DNA from: Variovorax paradoxus
Lineage (GTDB): Bacteria; Pseudomonadota; Gammaproteobacteria; Burkholderiales; Burkholderiaceae_C
Assembly (NCBI RefSeq): GCF_009755665.1
Contig: NZ_CP046622.1
Span: forward strand, 2,356,001 to 2,420,000
Direction of reading: 5' to 3'
DNA length: 64,000 nucleotides
The notes under the pieces are model-generated. The model saw only the letters and a list, made by a program, of their open reading frames with translations, ran no database searches and was not told where the DNA came from. Shown in pieces: positions 1 to 64,000 of the stretch (positions within the stretch are counted from its first letter, which is position 1; each line of letters begins with the position of its first letter). The translations under genes were made by a program, and so were the position numbers.

Positions 1-1656
1 GGCAGGCGCCAGGCCTCCCTCCACCCAGCCCTCGAGCGCAGCGAGCGAGTCCCAGTTGGGAATGAAGCTGCCCGTGCCGTGGCCCATGCCGGGCACGGTG
101 TAGAAGCGCACATGCTCGTCCACGGCGGCCTGGCCCACGGTGGCGATGAGCTGCTTGTAGTAGTCGATGGTCGAGTTGGGGCTGATCACCTCGTCGGCCA
201 GGCCGTGCAGCATGATGACCCGGCCGCCGCGCGCGAAGAAGGGTGCGAGGTTGGGGTTGGTGGCATCGGTAAGCGCCGACACCTCGCTCACGCGCGCGGC
301 GAAAGCGCCCGGGTCCAGCGGATCGAAGCCCAGCGAGTCGAAGCTGTCGATGCGCGTGACGAAGTACTTCACCCACTGGTCGCCCGTGACGTACATGTTG
401 GCGTCGGCCGAGGTGGCGGGATTGCCCGGCACCTTTCGCGTGCCCAGGTCGCGCGTGGTGTAGGGGCCCGCCACCAGTGCGCCTTCAAGGATGTTGTAGC
501 CGCCTGCACGCTTTACGCCGTTGGCCAGCGAGTAGGTGCTGAACTCGAGCGGCGATTCGATGGTGCGCACGGTGGCAAGCTGCGCGTCCGAAAGGCAGCT
601 GTCGCCGGCGTCGGTGCCGCCGCTGCAGCGCAGCGACGCGAGGATCTGCGTGTTCAGCAGCCGGCAGCTTTCCACGTTGCTCACGATGTTGTCGGCCGCG
701 CCGTCGAGCTTGTCGCAGGCCTGCATGGCCGCCTTTTGCACCAGCAGCGTCTTGGCCACGTTCATCCAGCCGGCGCCGCCGTTGTTGTACAGCGCGCGGC
801 CCACCGCCACGTTCGATAGCCGCGTACCGGTGTAGTTGAGCGCGGGCTCGTTGGCAATCACGCCGTCGTAGTCTTGTGGCCAACGCTGGATGTAGCTGAG
901 CGCATCGCGCCCACCGGTGGAGGTGCCGAGAAAGTAGGCGTAGGCGGGCTCGATGCCGTAGCGCGCGAGCACCAGCGCCTGCGCCACGTCGCGCGTCTTC
1001 TTGAGCGAATTGCCGCCGTAGTTGGCAAGCTGCTCGTCGTTGGCGGCAAAGCGCCCGTCGGTGATGCTGCTCGACTGGTGGCCCGAATCGTCGCCGTAGG
1101 TCGCATATCCCAGCGCAAGCGGGGCGGGCTTGCCCGCGGGGCCGAAGCGGATGACCTCGGTGCCGTCGATCAGCACGCCGTCGAAGCCGCCACCGCCGAA
1201 GTGAATGGTCTTGCGGTTCCATTTTTCGGGCAGGTTGACTGCGAAGTTGATGGCTTGGGAAGCAGGGTCCATCGGCTGGATGGAACCGCGCACGCGGCAG
1301 TAGTCGCCGAGCCGGTTTCCGGCGTCGGTTGCGGCCACCGGCGTGGCGCTGGTGACGGTTGCGCCCTGCGTGGGCAGGCTGATGAGCGAGGCAGGCAGGC
1401 TCTTGCCGGCGAGATCCGTGCAGGCAACCACCGGCTGCACGGGCGGCGGCGGCGGGTTGTCGGGCGGATCGGTATCGGGCGTGCCGCCATTGGACGGGGG
1501 CGGGGGCGATGCGATCGGAAGGAAGCCGGCGCCGGCACCACCGCCGCCACCACCACCGCAGGCGGCCAGAACCAGCGAAATACCGACCACCGCAACGAAC
1601 GAACGGCAGGCGCGAAAGGGCGCGTCAAGCAATGCAGAAAAGCGCGAGTTGCGCAT
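1..1656 (-). CDS. Tannase/feruloyl esterase family lipoprotein (3' end outside window)
   Basis: This frame stays open for 552 codons from the ATG at 1656 to the window edge, so the C terminus is missing. The N terminus is a lipoprotein signal with lipobox LVLAAC (Cys33), followed by a glycine run and a proline-rich linker. The nucleophile motif GTSTGG places the catalytic Ser near residue 246. The motifs HGLADE and GMGHG near the left edge supply the acid and histidine of an alpha/beta hydrolase. Spacing and motifs fit the tannase family (PF07519), which hydrolyses esters of aromatic acids. It probably acts in the periplasm or at the outer membrane. GGAG precedes the start. A LysR gene is divergent. 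The exact substrate cannot be told. Confidence 0.88.
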   Translation of the reverse strand, partial: MRNSRFSALLDAPFRACRSFVAVVGISLVLAACGGGGGGGAGAGFLPIASPPPPSNGGTPDTDPPDNPPPPPVQPVVACTDLAGKSLPASLISLPTQGATVTSATPVAATDAGNRLGDYCRVRGSIQPMDPASQAINFAVNLPEKWNRKTIHFGGGGFDGVLIDGTEVIRFGPAGKPAPLALGYATYGDDSGHQSSSITDGRFAANDEQLANYGGNSLKKTRDVAQALVLARYGIEPAYAYFLGTSTGGRDALSYIQRWPQDYDGVIANEPALNYTGTRLSNVAVGRALYNNGGAGWMNVAKTLLVQKAAMQACDKLDGAADNIVSNVESCRLLNTQILASLRCSGGTDAGDSCLSDAQLATVRTIESPLEFSTYSLANGVKRAGGYNILEGALVAGPYTTRDLGTRKVPGNPATSADANMYVTGDQWVKYFVTRIDSFDSLGFDPLDPGAFAARVSEVSALTDATNPNLAPFFARGGRVIMLHGLADEVISPNSTIDYYKQLIATVGQAAVDEHVRFYTVPGMGHGTGSFIPNWDSLAALEGWVEGGLAPA

Positions 1657-1673
1657 GGACTTGTCTCCGGAAT

Positions 1674-1697
1674 GCGGCCTCGGTGGGCCGCTTTTTT
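1674..1697 (+). terminator. Perfect hairpin plus T-run between tannase start and its promoter region
   Basis: GCGGCC (1674-1679) pairs with GGCCGC (1686-1691) around a 6-nt loop and is followed by six T on the plus strand. It has the form of an intrinsic terminator for plus-strand transcription. In the tannase mRNA the same hairpin lies in the 5' leader just upstream of the ribosome binding site. Confidence 0.6.
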
Positions 1698-1726
1698 GAA
1701 TGAGCGGCCGGACGATAGGTGCACGG

Positions 1727-1739
1727 TGACCTAGGGTCA
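1727..1739. promoter_or_regulatory. Candidate LysR operator
   Basis: TGACC-TAG-GGTCA is a perfect inverted repeat in the 119-bp gap between the divergent tannase and LysR genes. It lies 37 bp upstream of the LysR start. This is the usual place for an autoregulatory LysR site. Binding is inferred. Confidence 0.45.
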
Positions 1740-1775
1740 AATAAAATAAAGAGGCACTTTCGATATGAAAAAAAT

Positions 1776-2696
1776 ATGGAGATAAGACCGCTTCGCTACT
1801 TCGTGGCCGTTGCCGAGACCGGCCATATGACGCGGGCCGCCGAACAACTGGGCATTCAGCAGCCGCCGTTGAGCCAGGCCATCAAGGCTCTCGAACGCGA
1901 GCTGGGCGTGCTGTTGTTCCGGCGGCACCCGCGTGGCGTGGCGCTCACCGATGCGGGGCGGCTGTTCCAGGTGGAGGCCCTGCGCATGCTGCAGGACATG
2001 GCGGCCATGAAGCAGCGCATGGCGCGCGTGGCCAAAGGGCAGGCCGGCACGCTGGCGGTGGGCTTCACCAGCTCGGCCGCGGCGCACCGCTTCGTGCCCG
2101 AGGCATTGCGCGCCTTTCGCCGTGCGCATCCGGACGTGGAACTGCAGCTGCGCGAAGACAACGCGGCCGAACTCACCGAGGCGCTGGACGCCGGCCGGCT
2201 GCACTGCGGCCTGCTGCGCGTGCCGGTGGCGCGGCCCGAGGGCCTGCGCTTCGAAACGCTGCTGCGCGAACCCGTACTGGTGGCAATGCCGAGCGACCAC
2301 CGCTTTGCCCTTGCGCGAAGCAAGGCCTCGCGGCCGCTGCCGCTTGCGAAGCTGTGCGAGGACGGCATCATCCTCGTGCGCCGTCCGGGCGCGCCGGGCC
2401 TCTACGCCGAGTTGCTTGCAATGTGCCATGCCAAGGGCCTGCGCCCGCGCGTGGTGGCCGAGGTGGACCGCATGATGACCAACCTGAATCTCGTGGCCGC
2501 GGGTGTCGGCCTGTCGGTGGTGCCGGCTTCGATGACCGGCGTGCATGCGCATGCGATTGCCTACACCCGGCTTGCCGACGGCGGCCAGCTCGACGCGCCG
2601 CTCACGCTGGTGTCGCGCGTGGAAGAAGACAACCTGCCCGCACAGCACTTTGCCGCGCTGCTGCGCAGGCATGCGAGCGAGAACCCCGGGTCATGA
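1776..2696 (+). CDS. LysR-family transcriptional regulator
   Basis: 306 aa. The N-terminal winged helix-turn-helix covers roughly residues 1-60 (QQPPLSQAIKALE is the recognition region), followed by a LysR substrate-binding domain. The ATG at 1776 gives the standard N terminus MEIRPLRYF. An upstream in-frame ATG at 1719 would add 19 atypical residues. The divergent tannase gene and the overlapping Bug receptor suggest it controls uptake and hydrolysis of an aromatic or carboxylic ester compound. The stop overlaps the next start (ATGA). Confidence 0.9.
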   Translation: MEIRPLRYFVAVAETGHMTRAAEQLGIQQPPLSQAIKALERELGVLLFRRHPRGVALTDAGRLFQVEALRMLQDMAAMKQRMARVAKGQAGTLAVGFTSSAAAHRFVPEALRAFRRAHPDVELQLREDNAAELTEALDAGRLHCGLLRVPVARPEGLRFETLLREPVLVAMPSDHRFALARSKASRPLPLAKLCEDGIILVRRPGAPGLYAELLAMCHAKGLRPRVVAEVDRMMTNLNLVAAGVGLSVVPASMTGVHAHAIAYTRLADGGQLDAPLTLVSRVEEDNLPAQHFAALLRRHASENPGS

Positions 2697-3691
2697 GTTT
2701 TTTACTGCGTCGCCGCCGCTTGGTGCGTGATAGCGGCATTGCCCTTGCGGCTGCCTGTGCTGTGCCTCGGCTGCTGCGGGCGGCGCCGGCGCAATGGCCG
2801 AACCGGCCGGTTCGTCTGATCGTGGTCTACCCGCCGGGCGGCGTGAGCGACGGCATGGCCCGCGTGCTGGCCGAGCCGCTCGCCCAATCGCTCGGCGTTC
2901 CGGTGCTCGTCGAGAACCGGCCCGGCGCAGGCGGCAGCATCGGCATGGGTGCGCTGGCGCGTGCCACGCCCGACGGCTGCACGCTCGCGTTTTCGGCCAT
3001 CAGCCCGATCACGCTGCATCCACTGGTTGCGCGCGTGCCCTATGACGCGTTGCGCGCCTTCGCCCCGGTGGCAAGCGTGATGCGCACGCCCGTGCTCGTG
3101 GTCGGCACGCCGGCCTTTGCGGGCCGCGGCTTCCAGGAGCTGATTGCACTTGCGCGCAGCCAGCCCGGCGCAGTGCGGTGGGCCACCTCGGGCGTGGCCA
3201 CCATCGGCCACATGGTGCTGGCGCAGGTGCGCATGCAAAGCCGCACCGCCATCACGCACATTCCGTACGCGGGCGGCGGCCCGCAACTCAACGATGCACT
3301 CGGCGGGCAGTTCGAGGTGCTGTCGACCAACGTTGCCGCGCAGCAGCTGCAGTACATAGGGGAAGGGCGGCTGCAGGCGCTCGCGGTGGGTTCAGCCGCG
3401 CGCATCGAGGCCTTGCCCGCGGTGCCGACGCTCGCCGAGCTGGGCTACGAGCGGGCCAATCGCGATTCGCTCTTCGGCATCTTCGCGCCCGCCCGCACGC
3501 CCGTGGCGGTGCTGCAGTGGCTCAATGCGCAGATCAACCGGGTGCTGAGCAGCGATGCCGTGCGCGTGCGGCTGCGCGGCGCGTACAACCTGCCGGTGGG
3601 CGGAGCCATCGAAGATCTTGCGCAAGAGATTGCCGTCGACCGGCGGCGCAACCGCGAGCTGGTGTCCGGAGACCGATCGCAGTTCGACTAG
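2693..3691 (+). CDS. Bug-family periplasmic solute-binding protein (TTT receptor)
   Basis: 332 aa. An arginine-rich N terminus and hydrophobic stretch form an export signal. The mature part has the Bug/TctC pattern (PF03401): WPNRPVRLIVVYPPGG, then VENRPGAGG, then HIPYAGGGP. These proteins bind carboxylated small molecules for tripartite tricarboxylate transporters or act as orphan sensors. No TctA or TctB membrane gene is present here, as is common in this group. The ATG overlaps the LysR stop, so the two are probably translationally coupled. Confidence 0.88.
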   Translation: MSFLLRRRRLVRDSGIALAAACAVPRLLRAAPAQWPNRPVRLIVVYPPGGVSDGMARVLAEPLAQSLGVPVLVENRPGAGGSIGMGALARATPDGCTLAFSAISPITLHPLVARVPYDALRAFAPVASVMRTPVLVVGTPAFAGRGFQELIALARSQPGAVRWATSGVATIGHMVLAQVRMQSRTAITHIPYAGGGPQLNDALGGQFEVLSTNVAAQQLQYIGEGRLQALAVGSAARIEALPAVPTLAELGYERANRDSLFGIFAPARTPVAVLQWLNAQINRVLSSDAVRVRLRGAYNLPVGGAIEDLAQEIAVDRRRNRELVSGDRSQFD

Positions 3692-3841
3692 CCGCACGGC
3701 TTTTTCGGTTGGCTGCCGGCTGACACGCGCATAGGTACAAACCTACGCTGGAAACCAAAGTCTTCACCTTCAATGGCGCCGACGTCGAAAGGAGATTGAG
3801 GCGTGCCGTGCGTCTCGTCCTCGGCGGATCAGGAGACAGCC

Positions 3842-5632
3842 ATGCGCACTCGGAACGAGAAGAAGAACGACGAGGCAAGCCAGACCGCCGATAACGGCGG
3901 CGGCACAGATCCCCAGCAAGCCCTGACCGGCACCACCCGACGCTCGCTCATACGCAACGCCGTACTGTTCGCGATGTTCTCGGCCAGCGGGGTGAGCCTG
4001 ACAGGCTGCGGCGGCGGCGGTGGTGGAGGAGGCGGCGGAGGCATCGGAGGGGGAATCGGCGGAGGCGGCGGCAGTCCGCCCGTGAGCACCGGCCCGCTGT
4101 TCAAGCACGGCGTTGCCAGCGGCGACCCGTTGTCCGACCGCGTGATTCTCTGGACTCGTGTGACGGCGCCCGCACCGGGCGCCCTCAACGTCGAATGGCA
4201 ACTTGCAAGCGACGAGCGTTTTGGCGTGATCGTTGCGCGCGGCACGGTGAGCGCCGGCCCCGAGCGCGACTACACGGTGAAGGTGGACGCCACCGGGCTC
4301 CAGCCGGCCAGCACCTATTTCTATCGCTTCGTGGTGGGCAGCGAGGCCTCGCCCATCGGCCGCACCCGCACGCTGCCGGTGGGCGGTGTTTCGCAGGCCC
4401 GGCTGGCGGTGGTGTCCTGCTCCAACTTTCCGAGCGGCTATTTCAATGTGTACGCCGACATTGCCAAGCGCACCGACATCGACGTGGTCCTGCATCTGGG
4501 CGACTACATCTACGAGTTCGGCCGCGTGGGCTATGCGTCGCAACTGGCCATTGCCATCGACCGCGAATCGACACCCGACCATGAGATCCTGACGCTTGCG
4601 GACTACCGCCAGCGCCACGCGCAATACCGCACAGACAGCGACCTGCGCGCGCTGCATGCGCGGTTTCCCATGATTGCGGTGTGGGACGACCACGACCTGG
4701 CCGACAACGCATGGTCGGGCGGCGCCGCCAACCACGACGAAGCGAGCGAGGGCAGCTTTGCGGCGCGGCGCGCGGCGGCCGTGCAGGCCTACCACGAGTG
4801 GCTGCCGACGCGGCTGCCCGACCCGGCCAACCCGCTGCTGATCTACCGCTCGTTCGACTTCGGCACGCTGGCTTCGCTGCACATGCTCGACACCCGGCTG
4901 ATCGGCCGCGAACGGCAGCTCACGCTCGACCAATACCTGGCGGGCGAGGCGGCAGCGCCCACGCGCCAGTTGCTGGGCCAGCCGCAGGTGGATTGGCTCT
5001 CCGCGCGCATGGCGGCCTCGGCCGGTACCTGGCAGGTGCTGGGCCAGCAGGTGCTCATGATGCGCATGACCATTCCCCTGAGCATTGCGGCCAACTTCAG
5101 TCCCGAGACGCTGGGCGCCTACGTGGCCGCGCAGGCGCTTCCGGACACCGCCCGCAGCGACAGCCAGAGGGCCTTGCTCGCCCAGCAGAAGGTGCCCTAC
5201 AACATGGACGCATGGGACGGCTACCCGGCCGCGCGCGACACCGTGCTTGCCATGGCGCGCAACCAGGGCAAGAACCTGGTCTCGCTGGCTGGCGACACGC
5301 ACAACGCCTGGGCCGGCAACCTCACCGATGTTTCGGGGCAGCGCGTGGGGGTGGAATTCGGAACGTCGTCGGTGTCTTCGCCCGGCTTCGAGCGTGCGCT
5401 GCCGCTGATTGCCAACGACCTGCTGGCCGACGGCTTCCTGCGCATGGTCGACGACCTGCGCTACGCCGAAACCAGCAAGCGCGGCTATGCCGTGCTGACC
5501 CTGACACCCAACGAAGCGCGCTGCGAATACGTCGAGGTCAGCACGGTGCTGAGCCGCGACTATGCGGTAAGAACCGCCGCCACGCTGCGCGCGCTGCCGG
5601 GCACCGGCAACCTTCAGGTGCTTGCGGCCTGA
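3842..5632 (+). CDS. PhoD-like alkaline phosphatase/phosphodiesterase, Tat lipoprotein
   Basis: 596 aa. Twin arginines at residues 33-34 (TTRRSLIRN) begin a Tat signal. It ends in a lipobox-like SLTGC (Cys56) and is followed by a long glycine tract. The mature protein starts with the PhoD N-terminal signature HGVASGDPLSDRVILWTR and carries metal-site motifs HLGDYIYE, WDDHD and GDTHNAW. The family (PF16655/PF09423) hydrolyses phosphomonoesters or phosphodiesters with Ca/Fe. The start at 3842 is preceded by CAGGAGAC. No phosphate regulon genes flank it. The substrate is unknown. Confidence 0.9.
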   Translation: MRTRNEKKNDEASQTADNGGGTDPQQALTGTTRRSLIRNAVLFAMFSASGVSLTGCGGGGGGGGGGGIGGGIGGGGGSPPVSTGPLFKHGVASGDPLSDRVILWTRVTAPAPGALNVEWQLASDERFGVIVARGTVSAGPERDYTVKVDATGLQPASTYFYRFVVGSEASPIGRTRTLPVGGVSQARLAVVSCSNFPSGYFNVYADIAKRTDIDVVLHLGDYIYEFGRVGYASQLAIAIDRESTPDHEILTLADYRQRHAQYRTDSDLRALHARFPMIAVWDDHDLADNAWSGGAANHDEASEGSFAARRAAAVQAYHEWLPTRLPDPANPLLIYRSFDFGTLASLHMLDTRLIGRERQLTLDQYLAGEAAAPTRQLLGQPQVDWLSARMAASAGTWQVLGQQVLMMRMTIPLSIAANFSPETLGAYVAAQALPDTARSDSQRALLAQQKVPYNMDAWDGYPAARDTVLAMARNQGKNLVSLAGDTHNAWAGNLTDVSGQRVGVEFGTSSVSSPGFERALPLIANDLLADGFLRMVDDLRYAETSKRGYAVLTLTPNEARCEYVEVSTVLSRDYAVRTAATLRALPGTGNLQVLAA

Positions 5633-5725
5633 GGGTGGGTTGGGCCGACGCGGCGTGTGGTTGCTGACGTTGCTGCACGCAAGCGTGCGCGACGATGGGC
5701 CATGCGCCCGAAGCGTCGCCACGCG

Positions 5726-6004
5726 TCACATCAGGCGGAATCCTCGGGTGAATTGCATCGAGGTCTGCGCGGAGGACTTGGGCGCACTCCCCATCTTCGC
5801 GATTTCGGCAAGGCCGTTTTCAGTGATGCGAAGCACCGTGGCCACGCGCGATGAAGCGTAGCGCCCGGTCTGCTTGAGCGGCCCGATATCCGCCTCGATC
5901 AAGCCGGTAGCCACAAGCACCGAGACATGCCGGAGCTCCTCCGGGATCACAACCCGGACCGGGAGCTGCACATGCTGCAGCCGCATCAAGAACAAAAGCG
6001 CCAT
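5726..6004 (-). CDS. Small protein related to the divergent 6173-6391 protein
   Basis: 92 aa from the ATG at 6004, which has GGAG at good spacing. I do not recognise the family. The core VATGLIEADIG followed by VLRITENGLAEIAK aligns with LAAAELIEANLP followed by VILRITPKGRAEL in the small gene divergent to it. Both look like the helix-turn-wing part of a small winged-helix protein, but this is a guess. The N terminus (MALLFLMRLQHVQLPV) is moderately hydrophobic. The C-terminal 25 residues have no counterpart in the sister protein. Confidence 0.6.
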   Translation of the reverse strand: MALLFLMRLQHVQLPVRVVIPEELRHVSVLVATGLIEADIGPLKQTGRYASSRVATVLRITENGLAEIAKMGSAPKSSAQTSMQFTRGFRLM

Positions 6005-6172
6005 ACGATTCTCCGGTTGCCCGTCCGATCTGGATACGAGTCGGTCAAAAGAATCACAAATTAGCGGCCGGTTTTCCAAGTGCCATTGCCGCAATGTCGT
6101 GTCGCGATGTAGGTCTTAAGCTCTACAATTTGCTTGGGAGTAATCTGGCCGCGTCGCTACCGAGGAGAAGTT

Positions 6173-6391
6173 ATGCCGATGAATTTCCTTCGCCGCATAG
6201 AGGACGCCTCATTCCCGTTGGCCATCCATGAAGAGGCCGACATTCAGTGCGCAGCCGTGCTGGCTGCTGCCGAGCTTATTGAGGCCAACCTCCCTGAACC
6301 TGACGACGTTTCAGGCCATCGGGGAGTGATCTTGCGCATCACGCCCAAAGGGCGGGCGGAACTCAGCCGGTCGCGAGAGGCGCAACGCTGA
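6173..6391 (+). CDS. Small protein, paralogue of the 5726-6004 product
   Basis: 72 aa. The start is supported by GAGGAGAAG upstream of the ATG. It shares with its divergent neighbour the pattern of an Ala/Glu-rich helix (AAELIEANL) followed by ILRITPKGRAEL, which resembles the last helix and wing of a winged-helix fold. The 168-bp shared upstream region suggests co-regulation. The function is unknown. An ATG two codons further (6179) is also possible. Confidence 0.62.
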   Translation: MPMNFLRRIEDASFPLAIHEEADIQCAAVLAAAELIEANLPEPDDVSGHRGVILRITPKGRAELSRSREAQR

Positions 6392-6449
6392 AGCGCTGTT
6401 CATCTGGGTGCAGCCGGGCGTCCGTGCTGCTGCGCCGGCGCACCGCTTG

Positions 6450-6553
6450 CCCAGCGCCTTGAATGCACTGACGCCGCACGCGCTGATTTCTGTTTGCGCC
6501 TGCGCTCTTGCATCGGCCACGCGCAGCATGCTCTCGTCGGCTGCAGCACTTCG
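6450..6553 (-). pseudogene. Remnant of the C terminus of an efflux outer-membrane factor gene
   Basis: These 104 bases match 10135-10239, the 3' end of the intact outer-membrane factor gene, with scattered substitutions. On the minus strand they read LRVADARAQAQTE and VSAFKALG, as in the intact copy. One C is missing where the intact copy has GTCGGCCTGCAG, so the preceding EVLQ is in another frame. Similarity stops abruptly on both sides. It is a dead fragment of a duplication or of a lost paralogous pump. Confidence 0.85.
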
Positions 6554-6581
6554 TGCTGCGGGCTTGTCGAGGCACCCTGGC

Positions 6582-6734
6582 TCATCGGCTCAGCCCAACT
6601 GCGTTCATGAGAAAGCGAAGCAGAAGGGCGGCCAGGTAGAGAGACACCACGCTGGCCATCCAGATGGCAAGCAGCCATCCGAACCGGCGCAACCATTTGC
6701 CGCGGCCGTCGGGGCCGGGGTCAGTGGTACCCAT
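6582..6734 (-). CDS. DUF2474/CydX-like small subunit of cytochrome bd
   Basis: 50 aa, MGTTDPGPDGRGKWLRRFGW onward, with one transmembrane helix (about residues 20-43, LLAIWMASVVSLYLAALLL). The start lies inside the last codons of cydB (14-bp overlap), so it is translated with the oxidase. The pattern of basic residues, RxGW, then W-x-x-S in the helix and ending LLRFLM matches DUF2474 proteins that follow cyanide-insensitive type cydAB operons. By analogy with CydX it should stabilise the oxidase. It is short enough to be missed by automatic calling. Confidence 0.82.
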   Translation of the reverse strand: MGTTDPGPDGRGKWLRRFGWLLAIWMASVVSLYLAALLLRFLMNAVGLSR

Positions 6735-7728
6735 CGCCATGCCTCACCTTGCCGCGGAACACCCAATAGCTCCATGCGGTGTACATCAGGATGACCGGAA
6801 TGATCAGCAAGGCGCCGACCAGCGCAAAGCCCAGGCTCTGCGGCGGGCCCGCCGCCTGCCAGATGCTGATGTCCGGCGGGATGACGTTGGGCCACAGGCT
6901 GATGCCCAGCCCGGTGTAGCCCAGGAACAGCAGCCCCAGCGTGAGCACGAAAGGCGATGCGTGCCCCTCGCCGCCCAGCTCGCGCAGCAGGCGCCACGTG
7001 ACCAGGGCCACCAGCGTGGGCACCGGCGCAAACCACAGCAGATTCGGCAAGCTGAACCAGCGCCTGGCAATCGCCTCGTGCGCGAGCGGCGTCCAGATGC
7101 TGATGGCGATGATCACGGCCAGCATCAGCCAGGCCAGCGGCCGCGCCAGGCTGCGCATGCGCATCTGCAGGCGGCCTTCGGTCTTCATCACCAGCCACGT
7201 GGCGCCCAGCAGCGCATAGGCCGCCACCAGCGCCACACCGGTGAAAAGCGAGAACGGCGAGACCCAGTCGAACGCCCCGCCGGCGTAGTTGCCGCCTTCC
7301 ACCGGCATGCCGTTCAGGAACGCCCCCAGCGTCACCCCCTGGAAGAAGGCCGCGGTGACCGAGCCGCCGATGAAGGCATGGTCCCACCAGCGGCGCTTGC
7401 CCGCACGCGCCTTGAAGCGGAACTCGAAGGCCACGCCGCGGAACACCAGCCCCACCAGCATCAGGATGAGCGGCAGGTAGAACGCGCTGAGGATCACCGC
7501 GTAGGCCAACGGAAACGCCGCCAGCAGCCCGGCGCCGCCCAGCACCAGCCAGGTCTCGTTGCCGTCCCACACGGGCGCCACGGTGTTCATCAGCACGTCG
7601 CGGTCTTCCTTGGCGGGCACGAACGGAAACAGGATGCCGATGCCCAGGTCGAAGCCGTCCATCACCACGTACATCATGATGCCGAACAGGATGATCACGG
7701 CCCAGATCAGGGGAAGATCAATGCCCAT
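6721..7728 (-). CDS. cydB: Cytochrome bd ubiquinol oxidase subunit II
   Basis: 335 aa with about eight transmembrane helices. It begins MGIDLPLIWAVIILFGIMMY and contains the family segment VVMDGFDLGIG and the WDGNETWLV motif. It partners CydA in reducing O2 to water with quinol as donor, at the inner membrane. The start overlaps the end of cydA by 11 bp. The length and sequence style are those of the CioB-like branch. No cydDC assembly genes are in the window. Confidence 0.95.
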   Translation of the reverse strand: MGIDLPLIWAVIILFGIMMYVVMDGFDLGIGILFPFVPAKEDRDVLMNTVAPVWDGNETWLVLGGAGLLAAFPLAYAVILSAFYLPLILMLVGLVFRGVAFEFRFKARAGKRRWWDHAFIGGSVTAAFFQGVTLGAFLNGMPVEGGNYAGGAFDWVSPFSLFTGVALVAAYALLGATWLVMKTEGRLQMRMRSLARPLAWLMLAVIIAISIWTPLAHEAIARRWFSLPNLLWFAPVPTLVALVTWRLLRELGGEGHASPFVLTLGLLFLGYTGLGISLWPNVIPPDISIWQAAGPPQSLGFALVGALLIIPVILMYTAWSYWVFRGKVRHGDGYH

Positions 7729-9181
7729 CGCGGTCGCCCTCCTTGGCTGCATCGGCCCTGATGTCGGTCTCCGCCTGGTCGTCCTCGGGCGCGGCGGACA
7801 GCGGGCGCATCGGCGTTCGCGTCTCGCCCGGCCCGCCCCATGCGGGACGTTCGGCTTCGTCTCCGGCCGGGCCCTTGGCGATCAGGCGCAGCCCGTAGGC
7901 GGTGCCCGCGCCGAACACGACCAGGTAGACAACGACGAACAGCGCCAGCGTGAAGCCGACCTGCGCCGTCGAATGCTGCGGCGAGACGGCATCGGCGGTG
8001 CGCATGAGGCCGTAGACGATCCACGGCTGGCGGCCGATCTCGGTGGTGTACCAGCCCGCGAGGATGGCCACCAGCCCGGCCGGAGAGAGCGCAACCGCAA
8101 AGCGCAGGAAGTTCTTCCTGGCATAGAGCCGCTGCCCCCGCCGCAGCCACAGGCCCCAGAAGGCCAGCGCGATCATCAGCACGCCCAGGCCGACCATGGT
8201 GCGGAAGGTCCAGAACACGACGGTCGAGTTCGGCCGGTCTTCGGGTGCGAAGTCCTTCAGCGCGGGGATCTGCCCGTCCCAGCTGTGGGCCAGCAGCAGG
8301 CTGCCGGCGCGCGGAATCTCCACCGCGTAGCGCGTGACTTCGGCCTGCATGTCGGGCCAGCCGAAGAGCTTCAGCGGAACGCCTTCGCCTTCGGGCGTGC
8401 GCTCCCAGTGGCCTTCGATGGCCGCGAGCTTGGCCGGCTGGTGCTCGAGCGTGTTCAGCCCGTGCTGGTCGCCGATGACCGCCTGCAGCGGCGCGGCGGC
8501 CAGGAGCATCCACAGCGCCATCGACAGCATGGTGCGCACGCGCGTGTTGTCGCGGCCGCGCAGCAGGTGCCAGGCGGCCGCCCCGCCGACCATCAGTGCG
8601 GTGGCCAGGTAGGCGGCGGTGACGGTGTGCGCGAGCCGGTAGGGGAACGACGGATTGAAGATCACCCTGAACCAGTCGACCGGCACGACGCGCCCGTCGA
8701 TGATCTCGTGGCCTTGCGGCGTTTGCATCCAGCTGTTGGACGCGAGGATCCAGGTGGCGGAGATCAGCGTGCCGACGGCCACCGCGATCGTCGAGACGAA
8801 GTGCAGCGCGGGGCCGACGCGTTCGCGCCCGAACAGCATCACGCCGAGAAACCCGGCTTCAAGGAAGAAGGCGGTCAGCACCTCGTAGGCCAGCAGCGGC
8901 CCGGTCACGCCGCCGGCAAAGCGCGAGAAGTTGCTCCAGTTGGTGCCGAACTGGTAGGCCATGACCAGGCCGGAGACCACGCCCATGCCGAAGGCCACGG
9001 CAAACACCTTGATCCAGAACTGGTACAGGTCCAGGTACACCTTGCGGCCGGTGCGCAGCCACAGGCCTTCGAGCACGGCCAGGTAGCTCGCCAGTCCGAT
9101 GGTGAGCGCCGGAAAGATGATGTGGAACGAAATCGTGAAGCCGAACTGGATTCGGGCGAGCAGGAGGGCGAGGGGTTCCAT
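7718..9181 (-). CDS. cydA: Cytochrome bd ubiquinol oxidase subunit I
   Basis: 487 aa. The first helix carries the heme b595/d ligand His (FTISFHIIFPALTIG, His20). The quinol-site part ends with GWYTTEIGRQPW. The protein is shorter than E. coli CydA, fitting a short Q-loop, cyanide-insensitive (CioA-like) enzyme. It binds hemes b558, b595 and d and oxidises quinol on the periplasmic side. It is first gene of cydA-cydB-DUF2474. The 150-bp upstream gap (9182-9331) must hold the promoter, but I see no clear FNR box. Confidence 0.95.
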   Translation of the reverse strand: MEPLALLLARIQFGFTISFHIIFPALTIGLASYLAVLEGLWLRTGRKVYLDLYQFWIKVFAVAFGMGVVSGLVMAYQFGTNWSNFSRFAGGVTGPLLAYEVLTAFFLEAGFLGVMLFGRERVGPALHFVSTIAVAVGTLISATWILASNSWMQTPQGHEIIDGRVVPVDWFRVIFNPSFPYRLAHTVTAAYLATALMVGGAAAWHLLRGRDNTRVRTMLSMALWMLLAAAPLQAVIGDQHGLNTLEHQPAKLAAIEGHWERTPEGEGVPLKLFGWPDMQAEVTRYAVEIPRAGSLLLAHSWDGQIPALKDFAPEDRPNSTVVFWTFRTMVGLGVLMIALAFWGLWLRRGQRLYARKNFLRFAVALSPAGLVAILAGWYTTEIGRQPWIVYGLMRTADAVSPQHSTAQVGFTLALFVVVYLVVFGAGTAYGLRLIAKGPAGDEAERPAWGGPGETRTPMRPLSAAPEDDQAETDIRADAAKEGDRDGH

Positions 9182-9331
9182 GTCGGTGTTCGTTCGACCG
9201 GCTCGGCACAGCTCGCAACGAGCTGATGGTTGGTGGATGAGGCCGGTCCGTCGGCTCTATTACATGGCTGCGCGGCGAATCAGGGAATTGGGCGTTTTGA
9301 CCTACCTTCCTCCGGAGCCCCGCAGGCGCCT

Positions 9332-9718
9332 TCAAAGCTGGGCTTCTATCGCGGCTTTGTCCACCACGGACCACACGTACCTGATTCGTCCGTCCACGAA
9401 CTCATAGAAGACGTTCTCGCTGAACGAGACGCGCCGCCCGTCGATGTCCAGTCCAAGAAACCGGCCCGCGGGCGTGCAGTCGAAGTTGAGGCGAGCCGCA
9501 ATGGAGGCGGTATCCGCCACCACCAGCTGCACGGAAAATTTCAGGTCCGGGATGTCCCGATAGTTGCCCTCCAACATCGCCCGGTAGCCGGCCAGGCCGA
9601 CGGGGCGGCCGTTGTATTCGACGTCTTCAGCAACGAACTCGCGCAGCCGGCCGAGATCGCGTTCATTCAGGCAAGCGATGTATCGATGGTAGGCAGAAAC
9701 CAAGTCGTCTTCGGGCAT
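9332..9718 (-). CDS. SnoaL-like/ester cyclase family protein
   Basis: 128 aa. The pattern AYHRYIACLNERDLGRLREF, then DVEYNGRPVG, MLEGNYRDIPDLKF and WSVVDKAAIEAQ is that of small NTF2-fold SnoaL-like (ester cyclase) proteins. Members include polyketide cyclases and many proteins of unknown substrate. It stands alone, between the cyd operon and a small membrane protein, all on the minus strand. No catalytic role can be assigned. Confidence 0.75.
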   Translation of the reverse strand: MPEDDLVSAYHRYIACLNERDLGRLREFVAEDVEYNGRPVGLAGYRAMLEGNYRDIPDLKFSVQLVVADTASIAARLNFDCTPAGRFLGLDIDGRRVSFSENVFYEFVDGRIRYVWSVVDKAAIEAQL

Positions 9719-9761
9719 TGCACAGGTCTTTCACGCGTGCGCAGAGGCCTGCCGGGTTTGT

Positions 9762-9959
9762 TCACTTGGGCGCAGCGGGGCGTGCGTCTTGCTGCTGAGC
9801 CGGCGCGCCGCTTGCAGGAACGTTGCCCGGCCCTTCGGATGGGTCTCTGAGGCCGTAGAAGAAAAGTACCGCGACAACGACGATCGCGACCACGGCCAGC
9901 AGGGTCCACATCAATCGGCGGCCGATGTCGCCCTGCTTGTGATATCGCTTGGTTGTCAT
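9762..9959 (-). CDS. Small single-pass membrane protein
   Basis: 65 aa: a basic N terminus (TTKRYHKQGDIGRRL), one helix (about residues 16-37, rich in Val/Ala/Leu), then a Gly/Pro/Ala/Gln tail of low complexity that would lie in the periplasm. I do not recognise a family. It lies 43 bp upstream of the SnoaL-like gene on the same strand and may share its transcript. Confidence 0.6.
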   Translation of the reverse strand: MTTKRYHKQGDIGRRLMWTLLAVVAIVVVAVLFFYGLRDPSEGPGNVPASGAPAQQQDARPAAPK

Positions 9960-10082
9960 GGCTGCTCTTCCTTATTGAGGCCCATGTTTACCCCGCTGCA
10001 CGCGCAGCGCCATGCCGCTTTGACGACTTTTCTTGAGGGTGGCTCTCCTACGCGCCCTCAGATCCGAATGCGCTCGGTGCGC

Positions 10083-11546
10083 TCAGTGCGCGCCGATGGC
10101 TGCAGCCCTGATCGGCTCGGTCTGCCAGCCGCCGCCCAGCGCCTTGAACGCGCTGACCGCTGCGCGCGCCGATTCCGTCTGCGCCTGCGCTCTTGCATCG
10201 GCCACGCGCAGCATGCTCTCGTCGGCCTGCAGCACTTCGATCAGGCTGACCACGCCTCGCTCATAAGCCGCGAAAGACGCGCCCCGCGCCCGGCCGAGCG
10301 ATGCCTCTCCCTGCGCGAGCACGGCGGCCTGTTCCTCGCGCTTGACCAGCGTGGAGAACGCGTTCTCCACGTCTTCGGTCGCACGCAGTGCGGCAAGCCG
10401 GTAGGCCGCGAGCAACTCCGCGTCCTGCCCCTTGGCGAGTTCGATCTGTGCATCGATGCGGCCGAAGTCGAACAGCCGCCAACGCAGGCCGAGCAGGGCC
10501 GCGGCCTGGCTCGCGCCCCCGGTGAACAGGTTGCCGCTGGCCACCGAGGTGGCGCTGCCAATCGTTCCCACCAGCGACAGCTTCGGGTAGTACTCGGCCA
10601 CGGCCATGCCGATGCGCGCGTTCGATGCCGCAAGGCGCCGCTCGGCGGCAATCAGGTCGGGCCGGCGCCGCAGCAATTCAGCGGGCGAACCGGCGGCGCC
10701 GATGCGCGGCGCGACGGGAATGCCCGCTGCCGCTGCGAGTTCGGCGCGGTGCGTGCCCGGCGCCGCGCCCAGCATCACGTCGAGCGCATTCATGGCCGCG
10801 GCCTCGCCCGCTTCCAGCGCGGGCACCGATGCACGAACCTGCGCCAGCGCGCCTTCGGCCTGGCGCAACTGCAGCTCTGCGGCCAGTCCCTTGCCGTAGC
10901 GCAGATCGATTTTCGAGACCAGCTCCTGCTGCGTTGCGACTTGCCGGCGCGCAATGTCCAGGCGGGCTTGCAGGCCGCGCAGGGTGATGTAGATGTCGGC
11001 GGTCTGCGCGGCCACGGCCAGGCGCGTGGCGGCGGCGCCGGCCTCCGATGCCTGGTAGTCGGCCAGCGCGGCCTCGCGTCCCCTGCGCAGGCCGCCGAAG
11101 ATGTCCAGCTCCCAGCTTGCGCCCAGGTTCGCTTCGTAGGCGTTGCCGTAGCGATCGAAGCCCGGCTGCGCGTTCAGCACCTGGCCCAACGGCGTCTCCA
11201 CCGACTGGTAGGCCCTGGCGGCCTGCGCGCCGAGATTGCCCGAAGGCAGCAGCGCCGCGTTCGCTGCACCGAGCCCGGCCCGGGCCTGCGCCATGCGTGC
11301 GGATGCCTGCGCAAGATCCAGATTTTGTTTGAGCGCCTGTTCGACGTGGCGGGCCAGTTGCGCGTCGCCGAAGCCGGTCCACCACGCCACCAGTTCGGCG
11401 TTGGCGGTGGCCGATCGCCGGTCGAGGGCGGCCTCGCCGATGAACCGGTCCGGCAGGCTCACGGCAGGCCGGGCGTAGTCAGGTCCGACGGCGCAGCCTG
11501 CGAGCAGGCTGAACAGCAGGGGCAAGGCAAGGGTGCGGTGGAGCAT
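10083..11546 (-). CDS. NodT-family RND efflux outer-membrane factor
   Basis: 487 aa. A lipoprotein signal with lipobox LLAGC is followed by VGPDYARPAV, the hallmark start of NodT/OprM outer-membrane channels (two OEP domains, PF02321). It forms the trimeric outer-membrane duct for the RND pump encoded at 12366-16582. It is transcribed away from the TetR gene, and a palindromic operator sits 56 bp upstream. A decayed copy of its 3' end lies at 6450-6553. Confidence 0.93.
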   Translation of the reverse strand: MLHRTLALPLLFSLLAGCAVGPDYARPAVSLPDRFIGEAALDRRSATANAELVAWWTGFGDAQLARHVEQALKQNLDLAQASARMAQARAGLGAANAALLPSGNLGAQAARAYQSVETPLGQVLNAQPGFDRYGNAYEANLGASWELDIFGGLRRGREAALADYQASEAGAAATRLAVAAQTADIYITLRGLQARLDIARRQVATQQELVSKIDLRYGKGLAAELQLRQAEGALAQVRASVPALEAGEAAAMNALDVMLGAAPGTHRAELAAAAGIPVAPRIGAAGSPAELLRRRPDLIAAERRLAASNARIGMAVAEYYPKLSLVGTIGSATSVASGNLFTGGASQAAALLGLRWRLFDFGRIDAQIELAKGQDAELLAAYRLAALRATEDVENAFSTLVKREEQAAVLAQGEASLGRARGASFAAYERGVVSLIEVLQADESMLRVADARAQAQTESARAAVSAFKALGGGWQTEPIRAAAIGAH

Positions 11547-11601
11547 GGCTTTTGTTCCGTGAAGAGCGGCAGGAAGAACGGAAGAAGAATTCGACTTGAG
11601 T

Positions 11602-11625
11602 GTGACTATAATTCAATTTAGTCAC
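11602..11625. promoter_or_regulatory. TetR operator copy 1 (outer-membrane factor/tetR side)
   Basis: A perfect inverted repeat, GTGACTA and TAGTCAC separated by 10 bp, lies between the divergent outer-membrane factor and tetR starts. The same architecture (7-bp arms, 10-bp spacer) recurs at 12297-12320. Repetition on both sides of the regulator gene makes it a strong operator candidate. Confidence 0.8.
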
Positions 11626-11663
11626 TTGTTGTCGATTGTTTGCCCGGGCGGTAAGCTCCGGGC

Positions 11664-12281
11664 ATGAACAACGCAACTTCTTCCCCGCCTGCCACGCGGG
11701 GGCCGGCCGACCACGACGTGCGCGCGCAGATCGTCGTCGCGGCCACCGAGCATTTCAGCCAGTACGGGTACGAGAAGACCACGGTTTCCGACCTCGCCAA
11801 GGCCATCGGCTTCTCCAAGGCATACATCTACAAGTTCTTCGAGTCCAAGCAGGCGATCGGCGAAATGATCTGTTCGAACTGCCTGCGCGAGATCCAGGTG
11901 GATATCCGCGCAGCGGTCGACGCGGCCGAAAGCCCGCCCGAGAAACTGCGCCGCATGTTCAAGGCCATTGTGGATTCGGGCCTTCGGCTGTTCTTCCAGG
12001 ACCGCAAGCTCTACGAAATAGCCATCTCGGCGGCCAGCGAGCGCTGGCCGTCGGCCATTGCGCACGAGGAGTGCATACGGCAGATGCTGCTCGAGTTGCT
12101 GAAGCAGGGGCGGGAGTCCGGCGACTTCGAGCGCAAGACGCCGATCGACGAAACTGCGGCGGCCATTTACCTGGTCGTCTACCCCTACGTCAACCCGCTG
12201 ATCCTGCGGCTCAGCTCCGATCACACGGAGCGTGCGCCGACCCAGTTGTCGGGTCTGGTGCTGCGCAGCCTTTCGCCATAG
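11664..12281 (+). CDS. TetR-family repressor of the RND pump
   Basis: 205 aa. The helix-turn-helix is KTTVSDLAKAIGFSKAYIYK (about residues 42-61), typical TetR_N, followed by a variable ligand-binding half with YEIAISAASERWPSAIAHEE. The gene lies between the two halves of a tripartite pump and is flanked on both sides by matching palindromes. It therefore probably represses the channel gene, itself and the MFP-RND pair, and is released by a pump substrate. The ligand is unknown. Confidence 0.9.
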   Translation: MNNATSSPPATRGPADHDVRAQIVVAATEHFSQYGYEKTTVSDLAKAIGFSKAYIYKFFESKQAIGEMICSNCLREIQVDIRAAVDAAESPPEKLRRMFKAIVDSGLRLFFQDRKLYEIAISAASERWPSAIAHEECIRQMLLELLKQGRESGDFERKTPIDETAAAIYLVVYPYVNPLILRLSSDHTERAPTQLSGLVLRSLSP

Positions 12282-12296
12282 ACGATTAATTTCGTT

Positions 12297-12320
12297 GTGA
12301 CCATTGACTAAATTGGTCAC
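12297..12320. promoter_or_regulatory. TetR operator copy 2 (upstream of MFP-RND genes)
   Basis: GTGACCA and TGGTCAC separated by 10 bp form a perfect inverted repeat in the 84-bp gap between tetR and the membrane fusion gene. It differs from copy 1 by one base in each arm, changed in a compensating way that keeps the symmetry. Confidence 0.8.
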
Positions 12321-12365
12321 TATTATCAGAATTGGGGCCTTGATCGATTCGTCAATGGGCCCCTC

Positions 12366-13481
12366 ATGCACTCGCGCCGCCTCCTTACATCCGCACTTGT
12401 CTGCGCCTTTCCGTTGGCACTGGCCGCCTGTAACGACAAGACCCCGCCCGATCCGCGCACCCAAACGCCGCTGGTGCGTGCAGCCACCGTCCAAGGGGCC
12501 GCGGCGGCATCGCGCTCGTTCACCGGTACCGTAGCCGCGCGGGTTCAAAGCGACCTGGGCTTTCGCGTCCCTGGCAAGGTGCTGGAGCGCCTCGTCGATG
12601 CAGGCCAGACGGTCAAGCGGGGGCAGCTGCTCATGCGCATCGACCCCGTCGACCTGAAATTGGCGGCGCGTGCGCAGCAGGAGGCCGTGAGCGCCGCGCG
12701 GGCGCGGGCAAAGCAGGCCGGCGACGAAGAAGCGCGCTTTCGCGATCTGCGCGGCACCGGTGCCATTTCGGCCTCGGCGTACGACCAGGTGAAGGCGGCC
12801 GCCGATGCCGCCCAGGCCCAGCTCAGCGCGGCGGAAGCGCAGGCCGAGGTTGCGCGCAATTCGAACCGTTATTCGGAGCTCATCGCCGATGCCGATGGGA
12901 CCGTGCTCGAGACGCTGGCCGAGCCTGGCCAGGTGGTCAACGCCGGGCAGCCGGTGGTCCGCCTGGCGCAGGCCGGGCGCAGGGAGGCCGTGGTGCAGTT
13001 GCCTGAAACGCTGCGCCCGGCCGTCGGTTCGGGCGGGCAGGCCACGCTGTTCGGCAAGGAAAGCGTGGCTGTGCCGGTCAAGCTCAGGCAGCTCTCCGAT
13101 GCGGCAGACAAGCTCACGCGCACTTTCGAGGCGCGCTATGTGCTCGAAGGCGCGCTCGCCAACGCACCGCTGGGTGCGACGGTCACAGTCGACATCGCGG
13201 ACGGCAAGCCGGCACGGGCCGGTGGCGTCCAGGTGCCGATCAGCGCCTTGTTCGATACCGGCAAGGCGACGGGCGTCTGGGTCATCGGCGGCGATCCGTC
13301 GGCCGTGCGCTGGCAGCCGGTGGCCGTCGAGCGCCTGGATGGCGAGCGTGCCCTGGTGGCCGGCCAGCTAAAGCAAGGGGACCAGGTGGTCGCGCTCGGC
13401 GCGCACCTGCTGCGCGAAGGCGAGAAGGTGCGCGTTGCTGCCGCTGCGGCCGTACCCGCGGCAGGCGGAGCCCGCCCATGA
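12366..13481 (+). CDS. RND efflux membrane fusion protein
   Basis: 371 aa lipoprotein (LALAACND). The HlyD/AcrA pattern is clear: SDLGFRVPGKVLERLVDAGQ and VKRGQLLMRIDP (lipoyl half), an alpha-helical hairpin rich in Ala/Gln, then ADGTVLETLAEPGQVVNAGQ (second lipoyl half) and a beta-barrel. It links the inner-membrane pump to the outer-membrane channel. The stop overlaps the RND gene start (ATGA). Confidence 0.93.
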   Translation: MHSRRLLTSALVCAFPLALAACNDKTPPDPRTQTPLVRAATVQGAAAASRSFTGTVAARVQSDLGFRVPGKVLERLVDAGQTVKRGQLLMRIDPVDLKLAARAQQEAVSAARARAKQAGDEEARFRDLRGTGAISASAYDQVKAAADAAQAQLSAAEAQAEVARNSNRYSELIADADGTVLETLAEPGQVVNAGQPVVRLAQAGRREAVVQLPETLRPAVGSGGQATLFGKESVAVPVKLRQLSDAADKLTRTFEARYVLEGALANAPLGATVTVDIADGKPARAGGVQVPISALFDTGKATGVWVIGGDPSAVRWQPVAVERLDGERALVAGQLKQGDQVVALGAHLLREGEKVRVAAAAAVPAAGGARP

Positions 13482-16400
13482 GCGAAAGCCGCTTCAACCT
13501 CTCGGCGCTCGCCGTCCGCGAGCGATCGATCACGCTGTTCCTCATCTGCCTGATCTCGCTGGCGGGGCTGGTGGCGTTCTTCAAGCTGGGCCGCGCGGAA
13601 GATCCCGCCTTCACCGTCAAGGTAATGACCATCATCACGGCCTGGCCCGGCGCTACGGCGCAGGAGATGCAGGACCAGGTTGCCGAGAAGCTCGAAAAGC
13701 GCCTGCAGGAGCTGCGCTATTACGACCGCGCCGAAACCTACACGCGGCCCGGCCTGGCGTTCACGACCCTGACACTGCTCGACAGCACGCCGCCGGCGCA
13801 GGTGCAGGAACAGTTCTACCAGGCGCGCAAGAAGGTCGGCGACGAAGCGGGCAACCTGCCGGCCGGCGTGATCGGCCCGATGATCAACGACGAGTATGCG
13901 GACGTCACCTTTGCGCTGTTCGCGCTCAAGGCCAAGGGCGAGCCGCAGCGCGTGCTGGTGCGCGACGCCGAGACGCTGCGCCAGCGGCTCCTGCGTGTTG
14001 CGGGGGTGAAGAAGGTCAACATTGCCGGTGAGCAGTCGGAGCGCATCTACGTCGAGTTTGCGCACGACCGGCTGGCCACGCTGGGCATCGGCCCCCAGGA
14101 GGTGTTTGCCGCGCTCAACAGCCAGAACGCGCTGAGCCCGGCCGGGTCTGTGGAAACCAGGGGACCGCAAGTCTTCATTCGGCTGGACGGCGCATTCGAC
14201 ACCCTGCAGAAGATCCGTGACACGCCGCTGGTTGCGCAGGGCCGCACCCTGAAGCTGTCGGATGTGGCCACGGTCAAGCGCGGCTACGAAGACCCGGCCA
14301 CCTTCATGATCCGCAACGGCGGCGAGCCCGCCTTGCTGATCGGCGTGGTCATGCGGGAAGGCTGGAACGGGCTCGACCTGGGCAAGGCGCTGGACGTGGA
14401 AGCCCGCGCCATCAACGCCGAGCTGCCGCTGGGCCTCAGCCTCACCAAGGTCACGGACCAGTCGGTGAACATCAGCGCGTCGGTCGACGAGTTCATGGTC
14501 AAGTTCTTTGCGGCCCTGCTGGTCGTCATGCTGGTGAGCTTTCTGAGCATGGGCTGGCGCGCGGGCCTTGTGGTGGCCGCCGCGGTGCCGCTGACGCTGG
14601 CCGTGGTCTTCGTGGTGATGGCCGCGACCGGCAAGAACTTCGACCGCATCACGCTCGGGTCGTTGATTCTCGCGCTCGGCCTGCTGGTGGACGACGCGAT
14701 CATCGCCATCGAGATGATGGTGGTGAAGATCGAGGAGGGCTACAGCCATGTGGCCGCTTCGGCCTACGCCTGGAGCCACACGGCCGCGCCGATGCTCTCG
14801 GGCACGCTGGTTACCGCGGTGGGCTTCATGCCCAACGGCTTCGCGCCTTCCACCGCGGGCGAATACACCAGCAACATGTTCTGGATCGTCGGCATCGCGC
14901 TGATCGCTTCGTGGGTGGTTGCGGTGGTGTTCACGCCTTACCTGGGCGTCAAGCTGCTGCCCAACTTCAAGAAGATCGAAGGTGGCCATGCCGCCATCTA
15001 CGACACGCCGCGCTACAACCGCCTGCGCCGCGTGCTGGCGCGCGTCATCGCGCGCAAGTGGCTGGTGGCGGGTGCGGTGGTCGGCCTCTTCGTGGTGTCG
15101 ATCCTCGGCATGGGCGTGGTGAAGAAGCAGTTCTTTCCGATCTCCGACCGTCCCGAAGTGCTGGTCGAAGTGCAGATGCCCTACGGCAGCTCGATCACGC
15201 AGACCAGCAACGCCACGGCGAAGATCGAGACCTGGCTCTCCACGCAGCCCGAGGCGCAGATCGTCACCTCGTACATCGGGCAGGGCGCTCCGCGCTTCTA
15301 CTTTGCCATGGGGCCCGAGCTGCCCGACCCGTCGTTCGCCAAGACCGTGGTTCGCACGGGCAGCCAGGAAGAGCGCGAGGCCCTGAAGCACCGGTTGCGC
15401 CAAGCTATTGCCGACGGCCTTGCGTCCGAGGCGCGGGTGCGCGTGACGCAGCTGGTGTTCGGCCCGTACTCGCCGTTTCCCGTTGCCTACCGTGTGAGCG
15501 GACCCGATGCGAACGAGCTGCGCAAGATTGCGGCAGAGGTGCGGCAGGTGATGGCGGCCAGCCCGATGATGCGCACCGTCAACACCGACTGGGGCACCCG
15601 CACGCCCACGCTGCACTTCACCCTGAACCAGGACCGCCTCCAGGCCGTGGGGCTGAACTCCAGCGCCGTGGCGCAGCAACTGCAGTTTTTGTTGAGCGGC
15701 GTGCCGGTAACCACCGTGCGCGAGGACATCCGCACCGTGCAGGTGGTGGCGCGTTCGGCCGGCAGCACCCGGCTCGATCCCGCAAGGCTCGCGGACTTCA
15801 CGCTCGCGGGTGCCGGCGGCCAGCGCATTCCGCTGTCGCAGGTCGGCGAGGTCGAGGTGCGCATGGAAGAGCCGGTCATGCGGCGACGCGACCGCATGCC
15901 CACGATCACCGTGCAGGGCGACATCGCCGAGGGGCTGCAGCCGCCCGACGTATCGACCGCGATCACCGCGCAGCTGCAACCGGTGATGCAGAAACTGCCC
16001 GCGGGCTACCGCATCGTGCAGGCCGGCTCCATCGAGGAATCGGAGAAGGCGACGCAGGCGATGCTGCCGCTGTTCCCGATCATGCTGGCGATCACGCTGC
16101 TCATCATCATCTTCCAGGTGCGCTCGATCTCCGCAATGGTCATGGTGTTTCTCACGAGCCCGCTCGGGCTGATCGGCGTGGTGCCCACCTTGCTGCTGTT
16201 TCAGCAGCCCTTCGGCATCAACGCACTCGTGGGGCTCATCGCGCTCTCGGGCATCTTGATGCGCAACACGCTGATCCTGCTCGGGCAGATCCACCTCAAC
16301 CAGGAAGAGGGGCTCGATCCGTTCCGCGCAGTCGTCGAAGCGACCGTGCAGCGCGCCCGGCCCGTGATCCTCACGGCGCTCGCGGCCATCCTCGCGTTCA

Positions 16401-16582
16401 TTCCGCTGACGCATTCGGTGTTCTGGGGCGCGTTGGCGTACACGCTGATCGGCGGCACCTTCGCCGGAACCATCCTCACTCTGGTGTTCCTGCCGGCGAT
16501 GTATTCGATCTGGTTCCGGATCAAGCCGGGCGACGCCGGCCAGCCCGCGCACCGCACTGATGCGCATCTCGGATCTTCCTGA
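13478..16582 (+). CDS. RND multidrug efflux permease
   Basis: 1034 aa, the usual size of AcrB-type pumps. It starts with a cytoplasmic tail (MSESRFNLSALAVRERSITL) and TM1, followed by two large periplasmic loops. The proton-relay acidic pair is in TM4 (LGLLVDDAIIAIE, Asp405-Asp406). It exports hydrophobic or amphipathic compounds by proton antiport. The sequence belongs to the non-HAE1 branch common in beta- and gammaproteobacteria. It is translationally coupled to the fusion protein. Confidence 0.95.
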   Translation: MSESRFNLSALAVRERSITLFLICLISLAGLVAFFKLGRAEDPAFTVKVMTIITAWPGATAQEMQDQVAEKLEKRLQELRYYDRAETYTRPGLAFTTLTLLDSTPPAQVQEQFYQARKKVGDEAGNLPAGVIGPMINDEYADVTFALFALKAKGEPQRVLVRDAETLRQRLLRVAGVKKVNIAGEQSERIYVEFAHDRLATLGIGPQEVFAALNSQNALSPAGSVETRGPQVFIRLDGAFDTLQKIRDTPLVAQGRTLKLSDVATVKRGYEDPATFMIRNGGEPALLIGVVMREGWNGLDLGKALDVEARAINAELPLGLSLTKVTDQSVNISASVDEFMVKFFAALLVVMLVSFLSMGWRAGLVVAAAVPLTLAVVFVVMAATGKNFDRITLGSLILALGLLVDDAIIAIEMMVVKIEEGYSHVAASAYAWSHTAAPMLSGTLVTAVGFMPNGFAPSTAGEYTSNMFWIVGIALIASWVVAVVFTPYLGVKLLPNFKKIEGGHAAIYDTPRYNRLRRVLARVIARKWLVAGAVVGLFVVSILGMGVVKKQFFPISDRPEVLVEVQMPYGSSITQTSNATAKIETWLSTQPEAQIVTSYIGQGAPRFYFAMGPELPDPSFAKTVVRTGSQEEREALKHRLRQAIADGLASEARVRVTQLVFGPYSPFPVAYRVSGPDANELRKIAAEVRQVMAASPMMRTVNTDWGTRTPTLHFTLNQDRLQAVGLNSSAVAQQLQFLLSGVPVTTVREDIRTVQVVARSAGSTRLDPARLADFTLAGAGGQRIPLSQVGEVEVRMEEPVMRRRDRMPTITVQGDIAEGLQPPDVSTAITAQLQPVMQKLPAGYRIVQAGSIEESEKATQAMLPLFPIMLAITLLIIIFQVRSISAMVMVFLTSPLGLIGVVPTLLLFQQPFGINALVGLIALSGILMRNTLILLGQIHLNQEEGLDPFRAVVEATVQRARPVILTALAAILAFIPLTHSVFWGALAYTLIGGTFAGTILTLVFLPAMYSIWFRIKPGDAGQPAHRTDAHLGSS

Positions 16583-16620
16583 GCCGTTGCTCCTCTGCGC
16601 GAACGAAGAAGGAGAACACC

Positions 16621-17535
16621 GTGGACAGCCTGGATCTCCTGCGCACCTTCAGCGAGGTTGCCTCTTCCGGGAGCTTCTCCCGCACCGCCAGGCATCTGGC
16701 GCTGTCGAGGGGCACGGTCAGCAAGTACATCGCAACCCTGGAGCGCCGCTTCGGCGTCCGGCTGCTCAACCGGACCAGCCGCGCCGTGAGCCTGACGGAT
16801 GCAGGCCTGTTGCTGCTCGACAGGAGCAGGCCAATACTGGAACTGGCCGATGCCACGCGCGACGAACTGCAGGGCCGTGCGCGGGTGCCGAGCGGGCGGC
16901 TGCGCATTTCGGCGCCGCACGGCATGGACCTGACGGAACTGCCGGCACTGATCAACGAGTTTCTCGGCCACTACCCCGAGGTGAGCATCAGCCTCGTGCT
17001 CTCGAACCGCCAGGTCGATCTGACGGAGGAGGGCGTCGACATCGCGCTGCGCTTCGGCCCTTCGGCCAACGAGAACCTGATCGTTCGAAAACTGCTGCCC
17101 ATGGAGCTGAGCGTGTGCGCGGCGCCCATGTACTGGCGCAAGCACGGCATGCCAGCCCATCCCATGGAGCTTGCGCATCACCTCGCGCTCGTCAGCACGC
17201 AGTTGAATCCGATGGCGAAATGGCGCTTCAAGGCCGACGGCCAGCCTCTCGAGGTCGAGGTTCGCGGGAGGCTGGACGCAACGGAAGCCGGCCCGCTGAT
17301 CCAGGCGGCGCTGCTCGGCGCGGGCGTGGTCTATCTGCCCTCGGTGATGCTCAGGCCCTACGTGGAGAGCGGGAGGCTGGTGCCCGTGCTGCCCGAGTTC
17401 GTTCGAAGCGACATGTGGTTGTCGGCTGTTTATCTGCAGCGCCGGCACAGTACGGCGGTGCAGCGTGTGTTTCTGGATTTTCTGGCGAGCCGGCTCGGGC
17501 CTGCGGGATTGCGCATGAGGATGGATTCAAAATGA
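16621..17535 (+). CDS. LysR-family transcriptional regulator
   Basis: 304 aa from a GTG start preceded by AAGGAGAA. The N-terminal HTH reads SLDLLRTFSEVASSGSFS then LALSRGTVSKYIATLE. The effector domain belongs to the CrgA/DsdC-like branch (GRLRISAPHGM, VDIALRFGP). It lies 38 bp after the pump gene and 42 bp before the GST gene on the same strand. It could regulate the GST gene or act elsewhere. Confidence 0.88.
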   Translation: MDSLDLLRTFSEVASSGSFSRTARHLALSRGTVSKYIATLERRFGVRLLNRTSRAVSLTDAGLLLLDRSRPILELADATRDELQGRARVPSGRLRISAPHGMDLTELPALINEFLGHYPEVSISLVLSNRQVDLTEEGVDIALRFGPSANENLIVRKLLPMELSVCAAPMYWRKHGMPAHPMELAHHLALVSTQLNPMAKWRFKADGQPLEVEVRGRLDATEAGPLIQAALLGAGVVYLPSVMLRPYVESGRLVPVLPEFVRSDMWLSAVYLQRRHSTAVQRVFLDFLASRLGPAGLRMRMDSK

Positions 17536-17577
17536 CAACCTGCTTCAACACCGCAGCGAACCAAAGATCGCCGACAA

Positions 17578-18255
17578 ATGATCACCCTTCACCACTGCGT
17601 CAGCGCACGCTCGTTCCGGCCTTTGTGGACGCTTGAAGAGATAGGCCTTTCCTACGAGCTCAAGATGCTGCCGTTTCCGCCGCGCGTGCTGTCGCGGCCG
17701 TATCTCGAGGTCAACCCGCTCGGCACGGTGCCGATGCTGTCCGACGGCACCATGCGAATGACCGAGTCGGCCGCCATCTGCCAATACCTGGCCGCGCGGT
17801 TCTCGGCGGGCCAGCTGGATGTGGGTAGCGACGAGGCGGACTTCGGGCCGTACCTCAACTACCTTCATTTCGGCGAGGCGACCTTGACCTTTCCGCAGAC
17901 GCTCGTGCTGCGGTATGCGCACTTCGAGCCGCCGGAGCGAAAGCAGCCGCAGGTCGCCGACGACTACGCCAAGTGGTTCCTGGCGCGGCTGCGGACGCTG
18001 GAGCCGCTGCTCGCCGAGCGCGAGTACCTTTGCGCGGGCCGCTTTACCGCGGCGGACGTGTCGGTCGGCTATGCGTTGCTGCTGGCCGAGCACCTGGGCC
18101 TGGCAGAGCGCTTCACGCCCTCGGTGGCAGCTTACTGGGAGCGTCTGCAGACGCGGCCGGGCTTCAAGGCCGCGATGGCTGCGCAATCGGGTGCCGCCGA
18201 GGCGCAGGGCGTCTCCCCGACGCCCGCTCCCGACATCAGGACCGATCGTCCCTGA
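17578..18255 (+). CDS. Glutathione S-transferase
   Basis: 225 aa. It has a thioredoxin-fold N half, with SARSFRPLWTLEEIGLSYEL and the cis-Pro/ESAAICQYLAARF segment (GTVPMLSDG) that binds glutathione. The C half is helical with FTAADVSVGYALLLA, the N-capping box region of GSTs. It probably conjugates or reduces electrophiles in the cytoplasm. The last 25 residues are low-complexity Pro/Ala. Confidence 0.88.
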   Translation: MITLHHCVSARSFRPLWTLEEIGLSYELKMLPFPPRVLSRPYLEVNPLGTVPMLSDGTMRMTESAAICQYLAARFSAGQLDVGSDEADFGPYLNYLHFGEATLTFPQTLVLRYAHFEPPERKQPQVADDYAKWFLARLRTLEPLLAEREYLCAGRFTAADVSVGYALLLAEHLGLAERFTPSVAAYWERLQTRPGFKAAMAAQSGAAEAQGVSPTPAPDIRTDRP

Positions 18256-18294
18256 TGGGCGGCAGGCACGCCGCCGGTGCCTGGGCGTTGCTGC

Positions 18295-19170
18295 TCAGAT
18301 GAACGGCACGCCGCCCGTCACCGGGATGGTCGCGCCCGAGATGTAGCTTGCCTGGTCGCTTGCGAGCAGTACATACACCGCCTGCAGCTCGGCCGGTTGG
18401 CCCGGCCGCTTCATCGGTGTCTGCTTGCCGAACTCTTTCACTTGCTCGGGCGGCATGGTGGAAGGAATGAGCGGCGTCCAGAACGGGCCCGGAGCCACGC
18501 AGTTCACCCGGATGCCTTTCTCGGCGAGGAGTTGCGCCATGCCGCCCGATATGTTCTGGATCGCGCCCTTGGTGGCCGCGTAGGCGACCAGCGTGGCGTT
18601 GGGTTTGTCGGCGTTGATCGACGTGGTGCTGATGATCGAGGCGCCCGGCTTCATTCGCGCCGCCGCGGCGCGGCACAGGAAGAAGTTGGCGTAGACGTTG
18701 GTCCGGAAGGTGCGGTCGAACTCCTCGGGCGAGATCTCGTCGAGTGACTTGTGGCTCATCTGGAAGGCCGCGTTGTTGACGAGCACATCGAGTCGGCCGA
18801 AGGTGTCGAACGCGCGGTCCACGAGGCTGCGGCAATGGGCCTCTTCGCAGATGTCGCCGGGCACCGCAACGCAGCGGCTGCCCGCGCGCTCGATCCATTG
18901 GCGGGTGACCTGAGCGTCTTCTTCTTCCTCGGCAAGGTAGGAGATGAGCACGTCGGCGCCTTCGCGTGCAAAGGCGATGGCCACTGCGCGGCCGATGCCG
19001 CTGTCACCCCCCGTGATGAGCGCGGCCTTGCCCTGGAGCTTGCCGCTGCCCACGTACGACTTTTCGCCGAAATCGGGCTGAGGCGACATCTTCGATTCGA
19101 GCCCGGGCGGTTGCTGGGCGGGCGTGGAAAAGGGCGGCTGCGGGCCGGCTTGGCGAGGGTCTTGTGTCAT
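18295..19170 (-). CDS. Short-chain dehydrogenase (YghA/general stress protein 39 type)
   Basis: 291 aa. An N-terminal extension rich in Pro/Gln (about 45 residues) precedes the Rossmann core. The core has the nucleotide motif TGGDSGIGRAVA, VNNAAFQ and the catalytic Ser plus Tyr-x-x-x-Lys in YAATKGA. It ends with GATIPVTGGVPFI. The long extension with DFGEKSY is typical of stress-induced SDRs that use NAD(P)H on aldehydes or ketones. A small disordered protein follows at 19221 on the same strand but upstream. Confidence 0.9.
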   Translation of the reverse strand: MTQDPRQAGPQPPFSTPAQQPPGLESKMSPQPDFGEKSYVGSGKLQGKAALITGGDSGIGRAVAIAFAREGADVLISYLAEEEEDAQVTRQWIERAGSRCVAVPGDICEEAHCRSLVDRAFDTFGRLDVLVNNAAFQMSHKSLDEISPEEFDRTFRTNVYANFFLCRAAAARMKPGASIISTTSINADKPNATLVAYAATKGAIQNISGGMAQLLAEKGIRVNCVAPGPFWTPLIPSTMPPEQVKEFGKQTPMKRPGQPAELQAVYVLLASDQASYISGATIPVTGGVPFI

Positions 19171-19220
19171 GGCGTTTCCGGAGAGATTGGTGGACGAAAG
19201 GAGGAGTTCTGCTTGGCAGT

Positions 19221-19454
19221 TCAGGCGCCGGCGTCGTTCTCGCGCGGCGTGTCGCGGGCGGCGCGGCGCTTCAGCGTGTCCTCGCTGTCGGCGGTCGGGG
19301 CCGCCGCATCGCGCTCGGCGGCTTTCTTCATTCCGCGCTTGAGGCTCTGCGCGTCGCCGTTGCCGATGGCCGGCTCTTCGCCGTTCACTGCGTCGGGTGC
19401 CTGCACGCGCTGGCCGCCGGGTGCGGGGGTGGGGGCGGGGGATTTGTTCATCAT
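19221..19454 (-). CDS. Small hydrophilic, probably disordered protein
   Basis: 77 aa starting MMNKSPAPTPAPGGQRV, rich in Ala, Pro, Glu, Arg and without hydrophobic segments. The segment SLKRGMKKAAERDAAA looks like a charged helix. It lies 50 bp upstream of the stress SDR on the same strand and may be co-transcribed. No family is recognised. The second ATG (19451) is an equally good start. Confidence 0.5.
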   Translation of the reverse strand: MMNKSPAPTPAPGGQRVQAPDAVNGEEPAIGNGDAQSLKRGMKKAAERDAAAPTADSEDTLKRRAARDTPRENDAGA

Positions 19455-19641
19455 GTGCCTGAGCGGTGGGGAAAACGGCTCAAGCTTCAGCCTTTGAGTT
19501 GCGACGTGCGCGCGAGGCTTGCGCATCCGCACGTCGGACAAGACCCACGGCACTCTTCCGCGGATTCAATGCCGGCTGCCGCGCCGGCAACGGGGCGCTG
19601 TTTGTCGCAGCGGGACCACTCAGCAGTTCAGGCCGGCGGAC

Positions 19642-20427
19642 TCAACCGTTCATGACGCGCGCAAAAATGGCCTGGTGCAGCCAGCGCGGTGTCGCCCACA
19701 CCATCGCCACCGCAGCCTTGTTGTTGAAGCCCGGAACGACGCTCCTCCGCCCAGCGTGCAGCGCGTGAATGCCCGCCCGCACCACCGGCGCCGGCTTCAT
19801 CATCAGCAGCTTGAGTCCCCACGTGATCTTCTGCTTGGCGGCCTGCGCAAAGCCGGTGTCGGACATGCCCGGGCAGAGCGAGGTCACCGTCACGCCGTCG
19901 CGCTTGAACTCACGGTGCAACGCGTCGCCAAGGCGCAGCACATAGGCCTTGGCTGCGCCGTAGACCGCCATGTTTTCCACGCCGAAGTGAGCCAGCATGC
20001 TGGCGACGAGCAGTATCTTTCCGTGGCCCCGCTCGCGCATGTCTTCGCCGAAGAGCCGCGTCATGACCGTCAGGCTCGCAATATCGAGCTGCAACATGTC
20101 CAGGGCGCTCTGCATCGGCGTGTCGAGCAATGAACCTTGCAAGCCATGGCCTGCGTTGTTGATCAGGATTTCAACCGCGATGGCGCGCTCGCGAAGGCTG
20201 GCGTGCAACGCGTGGACGGCGCCCACGTCCGACAGATCGACCTGCTCTACGATGACTTTGACCTTGTACTGCTGTTGCAGCGCTGCAGCCAAGGCCTGCA
20301 GCCGATCGAGCCGGCGTGCGACCAGAATGAGCGGGTGGCCCTTGGCCGCGTATTGCTTGGCGAATTCTTCGCCAAAACCACTGGAGGCTCCAGTGATGAG
20401 AACCCAGGAGTCGACGTTGGTAGCCAT
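19642..20427 (-). CDS. Short-chain dehydrogenase/reductase
   Basis: 261 aa. It has the nucleotide motif TGASSGFGEEFA near the N terminus, INNAGHG, and the catalytic Tyr-x-x-x-Lys in YGAAKAYV. A C-terminal region APVVRAGIHALHAG is typical of DltE/YqjQ-like SDRs. The ATG at 20427 gives the canonical N terminus. A start 16 codons upstream is possible. It is divergent from a TetR gene with two operators between them, so it is the likely main target of that repressor. Confidence 0.9.
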   Translation of the reverse strand: MATNVDSWVLITGASSGFGEEFAKQYAAKGHPLILVARRLDRLQALAAALQQQYKVKVIVEQVDLSDVGAVHALHASLRERAIAVEILINNAGHGLQGSLLDTPMQSALDMLQLDIASLTVMTRLFGEDMRERGHGKILLVASMLAHFGVENMAVYGAAKAYVLRLGDALHREFKRDGVTVTSLCPGMSDTGFAQAAKQKITWGLKLLMMKPAPVVRAGIHALHAGRRSVVPGFNNKAAVAMVWATPRWLHQAIFARVMNG

Positions 20428-20497
20428 GATGTTTGCCTTTGTTGAAGTGAGAGTGAAGCTGGAGGTGGCCGGCACCCTCGCTTTCAGGCAAGATTAG

Positions 20498-20510
20498 AGA
20501 CCACTGGTCT
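20498..20510. promoter_or_regulatory. TetR operator, first half of a double site
   Basis: AGACCACTGGTCT is a perfect 6-bp inverted repeat around one base, located between the divergent SDR and TetR genes. An identical-arm copy follows with centres 23 bp apart, about two helical turns, consistent with two dimers binding the same DNA face. Confidence 0.8.
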
Positions 20511-20520
20511 GTAATTTAGC

Positions 20521-20533
20521 AGACCAATGGTCT
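20521..20533. promoter_or_regulatory. TetR operator, second half of a double site
   Basis: AGACCAATGGTCT repeats the arms of the site at 20498 exactly and differs only in the central base. It lies 27 bp before the chosen TetR start. Confidence 0.8.
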
Positions 20534-20559
20534 TTTAGCAAATGGAGTGTGATCACCGC

Positions 20560-21228
20560 ATGAATTCGCCCAGCTCATACGTACGCGCCCGATCCGCCGA
20601 GCAGAAGGAAGAGCGGCGCCGCCACCTGCTGGCCACCGCTCGGGAAATGCTGAGCCAGAACCCGGCTGCCCTCGAGTTGGGAATCAACGAACTGGCGCGC
20701 CAGGCTGAGATGACCAAGTCGAACGTGTACCGGTATTTCGAGAGCAGCGAGGCCGTGCTGATGGACCTGCTGGTCGAAGAATTTGCAGCCTGGCATGCCG
20801 AACTGAGCACGGCGCTGGCGCGCGGCGGCAAGGCGGGCGCCAGCTTTGAACACATTGCCCGCGTCTTCGCCTCGACGGTGTCTGCCCGGCCCCTGCTTTG
20901 CCGGCTGACCAGCATCCTGCCGTCCTTCCTGGAGCGCAAGGTGTCGTTCGAGCGCATGGTCGAATTCAAAGGCAACCTGCTGGCCGTTAGGCAGGGCGCA
21001 GCGCAGGCCTTTCATGCCCGTGTGCCCGGCATGCCGGTGCAAGCCTTCGAACAGGTCATGAAGCACACGGTGCCGCTCATCATCGGGCTCTGGCCGCTCA
21101 GCAACCCTGCGGAAATGGCCGCGCAAGTGGTCGAGTTGCCCGAATTGGCGGGTTTGCAATACGACTTCGAGCAGGACCTCGCGCATGCCCTGCTGACGCT
21201 GATGCGGGGGATGGCACCAGCGGATTGA
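20560..21228 (+). CDS. TetR-family transcriptional regulator
   Basis: 222 aa. The helix-turn-helix is LELGINELARQAEMTKSNVY, followed by YRYFESSEAVLMDLL, typical TetR_N. The C-terminal half (LTSILPSFLERKVSFE) resembles the TetR_C branch of AcrR-like repressors. I prefer the ATG at 20560. An ATG six codons upstream (20542) is closer to the operator and lacks a ribosome site. It very likely represses the divergent SDR gene and itself through the double palindrome. Confidence 0.88.
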   Translation: MNSPSSYVRARSAEQKEERRRHLLATAREMLSQNPAALELGINELARQAEMTKSNVYRYFESSEAVLMDLLVEEFAAWHAELSTALARGGKAGASFEHIARVFASTVSARPLLCRLTSILPSFLERKVSFERMVEFKGNLLAVRQGAAQAFHARVPGMPVQAFEQVMKHTVPLIIGLWPLSNPAEMAAQVVELPELAGLQYDFEQDLAHALLTLMRGMAPAD

Positions 21229-21772
21229 AGCTGGCGTGAGAAACTAGCGCCTGGATGCAGCCGATGTCCACGCCGATGGTGGCAGGACCGGCGCCTTGCT
21301 CGGTAATGTTTACCGATGGTAGAGCTAAGTTATTGATTTAAAAGAGAAAATTGTCTCAGCAGCGCCGATGATGGATTGGATGACCTTTCTATAGAAAACG
21401 TAGGCTTGCCAACAACTTAGATCCGATTGCCTAAGGGCATGTGGCACGAATGTGGCGTCCGTGAATGGTCAGTTGTGCGCAGATTGGGAAAGGGTTGAGA
21501 GATGTCCGTCTGCCTTCGCTCATGTCAATCGTCTGCATAACGGCACGCATAACCGTCGCATTGCCTAAAACACCAGCTGCAAGTAGTCAATGCACGGGCA
21601 GCGCATGGCGTGCTTCAAGTAACCGTACGTGGTTGTGGCTAAGTCGCGGAATCCACCAGCAACGCCTCCTGACCCCCTGGGCGCGGCGCCCAATATCGGT
21701 GATCAGCACACTAATTAACGCTGCAGGCGAACTGACCTCCGGATTCTTCTCCCTAGCAAAAACAGGGTTCAA
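21229..21772. other. Island left-end region without a convincing gene
   Basis: The first part is ordinary host sequence after the TetR stop. From about 21305 it becomes AT-rich. It then contains the dusA-like core repeat (21362-21385) and a GTGGCAC arm-like motif (21441-21457). An open frame at 21465-21776 has no recognisable features and I do not accept it. No terminator or RNA was seen. Confidence 0.6.
21362..21385 (+). repeat. Far-end att-like copy of the dusA core
   Basis: GCGCCGATGATGGATTGGA followed by TGACC matches the dusA segment at 29503-29527 with two substitutions and a change of CC to T near the end. It even reads AAPMMDW in frame with the DusA motif VAPMMDW. A match of this kind outside dusA is what a dusA-targeting island leaves at its other end. 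Confidence 0.72.
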
Positions 21773-24028
21773 CTAGCGATGAATCACGAGGGACGAAATC
21801 TCGGTCCAAAGCTCGTCTTCTGACAACGTCAATTCCGATCGAATTCTGTTCATTCTGTCCATAAATCGGCGGATCGGTTTATAAACCCACCCGTCATCGC
21901 CTTTGATTCGCCCTACGACACCGTGCTTAACAAGCAGTTTCAAAATTGCGTCAGCAAGCTTGGGGCTGTACTTCTGTCCGTAACCACCTTTCAGCAGCGC
22001 TGCTTCCTCGCGACCTGAGCCGGGTTGTAAAAATATCTTATGAATCATCGCCAAAAATAGTTTCTGCGCTGGAGTAAGAGGGCTTTCTTTGATGCGTGCA
22101 GCATTCGAAAGACGCTCAAAGTTTATAACTTCTGCATTCTTAATCCATGATGGAAGTCCATTTTGCGCTGACACTCCTGCAACTGAAGAAAAAATGCAAT
22201 CCTCGAGAGTTGAATTGTGGGCCGCCGTGATAGGTGTTCCATCAAGGATGAGCAGATCAATTTCAGAATCCTTGATTATCAAGTTGGAAACTGTCCGGCT
22301 GGCGAGATTCATTATCGGTAGCCTTGAGCGGCTAAGGGTTAGTAGGCGGAAGTCAAGGGGTTCAGCGCCGTACACGGATAGCGCCGACACAATTTCGCCT
22401 AAGCGTTTGGTATTTTGAGCCGTTCCAAATCTGTGTAAATAGGCAAAACTCTGCTGTTCCAAGTCATAAAAGCGAATTATTTGCGCCGCATGGAATGTGC
22501 CCAGCAAGCCTAGTGACTGAACCCATTGAGTTCGTCCTGAGGTCTCTGACATAGACACAACATCAGAGACTAGAGAGTCGGCGCGCAAAACATCTACGAC
22601 GTTTGCATCGATGAACTGGCGGTCAGGTGATTCAGGCTCAATTCGGCCGAGCGTGCACATTCGGGATAGAAGCTGTCGCCCGCTTTGATCTGGCACCGAG
22701 CCAACGACGAGCTGGTAAGCTGAGTCGATGTCAGAGGGGGTCAATCTTCCTGTGAACGTTGTCGAGTATCTAGTCTTTGCCGCCAGAAACTGGAGAATTA
22801 ACTGAATCGTTTGCGGAGCAATTGAGTCGCCTACACCCTTCGATTCGCGGCGACAAACGGCGTAAATAAAGGCTGCCCAAAATTCGAATTGCCCTGAATC
22901 GCGCTTGAGTAGGCGTTCAAAGTCCTCCTTTTCAAGTTCGACCATCATTTGAAAAACGAGAGGTCTGCGTGGGAGCCACTCAGGGAGTGCAGCGGTAATT
23001 CCTAGCGCCGTCAGATATTGCGTACCCTCAGCCGTGGAGAAAGTTTCTGGCGCTTGAAGGCAAGAAAGATCTCTTGCCTGCGAAAGCCCAAGACTTTCAA
23101 TCATTTCCACGTTTCCGTCGAAGAAATGAGAGCGCCCCGTGATCAATACGCCCGCTTTGCATTTGTTAATTAAATCCCTGACACCCTGGACGGCACGCTT
23201 GCGCAGCGCCTTTCGATCTTCAATCCGCGTGTCGTGAACCTGGGTGCCTATTTCGTCAAATCCGTCGAGCAAAAGAATGAGATGGCCCGAATTAAGCAGT
23301 CGCATTACGTTGTCAACAGAGTTTCCCAAGCCAACATTTCCCAAGTGTCCTGCGACTATTTCGAGCGCACTGGAACTGCTCCAATGATCTCGAAGATTTA
23401 TCGCTAAAGGAAATGCGCTGGAGCCTCTAACATCTGAGCGAAGCTTGGTGTATACCTCCCTGACACAGCGGCTCTTTCCGGTGCCGTAATCGCCCGATAA
23501 CACCAAGTGCGCCCCTCGTTGCAATAGTGCAACGATGCCATCAATCGTGTAAGGCTTGTCTTTGTCAAAGTCAATGTACTTGACCGGAATGAATGCGCGA
23601 CTATCGTTGGCTCCAGTCTTCGAGTCAACCGCGCTACCAAAAGGCAGCGCACTTCGCAATCTGTCGTAACTTTGAAAGTCAAAAAATGCACGTTCAAAAG
23701 CTGTGGCGGAGCAGATAGTAATGTGGCTACTCTTGCCTGCCTCCACCATGCTGTCCGTCGGCTCCGAATCAAGAACAATGAATGCCCTGCAAATGAGACC
23801 CTGAGTAGCTAAGCGAAGTTTGGTGGGAACGATTTTGTTCAAATCGTCTCGAACCTTTTGCAGGTTTCTTTCCTTGGTAATCTCGATGATTACCAATTCG
23901 TCGACGGAAATTTGGCAGACGCCGTCGAAATCAACACCATCGATATGCGCTGGTCTGCAGGCGGATGCCCACCGGAGAGATGCAATACCTCGAACATGGT
24001 CTTCTAGAGTTTTCCAGTTTGTGCTCAT
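21773..24028 (-). CDS. NACHT-like STAND NTPase with nuclease-like N terminus, candidate defence protein
   Basis: 751 aa. Residues 1-130 contain DFDGV followed by LVIIEITKER, an arrangement reminiscent of the PD-(D/E)xK nuclease core, though Thr replaces the usual Lys. Walker A is LSGDYGTGKSR (about 178-187). Walker B is LILLLDGFDEIG (about 250-261), the form seen in NACHT proteins. The middle is alpha-helical, then come short repeats with hydrophobic/Asn/Ser steps (about 560-630) that may form a beta-solenoid sensor, and a C-terminal winged-helix-like segment. Bacterial NACHT proteins with effector N termini protect against phage. A GTG at 24082 would add 18 residues. Frame intact, AT-rich, island cargo. 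Confidence 0.78.
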   Translation of the reverse strand: MSTNWKTLEDHVRGIASLRWASACRPAHIDGVDFDGVCQISVDELVIIEITKERNLQKVRDDLNKIVPTKLRLATQGLICRAFIVLDSEPTDSMVEAGKSSHITICSATAFERAFFDFQSYDRLRSALPFGSAVDSKTGANDSRAFIPVKYIDFDKDKPYTIDGIVALLQRGAHLVLSGDYGTGKSRCVREVYTKLRSDVRGSSAFPLAINLRDHWSSSSALEIVAGHLGNVGLGNSVDNVMRLLNSGHLILLLDGFDEIGTQVHDTRIEDRKALRKRAVQGVRDLINKCKAGVLITGRSHFFDGNVEMIESLGLSQARDLSCLQAPETFSTAEGTQYLTALGITAALPEWLPRRPLVFQMMVELEKEDFERLLKRDSGQFEFWAAFIYAVCRRESKGVGDSIAPQTIQLILQFLAAKTRYSTTFTGRLTPSDIDSAYQLVVGSVPDQSGRQLLSRMCTLGRIEPESPDRQFIDANVVDVLRADSLVSDVVSMSETSGRTQWVQSLGLLGTFHAAQIIRFYDLEQQSFAYLHRFGTAQNTKRLGEIVSALSVYGAEPLDFRLLTLSRSRLPIMNLASRTVSNLIIKDSEIDLLILDGTPITAAHNSTLEDCIFSSVAGVSAQNGLPSWIKNAEVINFERLSNAARIKESPLTPAQKLFLAMIHKIFLQPGSGREEAALLKGGYGQKYSPKLADAILKLLVKHGVVGRIKGDDGWVYKPIRRFMDRMNRIRSELTLSEDELWTEISSLVIHR

Positions 24029-24256
24029 TGCAGCTTCGGTTTCAGTGAGAGTGACGGTCTGAGGACTAGGAGCGGACCCCACAGTGCCTCGCAGGCCGTT
24101 TGAAAAGATGATCTTGCCATGGGCGCGTTTTCATTGCGATGAACGCACGCCCGGGGCTTGGCTTGTTCACGCCCAATTTTTGTGAGCGACGAGTGGACTG
24201 GGCCGCTGACGGTGCAGTCTTCACAAAACAAGCGGCCCGCATTTCGCGGGGCGTTT

Positions 24257-24520
24257 TCATCTTGGTTGAAGCTGGTTCAACTCCTTCCGCGCCGCCCGCT
24301 GGCGGTCGTCTAGATACTCTGCGAGGTCTTGAATGCCAACTCCCTTTTGCGACTTCTGACTACTCGGGGTCAGTCCTCACCAATGGCAGCCTGATTCCCC
24401 GGTCGTGCCCTTTGCTGCCAGCTTTTTCACATCGGGATGTTCGAAAAAATCACGTACATCCATTCCAAGGAAATGACCGTGCGCCTCGTACTGGGCCATG
24501 AGCAGAAAAATCGTTTTCAT
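24257..24520 (-). pseudogene. Frameshifted PrtN-family (pyocin activator) gene
   Basis: Three frames together give a PrtN-like protein: MKTIFLLMAQYEAHGH to KKLAAKG in the first, IRLPLVRTDP in the second, and SSQKSQKGVGIQDLAEYLDD then RAARKELNQL in the third. The family pattern (FLLMAQY, LPLVR, SQKS-KGV, DLAEYLD-R-AA-KEL) is complete apart from two frameshifts. PrtN-like proteins activate phage-tail or island genes and often lie near tyrosine integrases. The ATG overlaps the stop of the upstream gene (ATGA). Confidence 0.82.
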
Positions 24521-24899
24521 GCTGCCGGTGCCTCTCCTGCAGGTGGTCGGCAACAGGCGCGCGCGAGCGATTCCGCGAAGGCATCAAACATCTGCTTTGA
24601 CGAGCTGCCGCGGATGATTTCTTCGCAGACTTCGAGCCCTGCGGCCATAGCGTGCAGGCCAGGACCGTCGAAGCCATAGCGGCCATGACGGACGCGGATC
24701 GCATCGCAGCGGTGCTGCGCATCGGCGGCGGTCTGCAGCGGGGCGAGGCACAGTTCATCAATGCTCTCGGCGCGGATCACCGCGGCGTTCAAGATGGAGG
24801 CGAGCGGTTCGAACAGTTCGTTTTCGGTGGTGCCGGCCTTCAGGTCTGCAAAGGCGCTGTAGAGCGTGGCCGTAATGTCGTCGGCGCTGGCGGTTACAT
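24517..24899 (-). pseudogene. Conserved-looking island protein, probably start-damaged
   Basis: The frame reads TASADDITATLYSAFADLKA, then ENELFEPLASILNAAVIRAE, RYGFDGPGLHAMAAGLEVCE and QMFDAFAESLARACC. The composition is that of a real globular helical protein of about 125 aa. The only ATG near its beginning (24899) is followed directly by TAA in that frame, as if one base were lost after it. Without it only a TTG at 24792 remains. It overlaps the PrtN-like gene and formed an operon with it. The function is unknown. Confidence 0.5.
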
Positions 24900-25245
24900 C
24901 TAGCGTGCGGCGATCACGGCGCCGAATGTGGCTGGGGGGAGCGCAGCGGCTATTTCGCCTAATGCTGCCCTCTTCGTGTTGAGAGCGCGTGCGGCCTGCA
25001 GATCATGAAAGCGAGCGAGGAACGTCTCTCGCCAGCCTTTTCATGTCATGGCCTCGCGTTCGCTCGTGTCGAGGCGGAGACTTGGCTGCGCGAGGTGCAG
25101 AGCTACTTCGAAACGGTCGACTCATCGTTGAGGAGCGGGACGCCGAAGTAGGAATGCTGCTGGGAATTGTTGAAAATGATCGCGCCCTTGTGATGGCGCG
25201 CATCCGATAAAGCAGCAGCCAGTTCTCTACTGGCTTGCGGCGGCG
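24900..25245. other. Gap with a possible decayed small gene on the plus strand
   Basis: A 48-codon frame from the ATG at 25005 (MKASEERLSPAF, then ETWLREVQSYFETVDSSL) ends at 25151. The overlapping frame ends at 25210 with LIVEERDAEVGMLLGIVEND. Both halves look protein-like and may be one gene broken by a frameshift. Nothing else is visible. Confidence 0.3.
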
Positions 25246-25917
25246 TTAGCAGCTCGGCTGCTTTTGTGCCTTTGAAGCGAGACGAGCTTTAAGAAGGGCC
25301 GCGAATGGGTCGGGAGGCTCCGCCTTCCATCCTTGGTGCACATTGTCCAAACCGCGAACGACGAGGTAGACCGCCGCGGTGATAAATGCAAGGAGAAATG
25401 CGCCGCTGAGAAGATTGCCGCTGCTGCCGCCTCTCACCTGAAACCACGCCACAAATAAGCCGGCGCCGACCTCGCTGATGCCATAAAGACATCGTAGGCG
25501 CAATCGAAAGAGAAATGCCGTCCCGCCGAGCAACAGGGTTGCAGGCACTGAAAGCCATAGCACCAATAGCTCGCTAGTTTGAGGCGCGCGCGCCCATTCG
25601 TACAGCATTGTGATTCCCGCGGTAGACGTCGCGAGTGCGCCTGCTATGGGCGCAGCAATCATCCAGGCGGCAAACGGAAACATGGCGATGTTTCCCCATT
25701 CAGGGGAGTACTTCGTATTTGCTCTGACTGATACATACAACTCAGTCGCAAGTGCCATGGCCAGCAACAGCATGAATAAAGCCCAGAAGGCTATCGCGGT
25801 GCCTGCTAGAACTTTAAGCGGAACAAATTCAAGCCACACCGACAGACCAAAGGCTGCACCTCCGAGAAGCAAGAGTGCCGTTTGGAATGGTGTTGCCGGC
25901 GTGTTTTCAGCGGTCAT
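25246..25917 (-). CDS. Polytopic membrane protein of unknown function (island)
   Basis: 223 aa from the ATG at 25917 (MTAENTPATPFQTAL). About six transmembrane helices are visible, including TALLLLGGAAFGLSVWL, AIAFWALFMLLLAMALAT, a pair around AAWMIAAPIAGALA, LWLSVPATLLLGGTAF and LSGAFLLAFITAAVYLVV. The cytoplasmic C tail is basic. Upstream in-frame alternatives (GTG or TTG up to 25995) exist. I recognise no family. It follows the small decayed operon at 25992-26377 on the same strand. The frame is intact. Confidence 0.6.
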   Translation of the reverse strand: MTAENTPATPFQTALLLLGGAAFGLSVWLEFVPLKVLAGTAIAFWALFMLLLAMALATELYVSVRANTKYSPEWGNIAMFPFAAWMIAAPIAGALATSTAGITMLYEWARAPQTSELLVLWLSVPATLLLGGTAFLFRLRLRCLYGISEVGAGLFVAWFQVRGGSSGNLLSGAFLLAFITAAVYLVVRGLDNVHQGWKAEPPDPFAALLKARLASKAQKQPSC

Positions 25918-25991
25918 ACGAGGGTTGGGTGAGTGCTTGTTTCGCGCTGAAGTATCGGTACGCTCAGGCGCAAATGCGTTCACATCGAATC

Positions 25992-26174
25992 TCAATGAGG
26001 CCGATGTCTTCGTAGACGGTCTTCCCTGACTTCAGGCACACGACGGTCGCCGGGTGTCACCTTGTAGCCGCCGGGCGCCAGCGGCAGTTCGCGGTCTTCA
26101 TACGCCTGGCTGCCCAACCACGATGGCATCCGAAGAACGGTGGCGGGTTCGGTAAAAAATTCAGTTTGGCTCAT
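25992..26174 (-). CDS. Small island protein, possibly frameshifted at its C terminus
   Basis: 60 aa: MSQTEFFTEPATVLRMPSWL, then QAYEDRELPLAPGGYKVTPG. The end after GDRRV is arginine-rich and unlike the start. The neighbouring frame continues LKSGKTVYEDIGLIEIRC, which fits better, so a frameshift near 26040 is likely. The start overlaps the end of the preceding small gene. The function is unknown. Confidence 0.4.
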   Translation of the reverse strand: MSQTEFFTEPATVLRMPSWLGSQAYEDRELPLAPGGYKVTPGDRRVPEVREDRLRRHRPH

Positions 26175-26377
26175 GGTTCATTGTCGCTGCAGACCTCAGC
26201 ATCTCATCCGAAACTGCGGCGGGCAGATCGCGAACTTCGCAGTACCAGACCTGATAGCACTCGCCCGCCAACCTGTTCGGTCCCCGCAAAGCTGATGGGG
26301 CCAAAGGTGCAGGCGACCAGTTCGGGGCGCCAGAGGATGCCCGATGGAGGAGTCAAGTCGCCTGTCGTGAGTGTCAT
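26163..26377 (-). pseudogene. Frameshifted small island gene
   Basis: An ATG at 26377 opens MTLTTGDLTPPSGILWRPEL, then FGPISFAGTEQVGG. The next frame continues ECYQVWYCEVRDLPAAVSDE and ends MNHEPN. Joined, they give a protein of about 70 aa interrupted by one frameshift near 26265. Its end overlaps the start of the 60-aa gene, so both were one operon. The family is not recognised. Confidence 0.45.
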
Positions 26378-26400
26378 AGGCCAAGTTGCATTCGCCCCTC

Positions 26401-26600
26401 TACCCGACGACCATCCGCTGATGAGTCGGATGCACAAGCCCGAACCGAAACTTCCACCCGATCAGCAGACAAGCGCAGCATCATGCCGCTCGAGGCGCAC
26501 GACCTTCGACCGCTGGCTGGCCTGCACGGTCGAAGAAGCAAAAGAGATGCTGAAGGTGCTACCGGCTGAGCTGTTCGATGCTGGGCCGATAACTCAATGA
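26401..26600 (+). pseudogene. Truncated, frameshifted SRAP (YedK/HMCES-like) fragment
   Basis: Three frames in order give DDHPLMSRMHKPEPKLPPDQ, then DKRSIMPLEAHD, then FDRWLACTVEEAKEMLKVLP and ELFDAGPI. HPLMxRMHKP and the following W-L segment are signatures of the C-terminal half of SOS-response-associated peptidases, which cap abasic sites in single-stranded DNA. The catalytic N-terminal Cys half is absent, and two frameshifts break the remainder. Such genes are common in mobile elements. Confidence 0.75.
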
Positions 26601-26719
26601 CTTGGCCTCGGCTGAGACCTCCGTTCTAATACCACGAGCACACTCGTTTCGACAGATGGAAGACATGCGATAAGTCGGCAACAAAATGTGTACGATGCGG
26701 CGAGAACTGGAGGAGTAAA

Positions 26720-27679
26720 GTGTTCTCAATCGCACCGTACTACGTCGAAATCGTAGATGATAAGAAGCAGCCAATCGACGTTTGGAATATTCAGAAGAAC
26801 GTCAACTTACGGGGCGTTGTGGAGCAGTTTCTAGCATCAGTGGTTGACCAGCCTCTCGTGCGAGAAACGCACCAGGCGAAGAAGACGTATGTGCTGCGTA
26901 AATTGTTCACAGGCTCACCTCGAACTGTCGGTGGTAGATACCAGACGGGCCACTACGGCTTCGAATCAGACATTTGGGACACCGTAAAAAAGGCATCGGC
27001 TCATAAGCGCACGAAAGTGCAGGCCGACATGCTTCCCTTCCTCTTCAATTTCTATTTTCCAAAGAGCACGAATGCGGCGCAGCAAAAGCGCGGGTTGCTG
27101 CTCTTGGGGCGCTTCAATACCATGGGCATTAGAAGCATGATCATGCCGGAACTGAAAAAGTATGTTGCAGCTGCGCATCCTGGCTTGGAACTGCGAGTGG
27201 ATAAGGTAGCCCCCACAGCCGTCGTCACTACCTTGTTAAATCAAGGTCAGGTCAAAAAAATCAGGCTAGTAAAGAAATCATTGCCAAGTGACTTTGCGAG
27301 TGTCTTGGGTAACGCGGATAAGCCTGAGTTTTTGGATCTTGAATACGTATTTCGACTTAAGCGGAATTCATTTTTTACAGATGTTGATTGGATTAAAAAG
27401 TTGGTCGCGGGTAAGATTCAAACTAAGGATATATTTACAATTTCTCCCGACAATCAGCCTGACAACATTAAAGTTGAAATCGTTCACGGCTCTAAAACGC
27501 GAGTCATCGATCTAGGCAATCGCGGAAAAGTATCGCCAAATATTGATATCACTGACGACGTTAGAGTGGATGCGACGGGACATCCGGACCCTGAGTCTTG
27601 GCTGGAACAAGCAGATGACCTGGCTTCAGAAATTCTTAGTTCGTGGGGGCTATCAACAACGTTCTCGACAAAGGTGTAG
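26720..27679 (+). CDS. Unrecognised 319-aa soluble protein, first gene of a candidate two-gene defence unit
   Basis: 319 aa from a GTG start with an excellent GGAGGAG site. No signal or membrane segment. The region FLFNFYFPKSTNAAQQKRGL, then LLGRFNTMGIRSMIMPEL, PGLELRVDKVAP and QGQVKKIRLVKKSLPSDF is an alpha/beta block. Many phage-resistance-associated hypothetical proteins share this style, but I cannot name a family. The C-terminal part (about 240-319) is charged. The next gene starts 3 nt after the stop, so the pair is coupled. AT-richer than the host and intact within a decayed island. Confidence 0.7.
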   Translation: MFSIAPYYVEIVDDKKQPIDVWNIQKNVNLRGVVEQFLASVVDQPLVRETHQAKKTYVLRKLFTGSPRTVGGRYQTGHYGFESDIWDTVKKASAHKRTKVQADMLPFLFNFYFPKSTNAAQQKRGLLLLGRFNTMGIRSMIMPELKKYVAAAHPGLELRVDKVAPTAVVTTLLNQGQVKKIRLVKKSLPSDFASVLGNADKPEFLDLEYVFRLKRNSFFTDVDWIKKLVAGKIQTKDIFTISPDNQPDNIKVEIVHGSKTRVIDLGNRGKVSPNIDITDDVRVDATGHPDPESWLEQADDLASEILSSWGLSTTFSTKV

Positions 27680-27682
27680 AGC

Positions 27683-28204
27683 ATGATCCAAAAAATGAAC
27701 CCTTGGTTCCTGGTTCGCGAACACTTTTCGACATTTTATGATTATGGTACTGGGAAGAAATCGCCGGCGGAATATGCATTTCAAATCGGATTTCCGGCTG
27801 TTGCTGCAATTTTGCAGCTAAGGCTTTTTGCCGTTTCGGCTGATGTTGTTTCGATCGTGGTTTCTGCTGCATCTATTGTGGCGGGATTAATGTTGAATCT
27901 TTTGGTGTTGGTTTACACGCTCGTATTCAATAATAGAGAGTCGCATGATCTCTATAGTAATTTTGTTGACTTCAAGCGTCTATGTCGAGAGACGCTTTCC
28001 ACTATTGCATACAGCGTGTTGCTATGCATTATCTTGGTCGTCACGGCATTCTTTGCCTTGACCGACGGGTGGATTGGCACGATTGGACGGTTTTGCATGG
28101 TCTATGCCGGTGTGTCGGTGCTGCTCTGTTTGTTGATCGTGTTGCGCCGATCTTATTTGCTGATTAATTTTGAGTTGATACGTAATCCGGCTACTGCGCC
28201 CTGA
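27683..28204 (+). CDS. Four-helix membrane protein, second gene of the candidate defence unit
   Basis: 173 aa with four predicted membrane helices: AFQIGFPAVAAILQLRLFAV, ADVVSIVVSAASIVAGLMLN, TIAYSVLLCIILVVTAFFAL and CMVYAGVSVLLCLLIVLRRS. Short loops lie between, and Arg/Lys at the ends suggest both termini are cytoplasmic. The coupling to the preceding soluble protein and the island setting resemble sensor-effector pairs in which a small membrane protein damages the membrane on infection. It has no family that I recognise. Confidence 0.7.
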   Translation: MIQKMNPWFLVREHFSTFYDYGTGKKSPAEYAFQIGFPAVAAILQLRLFAVSADVVSIVVSAASIVAGLMLNLLVLVYTLVFNNRESHDLYSNFVDFKRLCRETLSTIAYSVLLCIILVVTAFFALTDGWIGTIGRFCMVYAGVSVLLCLLIVLRRSYLLINFELIRNPATAP

Positions 28205-29332
28205 TCCTGACTCCTGAGTGCGCCAGTCACAACTCGGAAGTCGGCGCGGTGGAAATGACTTTGGGTTTGTTGATGCCCAATTCTCAAGCCATGGCCAAGC
28301 CGCGTATTTGACGCCCCGCTGGCGCATGTGGGTGTACCGACGCAGTGAGTTCCAGGAGCGATGGCCAAAGAGCTGGCCACGTTGGGAATGTTCCAGCCTA
28401 GTTCGAATAAGCGGCTGATGCCGTCGTGACGCAGGTCGTGGAAATGAGGGTCATCGATGCCCAGCAGGGCGCAGGCGTTCGTGAAAGAACTGCTGACGGA
28501 ATCGCCGTGGTGCGGAAAAATTCGCCCCTTTTGCTCGGTTGACTTGCGACGATTCAAGATGATCGCCAGTGCCTCCTGTGTGAGCGCGTAGCGGACGTCG
28601 TTGCCTTCCTTCTCGCCGGGGTGCTTCATGTCACGCACCCAAATTTCCGAGTGGTCCTCGTCCAAGTCTTCAAAGCTCTGCCGGGTGATTTCGTCTTGGC
28701 GTCGCGCGCTGAAGATCGCGTAGCAGATGATTTCCTGCATCGGGATGGCATTCTTGCGTTTCACTCGCCAGAAATGCTTCATGAGCTTGTCCAACTCTTC
28801 CAGCGTAGGGCGCCTGTCGCGCGCCTTTGATCTTGACGACAGGCCGAGTGATTTGCACACCTTGCACGCGTCGTCGATCACCTGGAGGTCGAGCGGATAG
28901 CCCCACGCCGGCCGAGCCAGCCCATAGACCGTGGCGACGTGAGACTGGGAGTTGCCAACAGTCTGAGGCTGTACTTTCATGGTTTGGCGAACTGCACCCA
29001 GTCGGCGCTGGTTATTGTGGAGCCGCGCCGCTTGGCCAGGCTTGTGCGGCCGCTGTGTTGAGCACCTGCGCCTTGGTCTTTCCGATCTCCTTCCGGGACT
29101 CGGCGACGTATTTTTCAATGGCTTTGGCAAAAGTCGGGTCGGGTGCCCGGAGTTTTTCGAGTGCGCTGGGCTTCGCTAACTCCGTCTCGCGGCCTTGAGC
29201 CAAAGCTGGGCAGCCTGTTCGCGGTCGAAGGTCTCCTTCTCGCTGTTCACGACGACGCGACCGTCCTTGATTCGGATTCGGGCCATGTGCGCTACGCTTC
29301 CGTCTGCGCTTGCGTTTCGTGATGGTTCCCAA
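28205..29332 (-). pseudogene. dusA-type tyrosine integrase, broken by several frameshifts
   Basis: Read across frames the protein is recognisable. It starts near 29332 (GTITKRK, then MARIRIKDGRVVVNSEKETF, ETELAKPSALEKL, DPTFAKAIEKYVAESRKE). The catalytic domain follows, with FSARRQDEITRQ (first Arg), HDLRHDG (His-x-x-Arg, about 28421-28441) and, after a frameshift at about 28364-28376, GHRSWNSLRRYTHMR with the last His and the nucleophilic Tyr. At least four frameshifts are needed, so no active enzyme can be made. It lies immediately upstream of dusA, as expected for this integrase group. Confidence 0.88.
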
Positions 29333-29362
29333 AGGTGCCTTCCGGTGGTACATGCTTTTTTT

Positions 29363-29381
29363 GTGGCACGGAATGTGCCAC
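29363..29381. promoter_or_regulatory. GTGGCAC inverted repeat near the integrase end
   Basis: GTGGCAC and GTGCCAC face each other across 5 bp between the integrase start and dusA. A related motif (GTGGCAC then GTGGCG) lies at 21441-21457 near the other end. Repeats of this type next to both att cores are candidate arm-type integrase or excision-factor sites. Confidence 0.45.
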
Positions 29382-29412
29382 TCGGACCGAAAAAATGGGC
29401 AAATGAGAAGAA

Positions 29413-30453
29413 ATGACACCGAACGAGAATCGCATAAACACTGGGCTTGAGCCCGATTCCCCTCTGAAGGCCAGTTCTGCCAAGGCCATGCGCGTGTCCG
29501 TTGCGCCCATGATGGACTGGACCGACCGCCACTGTCGGTACTTCCATCGCCTGATGTCGCGCCACGCGCTGCTCTATACCGAAATGGTGACCACGGGCGC
29601 GCTGGTGCATGGCGACGTGCCCCGCCACCTGCGCTTCAACGCCGAAGAGCACCCGGTGGCCCTGCAGCTGGGCGGCAGCGAACCGGCCGACCTGGCGCAT
29701 TGCGCGAAGCTGGGCGAAGAGTGGGGCTACGACGAGATCAACCTCAACTGCGGCTGCCCCAGCGAGCGCGTGCAGCGCGGAGCCTTCGGCGCCTGCCTGA
29801 TGGCCGAGCCGCAACTGGTGGCCGACTGCGTGAAGGCAATGGTCGACGTGGTGAGCGTGCCGGTCACGGTCAAGCACCGCATCGGCATCGACAAGATCGA
29901 GAGCTACGAGTTCGTGCGCGACTTTGTCGGCACCGTGAGCGAGGCCGGCTGCGGCACGTTCATCGTTCATGCGCGCAATGCGTGGCTGAAGGGGCTGAGC
30001 CCGAAGCAGAACCGCGAGATTCCGCCGCTGCGCTATGAGCTGGTGCACCGGCTGAAGCATGACTTTCCGGCGTTGAGCTTTTCGATCAACGGCGGTATTT
30101 CGGCCAATGCCCAGGTGCATGAGCACTTGCGGCTGCTCGACGGCGTGATGGTGGGGCGTGAGGCCTATCACAACCCCTGGTGGCTGGCCGAATGGGATGC
30201 CGAGTTCTTCGGCGCCGGGCCGCAGCCGCTGACGCGTGAAGAGGTGGAGTCGCTCATGTGCGACTACATGGTTCGCGAGGCGGCGGAACACGGCACGCAG
30301 TGGTCGTCGATCGCGCGGCACATGCTGGGCTTGCGCAACGGCCTGCCCGGCGCGCGCCGCTGGCGTCAGGTCTGGAGCGACCACCGGCTCAAGACGCGCT
30401 CGCCGCACGAGGTGATGGCGCTGGCGCATGAGCCCGTGGCGCAGGTTGCCTAG
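29413..30453 (+). CDS. dusA: tRNA-dihydrouridine synthase A
   Basis: 346 aa. FMN-dependent reduction of uridines in the tRNA D-loop. The core begins RVSVAPMMDWTDRHCRYFHR and includes the NCGCPSERV loop with the catalytic Cys, then VKHRIGID, SINGGI and GVMVGREAYHNPW. The first 25 residues are a variable extension. An ATG at 29488 would give the short form. The island core repeat lies at codons 31-39, so the first 30 codons and the promoter were probably supplied by the island. Confidence 0.93.
   Translation: MTPNENRINTGLEPDSPLKASSAKAMRVSVAPMMDWTDRHCRYFHRLMSRHALLYTEMVTTGALVHGDVPRHLRFNAEEHPVALQLGGSEPADLAHCAKLGEEWGYDEINLNCGCPSERVQRGAFGACLMAEPQLVADCVKAMVDVVSVPVTVKHRIGIDKIESYEFVRDFVGTVSEAGCGTFIVHARNAWLKGLSPKQNREIPPLRYELVHRLKHDFPALSFSINGGISANAQVHEHLRLLDGVMVGREAYHNPWWLAEWDAEFFGAGPQPLTREEVESLMCDYMVREAAEHGTQWSSIARHMLGLRNGLPGARRWRQVWSDHRLKTRSPHEVMALAHEPVAQVA
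29503..29527 (+). repeat. dusA-side att core
   Basis: GCGCCCATGATGGACTGG and the following ACCGACC encode VAPMMDWTD of DusA and are partly repeated at 21362-21385. This conserved segment is the known target region of dusA-specific integrases. Confidence 0.7.
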
Positions 30454-30481
30454 CTGAGGCGTGCCTAGCTGAAGCGTGCCT
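30451..30481. repeat. Short tandem duplication after dusA
   Basis: TGCCTAGCTGARGCG occurs twice in direct succession across and just after the dusA stop codon. A GCGGC-GCCGC hairpin follows at about 30499-30515 and lacks a T-run. The rest of the 189-bp gap before the IclR gene holds AT-rich sequence that probably contains its promoter. Confidence 0.5.
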
Positions 30482-30642
30482 TGAGTGAAGCGGGCACTGC
30501 GGCGCGAAGCCGCTTGCGGCAAGGGATTCGCCGCCCAGCAACGGTGAGTGTTCCAAAATGATAATGATTGACTGAGGACTGAAACTTTTCAACTTTTCTG
30601 CTAAAGAATCAAGAAACGCTAATAAATAAGGGGTTTCGATTC

Positions 30643-31425
30643 ATGAATGAAGCGGGGAGCAAAGAAGAAGTCAGCGCATTGGGCCGGGGTCTGGCCCTGC
30701 TCAAGGTCATCGGGATGTCGGCATCGCCGATGAGCAATCGGGAACTGGCCGACACCACGGGCCTTCCCAAGGCGACGGTATCGCGCCTTACGGCCACGTT
30801 GGTGAACGCGGGGTATCTGCGGCAGTCGCAGGACAGCGAGCGCTTCAGCCTGGGCCCGGCGCTGCTCGACATGAGCAGCCGCTATCTCCGTCATTTCGAC
30901 CTGCGCACGGTGGCCAGGCCGCACCTGGCGGAGTTGTCCGAATTTGCGGGCGCCAGCGTCCATGTGGCGGTGCGCGACGATCTCGACATGCTCGTCATCG
31001 ATTCACTGCGCCCGCGCTCGGCGCTGATCAGCTCGCGGCTGGACGTCGGCACCCGCATGAGCATCGTCACCTCGGCCGCGGGCCGTGCTTCCCTTGCGGC
31101 ATTGCCCGAGGCCGAGCGGGCGGCGGTGCTCGAGAAGATCCAGCAGGAAAGCGGCGAAAGCTGGGCCTCCATCGAACCCCGCCTGATGGCCGGGCTCGAC
31201 GAATACGCCCGCCTGGGCTACTGCAGCTCGTTCGGCGAATGGCATCCGCACATTCATGCGCTTGGCTTTGCGCTGCAAGGGCCGCATGGTGAACGCTATG
31301 GCGTGAGCTGCGGCGGCCCCGCCTACCTGCTGCCGAAAGACATGATGCTCTCGCGCGTTGCGCCGCGCCTGCTCGAGGCTGCCAGCCGCATCTCGGCCGA
31401 AACCGGCGTCATCGGCCCGGACTGA
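30643..31425 (+). CDS. IclR-family transcriptional regulator
   Basis: 260 aa. The N-terminal winged helix reads LGRGLALLKVIG then MSNRELADTTGLPKATVSRL. The IclR effector domain follows (ARPHLAELSEFAGASVHVAV, RMSIVTSAAGRASLAALPE). It lies convergent to the GntR gene. No target gene is adjacent other than this region's propionate operon, so its regulon is uncertain. Confidence 0.9.
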   Translation: MNEAGSKEEVSALGRGLALLKVIGMSASPMSNRELADTTGLPKATVSRLTATLVNAGYLRQSQDSERFSLGPALLDMSSRYLRHFDLRTVARPHLAELSEFAGASVHVAVRDDLDMLVIDSLRPRSALISSRLDVGTRMSIVTSAAGRASLAALPEAERAAVLEKIQQESGESWASIEPRLMAGLDEYARLGYCSSFGEWHPHIHALGFALQGPHGERYGVSCGGPAYLLPKDMMLSRVAPRLLEAASRISAETGVIGPD

Positions 31426-31450
31426 TCGGCCCGCGGCGCCTGGGCGGGGC

Positions 31451-32098
31451 CTAGACCGCCGCTTCCAGGCCGTTCTTGAAGTGCTCGCGCATGCGCGCCA
31501 TGGCCGCGGTGGCGTCGCGCGCCTCGATGGCCGCCATCATCGAGCGGTGCTCCGCCAGCGATTCGGCGATGCGGCCTTCCTTGAGCAGTGAGTTGTGGCG
31601 GTTGAGCTTCATCACCTTGCGCAGGTCGGCCACCATCTGGTCGCGCCACTTGTTGTTGGCAATGGCCAAAAGGCGCATGTGAAAGCGCTCGTTCAGCGCG
31701 AAGAAGTGCTCTCGGTTTTCCTTGCCTGGCGCGCCGGCGGCCTCCAGCTCGGCGTGCAGCGCCTTCAGTTCCGCGCGCTGGGCGTCGGTCGCGCGCTCGG
31801 CCACCACGCCGGCCGCGTCGCTCTCCAGCAGGGAGAGCAGGTGATACACGTCCGCCAGGTCTTGCTCCGACACCTCGGTCACGTAGGCGCCGCGCCGCAC
31901 CTTCATGGTGACCAGGCCTTCGGCCGCCAGCACCTTCAGGGCTTCGCGCAGCGGGGTGCGGCTGATGCCGTATTCCTCGGCCAGCTTGAGTTCGTCGATC
32001 CAGCTGCCGGGCTCGAGCTCGCGGCGGAAGATCCGCTGGCGCAGCAGCTCGGCCACCTCTTCATAGAGGGCGCGCGGGGTAAGGGTGACGGCGGACAT
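31451..32098 (-). CDS. GntR-family (FCD type) regulator, probable controller of the methylmalonyl-CoA operon
   Basis: 215 aa. The GntR helix-turn-helix is ELKLAEEYGISRTPLREALK, followed by an all-helical FCD domain with the metal-binding pattern (FHMRLLAIA, EHRSMMAAIEARD). It is divergent from the methylmalonyl-CoA mutase gene with 127 bp between them, the normal layout for a local regulator. A likely ligand is an acyl-CoA or organic acid of the propionate pathway. Confidence 0.88.
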   Translation of the reverse strand: MSAVTLTPRALYEEVAELLRQRIFRRELEPGSWIDELKLAEEYGISRTPLREALKVLAAEGLVTMKVRRGAYVTEVSEQDLADVYHLLSLLESDAAGVVAERATDAQRAELKALHAELEAAGAPGKENREHFFALNERFHMRLLAIANNKWRDQMVADLRKVMKLNRHNSLLKEGRIAESLAEHRSMMAAIEARDATAAMARMREHFKNGLEAAV

Positions 32099-32174
32099 GG
32101 GCCGGACTGTACCGCAAAAACGTGTTTGAATTAATAATTATGGATAGGTTAGACTCGCTGCGGCTTGCAAATTC

Positions 32175-32205
32175 CTTGCAGGCGAATTTGCGACTACCCT
32201 GCAAG
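32175..32205. promoter_or_regulatory. Inverted repeat in the GntR/mutase intergenic region
   Basis: CTTGCAGG (32175-32182) and CCTGCAAG (32198-32205) form 8-bp perfect arms 15 bp apart. CTTGCA also occurs at 32164-32169. The site lies just upstream of the mutase start and could be the operator of the divergent GntR protein or of another acyl-CoA-sensing regulator. Confidence 0.5.
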
Positions 32206-32225
32206 ACACTGCAAAACGGCCCCTC

Positions 32226-34388
<2,163 letters not shown>

Positions 34389-34402
34389 TCGGGACGCGAA
34401 AC

Positions 34403-34876
34403 GTGGGCGATCTTTTGTCGCGGCTGTCGCTGCAGCCCGTTGATTCCAGCGATTTCGAAGCCATGCTGGCCTTGCGCGTCGATGCGATGCGCCCCAGCCT
34501 GGAGCGCGTCGGGCGCTTCGACCCTGCGCGTTCACGCGAACGGCTCCAGGCCGGGTTCGTCGTGCCTTACATGCATCACATCGTGCTCGACAGCGACCTG
34601 CGCATCGGCTTTGTCACGCTCAAGCCCGAAGACCCCGATGCGCTGCGGCTGGACCACCTGTACCTGCGCACCGGTTTCCAGGGGCTGGGCATCGGCGAAT
34701 GGGTCTTGCAATGGGCCAAGTCGCAGGCCCGGGAGCAAGGGATGGACATCAAGCTGACCGCGCTGGTGCAGAGCGACGCCAACCGCTTCTATGTGCGGCA
34801 CGGCTTCGTGCTCGAAGGCGAAGAGGGCGTCGACCTGCACTACCGCTGGCGCGTAGCCTCGGAGGATGCGTGCTGA
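34403..34876 (+). CDS. GNAT-family N-acetyltransferase in the propionyl-CoA operon
   Basis: 157 aa from a GTG start 14 bp after the mutase stop. The acetyl-CoA site is [20 protein letters not shown] (motif A with Q-x-x-G-x-G), followed by the [16 protein letters not shown] motif B. Its substrate is unknown. Because it sits between mutase and chaperone genes, acylation control of the pathway enzymes is one possibility. It overlaps the meaB start. Confidence 0.85.
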
Positions 34877-35919
34877 AACAGGTCGGGGCACTTGAACGCG
34901 CCATTGCCGAGCCGGAGGGCATGGCACAGCGCCGCGCCATCGCCAAGGCCATTACGCTGCTCGAATCCACACGGGCCGACCATCGCGCGCAAGCCGATGA
35001 ATTGCTCACCGCATTGCTGCCACGCACCGGCAGTTCATTTCGCCTCGGCATCTCCGGCGTGCCGGGTGTCGGCAAATCGACCTTCATCGAGACGCTGGGC
35101 CTGCTGCTGATTGGCAAGGGCCACCGCGTGGCGGTGCTCACCATCGACCCTTCGTCGACCGTTTCGGGCGGCTCCATCCTCGGCGACAAGACGCGCATGG
35201 AGCGCCTCTCGGTGCATGAGCGCGCCTACATCCGGCCGAGCCCGTCGAGCGGCACGCTGGGCGGCGTGGCCGAGAAAACGCGCGAAGCCATGCTGGTGTG
35301 CGAAGCCGCCGGCTACGACATCGTCATTGTCGAAACCGTGGGCGTGGGCCAGAGCGAAACCGCCGTGGCCGGCATGACCGACATGTTCGTACTGATGCAG
35401 TTGCCCAATGCGGGCGACGACCTGCAGGCCATCAAGAAGGGCGTGATGGAACTGGCCGACCTGGTTGTCATCAACAAGGCCGACATCGACAAGGACGCCG
35501 CCACGCGTGCGCAGGCGCAGATCACCTCGGCCCTGCGCCTCTTCGGCCACCAGGGCAACCCGGACCACGCGCATGCGGTGCATGACGCGCACAGCGGCGC
35601 CGAGGTTCGCTTCTGGCTGCCCAAGGTGCTGCAGCTGAGCGCGCTGGCGGGTACCGGCGTCGACGCCTTCTGGGACGCCGTCACGCAGTTCAGGCAATTG
35701 CAAACCGCGAATGGCAAGCTCGCCAAGCGGCGCGAAAAGCAGGCCACGGCGTGGATGTGGGAGCGCATCGACGCGGGCCTCAAGCAAGCGTTCAGGCAAC
35801 ACGCGCAGGTGCGCGAACTGCTGCCGCAACTCACTCGGCAAGTGGCAGAGGGCTCGCTGCCCGCATCGACGGCGGCGCGCCAGCTGCTTTCGGCAGCGGC
35901 CATCACCGCCAGGCCATGA
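34870..35919 (+). CDS. meaB: MeaB-type G3E GTPase, chaperone of methylmalonyl-CoA mutase
   Basis: 349 aa from a GTG with GGAGG at good spacing, overlapping the GNAT stop by 7 bp. Walker [10 protein letters not shown], the ETVGVGQSE switch and NKADID (G4) identify the MeaB/ArgK family. It loads and protects adenosylcobalamin in the mutase using GTP. The position beside the mutase gene supports this role rather than a lysine/arginine transport ATPase, the old annotation. Confidence 0.93.
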
Positions 35920-35959
35920 CAACACACGAAATTCAGGACCACAGCTTCGGAAGCACACC

Positions 35960-37504
<1,545 letters not shown>

Positions 37505-37521
37505 GCACACAGGACAACAAC

Positions 37522-39570
37522 ATGTTCAAGAAAATCCTGATCGCAAACCGCGGGGAGATTGCCTGCCGCGTGATTCAAACGGCCAAGAAGATGGGCATCC
37601 TCACGGTCGCCGTCTATTCCGACGCCGATAAGGAAGCACGTCACGTCGAACTTGCCGACGAGGCTGTGCACATCGGCGCTGCGCCCAGCCGCGAGAGCTA
37701 TCTGCAGGCCGACCGCATCATTGCGGCCTGCAAGCAGACCGGCGCCGAGGCGGTGCACCCGGGCTACGGTTTCCTGTCCGAGAACGAAGCCTTTGCGCGC
37801 AAGGTGGAGGAAGAGGGCATTGCCTTCATCGGACCGAAGCACTATTCGATTGCCGCCATGGGCGACAAGATCGCTTCCAAGAAGCTCGCGAATGAGGCCA
37901 AGGTCAACACCATTCCCGGCTGGAACGACGCCATTGAAACGGCCGAGCGCGCCGTCGAGATTGCCAAGGACATCGGCTACCCGGTGATGATCAAGGCGTC
38001 GGCCGGTGGCGGGGGCAAGGGGCTGCGCGTGGCCTTCGACGACAAGGAAGCCTTCGAGGGCTTTACCTCGTGCCGCAACGAGGCGCTGAGCAGTTTCGGC
38101 GACGACCGCGTGTTCATCGAGAAATTCGTCGAGGAGCCGCGCCACATCGAAATCCAGGTGCTGGGCGATTCGCATGGCAATGTCATCTACCTGAACGAGC
38201 GCGAGTGCTCGATCCAGCGCAGGCACCAGAAGGTGATCGAAGAGGCGCCTTCGCCCTTCATCAGCGATGCCACGCGCAAGGCGATGGGCGAGCAGGCGGT
38301 TCAGCTGGCCAAGGCGGTGAAGTACCAGAGCGCGGGCACGGTGGAGTTTGTGGTGGGCAAGGACCAGAGCTTCTATTTTCTGGAGATGAACACGCGGCTG
38401 CAGGTGGAGCATCCGGTAACCGAATGCATCACCGGGCTCGACTTGGTCGAGCTGATGATCCGCGTGGCGGCCGGCGAAGCGCTGCCGCTGACGCAGGCCG
38501 AGGTGAAGCGCAACGGTTGGGCGATCGAGTGCCGCATCAACGCCGAAGATCCGTTCCGCAACTTCCTGCCTTCGACGGGCCGCCTCGTGAAGTTCCAGCC
38601 GCCGGCCGAGACCATGTTCGCGAGCGACACCGAGCGCCTGAACGGCGTGCGAGTGGACACGGGCGTGTACGAAGGCGGCGAGATCCCGATGTATTACGAC
38701 TCGATGATCGCCAAGCTCATCGTGCACGGCAAGGACCGGCAGCATGCAATTGCGCGCATGCGCGAGGCGCTCAACGGTTTCGTGATCCGCGGCATCAGCA
38801 GCAACATTCCGTTCCAGGCGGCGCTGCTCGCGCATCCCAAGTTCGTGGCGGGCGATTTCAACACCGGTTTCATTGCCGAGCACTACGGCAAGGGCTTCCA
38901 TGCGGAAGACGTGCCGCACGCAGACCCCTCGTTTCTTGTTGCGCTTGCGGCCTATGTGCATCGCCGCTACCGCGCGCGCGCCTCGGGCATCAGCGGCCAG
39001 CTCGAAGGCCACGGCGTGAAGGTGGGCGAGCAGTTCGTGGTGGTGGAACTGGGGCCGGAAGGCAAGCATGTGCACCACCCGGTGTCGGTGACCGACTTTC
39101 ATGGCAAGACCGGCGCCAGCGCCGTTGCCGTGGGCGGCAAGAACTACAAGATCGACAGCGGCTTTGCGCTGGGCGCGATCCGCGTGCAGGGCATGGTGAA
39201 CGACCGGCCCTTCACCGCACAGGTCGAGCGCGGGGCGGGCAAGAACCCGCTGGCGCTGCGCGTGTCGCACGACGGCACGCAGATCGAAGCCATGGTGCTC
39301 TCGCCGCTGGGTGCGCGCCTGCTCGAGTTGATGCCCTACAAGGCGCCACCCGATCTGAGCAAGTTCCTGATGTCGCCGATGCCGGGCTTGCTGGTCGAGG
39401 TGTCCGTGCAGCCGGGCCAGCAGGTACGTGCCGGCGAGAAGCTGGCCGTGATCGAGGCCATGAAAATGGAAAACGTGCTGTTCGCCACGCAAGACGGGGT
39501 GGTCGACAAGATTTCGGCCAAAAAGGGCGAGTCGCTCGCTGTCGATCAAATCATTCTGGAGTTCAACTGA
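37522..39570 (+). CDS. pccA: Propionyl-CoA carboxylase alpha subunit (biotin carboxylase + BCCP)
   Basis: 682 aa. The biotin carboxylase domain ([43 protein letters not shown]) is followed by a BT linker domain. The C-terminal biotinyl domain has EAMKMEN and the biotin-accepting Lys648. It uses ATP and bicarbonate to make carboxybiotin. The stop codon overlaps the start of bioB, tying cofactor supply to apo-enzyme synthesis. Confidence 0.96.
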
Positions 39571-40601
39571 TGGGTGCCAACGACTTGCAACAGACGATCA
39601 CGCTACACCGCCCCACCAAGGCCGCGGAGCCGCAGGGACCTTGGTCGGTCGAGGCGATTCAGGCGCTCCTCGACAAGCCGCTGATGGAACTGCTGTTCGA
39701 AGCACAGACCGTGCACCGCCAGCACTTCCCCGAGGGCGACATCGAGCTTGCGACGCTGCTGTCGGTCAAGACTGGCGGCTGCCCGGAGAACTGCGGCTAC
39801 TGCCCGCAGTCGGCCGAGTTCGACACCGGCGTGAAGGCGCAGAAGCTCATGGAGGTCGACGAGGTGGTGCGTGCCGCGCAGGCTGCCAAGGATGCCGGTG
39901 CCACGCGTTTCTGCATGGGCGCCGCATGGCGCGCGCCGAAGGACCGCGACGTGGAGAAGGTGGCTGTGCTGGTCGAAGCCGTGAAGGGCCTGGGCATGCA
40001 GACCTGCGCCACGCTCGGCATGCTGGAGCCGCATCATGCGCAACAGCTCAAGGCCGCGGGCCTCGACTACTACAACCACAACCTCGACACCGCGCCCGAG
40101 TACTACACAGACATTGTCGACACGCGCACCTATCAGGACCGGCTCGACACGCTGGCCCATGTACGCAGCGCCGGCATCAGCGTGTGCTGCGGCGGCATCG
40201 TCGGCATGGGCGAGCAGCCGGTGCACCGGGCGGGGCTGATCGCGCAACTGGCCAACCTGAATCCGTACCCCGAGTCGGTGCCGATCAACAGCTTGGTGCG
40301 CGTGCCGGGCACGCCATTGGCCGATTCCGAGCCGGTCGATCCCTTCGACTTCGTGCGCATGATCGCGGTGGCGCGCATCACGATGCCGACCGCGCGCGTG
40401 CGGCTCTCGGCAGGCCGCCAGCAAATGGGCGATGCAGTGCAGGCGCTGTGCTTCATGGCAGGTGCCAATTCGATCTTCTACGGCGACAAGCTGCTGGTGA
40501 CCGGCAACCCCGACGTGGAGGCCGACGTGCAACTGCTGCGCAAGTTGGGTCTGCAGTCGCGCCGGACCACCGCCACCGAAGAAGCTGGGGCCTGCGCATG
40601 A
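39570..40601 (+). CDS. bioB: Biotin synthase
   Basis: 343 aa radical-SAM enzyme. The CxxxCxxC motif is [13 protein letters not shown] (Cys71, Cys75, Cys78). [11 protein letters not shown] and RLSAGRQQM include the ligands of the second [2Fe-2S] cluster (Arg in the last). It inserts sulfur into dethiobiotin. No other bio genes are adjacent. Its ATG overlaps the pccA stop (TGATG), an unusual but logical position after a biotin-dependent carboxylase. Confidence 0.96.
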
Positions 40602-41086
40602 CGGCCGCGCCGCGTCCCTTCAAGGTGCTGGGCATCCAGCAGATCGCCATCGGCGGGCCCGACAAGATGCGGCTGCAGAAGCTCTGGGTCGACATGCTGG
40701 GGCTCGAGGTCACCGGCACCTTCAAGAGCGAGCGCGAGAACGTCGACGAGGACATCTGTTCGATGGGCAGCGGGCCGTTCAAGGTCGAGGTCGACCTGAT
40801 GCAGCCGTTGGACCCCGAGAAAAAGCCCGCGGTTCACACCACGCCGCTCAACCATGTGGGCCTGTGGATCGACGACCTGCCCAAGGCCGTCGAATGGCTC
40901 ACCGCGCAGGGTGTACGTTTTGCGCCCGGAGGCATTCGCCAGGGCGCGGCCGGCTTCGACATCTGCTTTCTGCATCCGAAGGCGAACGACGAGTTTCCGA
41001 TTGCGGGCGAGGGCGTGTTGATAGAAATGGTGCAGGCGCCACCCGAGGTGGTGACCGCGTTCAACGCGCTGGCCGCTACGCGTTGA
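40598..41086 (+). CDS. VOC-family protein, probable methylmalonyl-CoA epimerase
   Basis: 162 aa. It has the glyoxalase/VOC pattern with two beta-alpha-beta modules: [20 protein letters not shown] at the start, [20 protein letters not shown] in the middle, and a terminal [12 protein letters not shown] metal-ligand strand. As last gene of the propionyl-CoA operon, it may racemise (S)- and (R)-methylmalonyl-CoA, the one step otherwise missing. The assignment relies on context. A lyase-type VOC protein cannot be excluded. It overlaps bioB (ATGA) and ends 11 bp inside the convergent Lrp gene. Confidence 0.78.
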
Positions 41087-41573
41087 GCACCTTCTTGATC
41101 GGCGGCTTCACGTCCGAGCGCTGAGGCGGCAGCATCGGCTGGTGCTCGCGGGCCGGGTTCAAGATGATCGAGGTGGCCGTTTCGGTGAGGATGCAGAACT
41201 TGGTGACCACCGCATCGAGGTGGCTCACGTCGATGACCGCAATTTCCAGAATCCAGCTGTCGTCGCCGGTCACGTTGTAGGCATTGACGCACTCGGGCGT
41301 CTGCTGCACCAGCTCTACCACGCGCGCGTAGTCGGCGCGGCCCACGCGGATGATCGCGCGGATGCCATAGCCCAGCTTGCCGAGGTTGACCGTGGCGCGA
41401 TAGCCGCTGATCACGCCCGCGGCTTCCAGCTTTTTCACGCGCTCGGTCACGGCCGGCTGGCTCAGGTGCACGCGGCGGCCCAGCTCGGCCATAGTCAGCC
41501 GCGCATCGCCCTGCAGTTCAGCCAGGATGCGGGTGTCGTGGGCGTCCAGTGCGGGGTTGAAGGTGAAGTCCAT
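41076..41573 (-). CDS. Lrp/AsnC-family regulator
   Basis: 165 aa. The N-terminal HTH reads [20 protein letters not shown] then [19 protein letters not shown]. The RAM ligand domain follows ([17 protein letters not shown]). It is divergent from an EamA-type exporter, its likely target, and overlaps the epimerase-like gene tail to tail. A C-terminal 20-residue tail ([14 protein letters not shown]) is variable. Confidence 0.9.
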
Positions 41574-41688
41574 GTAACTCCTTTAAATCGACGGTTCAAA
41601 ACAGATAGAACCATGAGTTGTGCATGGCTGCGAAGGGTTTGCTTTCATACCATGGATGGGGTTCCAATACCAACAAGACAGACCTCGC

Positions 41689-42603
41689 ATGCCGACTCTT
41701 GCATCTCCCGCCCAAGCCTCATCCGGCTCCCGCAGCACGCTGCCGCCGCTCCTGTGGCTTTGCCTGGCCGCCACCTGGGTGGTCTGGGGCTCGACTTATC
41801 TCGCAATCAAGTACGCGCTGATCAGCTTTCCGCCGTTCTTGCAGATGGGGTCGCGCTTCTTGTTTGCGGGCGTGATGCTCGCGGTGTGGATGCGCTGGCG
41901 CGGCGCTGCCTGGCCCTCGGCGCTGCAATGGCGCAATGCGCTTGTCGTAGGGGCGCTGATGCTGGGCGGCGGCATGGGCGGCACGGCGCATGCCGAGGTA
42001 TCGATCGGCTCGGGTCTGGTGGTGGCCTTCATCGCGGTGGTGCCGTTGCTGATTGCACTGCTCAACCTGATCTGGGGCGTGAAGCCGACGCGGCTCGAGG
42101 CCATGGGCATCGCGCTTGGGCTGGTCGGCGTGCTGATGCTGACGCAGGGCAGCGGCTTCCAGTCATCGCCCGCGGGGCTGCTGGCCATTTCCGTGGCTTG
42201 CATCTGCTGGTCGATGGGCAGCGTGCTGAGCCAGCGCAGCCTGCCGCTCGCGCCCGGCGCGATGGGGTTCGCGAGCGAGATGATCTGTGGCGGCCTGGTG
42301 CTGATGGTGCTTGCGGCGGTGTCTCGCGAGAGCTTGGTCTGGCCACCAGCGCCAGAGGCCGTTTGGGCCTGGCTGTACCTCGTGGTTTTCGGTTCGCTGA
42401 TTGCGTTCAACGCCTACATGGTGCTGCTCGCAAGGGCGCCGGCCGCGCTGGCGGCGAGCTACACCTTCGTCAATCCGGTGATCGCGATGCTGCTGGGCGT
42501 GTGGATTGCCAACGAAACCGTGACGCGCTTCGAGTGGTATGCCGTGGCCGTCATCCTGGCCGGTGTGCTGCTGTTGCTCTTCAAGCGCCCGCAGAAGGGC
42601 TGA
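41689..42603 (+). CDS. EamA/DMT-family transporter
   Basis: 304 aa with ten transmembrane helices in two EamA repeats (LWLCLAATWVVWGSTYLAIK at the first, AISVACICWSMGSVLSQRSL at the second). Such proteins export amino acids or other metabolites (RhaT/YdcZ/YedA type). I chose the ATG at 41689, directly before the Pro/Ser leader. An upstream ATG at 41620 would add 23 unusual residues. The divergent Lrp regulator suggests amino-acid efflux. Confidence 0.88.
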   Translation: MPTLASPAQASSGSRSTLPPLLWLCLAATWVVWGSTYLAIKYALISFPPFLQMGSRFLFAGVMLAVWMRWRGAAWPSALQWRNALVVGALMLGGGMGGTAHAEVSIGSGLVVAFIAVVPLLIALLNLIWGVKPTRLEAMGIALGLVGVLMLTQGSGFQSSPAGLLAISVACICWSMGSVLSQRSLPLAPGAMGFASEMICGGLVLMVLAAVSRESLVWPPAPEAVWAWLYLVVFGSLIAFNAYMVLLARAPAALAASYTFVNPVIAMLLGVWIANETVTRFEWYAVAVILAGVLLLLFKRPQKG

Positions 42604-42616
42604 GCCCGCGCCTGCT

Positions 42617-43255
42617 TCAGGTGCCCGGACGGCGCCAGAAGGCCAGCGTGGCCGCCAGCAGCCACATGCCGGCCGCGCAACTGCGGTTCAGCACCTTGAG
42701 GCCGCGCCGCGAGAGCCAGCGCACGGCTTGCGTGCCGGCGGCCGCATAGGCCAGCATCACGCAGGTGTCGAGCGCCACGAAGATCGAGCCCAGCAGAAGG
42801 TACTGCATGCCCTGCGGCTTGGTGATGTCGATGAACTGCGGCAGAAAGGCCGCGAAGAACAACACCGTCTTGGGGTTCGACAGCGCCACGAGCAGGCTGC
42901 GCACAAGCGCGATGCGGCCGTGTGGGCGAACCTCGATGGCGGACTTGGCCAGCGCCTCGCCCAGGTCGGTGGCGTCGCTGCGCCACAGCTTGATGCCAAG
43001 CCACACCAGGTAGGCAACGCCCGCCACGCGAATCGCGTTGAAGAGCAGTTCCGACGCGGCCAGCAGCGAGCCGAGCCCGAGGGCGACCACGGCGATCAGC
43101 GTGATGCTGCCGAGCGATGCACCGGCAATGCCCCAGCTCGCGCGTCGCATGCCGCCATCGATGCCATTGGACAGTGCCAGCAGCATCGTGGGGCCGGGGA
43201 TCACGGCCAATGCGAGTGAGGCAACCACGTAGATGAGCAGGGTGTCGAGTGTCAT
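42617..43255 (-). CDS. LysE/RhtB-family amino-acid exporter
   Basis: 212 aa with about six transmembrane helices. The signature [19 protein letters not shown] near the N terminus and [17 protein letters not shown] in the middle identify the LysE/RhtB family. Its ATG overlaps the stop of the RnfB-like gene upstream, so it is the third gene of a phaZ-rnfB-like-lysE-like unit. It converges on the EamA gene with only 13 bp between stops. Confidence 0.9.
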
Positions 43256-43878
43256 GGCTTGGCGGCGGGTGGGCGTTGCTGGGCGGCACGGGCGCGCGCG
43301 AGGGCGGCTTCGACAATGGAGCGCTTGCGTGTGTCGGCGGCTTGTGGTTCGGCGGCGGGTGCGGGTTCTTCGATTCGCTTGGCGAGCCGGCGATGCTCGC
43401 CATGCAGTTGGTAGCGCCGCAATGCCGCCTCGGCCTGCGCCTGCGACCATGCGGCCCAACCGGTGCGGCCCGGCGTTTCGACCTCGAGCGAGATGCAGTC
43501 GACCGGGCAGACCGGAATGCAGAGCTCGCAGCCCGTGCAATGCGCTTCGATGACCGTGTGCATGCGCTTGTTGATGCCCACGATGGCATCGGTGGGGCAG
43601 GCATCCAGGCAGAGCGTGCAACCGATGCACCAGGCCTCGTCGATCACCGCCATGGCGCGCGGGCCTTCAGTGCCGAACTGCGGATCGAGCGGCAGCGGCT
43701 GGCGGCCCGTGAGCTGCGCCAGTCTCCCAATGCCCTCCGCGCCGCCGGGCGGGCACTGGTTGATGTCCGCCTCTCCGTCGGCCACGGCCTGCGCATAGCC
43801 GGCGCAATCGGGGTAGCCGCACCGTGTGCACTGCGTTTGCGGCAGTGCATCGTGAATGCGTGCGGCCAGCCCGTTCAC
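43252..43878 (-). CDS. RnfB-like iron-sulfur protein
   Basis: 208 aa from a GTG that overlaps the phaZ stop. The N-terminal Fe-S motif is [15 protein letters not shown], with a further Cys in QCPPGG, which binds one [4Fe-4S]. Two ferredoxin motifs follow: [12 protein letters not shown] and [12 protein letters not shown]. Unlike true RnfB it lacks the N-terminal membrane anchor and there are no rnfACDGE genes nearby. It may be a soluble electron carrier. The C-terminal tail is Ala/Arg-rich. Confidence 0.88.
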
Positions 43879-45290
43879 TTCTGGCGTGCCGCCGGCTTCT
43901 TCACGGCGGCAACGGCCACCGCTTTCTTGGCTGCGACATTCTTCTTGGCGGCCACGGCGACCGTTTTCCGCCCGGGCTTGATGCGGTCTTCGGCGGGCAG
44001 GCTCTCGCGTGCGCCGGCGCGCCGCTGGGGCTGGTCGTGGGCGGCGATGAATTTCTGCACCTTGGGGTAGACAAGTTCGCGCCAGCGGCGGCCGCTGAAA
44101 ATGCCGTAGTGGCCCGCGCCCTTGACTTCATAGTGCTCACGCTGCGCGTCGTCGATACCGGTGCACAGGCTGTGCGCGGCCTCGGTCTGGCCAGAGCCCG
44201 AAATGTCGTCGAGCTCGCCCTCTACCGTGAGCAGCGCGGTCGAATGAATGTCTTGCGGGCGCACGCGCTCGATCTGGCCCTTGGGGTTCTTCACGTCCCA
44301 GGTGCCGTTCACGAGTTCGAACTGCTGGAACACGGTGCGAATGGTGTCCAGGTAGTAATCGGCGTCCATATCGAGCACTGCGTTGTACTCGTCATAGAAC
44401 TTGCGATGGGCTTCGGCGCTGGCGTCGTCGCCCTTGATCAGGTCCTTGAAGTAATCGTAGTGGCTGCTGGCATGGCGGTCGGGGTTCATCGCCACAAAGC
44501 CCGTGTGCTGCAGGAAGCCCGGATACACGCGGCGGCCTTCACCCGGAAAGCCTTGCGGCACCCGGTAGATCACGTTGTTCTCGAACCACTCGTAGCTCTT
44601 GTTCATTGCCAGGTTGTTCACCGCGGTGGGCGACTTGCGCGCGTCGATCGGGCCGCCCATCATGGTCATGGTGAGCGGCAGCGGCTCGCCGCGGCTTGCC
44701 ATGAGCGACACGGCCGCCAGCACCGGCACGGTGGGCTGGCAAACGCTCACCACGTGGCAGTTGCCGTATTCGGACTGCAGGCGGCGGATGAACTCCTGCA
44801 CGTAGTTGACGTAGTCGTCCAGGTGGAACTCGCCTTGCGACAGCGGCACGAGGCGCGCGTTCTTCCAGTCGGTGATGTAGACCTTGTGGTCTTGCAGCAT
44901 GGTGCGCACCGTGTCGCGCAGCAGCGTGGCGTAGTGGCCCGAGAGCGGCGCCACGATCAGCACCACGGGCTGGCTCTTGAGCGTCTTGAGGGTGTGCGGC
45001 TCGTCTGTAAAACGCTTGAAGCGGCGCAACTCGCAGAAAGGCTTGTCGAGCTCGACGACCTCCTGGATTACGACGTCGTCGCCGTCGACCTTCACCGACT
45101 TGATGTTGAACTCTGGCTTTTCGTAGTCCTTGCCCAGGCGATAGAGCAGGTCGTAGCCGGCAGCCATGCGCTGCGCCATGGGCAGTTGGCCCCACACCGC
45201 GCCTTGGCCATAGAGCTTGGAGGCCGCTTGCGCGAAGTCCGAAAACGGTTCCATCAAGGAACGCTGGGCTTCGTAGAGTTGATAAAGCAT
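43875..45290 (-). CDS. phaZ: Intracellular polyhydroxybutyrate depolymerase
   Basis: 471 aa. It matches the PhaZ(a1) type of Cupriavidus: an alpha/beta hydrolase with a catalytic Cys ([11 protein letters not shown], Cys184) rather than Ser, the upstream [15 protein letters not shown] segment, and late [17 protein letters not shown] and [13 protein letters not shown] (Asp and His). It degrades storage PHB granules in the cytoplasm. The last 35 residues are a Lys/Ala-rich tail that could bind the granule or DNA. It is first of three overlapping genes. Confidence 0.94.
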
Positions 45291-45311
45291 CGCTGGTCTT
45301 GTAGTGAAATG

Positions 45312-45322
45312 TTGCAGTGCAA
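45312..45322. promoter_or_regulatory. Candidate PhaR-type site upstream of phaZ
   Basis: TTGCAGTGCAA is a perfect palindrome 22 bp before the phaZ start. PhaR regulators of PHB granule genes bind TGC/GCA-rich palindromes. The link is inferred from position and sequence style. The rest of the 156-bp gap to the aminotransferase stop shows no terminator. Confidence 0.45.
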
Positions 45323-45446
45323 TATATCAGCGCAATTAGGGCGATGCAGGAGGCCAAACCCTACATCGGTCACGGCGCGAGGGTCTTCCGGTCAAGGAGC
45401 GTGAAGGAATCGTCGCAAAACAGATTCCCTCACACTTTGCAGTCAC

Positions 45447-46643
45447 CTAGATGACTTTTGCAATCGACGCGCAGACGTAGTCGATGTTCTTGCTATTGAG
45501 CGCGGCCACGCACATGCGGCCGGTGTCGGTGCCGTACACGCCGAACTCGCTGCGCAGGCGCACCATCTGGTCCTTGCTGAGGCCCGAGTAGCTGAACATG
45601 CCGATCTGCGTGGTGATGAAGCTCATGTCTTCCTTCACGCCGGCCGCCTTGAGGCCGTCGACCAGCTTCTGGCGCATGGCCTTGATGCGCACGCGCATTT
45701 CGCCGAGTTCCTTTTCCCACAGGGCGCGCAGTTCGGGGTTGCCGAGCACCGCAGCCACCACGGCGCCGCCGTGGATCGGCGGGTTGCTGTAGTTGGTGCG
45801 AATGGCGATCTTGAGCTGCGAGAGCACGCGACCGGCTTCTTCCTTGTTCTCGCACAGCACCGAGAGGGCGCCCACGCGTTCGCCGTACAGGCTGAAGCTC
45901 TTGGAGAAAGAGGTCGAGACGAAGAAGGTCAGGCCGGCGTCGACAAACTTGGCGACAGCGGCGCCGTCTTCCTTCAGGCCGTAGCCGAAGCCCTGGTAGG
46001 CCATGTCGAGGAAGGGCACGAGGCCCTTGGCCTTGACGGCGGCAACCACCTGGTCCCACTGCTCGGGCGTGATGTCGTAGCCGGTCGGGTTGTGGCAGCA
46101 GGCGTGCAGCACCACCACCGTGCCTGCGGGCGCCGCGTTCAGGGCGGCCAGCATGCCTTCGAAGTTGACGCCGCGCTTGGCGGAGTCGTAGTAGGGATAG
46201 CTTTCGACCACGAAGCCGGCGTTGGTGAACAGCGCGCGGTGGTTTTCCCAGCTCGGGTCGCTGATCAGCACCTTGGCGTTGGGGTTGAGCCTCTTCAGGA
46301 AGTCGGCGCCGACCTTCAGGCCGCCGGTGCCGCCGATGCCCTGCACGGTGGCCACGCGGCCCGATTGCACGGGTTCGCTGTCGGCGCCGAAGACCAGGCC
46401 CTTGACGGCGTTGTCGTACGCCACGATGCCGTCGATCGGCAGGTAGCCGCGCGCGGTGGGGGCTTTCATCATGTTCTGTTCGGCGGCCTGCACGCACTGG
46501 AGCAGGGGGAGTTTGCCGTTGTCGTCGTAGTAGACGCCGACGCCGAGGTTGACCTTGTTGGGGTTGGTGTCGGCTGCAAATTGCTCGTTGAGGCCGAGGA
46601 TCGGGTCGCGCGGTGCCATTTCGACCGCGGTGAACATAGACAT
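45447..46643 (-). CDS. tyrB: Aromatic/aspartate aminotransferase
   Basis: 398 aa class I PLP enzyme. [13 protein letters not shown] and the PLP-lysine segment [16 protein letters not shown] are clear, as is [20 protein letters not shown] at the start. The length and sequence are those of AspC/TyrB enzymes that transfer amino groups between glutamate and aspartate or aromatic keto acids. A second ATG two codons later (46637) is possible. It is divergent from uvrB with a 105-bp shared region. Confidence 0.9.
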
Positions 46644-46748
46644 GGAAAGGTCCTTTGGGATGAAAGCTTCGCTGGCAACCGGACTTGCGCTACGCTTTCC
46701 GGTTGCCTTGAATTTTACCGGCGCCATCGCCACCTGTCGGGAACAGCC

Positions 46749-48866
46749 ATGCCAGAGAACAACGAAGCCATAGCAGACCTGAAGAAACTGGACCCGATCG
46801 GTCCGGCCAAGCAGGGCGAATTCATCAAGTACCCGGGTTCGCCTTTCGAGCTTTTCCAGCCCTATCCGCCGGCCGGAGACCAGCCCAAGGCCATCGACGG
46901 GCTGGTGGAGGGCGTGCTCGACGGCGAGGTGTTCCAGACGCTGCTGGGCGTGACGGGCTCGGGCAAGACCTTCACCATGGCCAACGTGATTGCGCGGCTG
47001 GGTCGCCCGGCCATCGTTTTTGCGCCCAACAAGACGCTGGCGGCGCAGCTTTACAGCGAGTTTCGCGAGTTCTTTCCGAAGAACGCGGTCGAGTACTTCG
47101 TGAGCTACTACGACTACTACCAGCCCGAGGCCTATGTGCCCCAGCGCGACCTGTTCATCGAGAAGGACTCGTCCATCAACGAGCACATCGAGCAGATGCG
47201 CCTTTCAGCCACCAAGAGCGTGCTGGAGCGGCGCGACACGGTCATCGTGGCCACGGTGAGCGCCATTTACGGCATCGGCACGCCCGAGGACTACACGCAG
47301 ATGCGTTTCATCATGCGGGTGGGCGACAAGATCGGCCAGCGCGACGTGATCGGGCGGCTGATTCGCATGCAGTACACCCGCAATGAGCAGGACTTTTCGC
47401 GCGGCACCTTCCGCGTGCGCGGCGACACCATCGACGTGTTTCCGGCGGAGCACAGCGAGTTGGCGATCCGCATCGAGCTTTTCGACGACGAGATCGAGTC
47501 GCTGCAGCTCTTCGATCCGCTCACGGGCCGCATCCGGCAGAAGATTCCGCGCTTCACGGTGTACCCGTCGAGCCACTACGTGACGCCGCGCGACAAGGTG
47601 CTGGGCGCGGTGGAAACCATCAAGATCGAACTGGCCGAGCGGCTCAAGGAATTCGTCAGCCAGGGCAAGCTGGTCGAGGCCCAGCGGCTGGAGCAGCGCA
47701 CCCGGTTCGACCTGGAAATGCTGGCCGAAATCGGCCACTGCAAGGGCATCGAGAACTACACGCGCCACCTCTCCGGCGCCGCGCCGGGCCAGCCGCCGGC
47801 CACGCTGACCGACTACCTGCCCAAAGACGCCCTGATGTTCCTGGACGAGAGCCACCAGATGGTCGGCCAGCTCAGCGCCATGTACAACGGCGACCGGGCG
47901 CGCAAGACGACGCTGGTCGAATACGGCTTCCGGTTGCCGAGCGCCCTGGACAACCGGCCGCTCAAGCTGGAGGAGTTCGAAACGCGCATGCGCCAGTGCA
48001 TCTTCGTTTCGGCCACTCCGGCGCAGTACGAGAAGGACCATGCCGGCAACGTGGTCGAGCAACTCGTTCGGCCGACCGGCCTGATCGACCCCGAAGTGGA
48101 GGTGCGCCCCGCTACGCACCAGGTGGACGACGTGCTGGGCGAAATCCGCATCCGGGTAGAAAAGAACGAGCGTGTGCTCATCACGACGCTCACCAAGCGC
48201 ATGGCCGAGCAGCTGACCGACTACCTGGGCGACAACGGCGTGAAGGTGCGCTACCTCCACAGCGACGTCGACACGGTGGAGCGGGTCGAAATATTGCGCG
48301 ACCTGCGGCTGGGCACTTTCGACGTGCTGGTGGGCATCAACCTGCTGCGCGAAGGCCTGGACATTCCGGAGGTGTCGCTGGTCGCCATCCTGGACGCCGA
48401 CAAGGAAGGTTTTCTGCGCGCCGAGCGTTCGCTGATCCAGACCATCGGCCGCGCGGCCCGAAACCTGAACGGCAAGGCCATCCTCTATGCCGACCGGATG
48501 ACCGACTCGATGAAAAAGGCCATCGACGAGACCGAGCGCCGCCGAGCGCGTCAAATTGCCTACAACGAGGCCAACGGCATCACGCCGCGCAGCATCGTCA
48601 AGCAGGTGCGCGACCTGATCGACGGCGTGTATAGCGAAAAGACCGGTAAGGAAATGGCCAAGCTCGACCTGGAACGCGCCAAGGTCGAGGACATGAGCGA
48701 AAAAGACATTGCCCGGGAAATCAAGCGGCTCGAAAAGCTCATGCTCGAGCACGCCCGCAATCTCGAATTCGAGAAGGCGGCGCGGGTGCGCGACCAGCTG
48801 GCGCTGTTGCGGGAGCAGGCTTTTGGCGCCTCTGGCGGCGACAACATCGCCGTGTTGCCGTCATAG
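46749..48866 (+). CDS. uvrB: UvrABC system protein B
   Basis: 705 aa DNA-repair helicase. Walker A is [16 protein letters not shown] (about residues 66-80). The beta-hairpin region [15 protein letters not shown] follows, then helicase motifs LDESHQM and TIGRAARN, and the C-terminal UVR motif ([24 protein letters not shown]) that binds UvrC. It verifies damage found by UvrA. No LexA box is obvious in the short upstream gap. Confidence 0.97.
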
Positions 48867-48934
48867 GACGGGTTCCGGTTTCTTCAAGCGGCTGCCGCTG
48901 GGGTTTACCCGAGCAAACCTCAGGGCCTTCTGTT

Positions 48935-48957
48935 ATACTTGACCGAAATACTCAACA
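48935..48957 (+). promoter_or_regulatory. IscR type 1 operator overlapping the isc promoter
   Basis: ATACTTGACCGAAATACTC resembles the type 1 IscR site of proteobacteria (ATA-x-TTGAC, a central AT-rich part, then TACTC). It overlaps a TATACT -10-like element (48934-48939). [2Fe-2S]-IscR would repress the operon here. The following leader to the iscR start is about 140 nt long. Confidence 0.72.
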
Positions 48958-49098
48958 ACAAAAAAAGAACTTCGCGATGAAGAACCGATCCCATCGGCTG
49001 GGTTCACCAGCTTAAGGGGTCGGGCAGGGCGGAGACGAAGTCACCGCGGCCCCAGGCTACGGTGTCATTTCAACGGTAAGCACTTGAAGGAGCTTGCG

Positions 49099-49635
49099 AT
49101 GCGTCTCACTACCAAAGGCCGTTTTGCGGTCACAGCAATGATCGATCTGGCACTGCGTCAGAACACCGGTCCGGTCACGCTGGCTGCGATCAGCCAGCGG
49201 CAGCAGATTTCATTGTCGTATCTCGAGCAGCTGTTCGGCAAATTGCGCCGTCACGAGCTGGTCGAGTCGACCCGCGGCCCCGGCGGCGGCTACAGCCTCG
49301 GCCGCAAGGCTGCGGATATCACCGTCGCAGACATTATTGTTTCCGTCGATGAGCCCATCGATGCCACGCAGTGCGGCGGCAAGGAAAACTGCCTGGGCGA
49401 AGCCGGCCGCTGCATGACGCACGAGCTCTGGGCCTCGCTCAACCAGCGCATGGTCGAGTTTCTCGACTCCGTCACCCTGCAAAAGCTGGTCGACGACCAG
49501 ATCGCCAAGGGCGTGCAGATCGAGAACAAGCCGGTTGTCAAGCGCGCCATTTCCGCGCAACCGGTGGTCAAGCCGATTCGCGTGAACGCGCCGAACTCGG
49601 TCTTTGCCCTCGGCAACGTGTTCGCGAAGTCCTGA
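49099..49635 (+). CDS. iscR: Rrf2-family iron-sulfur cluster regulator IscR
   Basis: 178 aa. [20 protein letters not shown] starts a winged helix. Cluster ligands are the three Cys in [14 protein letters not shown]. It senses [2Fe-2S] supply and represses the isc operon when charged. The ATG at 49099 follows GAAGGAG at good spacing. The tail after the cluster motif is somewhat longer than in E. coli. Confidence 0.95.
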
Positions 49636-49720
49636 TGTCCTTGGTGGAGGAGCGCCCGCGGGCGCTGCCACCAGAAGCGCAGATCAAAGAAAACAACCCC
49701 CACGCCAGCCCGAGCCAGCC

Positions 49721-50941
49721 ATGGACGTAACTCCTCATTTCCCGATCTATCTCGACTACGGCGCCACCACGCCATGCGACCCGCGCGTGGTCGACGCCAT
49801 GATTCCCTGGTTGCGCGAGCATTTCGGCAACCCGGCGTCGCGCAGCCATGCCTGGGGCTGGGAAGCCGAAGAGGCGGTCGAGAAGGCGCGCGGCCAAGTG
49901 GCCGAGCTGATCAACGCCGACCCGCGTGAAATCGTCTGGACGTCGGGCGCCACCGAGTCGATCAACTTGGCGCTGAAGGGTGCGGCCCACTTCTACAAGG
50001 GCAAGGGCAAGCACCTGATCACCCTGAAGACCGAGCACAAGGCCGTGCTCGACACGATGCGCGAACTCGAGCGCCAGGGCTTCGAAGTGACCTACCTCGA
50101 CGTCGAGGAAAACGGCCTGGTCGACCTTGAAAAGTTCAAGGCCGCGATCCGTCCCGACACCATCCTGGCAAGTGTGCTGTTCGTGAACAACGAAATCGGC
50201 GTGATCCAGGACGTGGTCGCGTTGGGCAACGCCTGCCGCGAAAAAGGCGTGATCTTCCACGTCGATTCGGCCCAGGCCACCGGCAAGGTCGAGATCGACA
50301 TCACGAAGCTGCCCATCGACCTGATGAGCCTGGCTTCGCACAAGACTTACGGCCCGAAGGGCATCGGTGCGCTCTATGTGCGCCGCAAGCCGCGCATCCG
50401 CCTTGAGGCGCAAATGCACGGCGGCGGCCACGAGCGCGGCATGCGCTCGGGCACCTTGCCCACGCACCAGATCGTGGGCATGGGCGAGGCCTACCGCATT
50501 GCCAAGCTCGAAATGAAGGACGACATCGCCCATGCGCGCCGCCTGCAGAAGCGTCTGCTCGACGGGCTCAAAGACGTGGAGCAGGTGTTCATCAACGGCG
50601 ACCTCGAGCAGCGTGTGCCGCACAACCTGAACATGAGCTTCAACTACGTCGAGGGCGAGTCGCTGATCATGGGCATCAAGGGCCTGGCGGTGTCGTCGGG
50701 TTCGGCCTGCACCTCGGCCAGCCTGGAGCCCAGCTATGTGCTGCGCGCCCTCGGCCGCAGCGACGAGCTGGCCCACAGCAGCCTGCGCATGACCATCGGC
50801 CGTTTCACGACCGAAGAAGAAATCGACTACGCCATCTCGACCATCAAGCACAACGTTGCAAAGCTGCGCGAGCTGAGCCCCCTGTGGGAGATGTTCCAGG
50901 ACGGCGTCGACATCAGCACGATCCAGTGGTCGGCCCACTGA
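49721..50941 (+). CDS. iscS: Cysteine desulfurase IscS
   Basis: 406 aa class V PLP enzyme. [20 protein letters not shown], the PLP lysine in [12 protein letters not shown] and the mobile catalytic loop [17 protein letters not shown] are all present. It releases sulfur from cysteine as a persulfide and passes it to IscU. It lies second in the isc operon, 85 bp after iscR. The end QWSAH is the usual IscU-interacting tail. Confidence 0.96.
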
Positions 50942-50991
50942 CGCCGGACCGCACCAGGCTCCACGATTGAACAAAGTTTGAGAGGTACACC

Positions 50992-51411
50992 ATGGCATAT
51001 TCATCCAAGGTCATCGACCACTACGAAAATCCCCGCAACGTCGGCTCCTTTGAAAAGGGCGACGACTCGGTAGGCACGGGCATGGTCGGCGCGCCGGCCT
51101 GCGGCGACGTCATGAAGCTGCAGATCAAGGTCAACCCCGAAACCGGCGTGATCGAAGACGCACGCTTCAAGACCTACGGCTGCGGTTCGGCCATTGCCTC
51201 GTCCTCGCTCGTGACCGAATGGGTCAAGGGCAAGACGCTCGACGAAGCGGCAGCCCTCAAGAACGCGCAGATCGCCGAAGAACTGGCACTGCCGCCGGTC
51301 AAGATCCACTGCTCGATCCTCGCGGAAGACGCCATCAAGGCGGCCGTGAGCGACTACAAGGCGAAGCACGGCGTGAAGACCGAGTCGACCGCCGAAGCTG
51401 CTGTTCACTGA
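50992..51411 (+). CDS. iscU: Iron-sulfur cluster scaffold IscU
   Basis: 139 aa. Three cluster ligands are visible in [22 protein letters not shown] and [20 protein letters not shown] is the recognition site of the HscA chaperone. It assembles [2Fe-2S] clusters. The C terminus ([11 protein letters not shown]) is about ten residues longer than in E. coli. The next gene starts 1 nt after its stop. Confidence 0.96.
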
Positions 51412-51412
51412 G

Positions 51413-51736
51413 ATGGCCGTTACGCTGACCGAAGCCGCTGCGCGCCACGTCACCCGCTACCTCGGCAAGCGGGGCAAGGGCGTGGGCGTGCGGCTGGGCG
51501 TGAAGACCACCGGATGCTCGGGACTGGCCTACAAGCTCGAGTACGTGGACGAGTTCACGCCCGAAGACGTGGTGTTCGAAGACCACGGCGTGAAGGTGCT
51601 GGTCGACCCCAAGAGCCTGGCTTATATCGACGGCACGCAGCTCGACTTCGTGCGCGAGGGCTTGAACGAAGGCTTCAAGTTCATCAACCCGAACGAACGC
51701 GACCGTTGCGGCTGCGGCGAAAGTTTTCGCATCTGA
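51413..51736 (+). CDS. iscA: A-type iron-sulfur carrier IscA
   Basis: 107 aa. The three conserved cysteines are in [17 protein letters not shown] and in the C-terminal CGCGESF. It accepts or delivers clusters or iron in the isc pathway. The gene ends the first isc block: a strong terminator follows 27 bp after its stop. Confidence 0.95.
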
Positions 51737-51762
51737 TGCGCCGTCGCTGACCGCGACAACAG

Positions 51763-51793
51763 CCGCCACCATGTCATGTGCTGGCGGTTTTTT
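51763..51793 (+). terminator. Intrinsic terminator between iscA and hscB
   Basis: CCGCCA (51763-51768) pairs with TGGCGG (51782-51787) and is followed by six T. It separates iscRSUA from hscBA-fdx, so the second block needs readthrough or its own promoter. Confidence 0.8.
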
Positions 51794-51835
51794 CATGATC
51801 CTTATGGGCCCCCACGTTCGGCACTTTGTGTCCTC

Positions 51836-51882
51836 ACAGCCCCCCGAGGGGGCGCAGACCGCCTTTGGGGCGGCCCGGCAGG
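51836..51882. repeat. GC-rich palindromic element of the REP/BOX kind
   Basis: CCCCCCGAGGGGG is followed by CCGCCTTTGGGGCGG and CCCGGC. This combination of small hairpins is typical of intergenic repeats that I recall from Variovorax, Acidovorax and relatives. Here it is directly in front of hscB. Only one copy is in the window. Confidence 0.5.
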
Positions 51883-51889
51883 CAGTCTG

Positions 51890-52408
51890 ATGAACCTCAA
51901 CGACACCGACTTTGAACTGTTTGCCGTCCCGGCGACTTTCGCGCAGGACCGCGCCGCACTCGACGCGCGCTGGAAAGAGCTGCAGCGCGAAGCGCACCCG
52001 GACCGCTTTGCCGCGCAAGGTGCAGCAGCGCAGCGCGTGGCCATGCAGTGGTCGGTGCGCATCAACGAGGCTTATCAGCGGCTGAAGGACCCGATCCGCC
52101 GCGCGAGCTATATCTGCGAGCTGAACGGTGCGCCGCTCAACGCCGAGAACAACACAGCGATGCCGCCCGATTTCCTGATGCAGCAGATGGAGTGGCGCGA
52201 GGCGCTCGACGACGCCGACGACGCCGACGCGGTTGAAAAGCTGCAGGCGGAGGTCGAGGCCGGCCGCACGCGCGCGCTGTCGTCGCTCGACTGGCTGATC
52301 GACGAGAAGGGCGACTATCCCGCCGCTGCGCAGCAGGTGAGAGCCCTCATGTTCATTGAGCGTTTCGGCCAGGACGTCGAGGCCAAGTTCGATCAGTTGG
52401 GACAATAA
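51890..52408 (+). CDS. hscB: Fe-S co-chaperone HscB (J-domain)
   Basis: 172 aa. The J domain covers residues 1-75 with the HPD motif (REAHPDRFA), then a C-terminal helical domain that binds IscU (RRASYICELNG, PDFLMQQMEWREAL). It delivers IscU to HscA and stimulates its ATPase. The ATG overlaps a TGA from a non-coding frame and its ribosome site is weak. The gene follows the terminator and palindromic element. Confidence 0.94.
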   Translation: MNLNDTDFELFAVPATFAQDRAALDARWKELQREAHPDRFAAQGAAAQRVAMQWSVRINEAYQRLKDPIRRASYICELNGAPLNAENNTAMPPDFLMQQMEWREALDDADDADAVEKLQAEVEAGRTRALSSLDWLIDEKGDYPAAAQQVRALMFIERFGQDVEAKFDQLGQ

Positions 52409-52417
52409 GCCCTATAT

Positions 52418-54277
52418 ATGGCTCTTCTACAGATTTCAGAACCCGGCCAGGCGCCCGACCCGCATCAGCGCCGCATTGCCGTGGGCATCGACCTGGGCAC
52501 CACGCATTCGCTGGTGGCCGCGGTGCGCAACGGCGTGGCCGAATGCCTACCTGACGACCAGGGCCGCGTGTTGCTGCCCTCGGTGGTGCGCTACCTCGAT
52601 GGCGACCGCCGGCAGATCGGCTTCGATGCCGTGGCCGCGCGCGGGCAAGACCCCGCCAATACCGTCACCTCGGTCAAGCGTCTCATGGGCCGGGGGCTTG
52701 CCGACATCTCCAACCGCGAATCGATGTCTTACCGCATCGACAGCAGCGACGGCGGCATGGTGAAGGTGCAGACCCTTGCAGGCGAAAAATCGCCGGTCGA
52801 AATCAGCGCCGAAATTCTGGCGACGCTGCGCTACCGCGCCGAAGACACTTTCGACGACGAACTCTATGGCGCGGTCATCACCGTGCCGGCGTATTTCGAC
52901 GAAGGCCAGCGCCAAGCCACCAAGGATGCCGCGCAACTGGCGGGGCTCAATGTGCTGCGCCTGATCAGCGAGCCGACGGCCGCTGCGATTGCCTACGGCC
53001 TCGACAACGCCAGCGAAGGCGTCTACGCCGTGTACGACCTGGGCGGCGGTACGTTCGACATCTCGATCCTGCGGCTCACGCAGGGTGTGTTCGAGGTGAT
53101 TGCGACCGGCGGTGATTCGGCACTAGGCGGCGACGACTACGACCACGCGCTTGCCGGCTTCGTGCTCGCGCAGACCGGTGCACACGCCGAGAGCGATGGC
53201 GACAAGGCCGCATTGCTGGTCGCCGCGCGTGCCGCCAAAGAAGCGCTGACCGATTCGGATTCGACCACTTTCCGCGCGGAGGTTGCGGGTCAAGCAATTC
53301 AATTCGAAGTGAACCGCGCGCAATTCGACGCCGCCACGAAGCCGCTGACCGACCGCACCATTGCCGCTGTGCGCAAGGCGCTGCGCGACGCAAAGCTCAA
53401 GCCCGACGAACTGCAGGGCATCGTGCTGGTGGGCGGTTCCACCCGCATGCCCCAGGTTCGCCGCGCCGTTGCCGAATTCTTCGGCCGCGAGCCGCTCGTC
53501 AACCTGAACCCCGACGAGGTCGTGGCGCTCGGCGCCGCGATCCAGGCCAATCAGTTGGCCGGCAACAACGGCGCGGGCGATCTGCTGCTGCTCGACGTGA
53601 TTCCGCTGTCGCTCGGCATTGAAACCATGGGCGGCCTGGTCGAGCGCATCGTGCCGCGCAACCAGACCATCCCCACCGCGATGGCGCAGGACTTCACCAC
53701 GTATCAAGACGGGCAGACGGCCCTTGCATTGCACGTGGTGCAGGGCGAGCGCGACCTGGTCGCCGATTGCCGCAGCCTCGCGCGCTTCACCTTGCGCGGC
53801 ATTCCGCCGATGGCCGCGGGTGCGGCGCGCATCCGCGTGACCTTCACGGTCGACGCCGATGGGCTGCTGAGCGTCAGTGCCAAGGAGCAGGGCAGCGGCG
53901 TCGAGGCCAGCGTCACTGTCAAGCCGTCGTACGGGCTTTCGGACGACCAGATCGCGACCATGCTGCAGGAGAGCTTTTCCACCGCGCAGCAGGACATGCA
54001 GGCGCGGGCGCTGGTCGAGGCGCGCGTGGATGCCGAGCGCATGCTGCTCGCCACGCAGAGCGCGCTCGATGCCGACGGCGACCTGCTGACCGAAGATGAG
54101 CGTGCCGCCGTCGATGCGTCGATGGCAAAGCTGCGCGAAGCCGCCACGGGCACCGACGCCGCCACCATAGAAGCGGCCACCAAGGCGCTGGCTAACGACA
54201 CCGAGGCCTTCGCCGCCCAGCGCATGAACGCGGGCATTGCGCGCGCCTTGTCGGGCCGCAAGGTCGAATCCCTCTAA
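52418..54277 (+). CDS. hscA: Fe-S assembly chaperone HscA (Hsp70 class)
   Basis: 619 aa. The Hsp70 ATPase domain is marked by [30 protein letters not shown] and [10 protein letters not shown]. The substrate-binding domain contains the beta-sandwich and helical lid, with the linker [18 protein letters not shown]. It binds the LPPVK motif of IscU and promotes cluster transfer. It starts 9 bp after hscB. Confidence 0.96.
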
Positions 54278-54284
54278 GAACAAC

Positions 54285-54623
54285 ATGCCCACCATCAAGA
54301 TATTTCCGCATCCCGAGTACTGCCCGCAGGGTGCAGAAATCACGGCGCCGGCCGGTACCTCCATTTGCGAAGCGCTGCTCGACAATCGCATCAACATCGA
54401 GCACGCGTGCGAGATGAGCTGCGCCTGCACCACCTGCCACGTCATCGTGCGCCAGGGGTTCAGCTCGCTGAACGAAGCCGAAGAGGGTGAGGAAGACCTG
54501 CTCGACCGCGCGTGGGGCCTGGAGCCACAATCGCGTCTCAGCTGCCAGGCCATCCTGGCGCAGGAAGACGTGACGGTCGAGATCCCCAAATACTCGATCA
54601 ACCACGCCAAAGAGAACCATTGA
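54285..54623 (+). CDS. fdx: ISC-type [2Fe-2S] ferredoxin
   Basis: 112 aa. Cluster ligands are the three Cys in CEMSCACTTCHV and the fourth in SCQAIL. The adrenodoxin-like pattern (VIVRQGFSSLNEAEEGEEDL, PQSRL) distinguishes it from plant-type ferredoxins. It donates electrons during cluster assembly on IscU. It begins 7 bp after hscA. Confidence 0.95.
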   Translation: MPTIKIFPHPEYCPQGAEITAPAGTSICEALLDNRINIEHACEMSCACTTCHVIVRQGFSSLNEAEEGEEDLLDRAWGLEPQSRLSCQAILAQEDVTVEIPKYSINHAKENH

Positions 54624-54635
54624 AGAAGGCACCGA

Positions 54636-55343
54636 ATGTCGCGCCAGATCGTCCTCGACACTGAAACCACCGGCCTTTCCGCCGAGAACGGCGACCGCAT
54701 CATCGAACTCGGCTGCGTGGAGCTGTTTGCGCGCAAGCTCACGGGCAACGACCTGCACATCTACTTCAACCCCGAGCGCGAGAGCCATGAAGACGCGCTC
54801 AAGGTGCACGGCCTCACGACCGACTTCTTGCGCGACAAGCCGAAGTTCGCCACGCTGGCCAACGACATCGTCGAGTACCTGCGCGGCGCCGAGCTGATCA
54901 TTCACAACGCGGCTTTCGACGTCGGCTTTCTCAACAAGGAACTCGAGCTGGCCGGCCTGCCGCCGCTGCGCACCTTCGTCGGCGAAGTGACCGACACGCT
55001 GGCCATGGCCAAGCAGGTGTACCCGGGCAAGCGCAATTCGCTCGACGCACTGTGCGACCGTTTCGGCGTCGACCGCTCGAACCGTACGTTTCACGGCGCC
55101 AAGCTCGACGCGCAGCTGCTGGCCGATGTCTACATCAACCTCACGCGCGGCCAGGACGCGCTGCTGATCGACGTGTCGTCGAATGAGCCGGCGCAGGGCA
55201 CCACGGTGGTTGCCATCGACCTGAGCCAGTTCGACCTGCCGGTGCTCATTGCGGGCGAGCAGGAGCTTGCGGCGCACGAGGCGGTGTTGTCGCAGCTCGA
55301 CAAATCCAGCAACGGACGCACGCTGTTTCGGCAAAACGCCTGA
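54636..55343 (+). CDS. dnaQ: DNA polymerase III epsilon subunit (DEDDh exonuclease)
   Basis: 235 aa. Exo I (IVLDTETTGL), Exo II (HNAAFDVGFLN) and the Exo III-epsilon motif (FHGAKLDAQLLADVY) are complete. The length and the C-terminal tail fit the proofreading subunit rather than a short RNase T. It starts 12 bp after fdx and may be co-transcribed with the isc genes. rnhA, its common neighbour, is not here. Confidence 0.92.
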   Translation: MSRQIVLDTETTGLSAENGDRIIELGCVELFARKLTGNDLHIYFNPERESHEDALKVHGLTTDFLRDKPKFATLANDIVEYLRGAELIIHNAAFDVGFLNKELELAGLPPLRTFVGEVTDTLAMAKQVYPGKRNSLDALCDRFGVDRSNRTFHGAKLDAQLLADVYINLTRGQDALLIDVSSNEPAQGTTVVAIDLSQFDLPVLIAGEQELAAHEAVLSQLDKSSNGRTLFRQNA

Positions 55344-55421
55344 AATGCTGTGGCATAATCGAAGGCTTCGCGCAACGCGATTAATTCAACGGCACTGAAA
55401 CACGGCGCCAGAGAATTGACA

Positions 55422-55496
55422 GGGCGGTTAGCTCAGGGGTAGAGCACAGCATTCACACTGCTGGGGTCGGAGGTTCGAAGCCTCCACCGCCCACCA
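55422..55496 (+). tRNA. tRNA-Val (CAC anticodon)
   Basis: The acceptor stem GGGCGGT pairs with ACCGCCC. The D-arm is TTAGCTCAGGGGTAGAGC, the anticodon loop TTCACAC gives CAC (reads GUG), and the T-arm is GGAGGTTCGAAGCCTCC. CCA is encoded. A CATAAT element at 55354-55359 may be its promoter. Confidence 0.96.
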
Positions 55497-55515
55497 AATT
55501 CCTCAAAACGAAATC

Positions 55516-55545
55516 AGCGACTTGGATTGTCCAAGTCGCTTTTTG
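55516..55545 (+). terminator. Terminator after tRNA-Val
   Basis: AGCGACTTGGA pairs perfectly with TCCAAGTCGCT around a 3-nt loop (TTG) and is followed by a T-run ending TTTTG. It is 19 bp past the tRNA CCA. Confidence 0.92.
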
Positions 55546-55666
55546 TTTTGCGCGCCGCTTTCAAGCCGCCGCACCAAACTGTCGACTCGTGCTGACGCCA
55601 GCTCCCGCTCAGCGCCGGCTCAATTTGCTGGCCGAGCGCGTACACCCACGGGGAAGGAGACCGATC

Positions 55667-55777
55667 ATGGCCACTCATCCCGACATTCCGCCCGACCTGC
55701 CCGTGGAACCCGACGAAGGGCCGAGCACGCCGCCGGACGATCCGACCGATCCCGAGCCTCCTCCCACCACCTCGTGA
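55667..55777 (+). CDS. 36-aa proline/aspartate-rich small protein
   Basis: MATHPDIPPDLPVEPDEGPS and then STPPDDPTDPEPPP: almost only Pro, Asp, Glu, Thr, hence unstructured. A strong GAAGGAG lies 7 bp before the ATG, which is why I accept so short a frame. It lies 32 bp upstream of the FAD oxidoreductase gene. The function is unknown. Confidence 0.5.
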   Translation: MATHPDIPPDLPVEPDEGPSTPPDDPTDPEPPPTTS

Positions 55778-55809
55778 ATCTGGCGCGCGAGCCGCGATAA
55801 GCTCGCGCC

Positions 55810-56913
55810 ATGGATGAACTTGATTGCGCCGTCATCGGCGGGGGTGTGGTGGGCCTGGCAGTGGCGCGCGCGTTGGCGCTCGCGGGCCGGGAGGTGGTGG
55901 TGCTCGAGGCGGAAGGCGCCATTGGCACCGGAACCAGTTCTCGCAACAGCGAAGTGATTCACGCGGGCATCTACTACCCGCAGGGCTCGCTCAAGGCGCG
56001 CCTGTGCGTCGAGGGCAAGCAGGCACTTTATGAATATGCCGCGGAGCGCGGCTTGCCGCACAAGCGCTGCGGCAAGCTCATCGTGGCGACCTCGCCCGAG
56101 CAGGTAGCACAACTCGAAGTCATTCGCGCCAAGGCTGCGGCAAATGGCGTCGACGACCTCGTGCTGCTGACCGCGGAGCAGGCCATGGCCATGGAGCCGC
56201 AACTGCATTGCGTGGCCGCGTTGCATTCGCCGAGCACCGGCATTGTCGACAGCCACGCGCTGATGCTGAGCCTGCTGGGCGACCTGGAGAACGCAGGCGG
56301 AATGCTGGCGCTGAAATCGCCCATCGCAAGCGCCCAATGTGGCGCTGACGCTATCGTCCTGGTAGCGGAAGACGGCACGGCGCTGCGCTGCAACACCGTC
56401 GTCAACGCGGCGGGGCTCGGTGCGCCCGAACTGGCCAGGCGGTTCGAAGGCTTGCCTGCGGCGGCCACACCGACGGCGTACTTTGCCAAGGGCAACTACT
56501 TCACCCTGTCCGGACGCGCGCCTTTCACCCGGTTGATCTACCCGGTGCCCGAGCCGGGCGGCCTGGGGGTGCATCTGACGCTCGACCTCGGCGGGCAGGC
56601 CAAGTTCGGGCCTGATGTGCAATGGGTGGAATCGGCCGAGGACCTTGTGGTGGACCCGGCGCGCGGAGACGGCTTCTACGCCGAGGTGCGCAAGTACTGG
56701 CCGGCGCTGCCCGACGGGGGACTGATCCCGGGCTATGCGGGCATGCGCCCCAAGATTTCTGGGCCGGACGAGCCGGCGCGCGACTTCATGATCGAGGGGC
56801 CCGAATCGCATGGTGTGAGAGGACTGGTCAACCTCTTCGGCATCGAATCGCCGGGGCTCACGAGCAGCCTTGCCATCGGAGGCTACGTGGCTCGCTTGCT
56901 TGAAAGCGCCTGA
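55810..56913 (+). CDS. FAD-dependent oxidoreductase (L-2-hydroxyglutarate oxidase-like)
   Basis: 367 aa. The DAO-family N terminus has the dinucleotide motif [19 protein letters not shown]. Next is [20 protein letters not shown], the histidine-containing segment typical of LhgO and L2HGDH, then GNYFTL and the C-terminal [15 protein letters not shown] that closes over FAD. It probably oxidises an L-2-hydroxyacid and feeds electrons to quinones. The exact substrate is unproven. Confidence 0.87.
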
Positions 56914-57058
56914 CGGATGCCGCGCAACCCTTTCGCGTGCAGAAGTCTGCAGAACTGCCGTGCATGAGGGGCTTTTGTGCCTGTAACATGACACCACGCC
57001 ATTTGCTGGCGTGAAGCCGCCGGCGCGGTGCCGGTGTCATCACGGAGGAAAGATTCCA

Positions 57059-57355
57059 ATGAGTGCATCCAACAATATCGAGGCAGCAGCCGAAGACATC
57101 GCGAGCGACGTGCGCGGCGTGCTGGCCAGCAAGGACCTGGATTCGGTTCCCCACATCAAGGCGCTGCGCCAGCGCATCGACACCAAGCTTGCCATCGCGC
57201 GCGAGCTTGCGGCGGAGAAGAGCAAGATCGCGGCCCAAAAGGCTCGCGAGGCGGCCAACACCGCCAACGCCTACGCCCACGACGAACCGTGGCAGATTGC
57301 CGGCGCAGCCTTGGCAGTCGGTGTGCTGGTGGGTTTGCTGCTTGGCCGCCGCTGA
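57059..57355 (+). CDS. DUF883 (YqjD/ElaB) family membrane-anchored protein
   Basis: 98 aa. A long amphipathic helical N part rich in Ala/Lys/Glu (IEAAAEDIASDVRGVLASKD) ends in AYAHDEPWQIAGAALAVGVL, the DUF883 signature with a C-terminal membrane helix and GRR. E. coli YqjD and ElaB bind ribosomes at the membrane in stationary phase. GGAGGAAAG precedes the ATG. It is followed by the YqjE/YqjK-like gene, as in enterobacteria. Confidence 0.88.
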   Translation: MSASNNIEAAAEDIASDVRGVLASKDLDSVPHIKALRQRIDTKLAIARELAAEKSKIAAQKAREAANTANAYAHDEPWQIAGAALAVGVLVGLLLGRR

Positions 57356-57403
57356 CCTGATCGCACACCGCCGCGTCGCCGTTCGCCGAGCAGGAGCCGG
57401 CGC

Positions 57404-58129
57404 ATGAGGTTGCTGTCCCTGTTCGGGCTCAATGCCCGTTTGAGGCGGCTTCGCATTGCCGCGGCCGAAGGCGCGCTGGCCGCCGAAGACCGGGTGCAAC
57501 TCCTGCGCATGGCGTGGGAGGACGAGAAGCAGCGCCTAAAGCTGATGCTCGTGCTGGTGGTGGCCGTGCTCGGACTGACCACGGTGGCGGTGGCGTTGCT
57601 GTCGATGGCGGTGGTGGTGCATTTCTGGGACACGCCTCATCGAGCAGCGGCTGCGTGGGCGGTGGCGGGCGTGTGGGTCGTGCTTTGGCTGGGGGCTGCG
57701 CTGGGACTGTTTCTGGCGATTCGCAATGCCTCGAACAGCTTCATGCCGGCACGCCGTGAGTTCGAACGCGATTGGTCCTGGGTTCAGGACCGTTTCGGGC
57801 TCGGCAAGGACCCCGACCAGGACGAAGAGGCGCCGCGTCCCCGGCGGCCCATCACGCGCGAGGAACTGCTGGCCCGCATGGACCGTCAGCGCGAACGCAT
57901 TGCCACCATGCAGGGCGGAGGACCGCGCAAGCCGCAGCCTGCCGGTGCCGCAGCGGCTCCTGAAGCACCGCCCGCGGACGAAACGGCATCCGCCGCTGCG
58001 CTGCGCATTGCGCGGGAGCATCCGGTGGCCACAGGCGTCGTTGCTGCCGTGGCCTTGGTGGTGATTCGGCCCAAGCGGCTGTTGCGTTGGGCAGCGGTCG
58101 TTGCACCGGTGCTCTGGCGCATGCGATGA
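57404..58129 (+). CDS. YqjE (phage holin-X family)-YqjK-like fusion membrane protein
   Basis: 241 aa. The N half has two membrane helices (LMLVLVVAVLGLTTVAVALL and AWAVAGVWVVLWLGAALGLF) as in YqjE/DUF1469. The C half (REELLARMDRQRERIATM, then REHPVATGVVAAVALVVIRP and LLRWAAVVAPVLWR) resembles YqjK. In E. coli these are separate genes of yqjCDEK. Here they are joined by a Pro/Ala linker. The holin-family name is historical. It is not a lysis gene. Confidence 0.78.
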   Translation: MRLLSLFGLNARLRRLRIAAAEGALAAEDRVQLLRMAWEDEKQRLKLMLVLVVAVLGLTTVAVALLSMAVVVHFWDTPHRAAAAWAVAGVWVVLWLGAALGLFLAIRNASNSFMPARREFERDWSWVQDRFGLGKDPDQDEEAPRPRRPITREELLARMDRQRERIATMQGGGPRKPQPAGAAAAPEAPPADETASAAALRIAREHPVATGVVAAVALVVIRPKRLLRWAAVVAPVLWRMR

Positions 58130-58169
58130 AAACCAGCGCTGACAACCAGCGCTGAAAAGACGCGAAGGC

Positions 58170-59249
58170 TCAGGCAGCGCTGCGAGCTTGCAGCAACGCC
58201 TGAGCCGATTCGCGCACGAGTGCCGGGCCGCGGTAAATGAGGCCGGTGTAGATCTGCACCACGTCGGCACCCGCGGCAATCTTGGCCTTGGCGTCGGCCC
58301 CACTCAGGATGCCGCCCACCCCGATGATCGGAAAACCTGCTCCCAGTGCCGCGCGCAACTGGGCGATCACGCGGTTGCTCGCTTCGCGCACGGGGGCACC
58401 CGAAAGCCCGCCGGCTTCGTCGGCATGCGGCAGGCCCGCGACCGCGTCGCGCGCGAGGGTGGTGTTGGTGGCAATCACGCCGTCCATGCCGTGGCGCTGC
58501 AGCGTGGCGGCGATGACCGAGACCTGGCTTTCGTCGAGATCGGGCGCGATCTTCACGAACAGCGGAACGCGCTTGCCGCCGCGGTCGGCAAGCACCTGGC
58601 GCCGCTCGGCGATGGCACCCAGCAGTGCGTCGAGCGCTTCGTCGCTCTGCAGCGTGCGCAGATTGGCCGTGTTGGGGCTCGAGATATTGATGGTCACGTA
58701 GTCGGCATGCGCGTACACGCCGTTCAGGCAGTTCACATAGTCGTCCACCGCCCGCTCGATGGGGGTGCTCGCGTTCTTGCCGATGTTGAGGCCGAGCAGC
58801 ATCGGCTTCTTGCCCGTGTTGCTGCTGCTCTTGCGGAAGCGCGCTTTCTGCACGTTGGCCAGAAAGGCGTCGAGTCCCTCGTTGTTGAACCCGAGCCGGT
58901 TGATCAGCGCATCGCGCTGCGGCAGGCGGAACATGCGCGGCTTGGGATTGCCCGGCTGCGCCTTCGGCGTGACGGTGCCGACCTCTACAAAGCCGAAGCC
59001 CATGGCGGCAAAAGCGTCGATGCAGCGGGCGTTCTTGTCGAGTCCGGCCGCCAGGCCGACGCGATTAGGGAATTGCAGCCCCGCGAGCGTGACCGGGTCA
59101 TCTATGCGCGAAGCGGCGTACGCGCAGGCCAACGGCGTGTTCTGTGTGCGGGCCAGGCCGTCGAGGGTGAGTTCGTGGGCATGCTCCGGGTCGAAGCCGA
59201 ACAAAAAGGGCCGGGCTAGGCCGTAGAGCGAAGAGGGGAGCAGGGGCAT
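58170..59249 (-). CDS. pyrD: Dihydroorotate dehydrogenase (quinone), class 2
   Basis: 359 aa. FMN enzyme of pyrimidine synthesis. [49 protein letters not shown] and [10 protein letters not shown] (catalytic Ser) define class 2, as does the N-terminal membrane-associating helix [18 protein letters not shown]. It passes electrons to ubiquinone. The start at 59249 gives the standard N terminus. It is divergent from rpiA with only 40 bp between. Confidence 0.95.
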
Positions 59250-59289
59250 CGGATAATTCTCGACTTCAATGAGCCAAGGATTCTCCGCG

Positions 59290-60009
59290 ATGACTGCACC
59301 CGTTTCCCCTTCTTCCGCTCCCGGCGCCGGCGCCATCTCCCAGGACGAGCTCAAGGCCCAAGTCGGCCGGGCTGCGCTGGCCTATGTGGTGAAGGGCGAA
59401 ATCGTCGGCGTGGGCACCGGCTCGACCGTGAACAAGTTCATCGACGCCCTCGCCACGATAAAGGACGAGATCAAGGGCGCGGTGTCGAGCTCAGTCGCCT
59501 CGACGGAACGCCTGCGCGCCCTGGGTATTCCGGTGTTCGACAGCAACGAGGTCGAGGAGCTCAGCGTCTATATCGACGGTGCGGACGAGATCGATCATCG
59601 CGGTTTCATGGTGAAGGGCGGCGGTGCGGCGCTTACACGCGAAAAGATCGTGGCGGCGCAGTCGCGGCGCTTTGTGTGCATTGCCGACGCATCCAAGCTG
59701 GTCGACACGCTCGGCGCCTTTCCGCTGCCGGTAGAGGTGATTCCGATGGCGGCGCGCCGCGTCATGCGGCAGTTCGAGGCCATGGGCGGCATTGCGCAGG
59801 TGCGGGAAAAAGACGGTGTGGCGCTGGTGACCGACAACGGACAGCACATCGTCGACGTCACCGGGCTGCGGATCAGCGACCCGCTTGCCTTCGAATCCGA
59901 GGTGAGCCAATGGCCGGGCGTGGTCACCGTCGGTGTGTTCGCTCACCAGAAGGCCAACGTTTGCCTGCTGGGCACGCCTTCGGGCGTGCGGACGATGACG
60001 TTCGAGTGA
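59290..60009 (+). CDS. rpiA: Ribose-5-phosphate isomerase A
   Basis: 239 aa. The active-site segments [26 protein letters not shown] and [14 protein letters not shown] are complete. It interconverts ribulose-5-P and ribose-5-P. I chose the ATG at 59290 because AAGGA lies upstream. An ATG at 59269 would add seven residues. A Ser/Pro/Ala-rich stretch precedes the fold. A GCTGCCGG/CCGGCAGC hairpin follows the stop. Confidence 0.95.
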
Positions 60010-60018
60010 AGGAAAGCG

Positions 60019-60040
60019 GCTGCCGGCTTCAACCGGCAGC
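60019..60040. terminator. Bidirectional hairpin between rpiA and the convergent gene
   Basis: GCTGCCGG and CCGGCAGC form an 8-bp perfect stem with a 6-nt loop in the 46-bp convergent gap. No T-run follows on either side, so termination may be weak or protein-assisted. Confidence 0.55.
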
Positions 60041-60055
60041 ACGTTCAGAAACCGC

Positions 60056-60703
60056 TCAGAACTTGATGCCCGCCGGATTGCTCGGGCTCGGCCCACTGGG
60101 GGCGGGCGCGGGTTGTTGCTGCGGAGCTGGCGCGGCTGGTGCTGGTTCGCGTGCCGCCGGGGCCGCCTGCACGGCAACCAGCGGACGGGCCGGCGGATTG
60201 CGGTAGGCCGCAGGCAGGCTGTTGCTCTTCGGATAGCCCGCGGCGTCGAGGTACTGCGACCATTCGGTGTCGGAAAAGCCCTTGAGCTGTTGCGAACCGA
60301 TCGTCAGCAACGGCAGCGAGGCCTGGCTGCTCATCCGCTGCAGCGCTTCCACGTCCTGGTTGCTCTTGATGGTGCGTTCTTCAAATGGAATGCCGCGCGT
60401 GGTGAGCAGCGAGCGGGCGGCGCCGCACGGCGCGCATTCTTCGCCGGTGTACAGCGTTACGGGGTAGCGCTGTGCCACTTGGCGCAGTTCATACGGCAAG
60501 CCGGCATTGGCCGGAGGCGTGATGCCGGCTTGCGGGCCCGCCGCGGGCTCGGTGCTGGCGGTGGGGGCCCGGTCCGAGAAAGTGACCTTCCCGTTCTTGT
60601 CGACGTTGCGATAGATCGGCTGGGCCATGGCGCCCGCTGCAACGAGCAGCAGGGCGAAGCCGGACAGGCAATGCAAGGAGGTTTTCTTTTGGATCGAATG
60701 CAT
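60056..60703 (-). CDS. DUF4124 + glutaredoxin-like periplasmic protein
   Basis: 215 aa. A Sec signal peptide (SGFALLLVAAGAMA, cleaved near residue 27) is followed by a DUF4124 segment (PIYRNVDKNGKVTFSDRAP). A thioredoxin-fold glutaredoxin domain has the redox motif CAPC (YTGEECAPCGAARSLL) and the cis-Pro loop SLPLLTIGSQ. The C-terminal 60 residues are Pro/Ala/Gln-rich and disordered. It probably handles disulfides or a metal in the periplasm. It lies downstream of the M3 peptidase stop in opposite gene order (gap 30 bp). Confidence 0.87.
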   Translation of the reverse strand: MHSIQKKTSLHCLSGFALLLVAAGAMAQPIYRNVDKNGKVTFSDRAPTASTEPAAGPQAGITPPANAGLPYELRQVAQRYPVTLYTGEECAPCGAARSLLTTRGIPFEERTIKSNQDVEALQRMSSQASLPLLTIGSQQLKGFSDTEWSQYLDAAGYPKSNSLPAAYRNPPARPLVAVQAAPAAREPAPAAPAPQQQPAPAPSGPSPSNPAGIKF

Positions 60704-60733
60704 TGCCTGAGTATCGCAAGCTTCAGGCCCGCT

Positions 60734-62794
60734 TCAAACGGCCTGCGCCTGCGCCATGCCCTGGTGTCGCAGCAGCGCATCAAGCTGCGGCTCGCGGCCG
60801 CGGAAAGCCTTGAACGAATCCATGGCGCTGCGGCTGCCGCCCGCTTCGAGGATGGCTTGGCGGTACCTGCGGCCGGTTTCGATGTTCGGCTGGCCGTCGG
60901 CGCCCACGGTTTCCTCGAAAGCGGCGTAGGCATCGGCGCTCAGCACCTCGGCCCACTTGTAGCTGTAGTAGCCGGCCGCGTAGCCGCCCGAGAAGATGTG
61001 GCTGAAGGTGTTGGGCGTACGGCTGAAAGGCGGCGCAGGCATCACGGCCACCTCGGCGCGCACCTTGCCCAGCAGCGCGAGCACGCCGCCCGGCTGCGAA
61101 TTGGCGGCCTGGTATTCGGTGTGCAGCAGCATGTCGAACAGCGAGAACTCGATCTGGCGCAAGGTCTGAAGGCCGCTCTGGAAGTTCTTGGCGGCGGTCA
61201 TCTTGTCGAACAGCGCGCGCGGCAGCGGCTCGCCCGTATCCACGTGGTCGGTCATGTGCCTGAGCACGTCCCATTCCCAGCAAAAGTTTTCCATGAACTG
61301 GCTCGGCAGCTCGACGGCGTCCCATTCGACACCGCTGATGCCCGACACGTCGCGCTCGTTCACCTGCGTGAGCATGTGGTGCAGGCCGTGGCCGAATTCG
61401 TGGAAGAGGGTGGTCACGTCGTCGTGCGTGAGCAGTGGCGGCTTGCCGTCCACGCCGCTCGCAAAGTTGCACACCAGCTGCGCCACCGGCGTTTGCAGGG
61501 CGCCGTCGTCGGGCCGCAGCCAGCGTGCGCGCACGTCGTCCATCCAGGCGCCGCCGCGCTTGGCGGCACGGGCGGAGGGATCGAGATAGAACTGGCCGAC
61601 CTTCTGCACGCCGTTGGCCGTCTGGCGTTCGATGCGATAGAACTCCACGCTCGGGTGCCATGTGGGGGCGCTGTCGCGCCGGATGGAAACCTCGAACAGC
61701 GTTTCGACGATCTTGAACAGGCCGGCCATCACCTTGGGTGCCGGGAAGTACTGCTTGACCTCCTGCTCGCTGAAGGCATAGCGCGCTTCCTTCAGCTTTT
61801 CGCCGATGTAGCTCCAGTCCCAGGCTTGCGGATCGGCAATGCCCAACTGCTCCGATGCGAACACGCGCAGGTCGGCCAGGTCGCGCTCGCCATACGGTTT
61901 GGCCTTGGCCGCCAGATCGCGCAGGAACTTGACCACCTGCTCGGGCGATTCGGCCATCTTGGGCACGACCGAAAGCTCGCCGAAATTCTTGTAGCCGAGC
62001 AGCCTGGCTTCTTCTTCGCGCAGCGCGAGGATCTCGTTGATGAGCGCGGTGTTGTCGAAGGCCGGATCGCCGAGTTCGCTGGCGCGCGTGACATACGCGC
62101 GGTATAGCGTTTCGCGCAGCGCGCTGCTCTTGGCAAACTGCATCACGGGCAGGTAGCAGGGCATCTTGAGCGTGAGCTTGTAGCCTTGCTTGCCCTCGGC
62201 TTCGGCGGCTGCGCGTGCAGCGCCAATCACGTCTTCGGGCACGCCTTCGAGTTCACCAAGCGCTGCGTAGTATGAGAAAGCGTCCGTGGCGTCGAGCGCG
62301 TTCTCGCTGAATTTCTGGCTCAGCTCGGCCTGGCGTTCCTGGATATCGGCAAAGCGCTTTTTCGCATCGCCCTGCAGCTCCGCGCCGCCGAGCACAAAGT
62401 TGCGCACGGCATTGCGATGCGCCTGGCGCTGCTCGGGGTTGAGGGTGGCCACGTCGATGGCCTTGTACTTGGCGTACAGGCGCTCGTCGGAGCCCAGTCG
62501 CGTCCAGAACGCGGTGACGCGGGGCATGGCCTCGTTGTAGGCGGCGCGCAGCTCCGGCGTATCGGCCACGGCGTTGAGGTGGCCCACGGCGCCCCAGGCG
62601 CGGCTGAAGCGTTCGGATGCGACGTCGAGCACCTTGGAAATTGCATTCCAGTCGGCCGGAAAGTTGGCCGCCGTGACGGTTTGCAGCGCCGCCTCGGCAT
62701 CGGCCAGCAAGATGTCGACCGCGGGCGCGACGTGCTCGGGCTTGATGCGGTCGAACAGCGGGAGATCGGCGAAGTCGAGGAGGGGGTTGGTCAT
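60734..62794 (-). CDS. prlC: M3 family oligopeptidase A
   Basis: 686 aa zinc metallopeptidase. The active site is LFHEFGHGLHHML, with the downstream Glu in SQFMENFCWEWDVL. The length and the all-helical N half fit the OpdA/PrlC branch (thimet oligopeptidase family). It degrades short peptides in the cytoplasm, such as cleaved signal peptides. It begins 5 bp after folD and shares its transcript. Confidence 0.95.
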   Translation of the reverse strand: MTNPLLDFADLPLFDRIKPEHVAPAVDILLADAEAALQTVTAANFPADWNAISKVLDVASERFSRAWGAVGHLNAVADTPELRAAYNEAMPRVTAFWTRLGSDERLYAKYKAIDVATLNPEQRQAHRNAVRNFVLGGAELQGDAKKRFADIQERQAELSQKFSENALDATDAFSYYAALGELEGVPEDVIGAARAAAEAEGKQGYKLTLKMPCYLPVMQFAKSSALRETLYRAYVTRASELGDPAFDNTALINEILALREEEARLLGYKNFGELSVVPKMAESPEQVVKFLRDLAAKAKPYGERDLADLRVFASEQLGIADPQAWDWSYIGEKLKEARYAFSEQEVKQYFPAPKVMAGLFKIVETLFEVSIRRDSAPTWHPSVEFYRIERQTANGVQKVGQFYLDPSARAAKRGGAWMDDVRARWLRPDDGALQTPVAQLVCNFASGVDGKPPLLTHDDVTTLFHEFGHGLHHMLTQVNERDVSGISGVEWDAVELPSQFMENFCWEWDVLRHMTDHVDTGEPLPRALFDKMTAAKNFQSGLQTLRQIEFSLFDMLLHTEYQAANSQPGGVLALLGKVRAEVAVMPAPPFSRTPNTFSHIFSGGYAAGYYSYKWAEVLSADAYAAFEETVGADGQPNIETGRRYRQAILEAGGSRSAMDSFKAFRGREPQLDALLRHQGMAQAQAV

Positions 62795-62799
62795 GGAAA

Positions 62800-63651
62800 T
62801 CACTTTGCGGCGCGTTCCGCAGCTTCAAGAGTGTTGGCGAGCAGCATTGCGCGCGTCATGGGGCCGACGCCGCCGGGCACGGGGGTGATCCAGCTGGCCA
62901 CTTCCTTGACGCTATCGAAGTCGACGTCGCCGGCCAGCTTGCCGTCTTCCTTGCGGTTCATGCCCACGTCGATCACCACGGCGCCCGGCTTCACCATGTC
63001 GGCCGTCAGCAGGTTGCGCTTGCCCACGGCAGCAACAATCACGTCGGCCTGCCGGGTGATGGCGGCCAGGTCTTGCGTGGCGCTGTGGCAGATGGTGACG
63101 GTGGCGTTCTTGGCCAGCAGCATCATGGCCATGGGCTTGCCGACGATGTTGCTGCGGCCGATGACCACTGCGTGCTTGCCGCGCAGGTCGTAGCCGATGG
63201 ATTCGAGCATCTTCATGCAGCCGTGCGGCGTGCAGGGCCAGAAGCCCGGCTGCCCGACCATCAGCGCGCCGGCGCTGGCCACATGAAAGCCGTCGACGTC
63301 CTTGGCCGGAGAGATGGCTTCGATGACGCGGTGGCTGTCCATGTGCTTGGGCAGCGGCAGCTGCACCAGGATGCCGTGCACCTGGGGGTCGTCGTTGAGT
63401 GCCTCGATGCGGGCCAGCAGTTCGGGCTCGGTCATGCTGGCGGAATGGCGCTCGAGATGCGCTGTGAGCCCCGTCTGGCTGCTGTCGTTGACCTTGTGCT
63501 TCACGTAGACCTGGCTCGCCGGATCTTCACCCACCAGGACGATGGTCAGCGTGGGTTCCACGCCGCGCGCCTTCAGGGCGGCAATGCGGCCGGCAACATC
63601 GGTGCGGATTTTCTGGGCCAGCGCGTTGCCATCGATCAATTGAGCGGTCAT
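62800..63651 (-). CDS. folD: Methylenetetrahydrofolate dehydrogenase/cyclohydrolase
   Basis: 283 aa. ASQVYVKHK (catalytic Tyr and Lys), [28 protein letters not shown] (NADP site) and [14 protein letters not shown] are all in place. It makes 10-formyl-THF from 5,10-methylene-THF. It is first gene of folD-prlC. The response regulator gene upstream is separated by a terminator. Confidence 0.97.
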
Positions 63652-63670
63652 CGGTTTCGATTTTCCAAGT

Positions 63671-63694
63671 AAAAACGCCCGCTTGCGCAGGCGT
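63671..63694 (-). terminator. Terminator of the response regulator gene
   Basis: On the minus strand ACGCC and GGCGT form a stem around TGCGCAAGCG, followed by a T-run (five T). It lies between the regulator stop and folD. Confidence 0.7.
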
Positions 63695-63731
63695 GGGGAA
63701 CATTCGTCGCTATCGAGGAGATAGCTGGTTT

Positions 63732-64000
63732 TCAGGCCTTGGCTGCGGGCGCCGCCTGCCCGAGCGCGATCTTGAGCAGATCGGCCACGGTATTGGCGTT
63801 GAGCTTTTCCATGATGTTGGCGCGGTGCGCCTCGACCGTCTTGATGCTGATGCCGAGGTCGTCGGCAATCTGCTTGTTCAGGCGGCCGGCGACGATGCGC
63901 TCGAGCACCTGGGCTTCGCGGCCGGTGAGCTTGGAAAGCAGTGCATCGCGGCTGGCCGACTGCTGGTGCTGGGTGAACGCGCCGCGTGCGTGCTCGAGCA
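63732..64000 (-). CDS. NarL/FixJ-type response regulator, C-terminal part
   Basis: Only the last 89 codons are in the window. The LuxR-type HTH is clear: [20 protein letters not shown], then [20 protein letters not shown] and [20 protein letters not shown]. The pattern TxREAxVL and [18 protein letters not shown] is that of FixJ/TtrR-like two-component regulators. The receiver domain and any kinase gene lie beyond the right edge. Confidence 0.92.

Follow-up and report, generated by a model that had tools for sequence, protein, structure and literature searches.

A broad, unnamed family of paired soluble and membrane protein genes, most likely a variant of Rex-type phage exclusion

Two coupled genes in a genomic island of Variovorax paradoxus, hereafter A and B, belong to a real, broad and unnamed gene family that most likely represents a Rex-type exclusion variant. 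With moderate confidence, and by analogy with characterised systems, we read A-B as a two-gene Rex-type phage-exclusion (abortive-infection) unit in which A would sense phage DNA and activate B. An abortive-infection role had been suggested earlier from the letters alone (the sequence-only reading); that interpretation is plausible and in part supported by the co-conservation of the two genes, by the phage, plasmid and repressor context of their relatives, by a weak RexA-like signal in A, and by a layout shared with the RexABpp system of Pseudomonas putida.

The gene pair and its island

The window analysed here is the whole stretch of 64,000 nucleotides, and the features of the locus within it are collected in Table 1. 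The sequence-only reading had described two coupled genes with a strong GGAGGAG start, AT-richer than their host, the first for a soluble protein and the second for a membrane protein with four helices, and this description holds. Both reading frames are intact and spaced by 3 nt, the ribosome-binding site lies upstream of the GTG of A, and the hydropathy profile gives 0 helices in A and four in B (hydropathy windows starting at 35, 58, 108 and 136). The GTG start agrees with the MF(S/A)IAPY start in the three closest full-length homologues aligned (P0002, P0003, P0005). The GC content is 0.473 for A and 0.450 for B, with a third-position GC of 0.53 and 0.50, respectively, compared with 0.82-0.88 in three flanking genes. 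A promoter and terminator scan found 1 promoter-like site (1.9 in shuffles) and 5 terminator-like sites (3.2 in shuffles), none of them convincing.

Table 1 Features of the A-B locus and of the island that carries it, in window positions
Feature	Position	Strand	Evidence and remarks
Gene A, 319-aa soluble protein	26720..27679	+	ORF, GTG start; proposed RexA-like DNA-sensing trigger
Gene B, 173-aa four-helix membrane protein	27683..28204	+	ORF, ATG start; proposed RexB-like effector
Ribosome-binding site of A, GGAGGAG	26709..26715	+	Sequence
SD-like site for B, AAAGGTG, inside the last codons of A	27670..27676	+	Sequence
Left copy of imperfect 29-bp att-like repeat, island boundary	21352..21380	.	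Empty-site comparison with G1121
Right copy of imperfect 29-bp att-like repeat, within the 5' end of the dusA reading frame	29493..29521	.	Empty-site comparison with G1121
Broken phage-type integrase beside dusA, ORF with catalytic domain	28153..29130	-	Phage_integrase E 1.9e-9, residues 110-254
NACHT/STAND-like ATPase, 769-aa ORF, true start perhaps further in	21773..24082	-	NACHT E 6.5e-6, 26.5 bits vs cut-off 26.7
249-aa membrane protein between the ATPase and the A-B pair	25246..25995	-	ORF; five hydropathy helices; no family match

The pair sits in an island of about 8.1 kb in the 5' end of a gene that we take to be dusA from reading its protein sequence. An empty site is present in the relative G1121, where the left flank and dusA are contiguous: the corresponding stretch aligns to window positions 20893-21380 (95%) and 29493-29834 (93%), with 29 bp common to both. 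These boundaries came from the empty-site comparison, a plain direct-repeat search having given no convincing boundary pair. The integrase is broken, with apparent N-terminal pieces in other frames by our own reading, and A and B are intact, which bears out the earlier picture of an intact pair on a decayed island backbone. In nine of 12 same-genus relatives, the best dusA match starts at positions 81-89 of the window dusA ORF (at position 1 in the other three), and the nine late starts fit an insertion having replaced the first codons. The three genomes that match from the first base, unlike the nine others (G1118, G1126 and G1127), may hold similar elements at dusA. The NACHT/STAND-like ATPase is a second defence-gene candidate in the island; it matches no PADLOC model, and its N-terminal part reads to us like a nuclease domain.

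A conserved pair with a sporadic but wide distribution

The sequence-only reading had tied its proposal to conservation of the two genes together in other genomes, and together they are found: A is followed directly by B, in the same order and on the same strand, in all 23 intact loci tabulated (22 distinct, L020 being identical to L021). Omitted from this table were L019 (a viral contig with a broken A), L059 (A cut by the record start), L060 (proteins equal to those of L027) and L061 (truncated). Across the 23 loci, A measures 286-345 aa and B 167-213 aa; A has 0 helices in every case, and B has four in 22 loci at a hydropathy threshold of 1.6 and in all 23 at 1.3. The distance between the genes ranges from -16 to +67 nt, with a 4-nt overlap (-4) in 12 of the 23. 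Scanning genome contigs with a B profile gave 4 of these loci, each with A directly upstream. The pairing tally covers the tabulated loci, and since most of the 42 B proteins found lie on contigs outside the tabulation, orphan B genes are possible. The GC content of the A and B genes is 0.25-0.50 in all 23 loci, host GC having been compared for the window only.

Both genes are under purifying selection where this is measurable. Between L002 and L028, dN/dS was 0.052/0.753 (about 0.07) for A and 0.035/0.672 (about 0.05) for B, and between L026 and L059 it was 0.005/0.24 (0.02) for B; two further B pairs gave 0.41/2.0 and 0.39/2.2, and the remaining comparisons were saturated. Mean column identity is 47% in both the A and the B alignment, indicating equal conservation of the two proteins.

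Protein searches returned homologues at 21-72% identity (6 and then 18 proteins for A, and 42 for B, self counted). The distribution of the pair is sporadic but wide. In the class, 3 of 274 genomes matched the A profile, and in the phylum sample 7 of 398 (own genome included); in the genus and in the family of G326, the numbers were 1 of 25 and 5 of 298, with G326 counted. The B profile, run on 200 genomes of the order, found its own genome only. Such sporadic occurrence (7/398 in the phylum, 1/200 in the order), along with the finding that no transporter family in Pfam or NCBIfam scored above cut-off for A or B, speaks against a housekeeping or transport operon caught in the island, an already disfavoured reading that we find barely credible even though B is a multi-helix membrane protein. 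Relatives occur in records of Polaromonas, Aquabacterium, Roseateles and Rhodoferax, on plasmids of Acinetobacter, Serratia and Kluyvera, in Pf phages of P. aeruginosa, and in genomes of the phylum beyond the class. An archaeal plasmid from Natrinema (L003) carries an intact pair, with A at 23% identity; its B gene (L003 6909-7427) is absent from the PLSDB gene table, which is known to be incomplete. On the Halobellus plasmid L061 (4004-4953), A is truncated and an 82-aa ORF resembles the start of B by eye, followed by an IS1595 transposase gene; this is apparently a decayed archaeal copy. With window A as the query, no relative was found in phage records, the Pf phage loci having been reached through the A of a relative, and single-protein patterns recovered no relative of A from viral contigs.

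We concur with the earlier remark that neither family could be recognised. Window A and B gave weak matches only to Pfam, NCBIfam, PADLOC and PHROGs, none above the curated cut-off (best E 0.08 to 0.9); none of the A/B family proteins scanned matches the RexA or RexB of Pfam or PADLOC; and no paper naming the pair was among the matches listed in our literature searches. Two PHROGs of unassigned function, phrog_15676 and phrog_15250, match A and B in some relatives (L009, L020, L010) and not the proteins of the window or of L013. The word "undescribed", as used of the pair, is accurate for the profile libraries scanned and inaccurate for the kind of system, since lambda RexAB and its relatives have been described. 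An Hsp20 match to the A profile (4rzk, E 0.0047) and a DUF805 match to one B (E 0.0018, below cut-off) were both taken as chance.

Comparison with RexA/RexB and other two-gene systems

The C-terminal half of A weakly resembles lambda RexA, scoring above shuffled profiles. Aligned by hhalign, the A profile (27 sequences) and RexA (5 sequences) scored 29.9 (P 0.0026), with a probability of only 12%; the highest of 150 column shuffles scored 21.9, so that 0 of 150 came as high, and reversing the profile gave 20.5. A profile of 16 A sequences gave 28.2, with 0 of 150 shuffles as high. Between the C-terminal halves, the score was 26.9 (P 0.0008; 0 of 200 shuffles, max 23.7), and the N-terminal halves of A and RexA gave no signal. 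The aligned stretch pairs L205 to K259 of window A with residues 184 to 236 of lambda RexA, mostly within the dimerisation domain, given as residues 143-234 in PMC11077077. Other comparisons were mixed. The A profile, set against single RexA sequences, beat all 112 decoys for two of the five and did not for the other three; in the reverse comparison, which fails, 2 of 112 decoys reach the best single A member scored with the RexA profile. A forced global alignment of A and RexA scored 1.7, and RexA 8twq was absent from the hits when A profiles were run against the PDB with hmmsearch at E 10. By eye, and outside the register of the program, K251 of A resembles R219 of RexA, a DNA-binding residue (PMC11077077), and DLGNRGKVSPN of A resembles YLSEKGHLSA of RexA.

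As for the membrane partner, B was rejected as a homologue of RexB (PF15968), with no Pfam match and a hhalign score reached by 12 of 150 shuffles. RexB has four helices, and B shares this topology and not its sequence. The likeness to lambda thus lies in a soluble protein with a membrane partner, in gene order, in the repressor-linked position seen in L010, and in the weak alignment of the RexA dimerisation domain with the C-terminal half of A, whereas similarity at the HMMER level is lacking and window A exceeds lambda RexA (279 aa) by 40 residues. Given the negative RexB comparison and the mixed RexA comparison, we do not file A-B under RexAB proper. A diverged RexA/RexB pair from a genome of the class (L029 888-2202; 28% and 19% identity to lambda) served here as a RexAB member.

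RexABpp of P. putida (PP_5643/PP_5644, prophage P1) is known from a 2026 report (PMC12894663). Deletion of either gene sensitises the host to phage, the soluble protein binds DNA, and in a subpopulation its overexpression leads the membrane protein to arrest growth and to permeabilise the membrane, with entry of SYTOX Green and propidium iodide and no measurable depolarisation (PMC12894663). Two-hybrid assays detected no interaction of the two proteins, and defence was not recovered by supplying rexA in trans (PMC12894663). HHpred assigned the soluble protein to RexA (98%) and returned nothing for the membrane protein (PMC12894663), a pattern similar to that of A and B here. A-B and RexABpp both place a soluble protein before a four-helix membrane protein. 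When residues named for RexBpp in that report are placed on B positions, W25 is found in L009 (and in L031, hand-counted) and F35 in L020 and L033, and position 181, the site of the Y181H mutant, is H in L033. No compared B carries all seven named residues, and the likeness is one of layout and these residue positions only.

Several actinobacteriophages carry Rex-like pairs (Sbash gp30/31, CarolAnn gp44/43, Butters gp30/31) that are likewise two-gene exclusion systems of a soluble and a membrane protein; we compared them by description, and several are placed near repressors (PMC11077077; PMC12894663). In Butters, unlike in our proposal for A-B, the roles are reversed, in that the soluble protein acts as effector and is held by its membrane partner (PMC12894663).

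Kiwa (KwaA/KwaB) also joins a small membrane protein to a soluble protein. The soluble protein of Kiwa is about 315 aa, its gene order is reversed relative to A-B, and KwaA is the membrane protein and KwaB the DNA-binding one. The two-part anatomy common to Kiwa and Butters, together with the equal conservation of A and B, underlies the chief alternative to our reading, a defence pair with reversed roles in which B would be a membrane sensor or tether and A a DNA-acting effector. We consider it unlikely, because neither protein is matched by PADLOC models (0 families for A and B up to E 10, in a tool that detects Kiwa; PMC11878078) and because the toxic effector of the look-alike RexABpp is the membrane protein (PMC12894663).

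Genetic context of relatives and proposed function

Seven of the 23 loci lie on phage or plasmid records, a count that is inflated as those collections were searched. A repressor-type gene stands directly upstream of A in L010 and L034. That of L010 is an S24-peptidase repressor; A lies 30 nt beyond it and B comes next, which is the cI-rexA-rexB gene order of lambda. In L009, L031 (where the repressor HTH match is below the Pfam cut-off) and L032, all from genomes of one family (f160) that we take to be Pseudomonadaceae, the order is repressor-type gene, one gene, A, B, which compares with RexABpp, where two genes separate a CI-like repressor from the downstream pair. In two Pf phages, the pair occupies an accessory position at the left end, near the repressor, and is annotated as hypothetical proteins (L020 412-1883, L021 2524-3995); for PfAC16, the defence table of its paper gives a toxin-antitoxin system and PfsE only, the A-B pair being absent from that table.

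Proximity to repressor-type genes, and the account of lambda RexA as binding DNA non-specifically and biasing the lysogeny switch (PMC11077077), would also suit an accessory pair whose main task for its phage or plasmid is a different one, for instance adjusting the lysogeny switch or keeping out the same element, and for which phage exclusion is secondary or absent. This appears improbable to us in view of the loci where no repressor was seen beside the pair, namely the window island (among the ORFs examined), the small plasmids L026 and L059, and the listed ORFs near L015-L017 (read from the listing, with no gene-by-gene scan).

The two small plasmids are mobilizable and measure 5.7 kb (L026) and 5.4 kb (L059). 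In L035 (8143-10975), the pair begins 257 nt from a divergent integrase gene, read as integron-type, and after B come a strong hairpin and the core GTTAGGC, which make up an attC-like site (z -8.5). The occurrence of two coupled genes on small plasmids and next to an integron-like integrase might point to a toxin-antitoxin or selfish maintenance module, with B as a membrane toxin checked by A. However, both small plasmids already carry a RelE/NadS pair, and A (286-345 aa) is large by antitoxin standards, which leaves such a module very improbable.

According to the Rex-type reading that we prefer, A would act as a dimer, binding DNA irrespective of sequence and recognising an intermediate, either DNA or DNA with protein, that the infecting phage produces. 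Once triggered, it would switch on B, which would oligomerise in the inner membrane and render it leaky, such that cell growth stops and the phage is not propagated. We infer DNA binding, triggering, pore formation and phage protection for A-B, the sensing of phage DNA intermediates by A and the activation of B as a permeabilising effector being drawn by parallel with RexABpp. A less likely possibility is that A/B represents an ancient family, spread across the prokaryotes, in which a DNA sensor is joined to a membrane effector. Present in bacteria and haloarchaea, it would travel as a self-contained module with filamentous phages, 5-kb mobilizable plasmids and integron cassettes, with lambda RexAB and RexABpp as offshoots, or with A sharing the RexA/RdgC fold and B an unrelated, independently recruited effector. 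According to PMC12894663, 70 years of work have not explained how lambda Rex is triggered, and descriptions exist for only five Rex-like systems. If A/B is of the Rex type, more than 20 intact pairs would provide comparative material for locating the pore, the surface that senses DNA and the contact of A with B. The family would then also represent cargo that has gone unannotated in Pf phages, on small plasmids, in an integron-like cassette and on a haloarchaeal plasmid, and that has escaped the PADLOC profiles scanned.

Co-occurrence with known defence genes, which the sequence-only reading had named as a check, was not enriched: 38 PADLOC models were matched among 131 neighbour ORFs (15 loci) vs 65 among 126 control ORFs, where many of those listed appear to be several models on one protein. 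The controls comprised 13 stretches from nine of the same genomes, with the two longest of 128 control ORFs omitted and with two genomes and four named loci having no control stretch. The 25 commonest of 96 Pfam families among the neighbours include Phage_integrase (3), PhageMin_Tail (2), Phage_GPD (2), Ogr_Delta (2) and MmeI domains (2), and the 25 listed of 108 control families include no phage or integrase family. At single loci, the pair lies near defence candidates such as MmeI-type enzymes, a SIR2-like protein, an AAA_15 ATPase and a Schlafen-type helicase.
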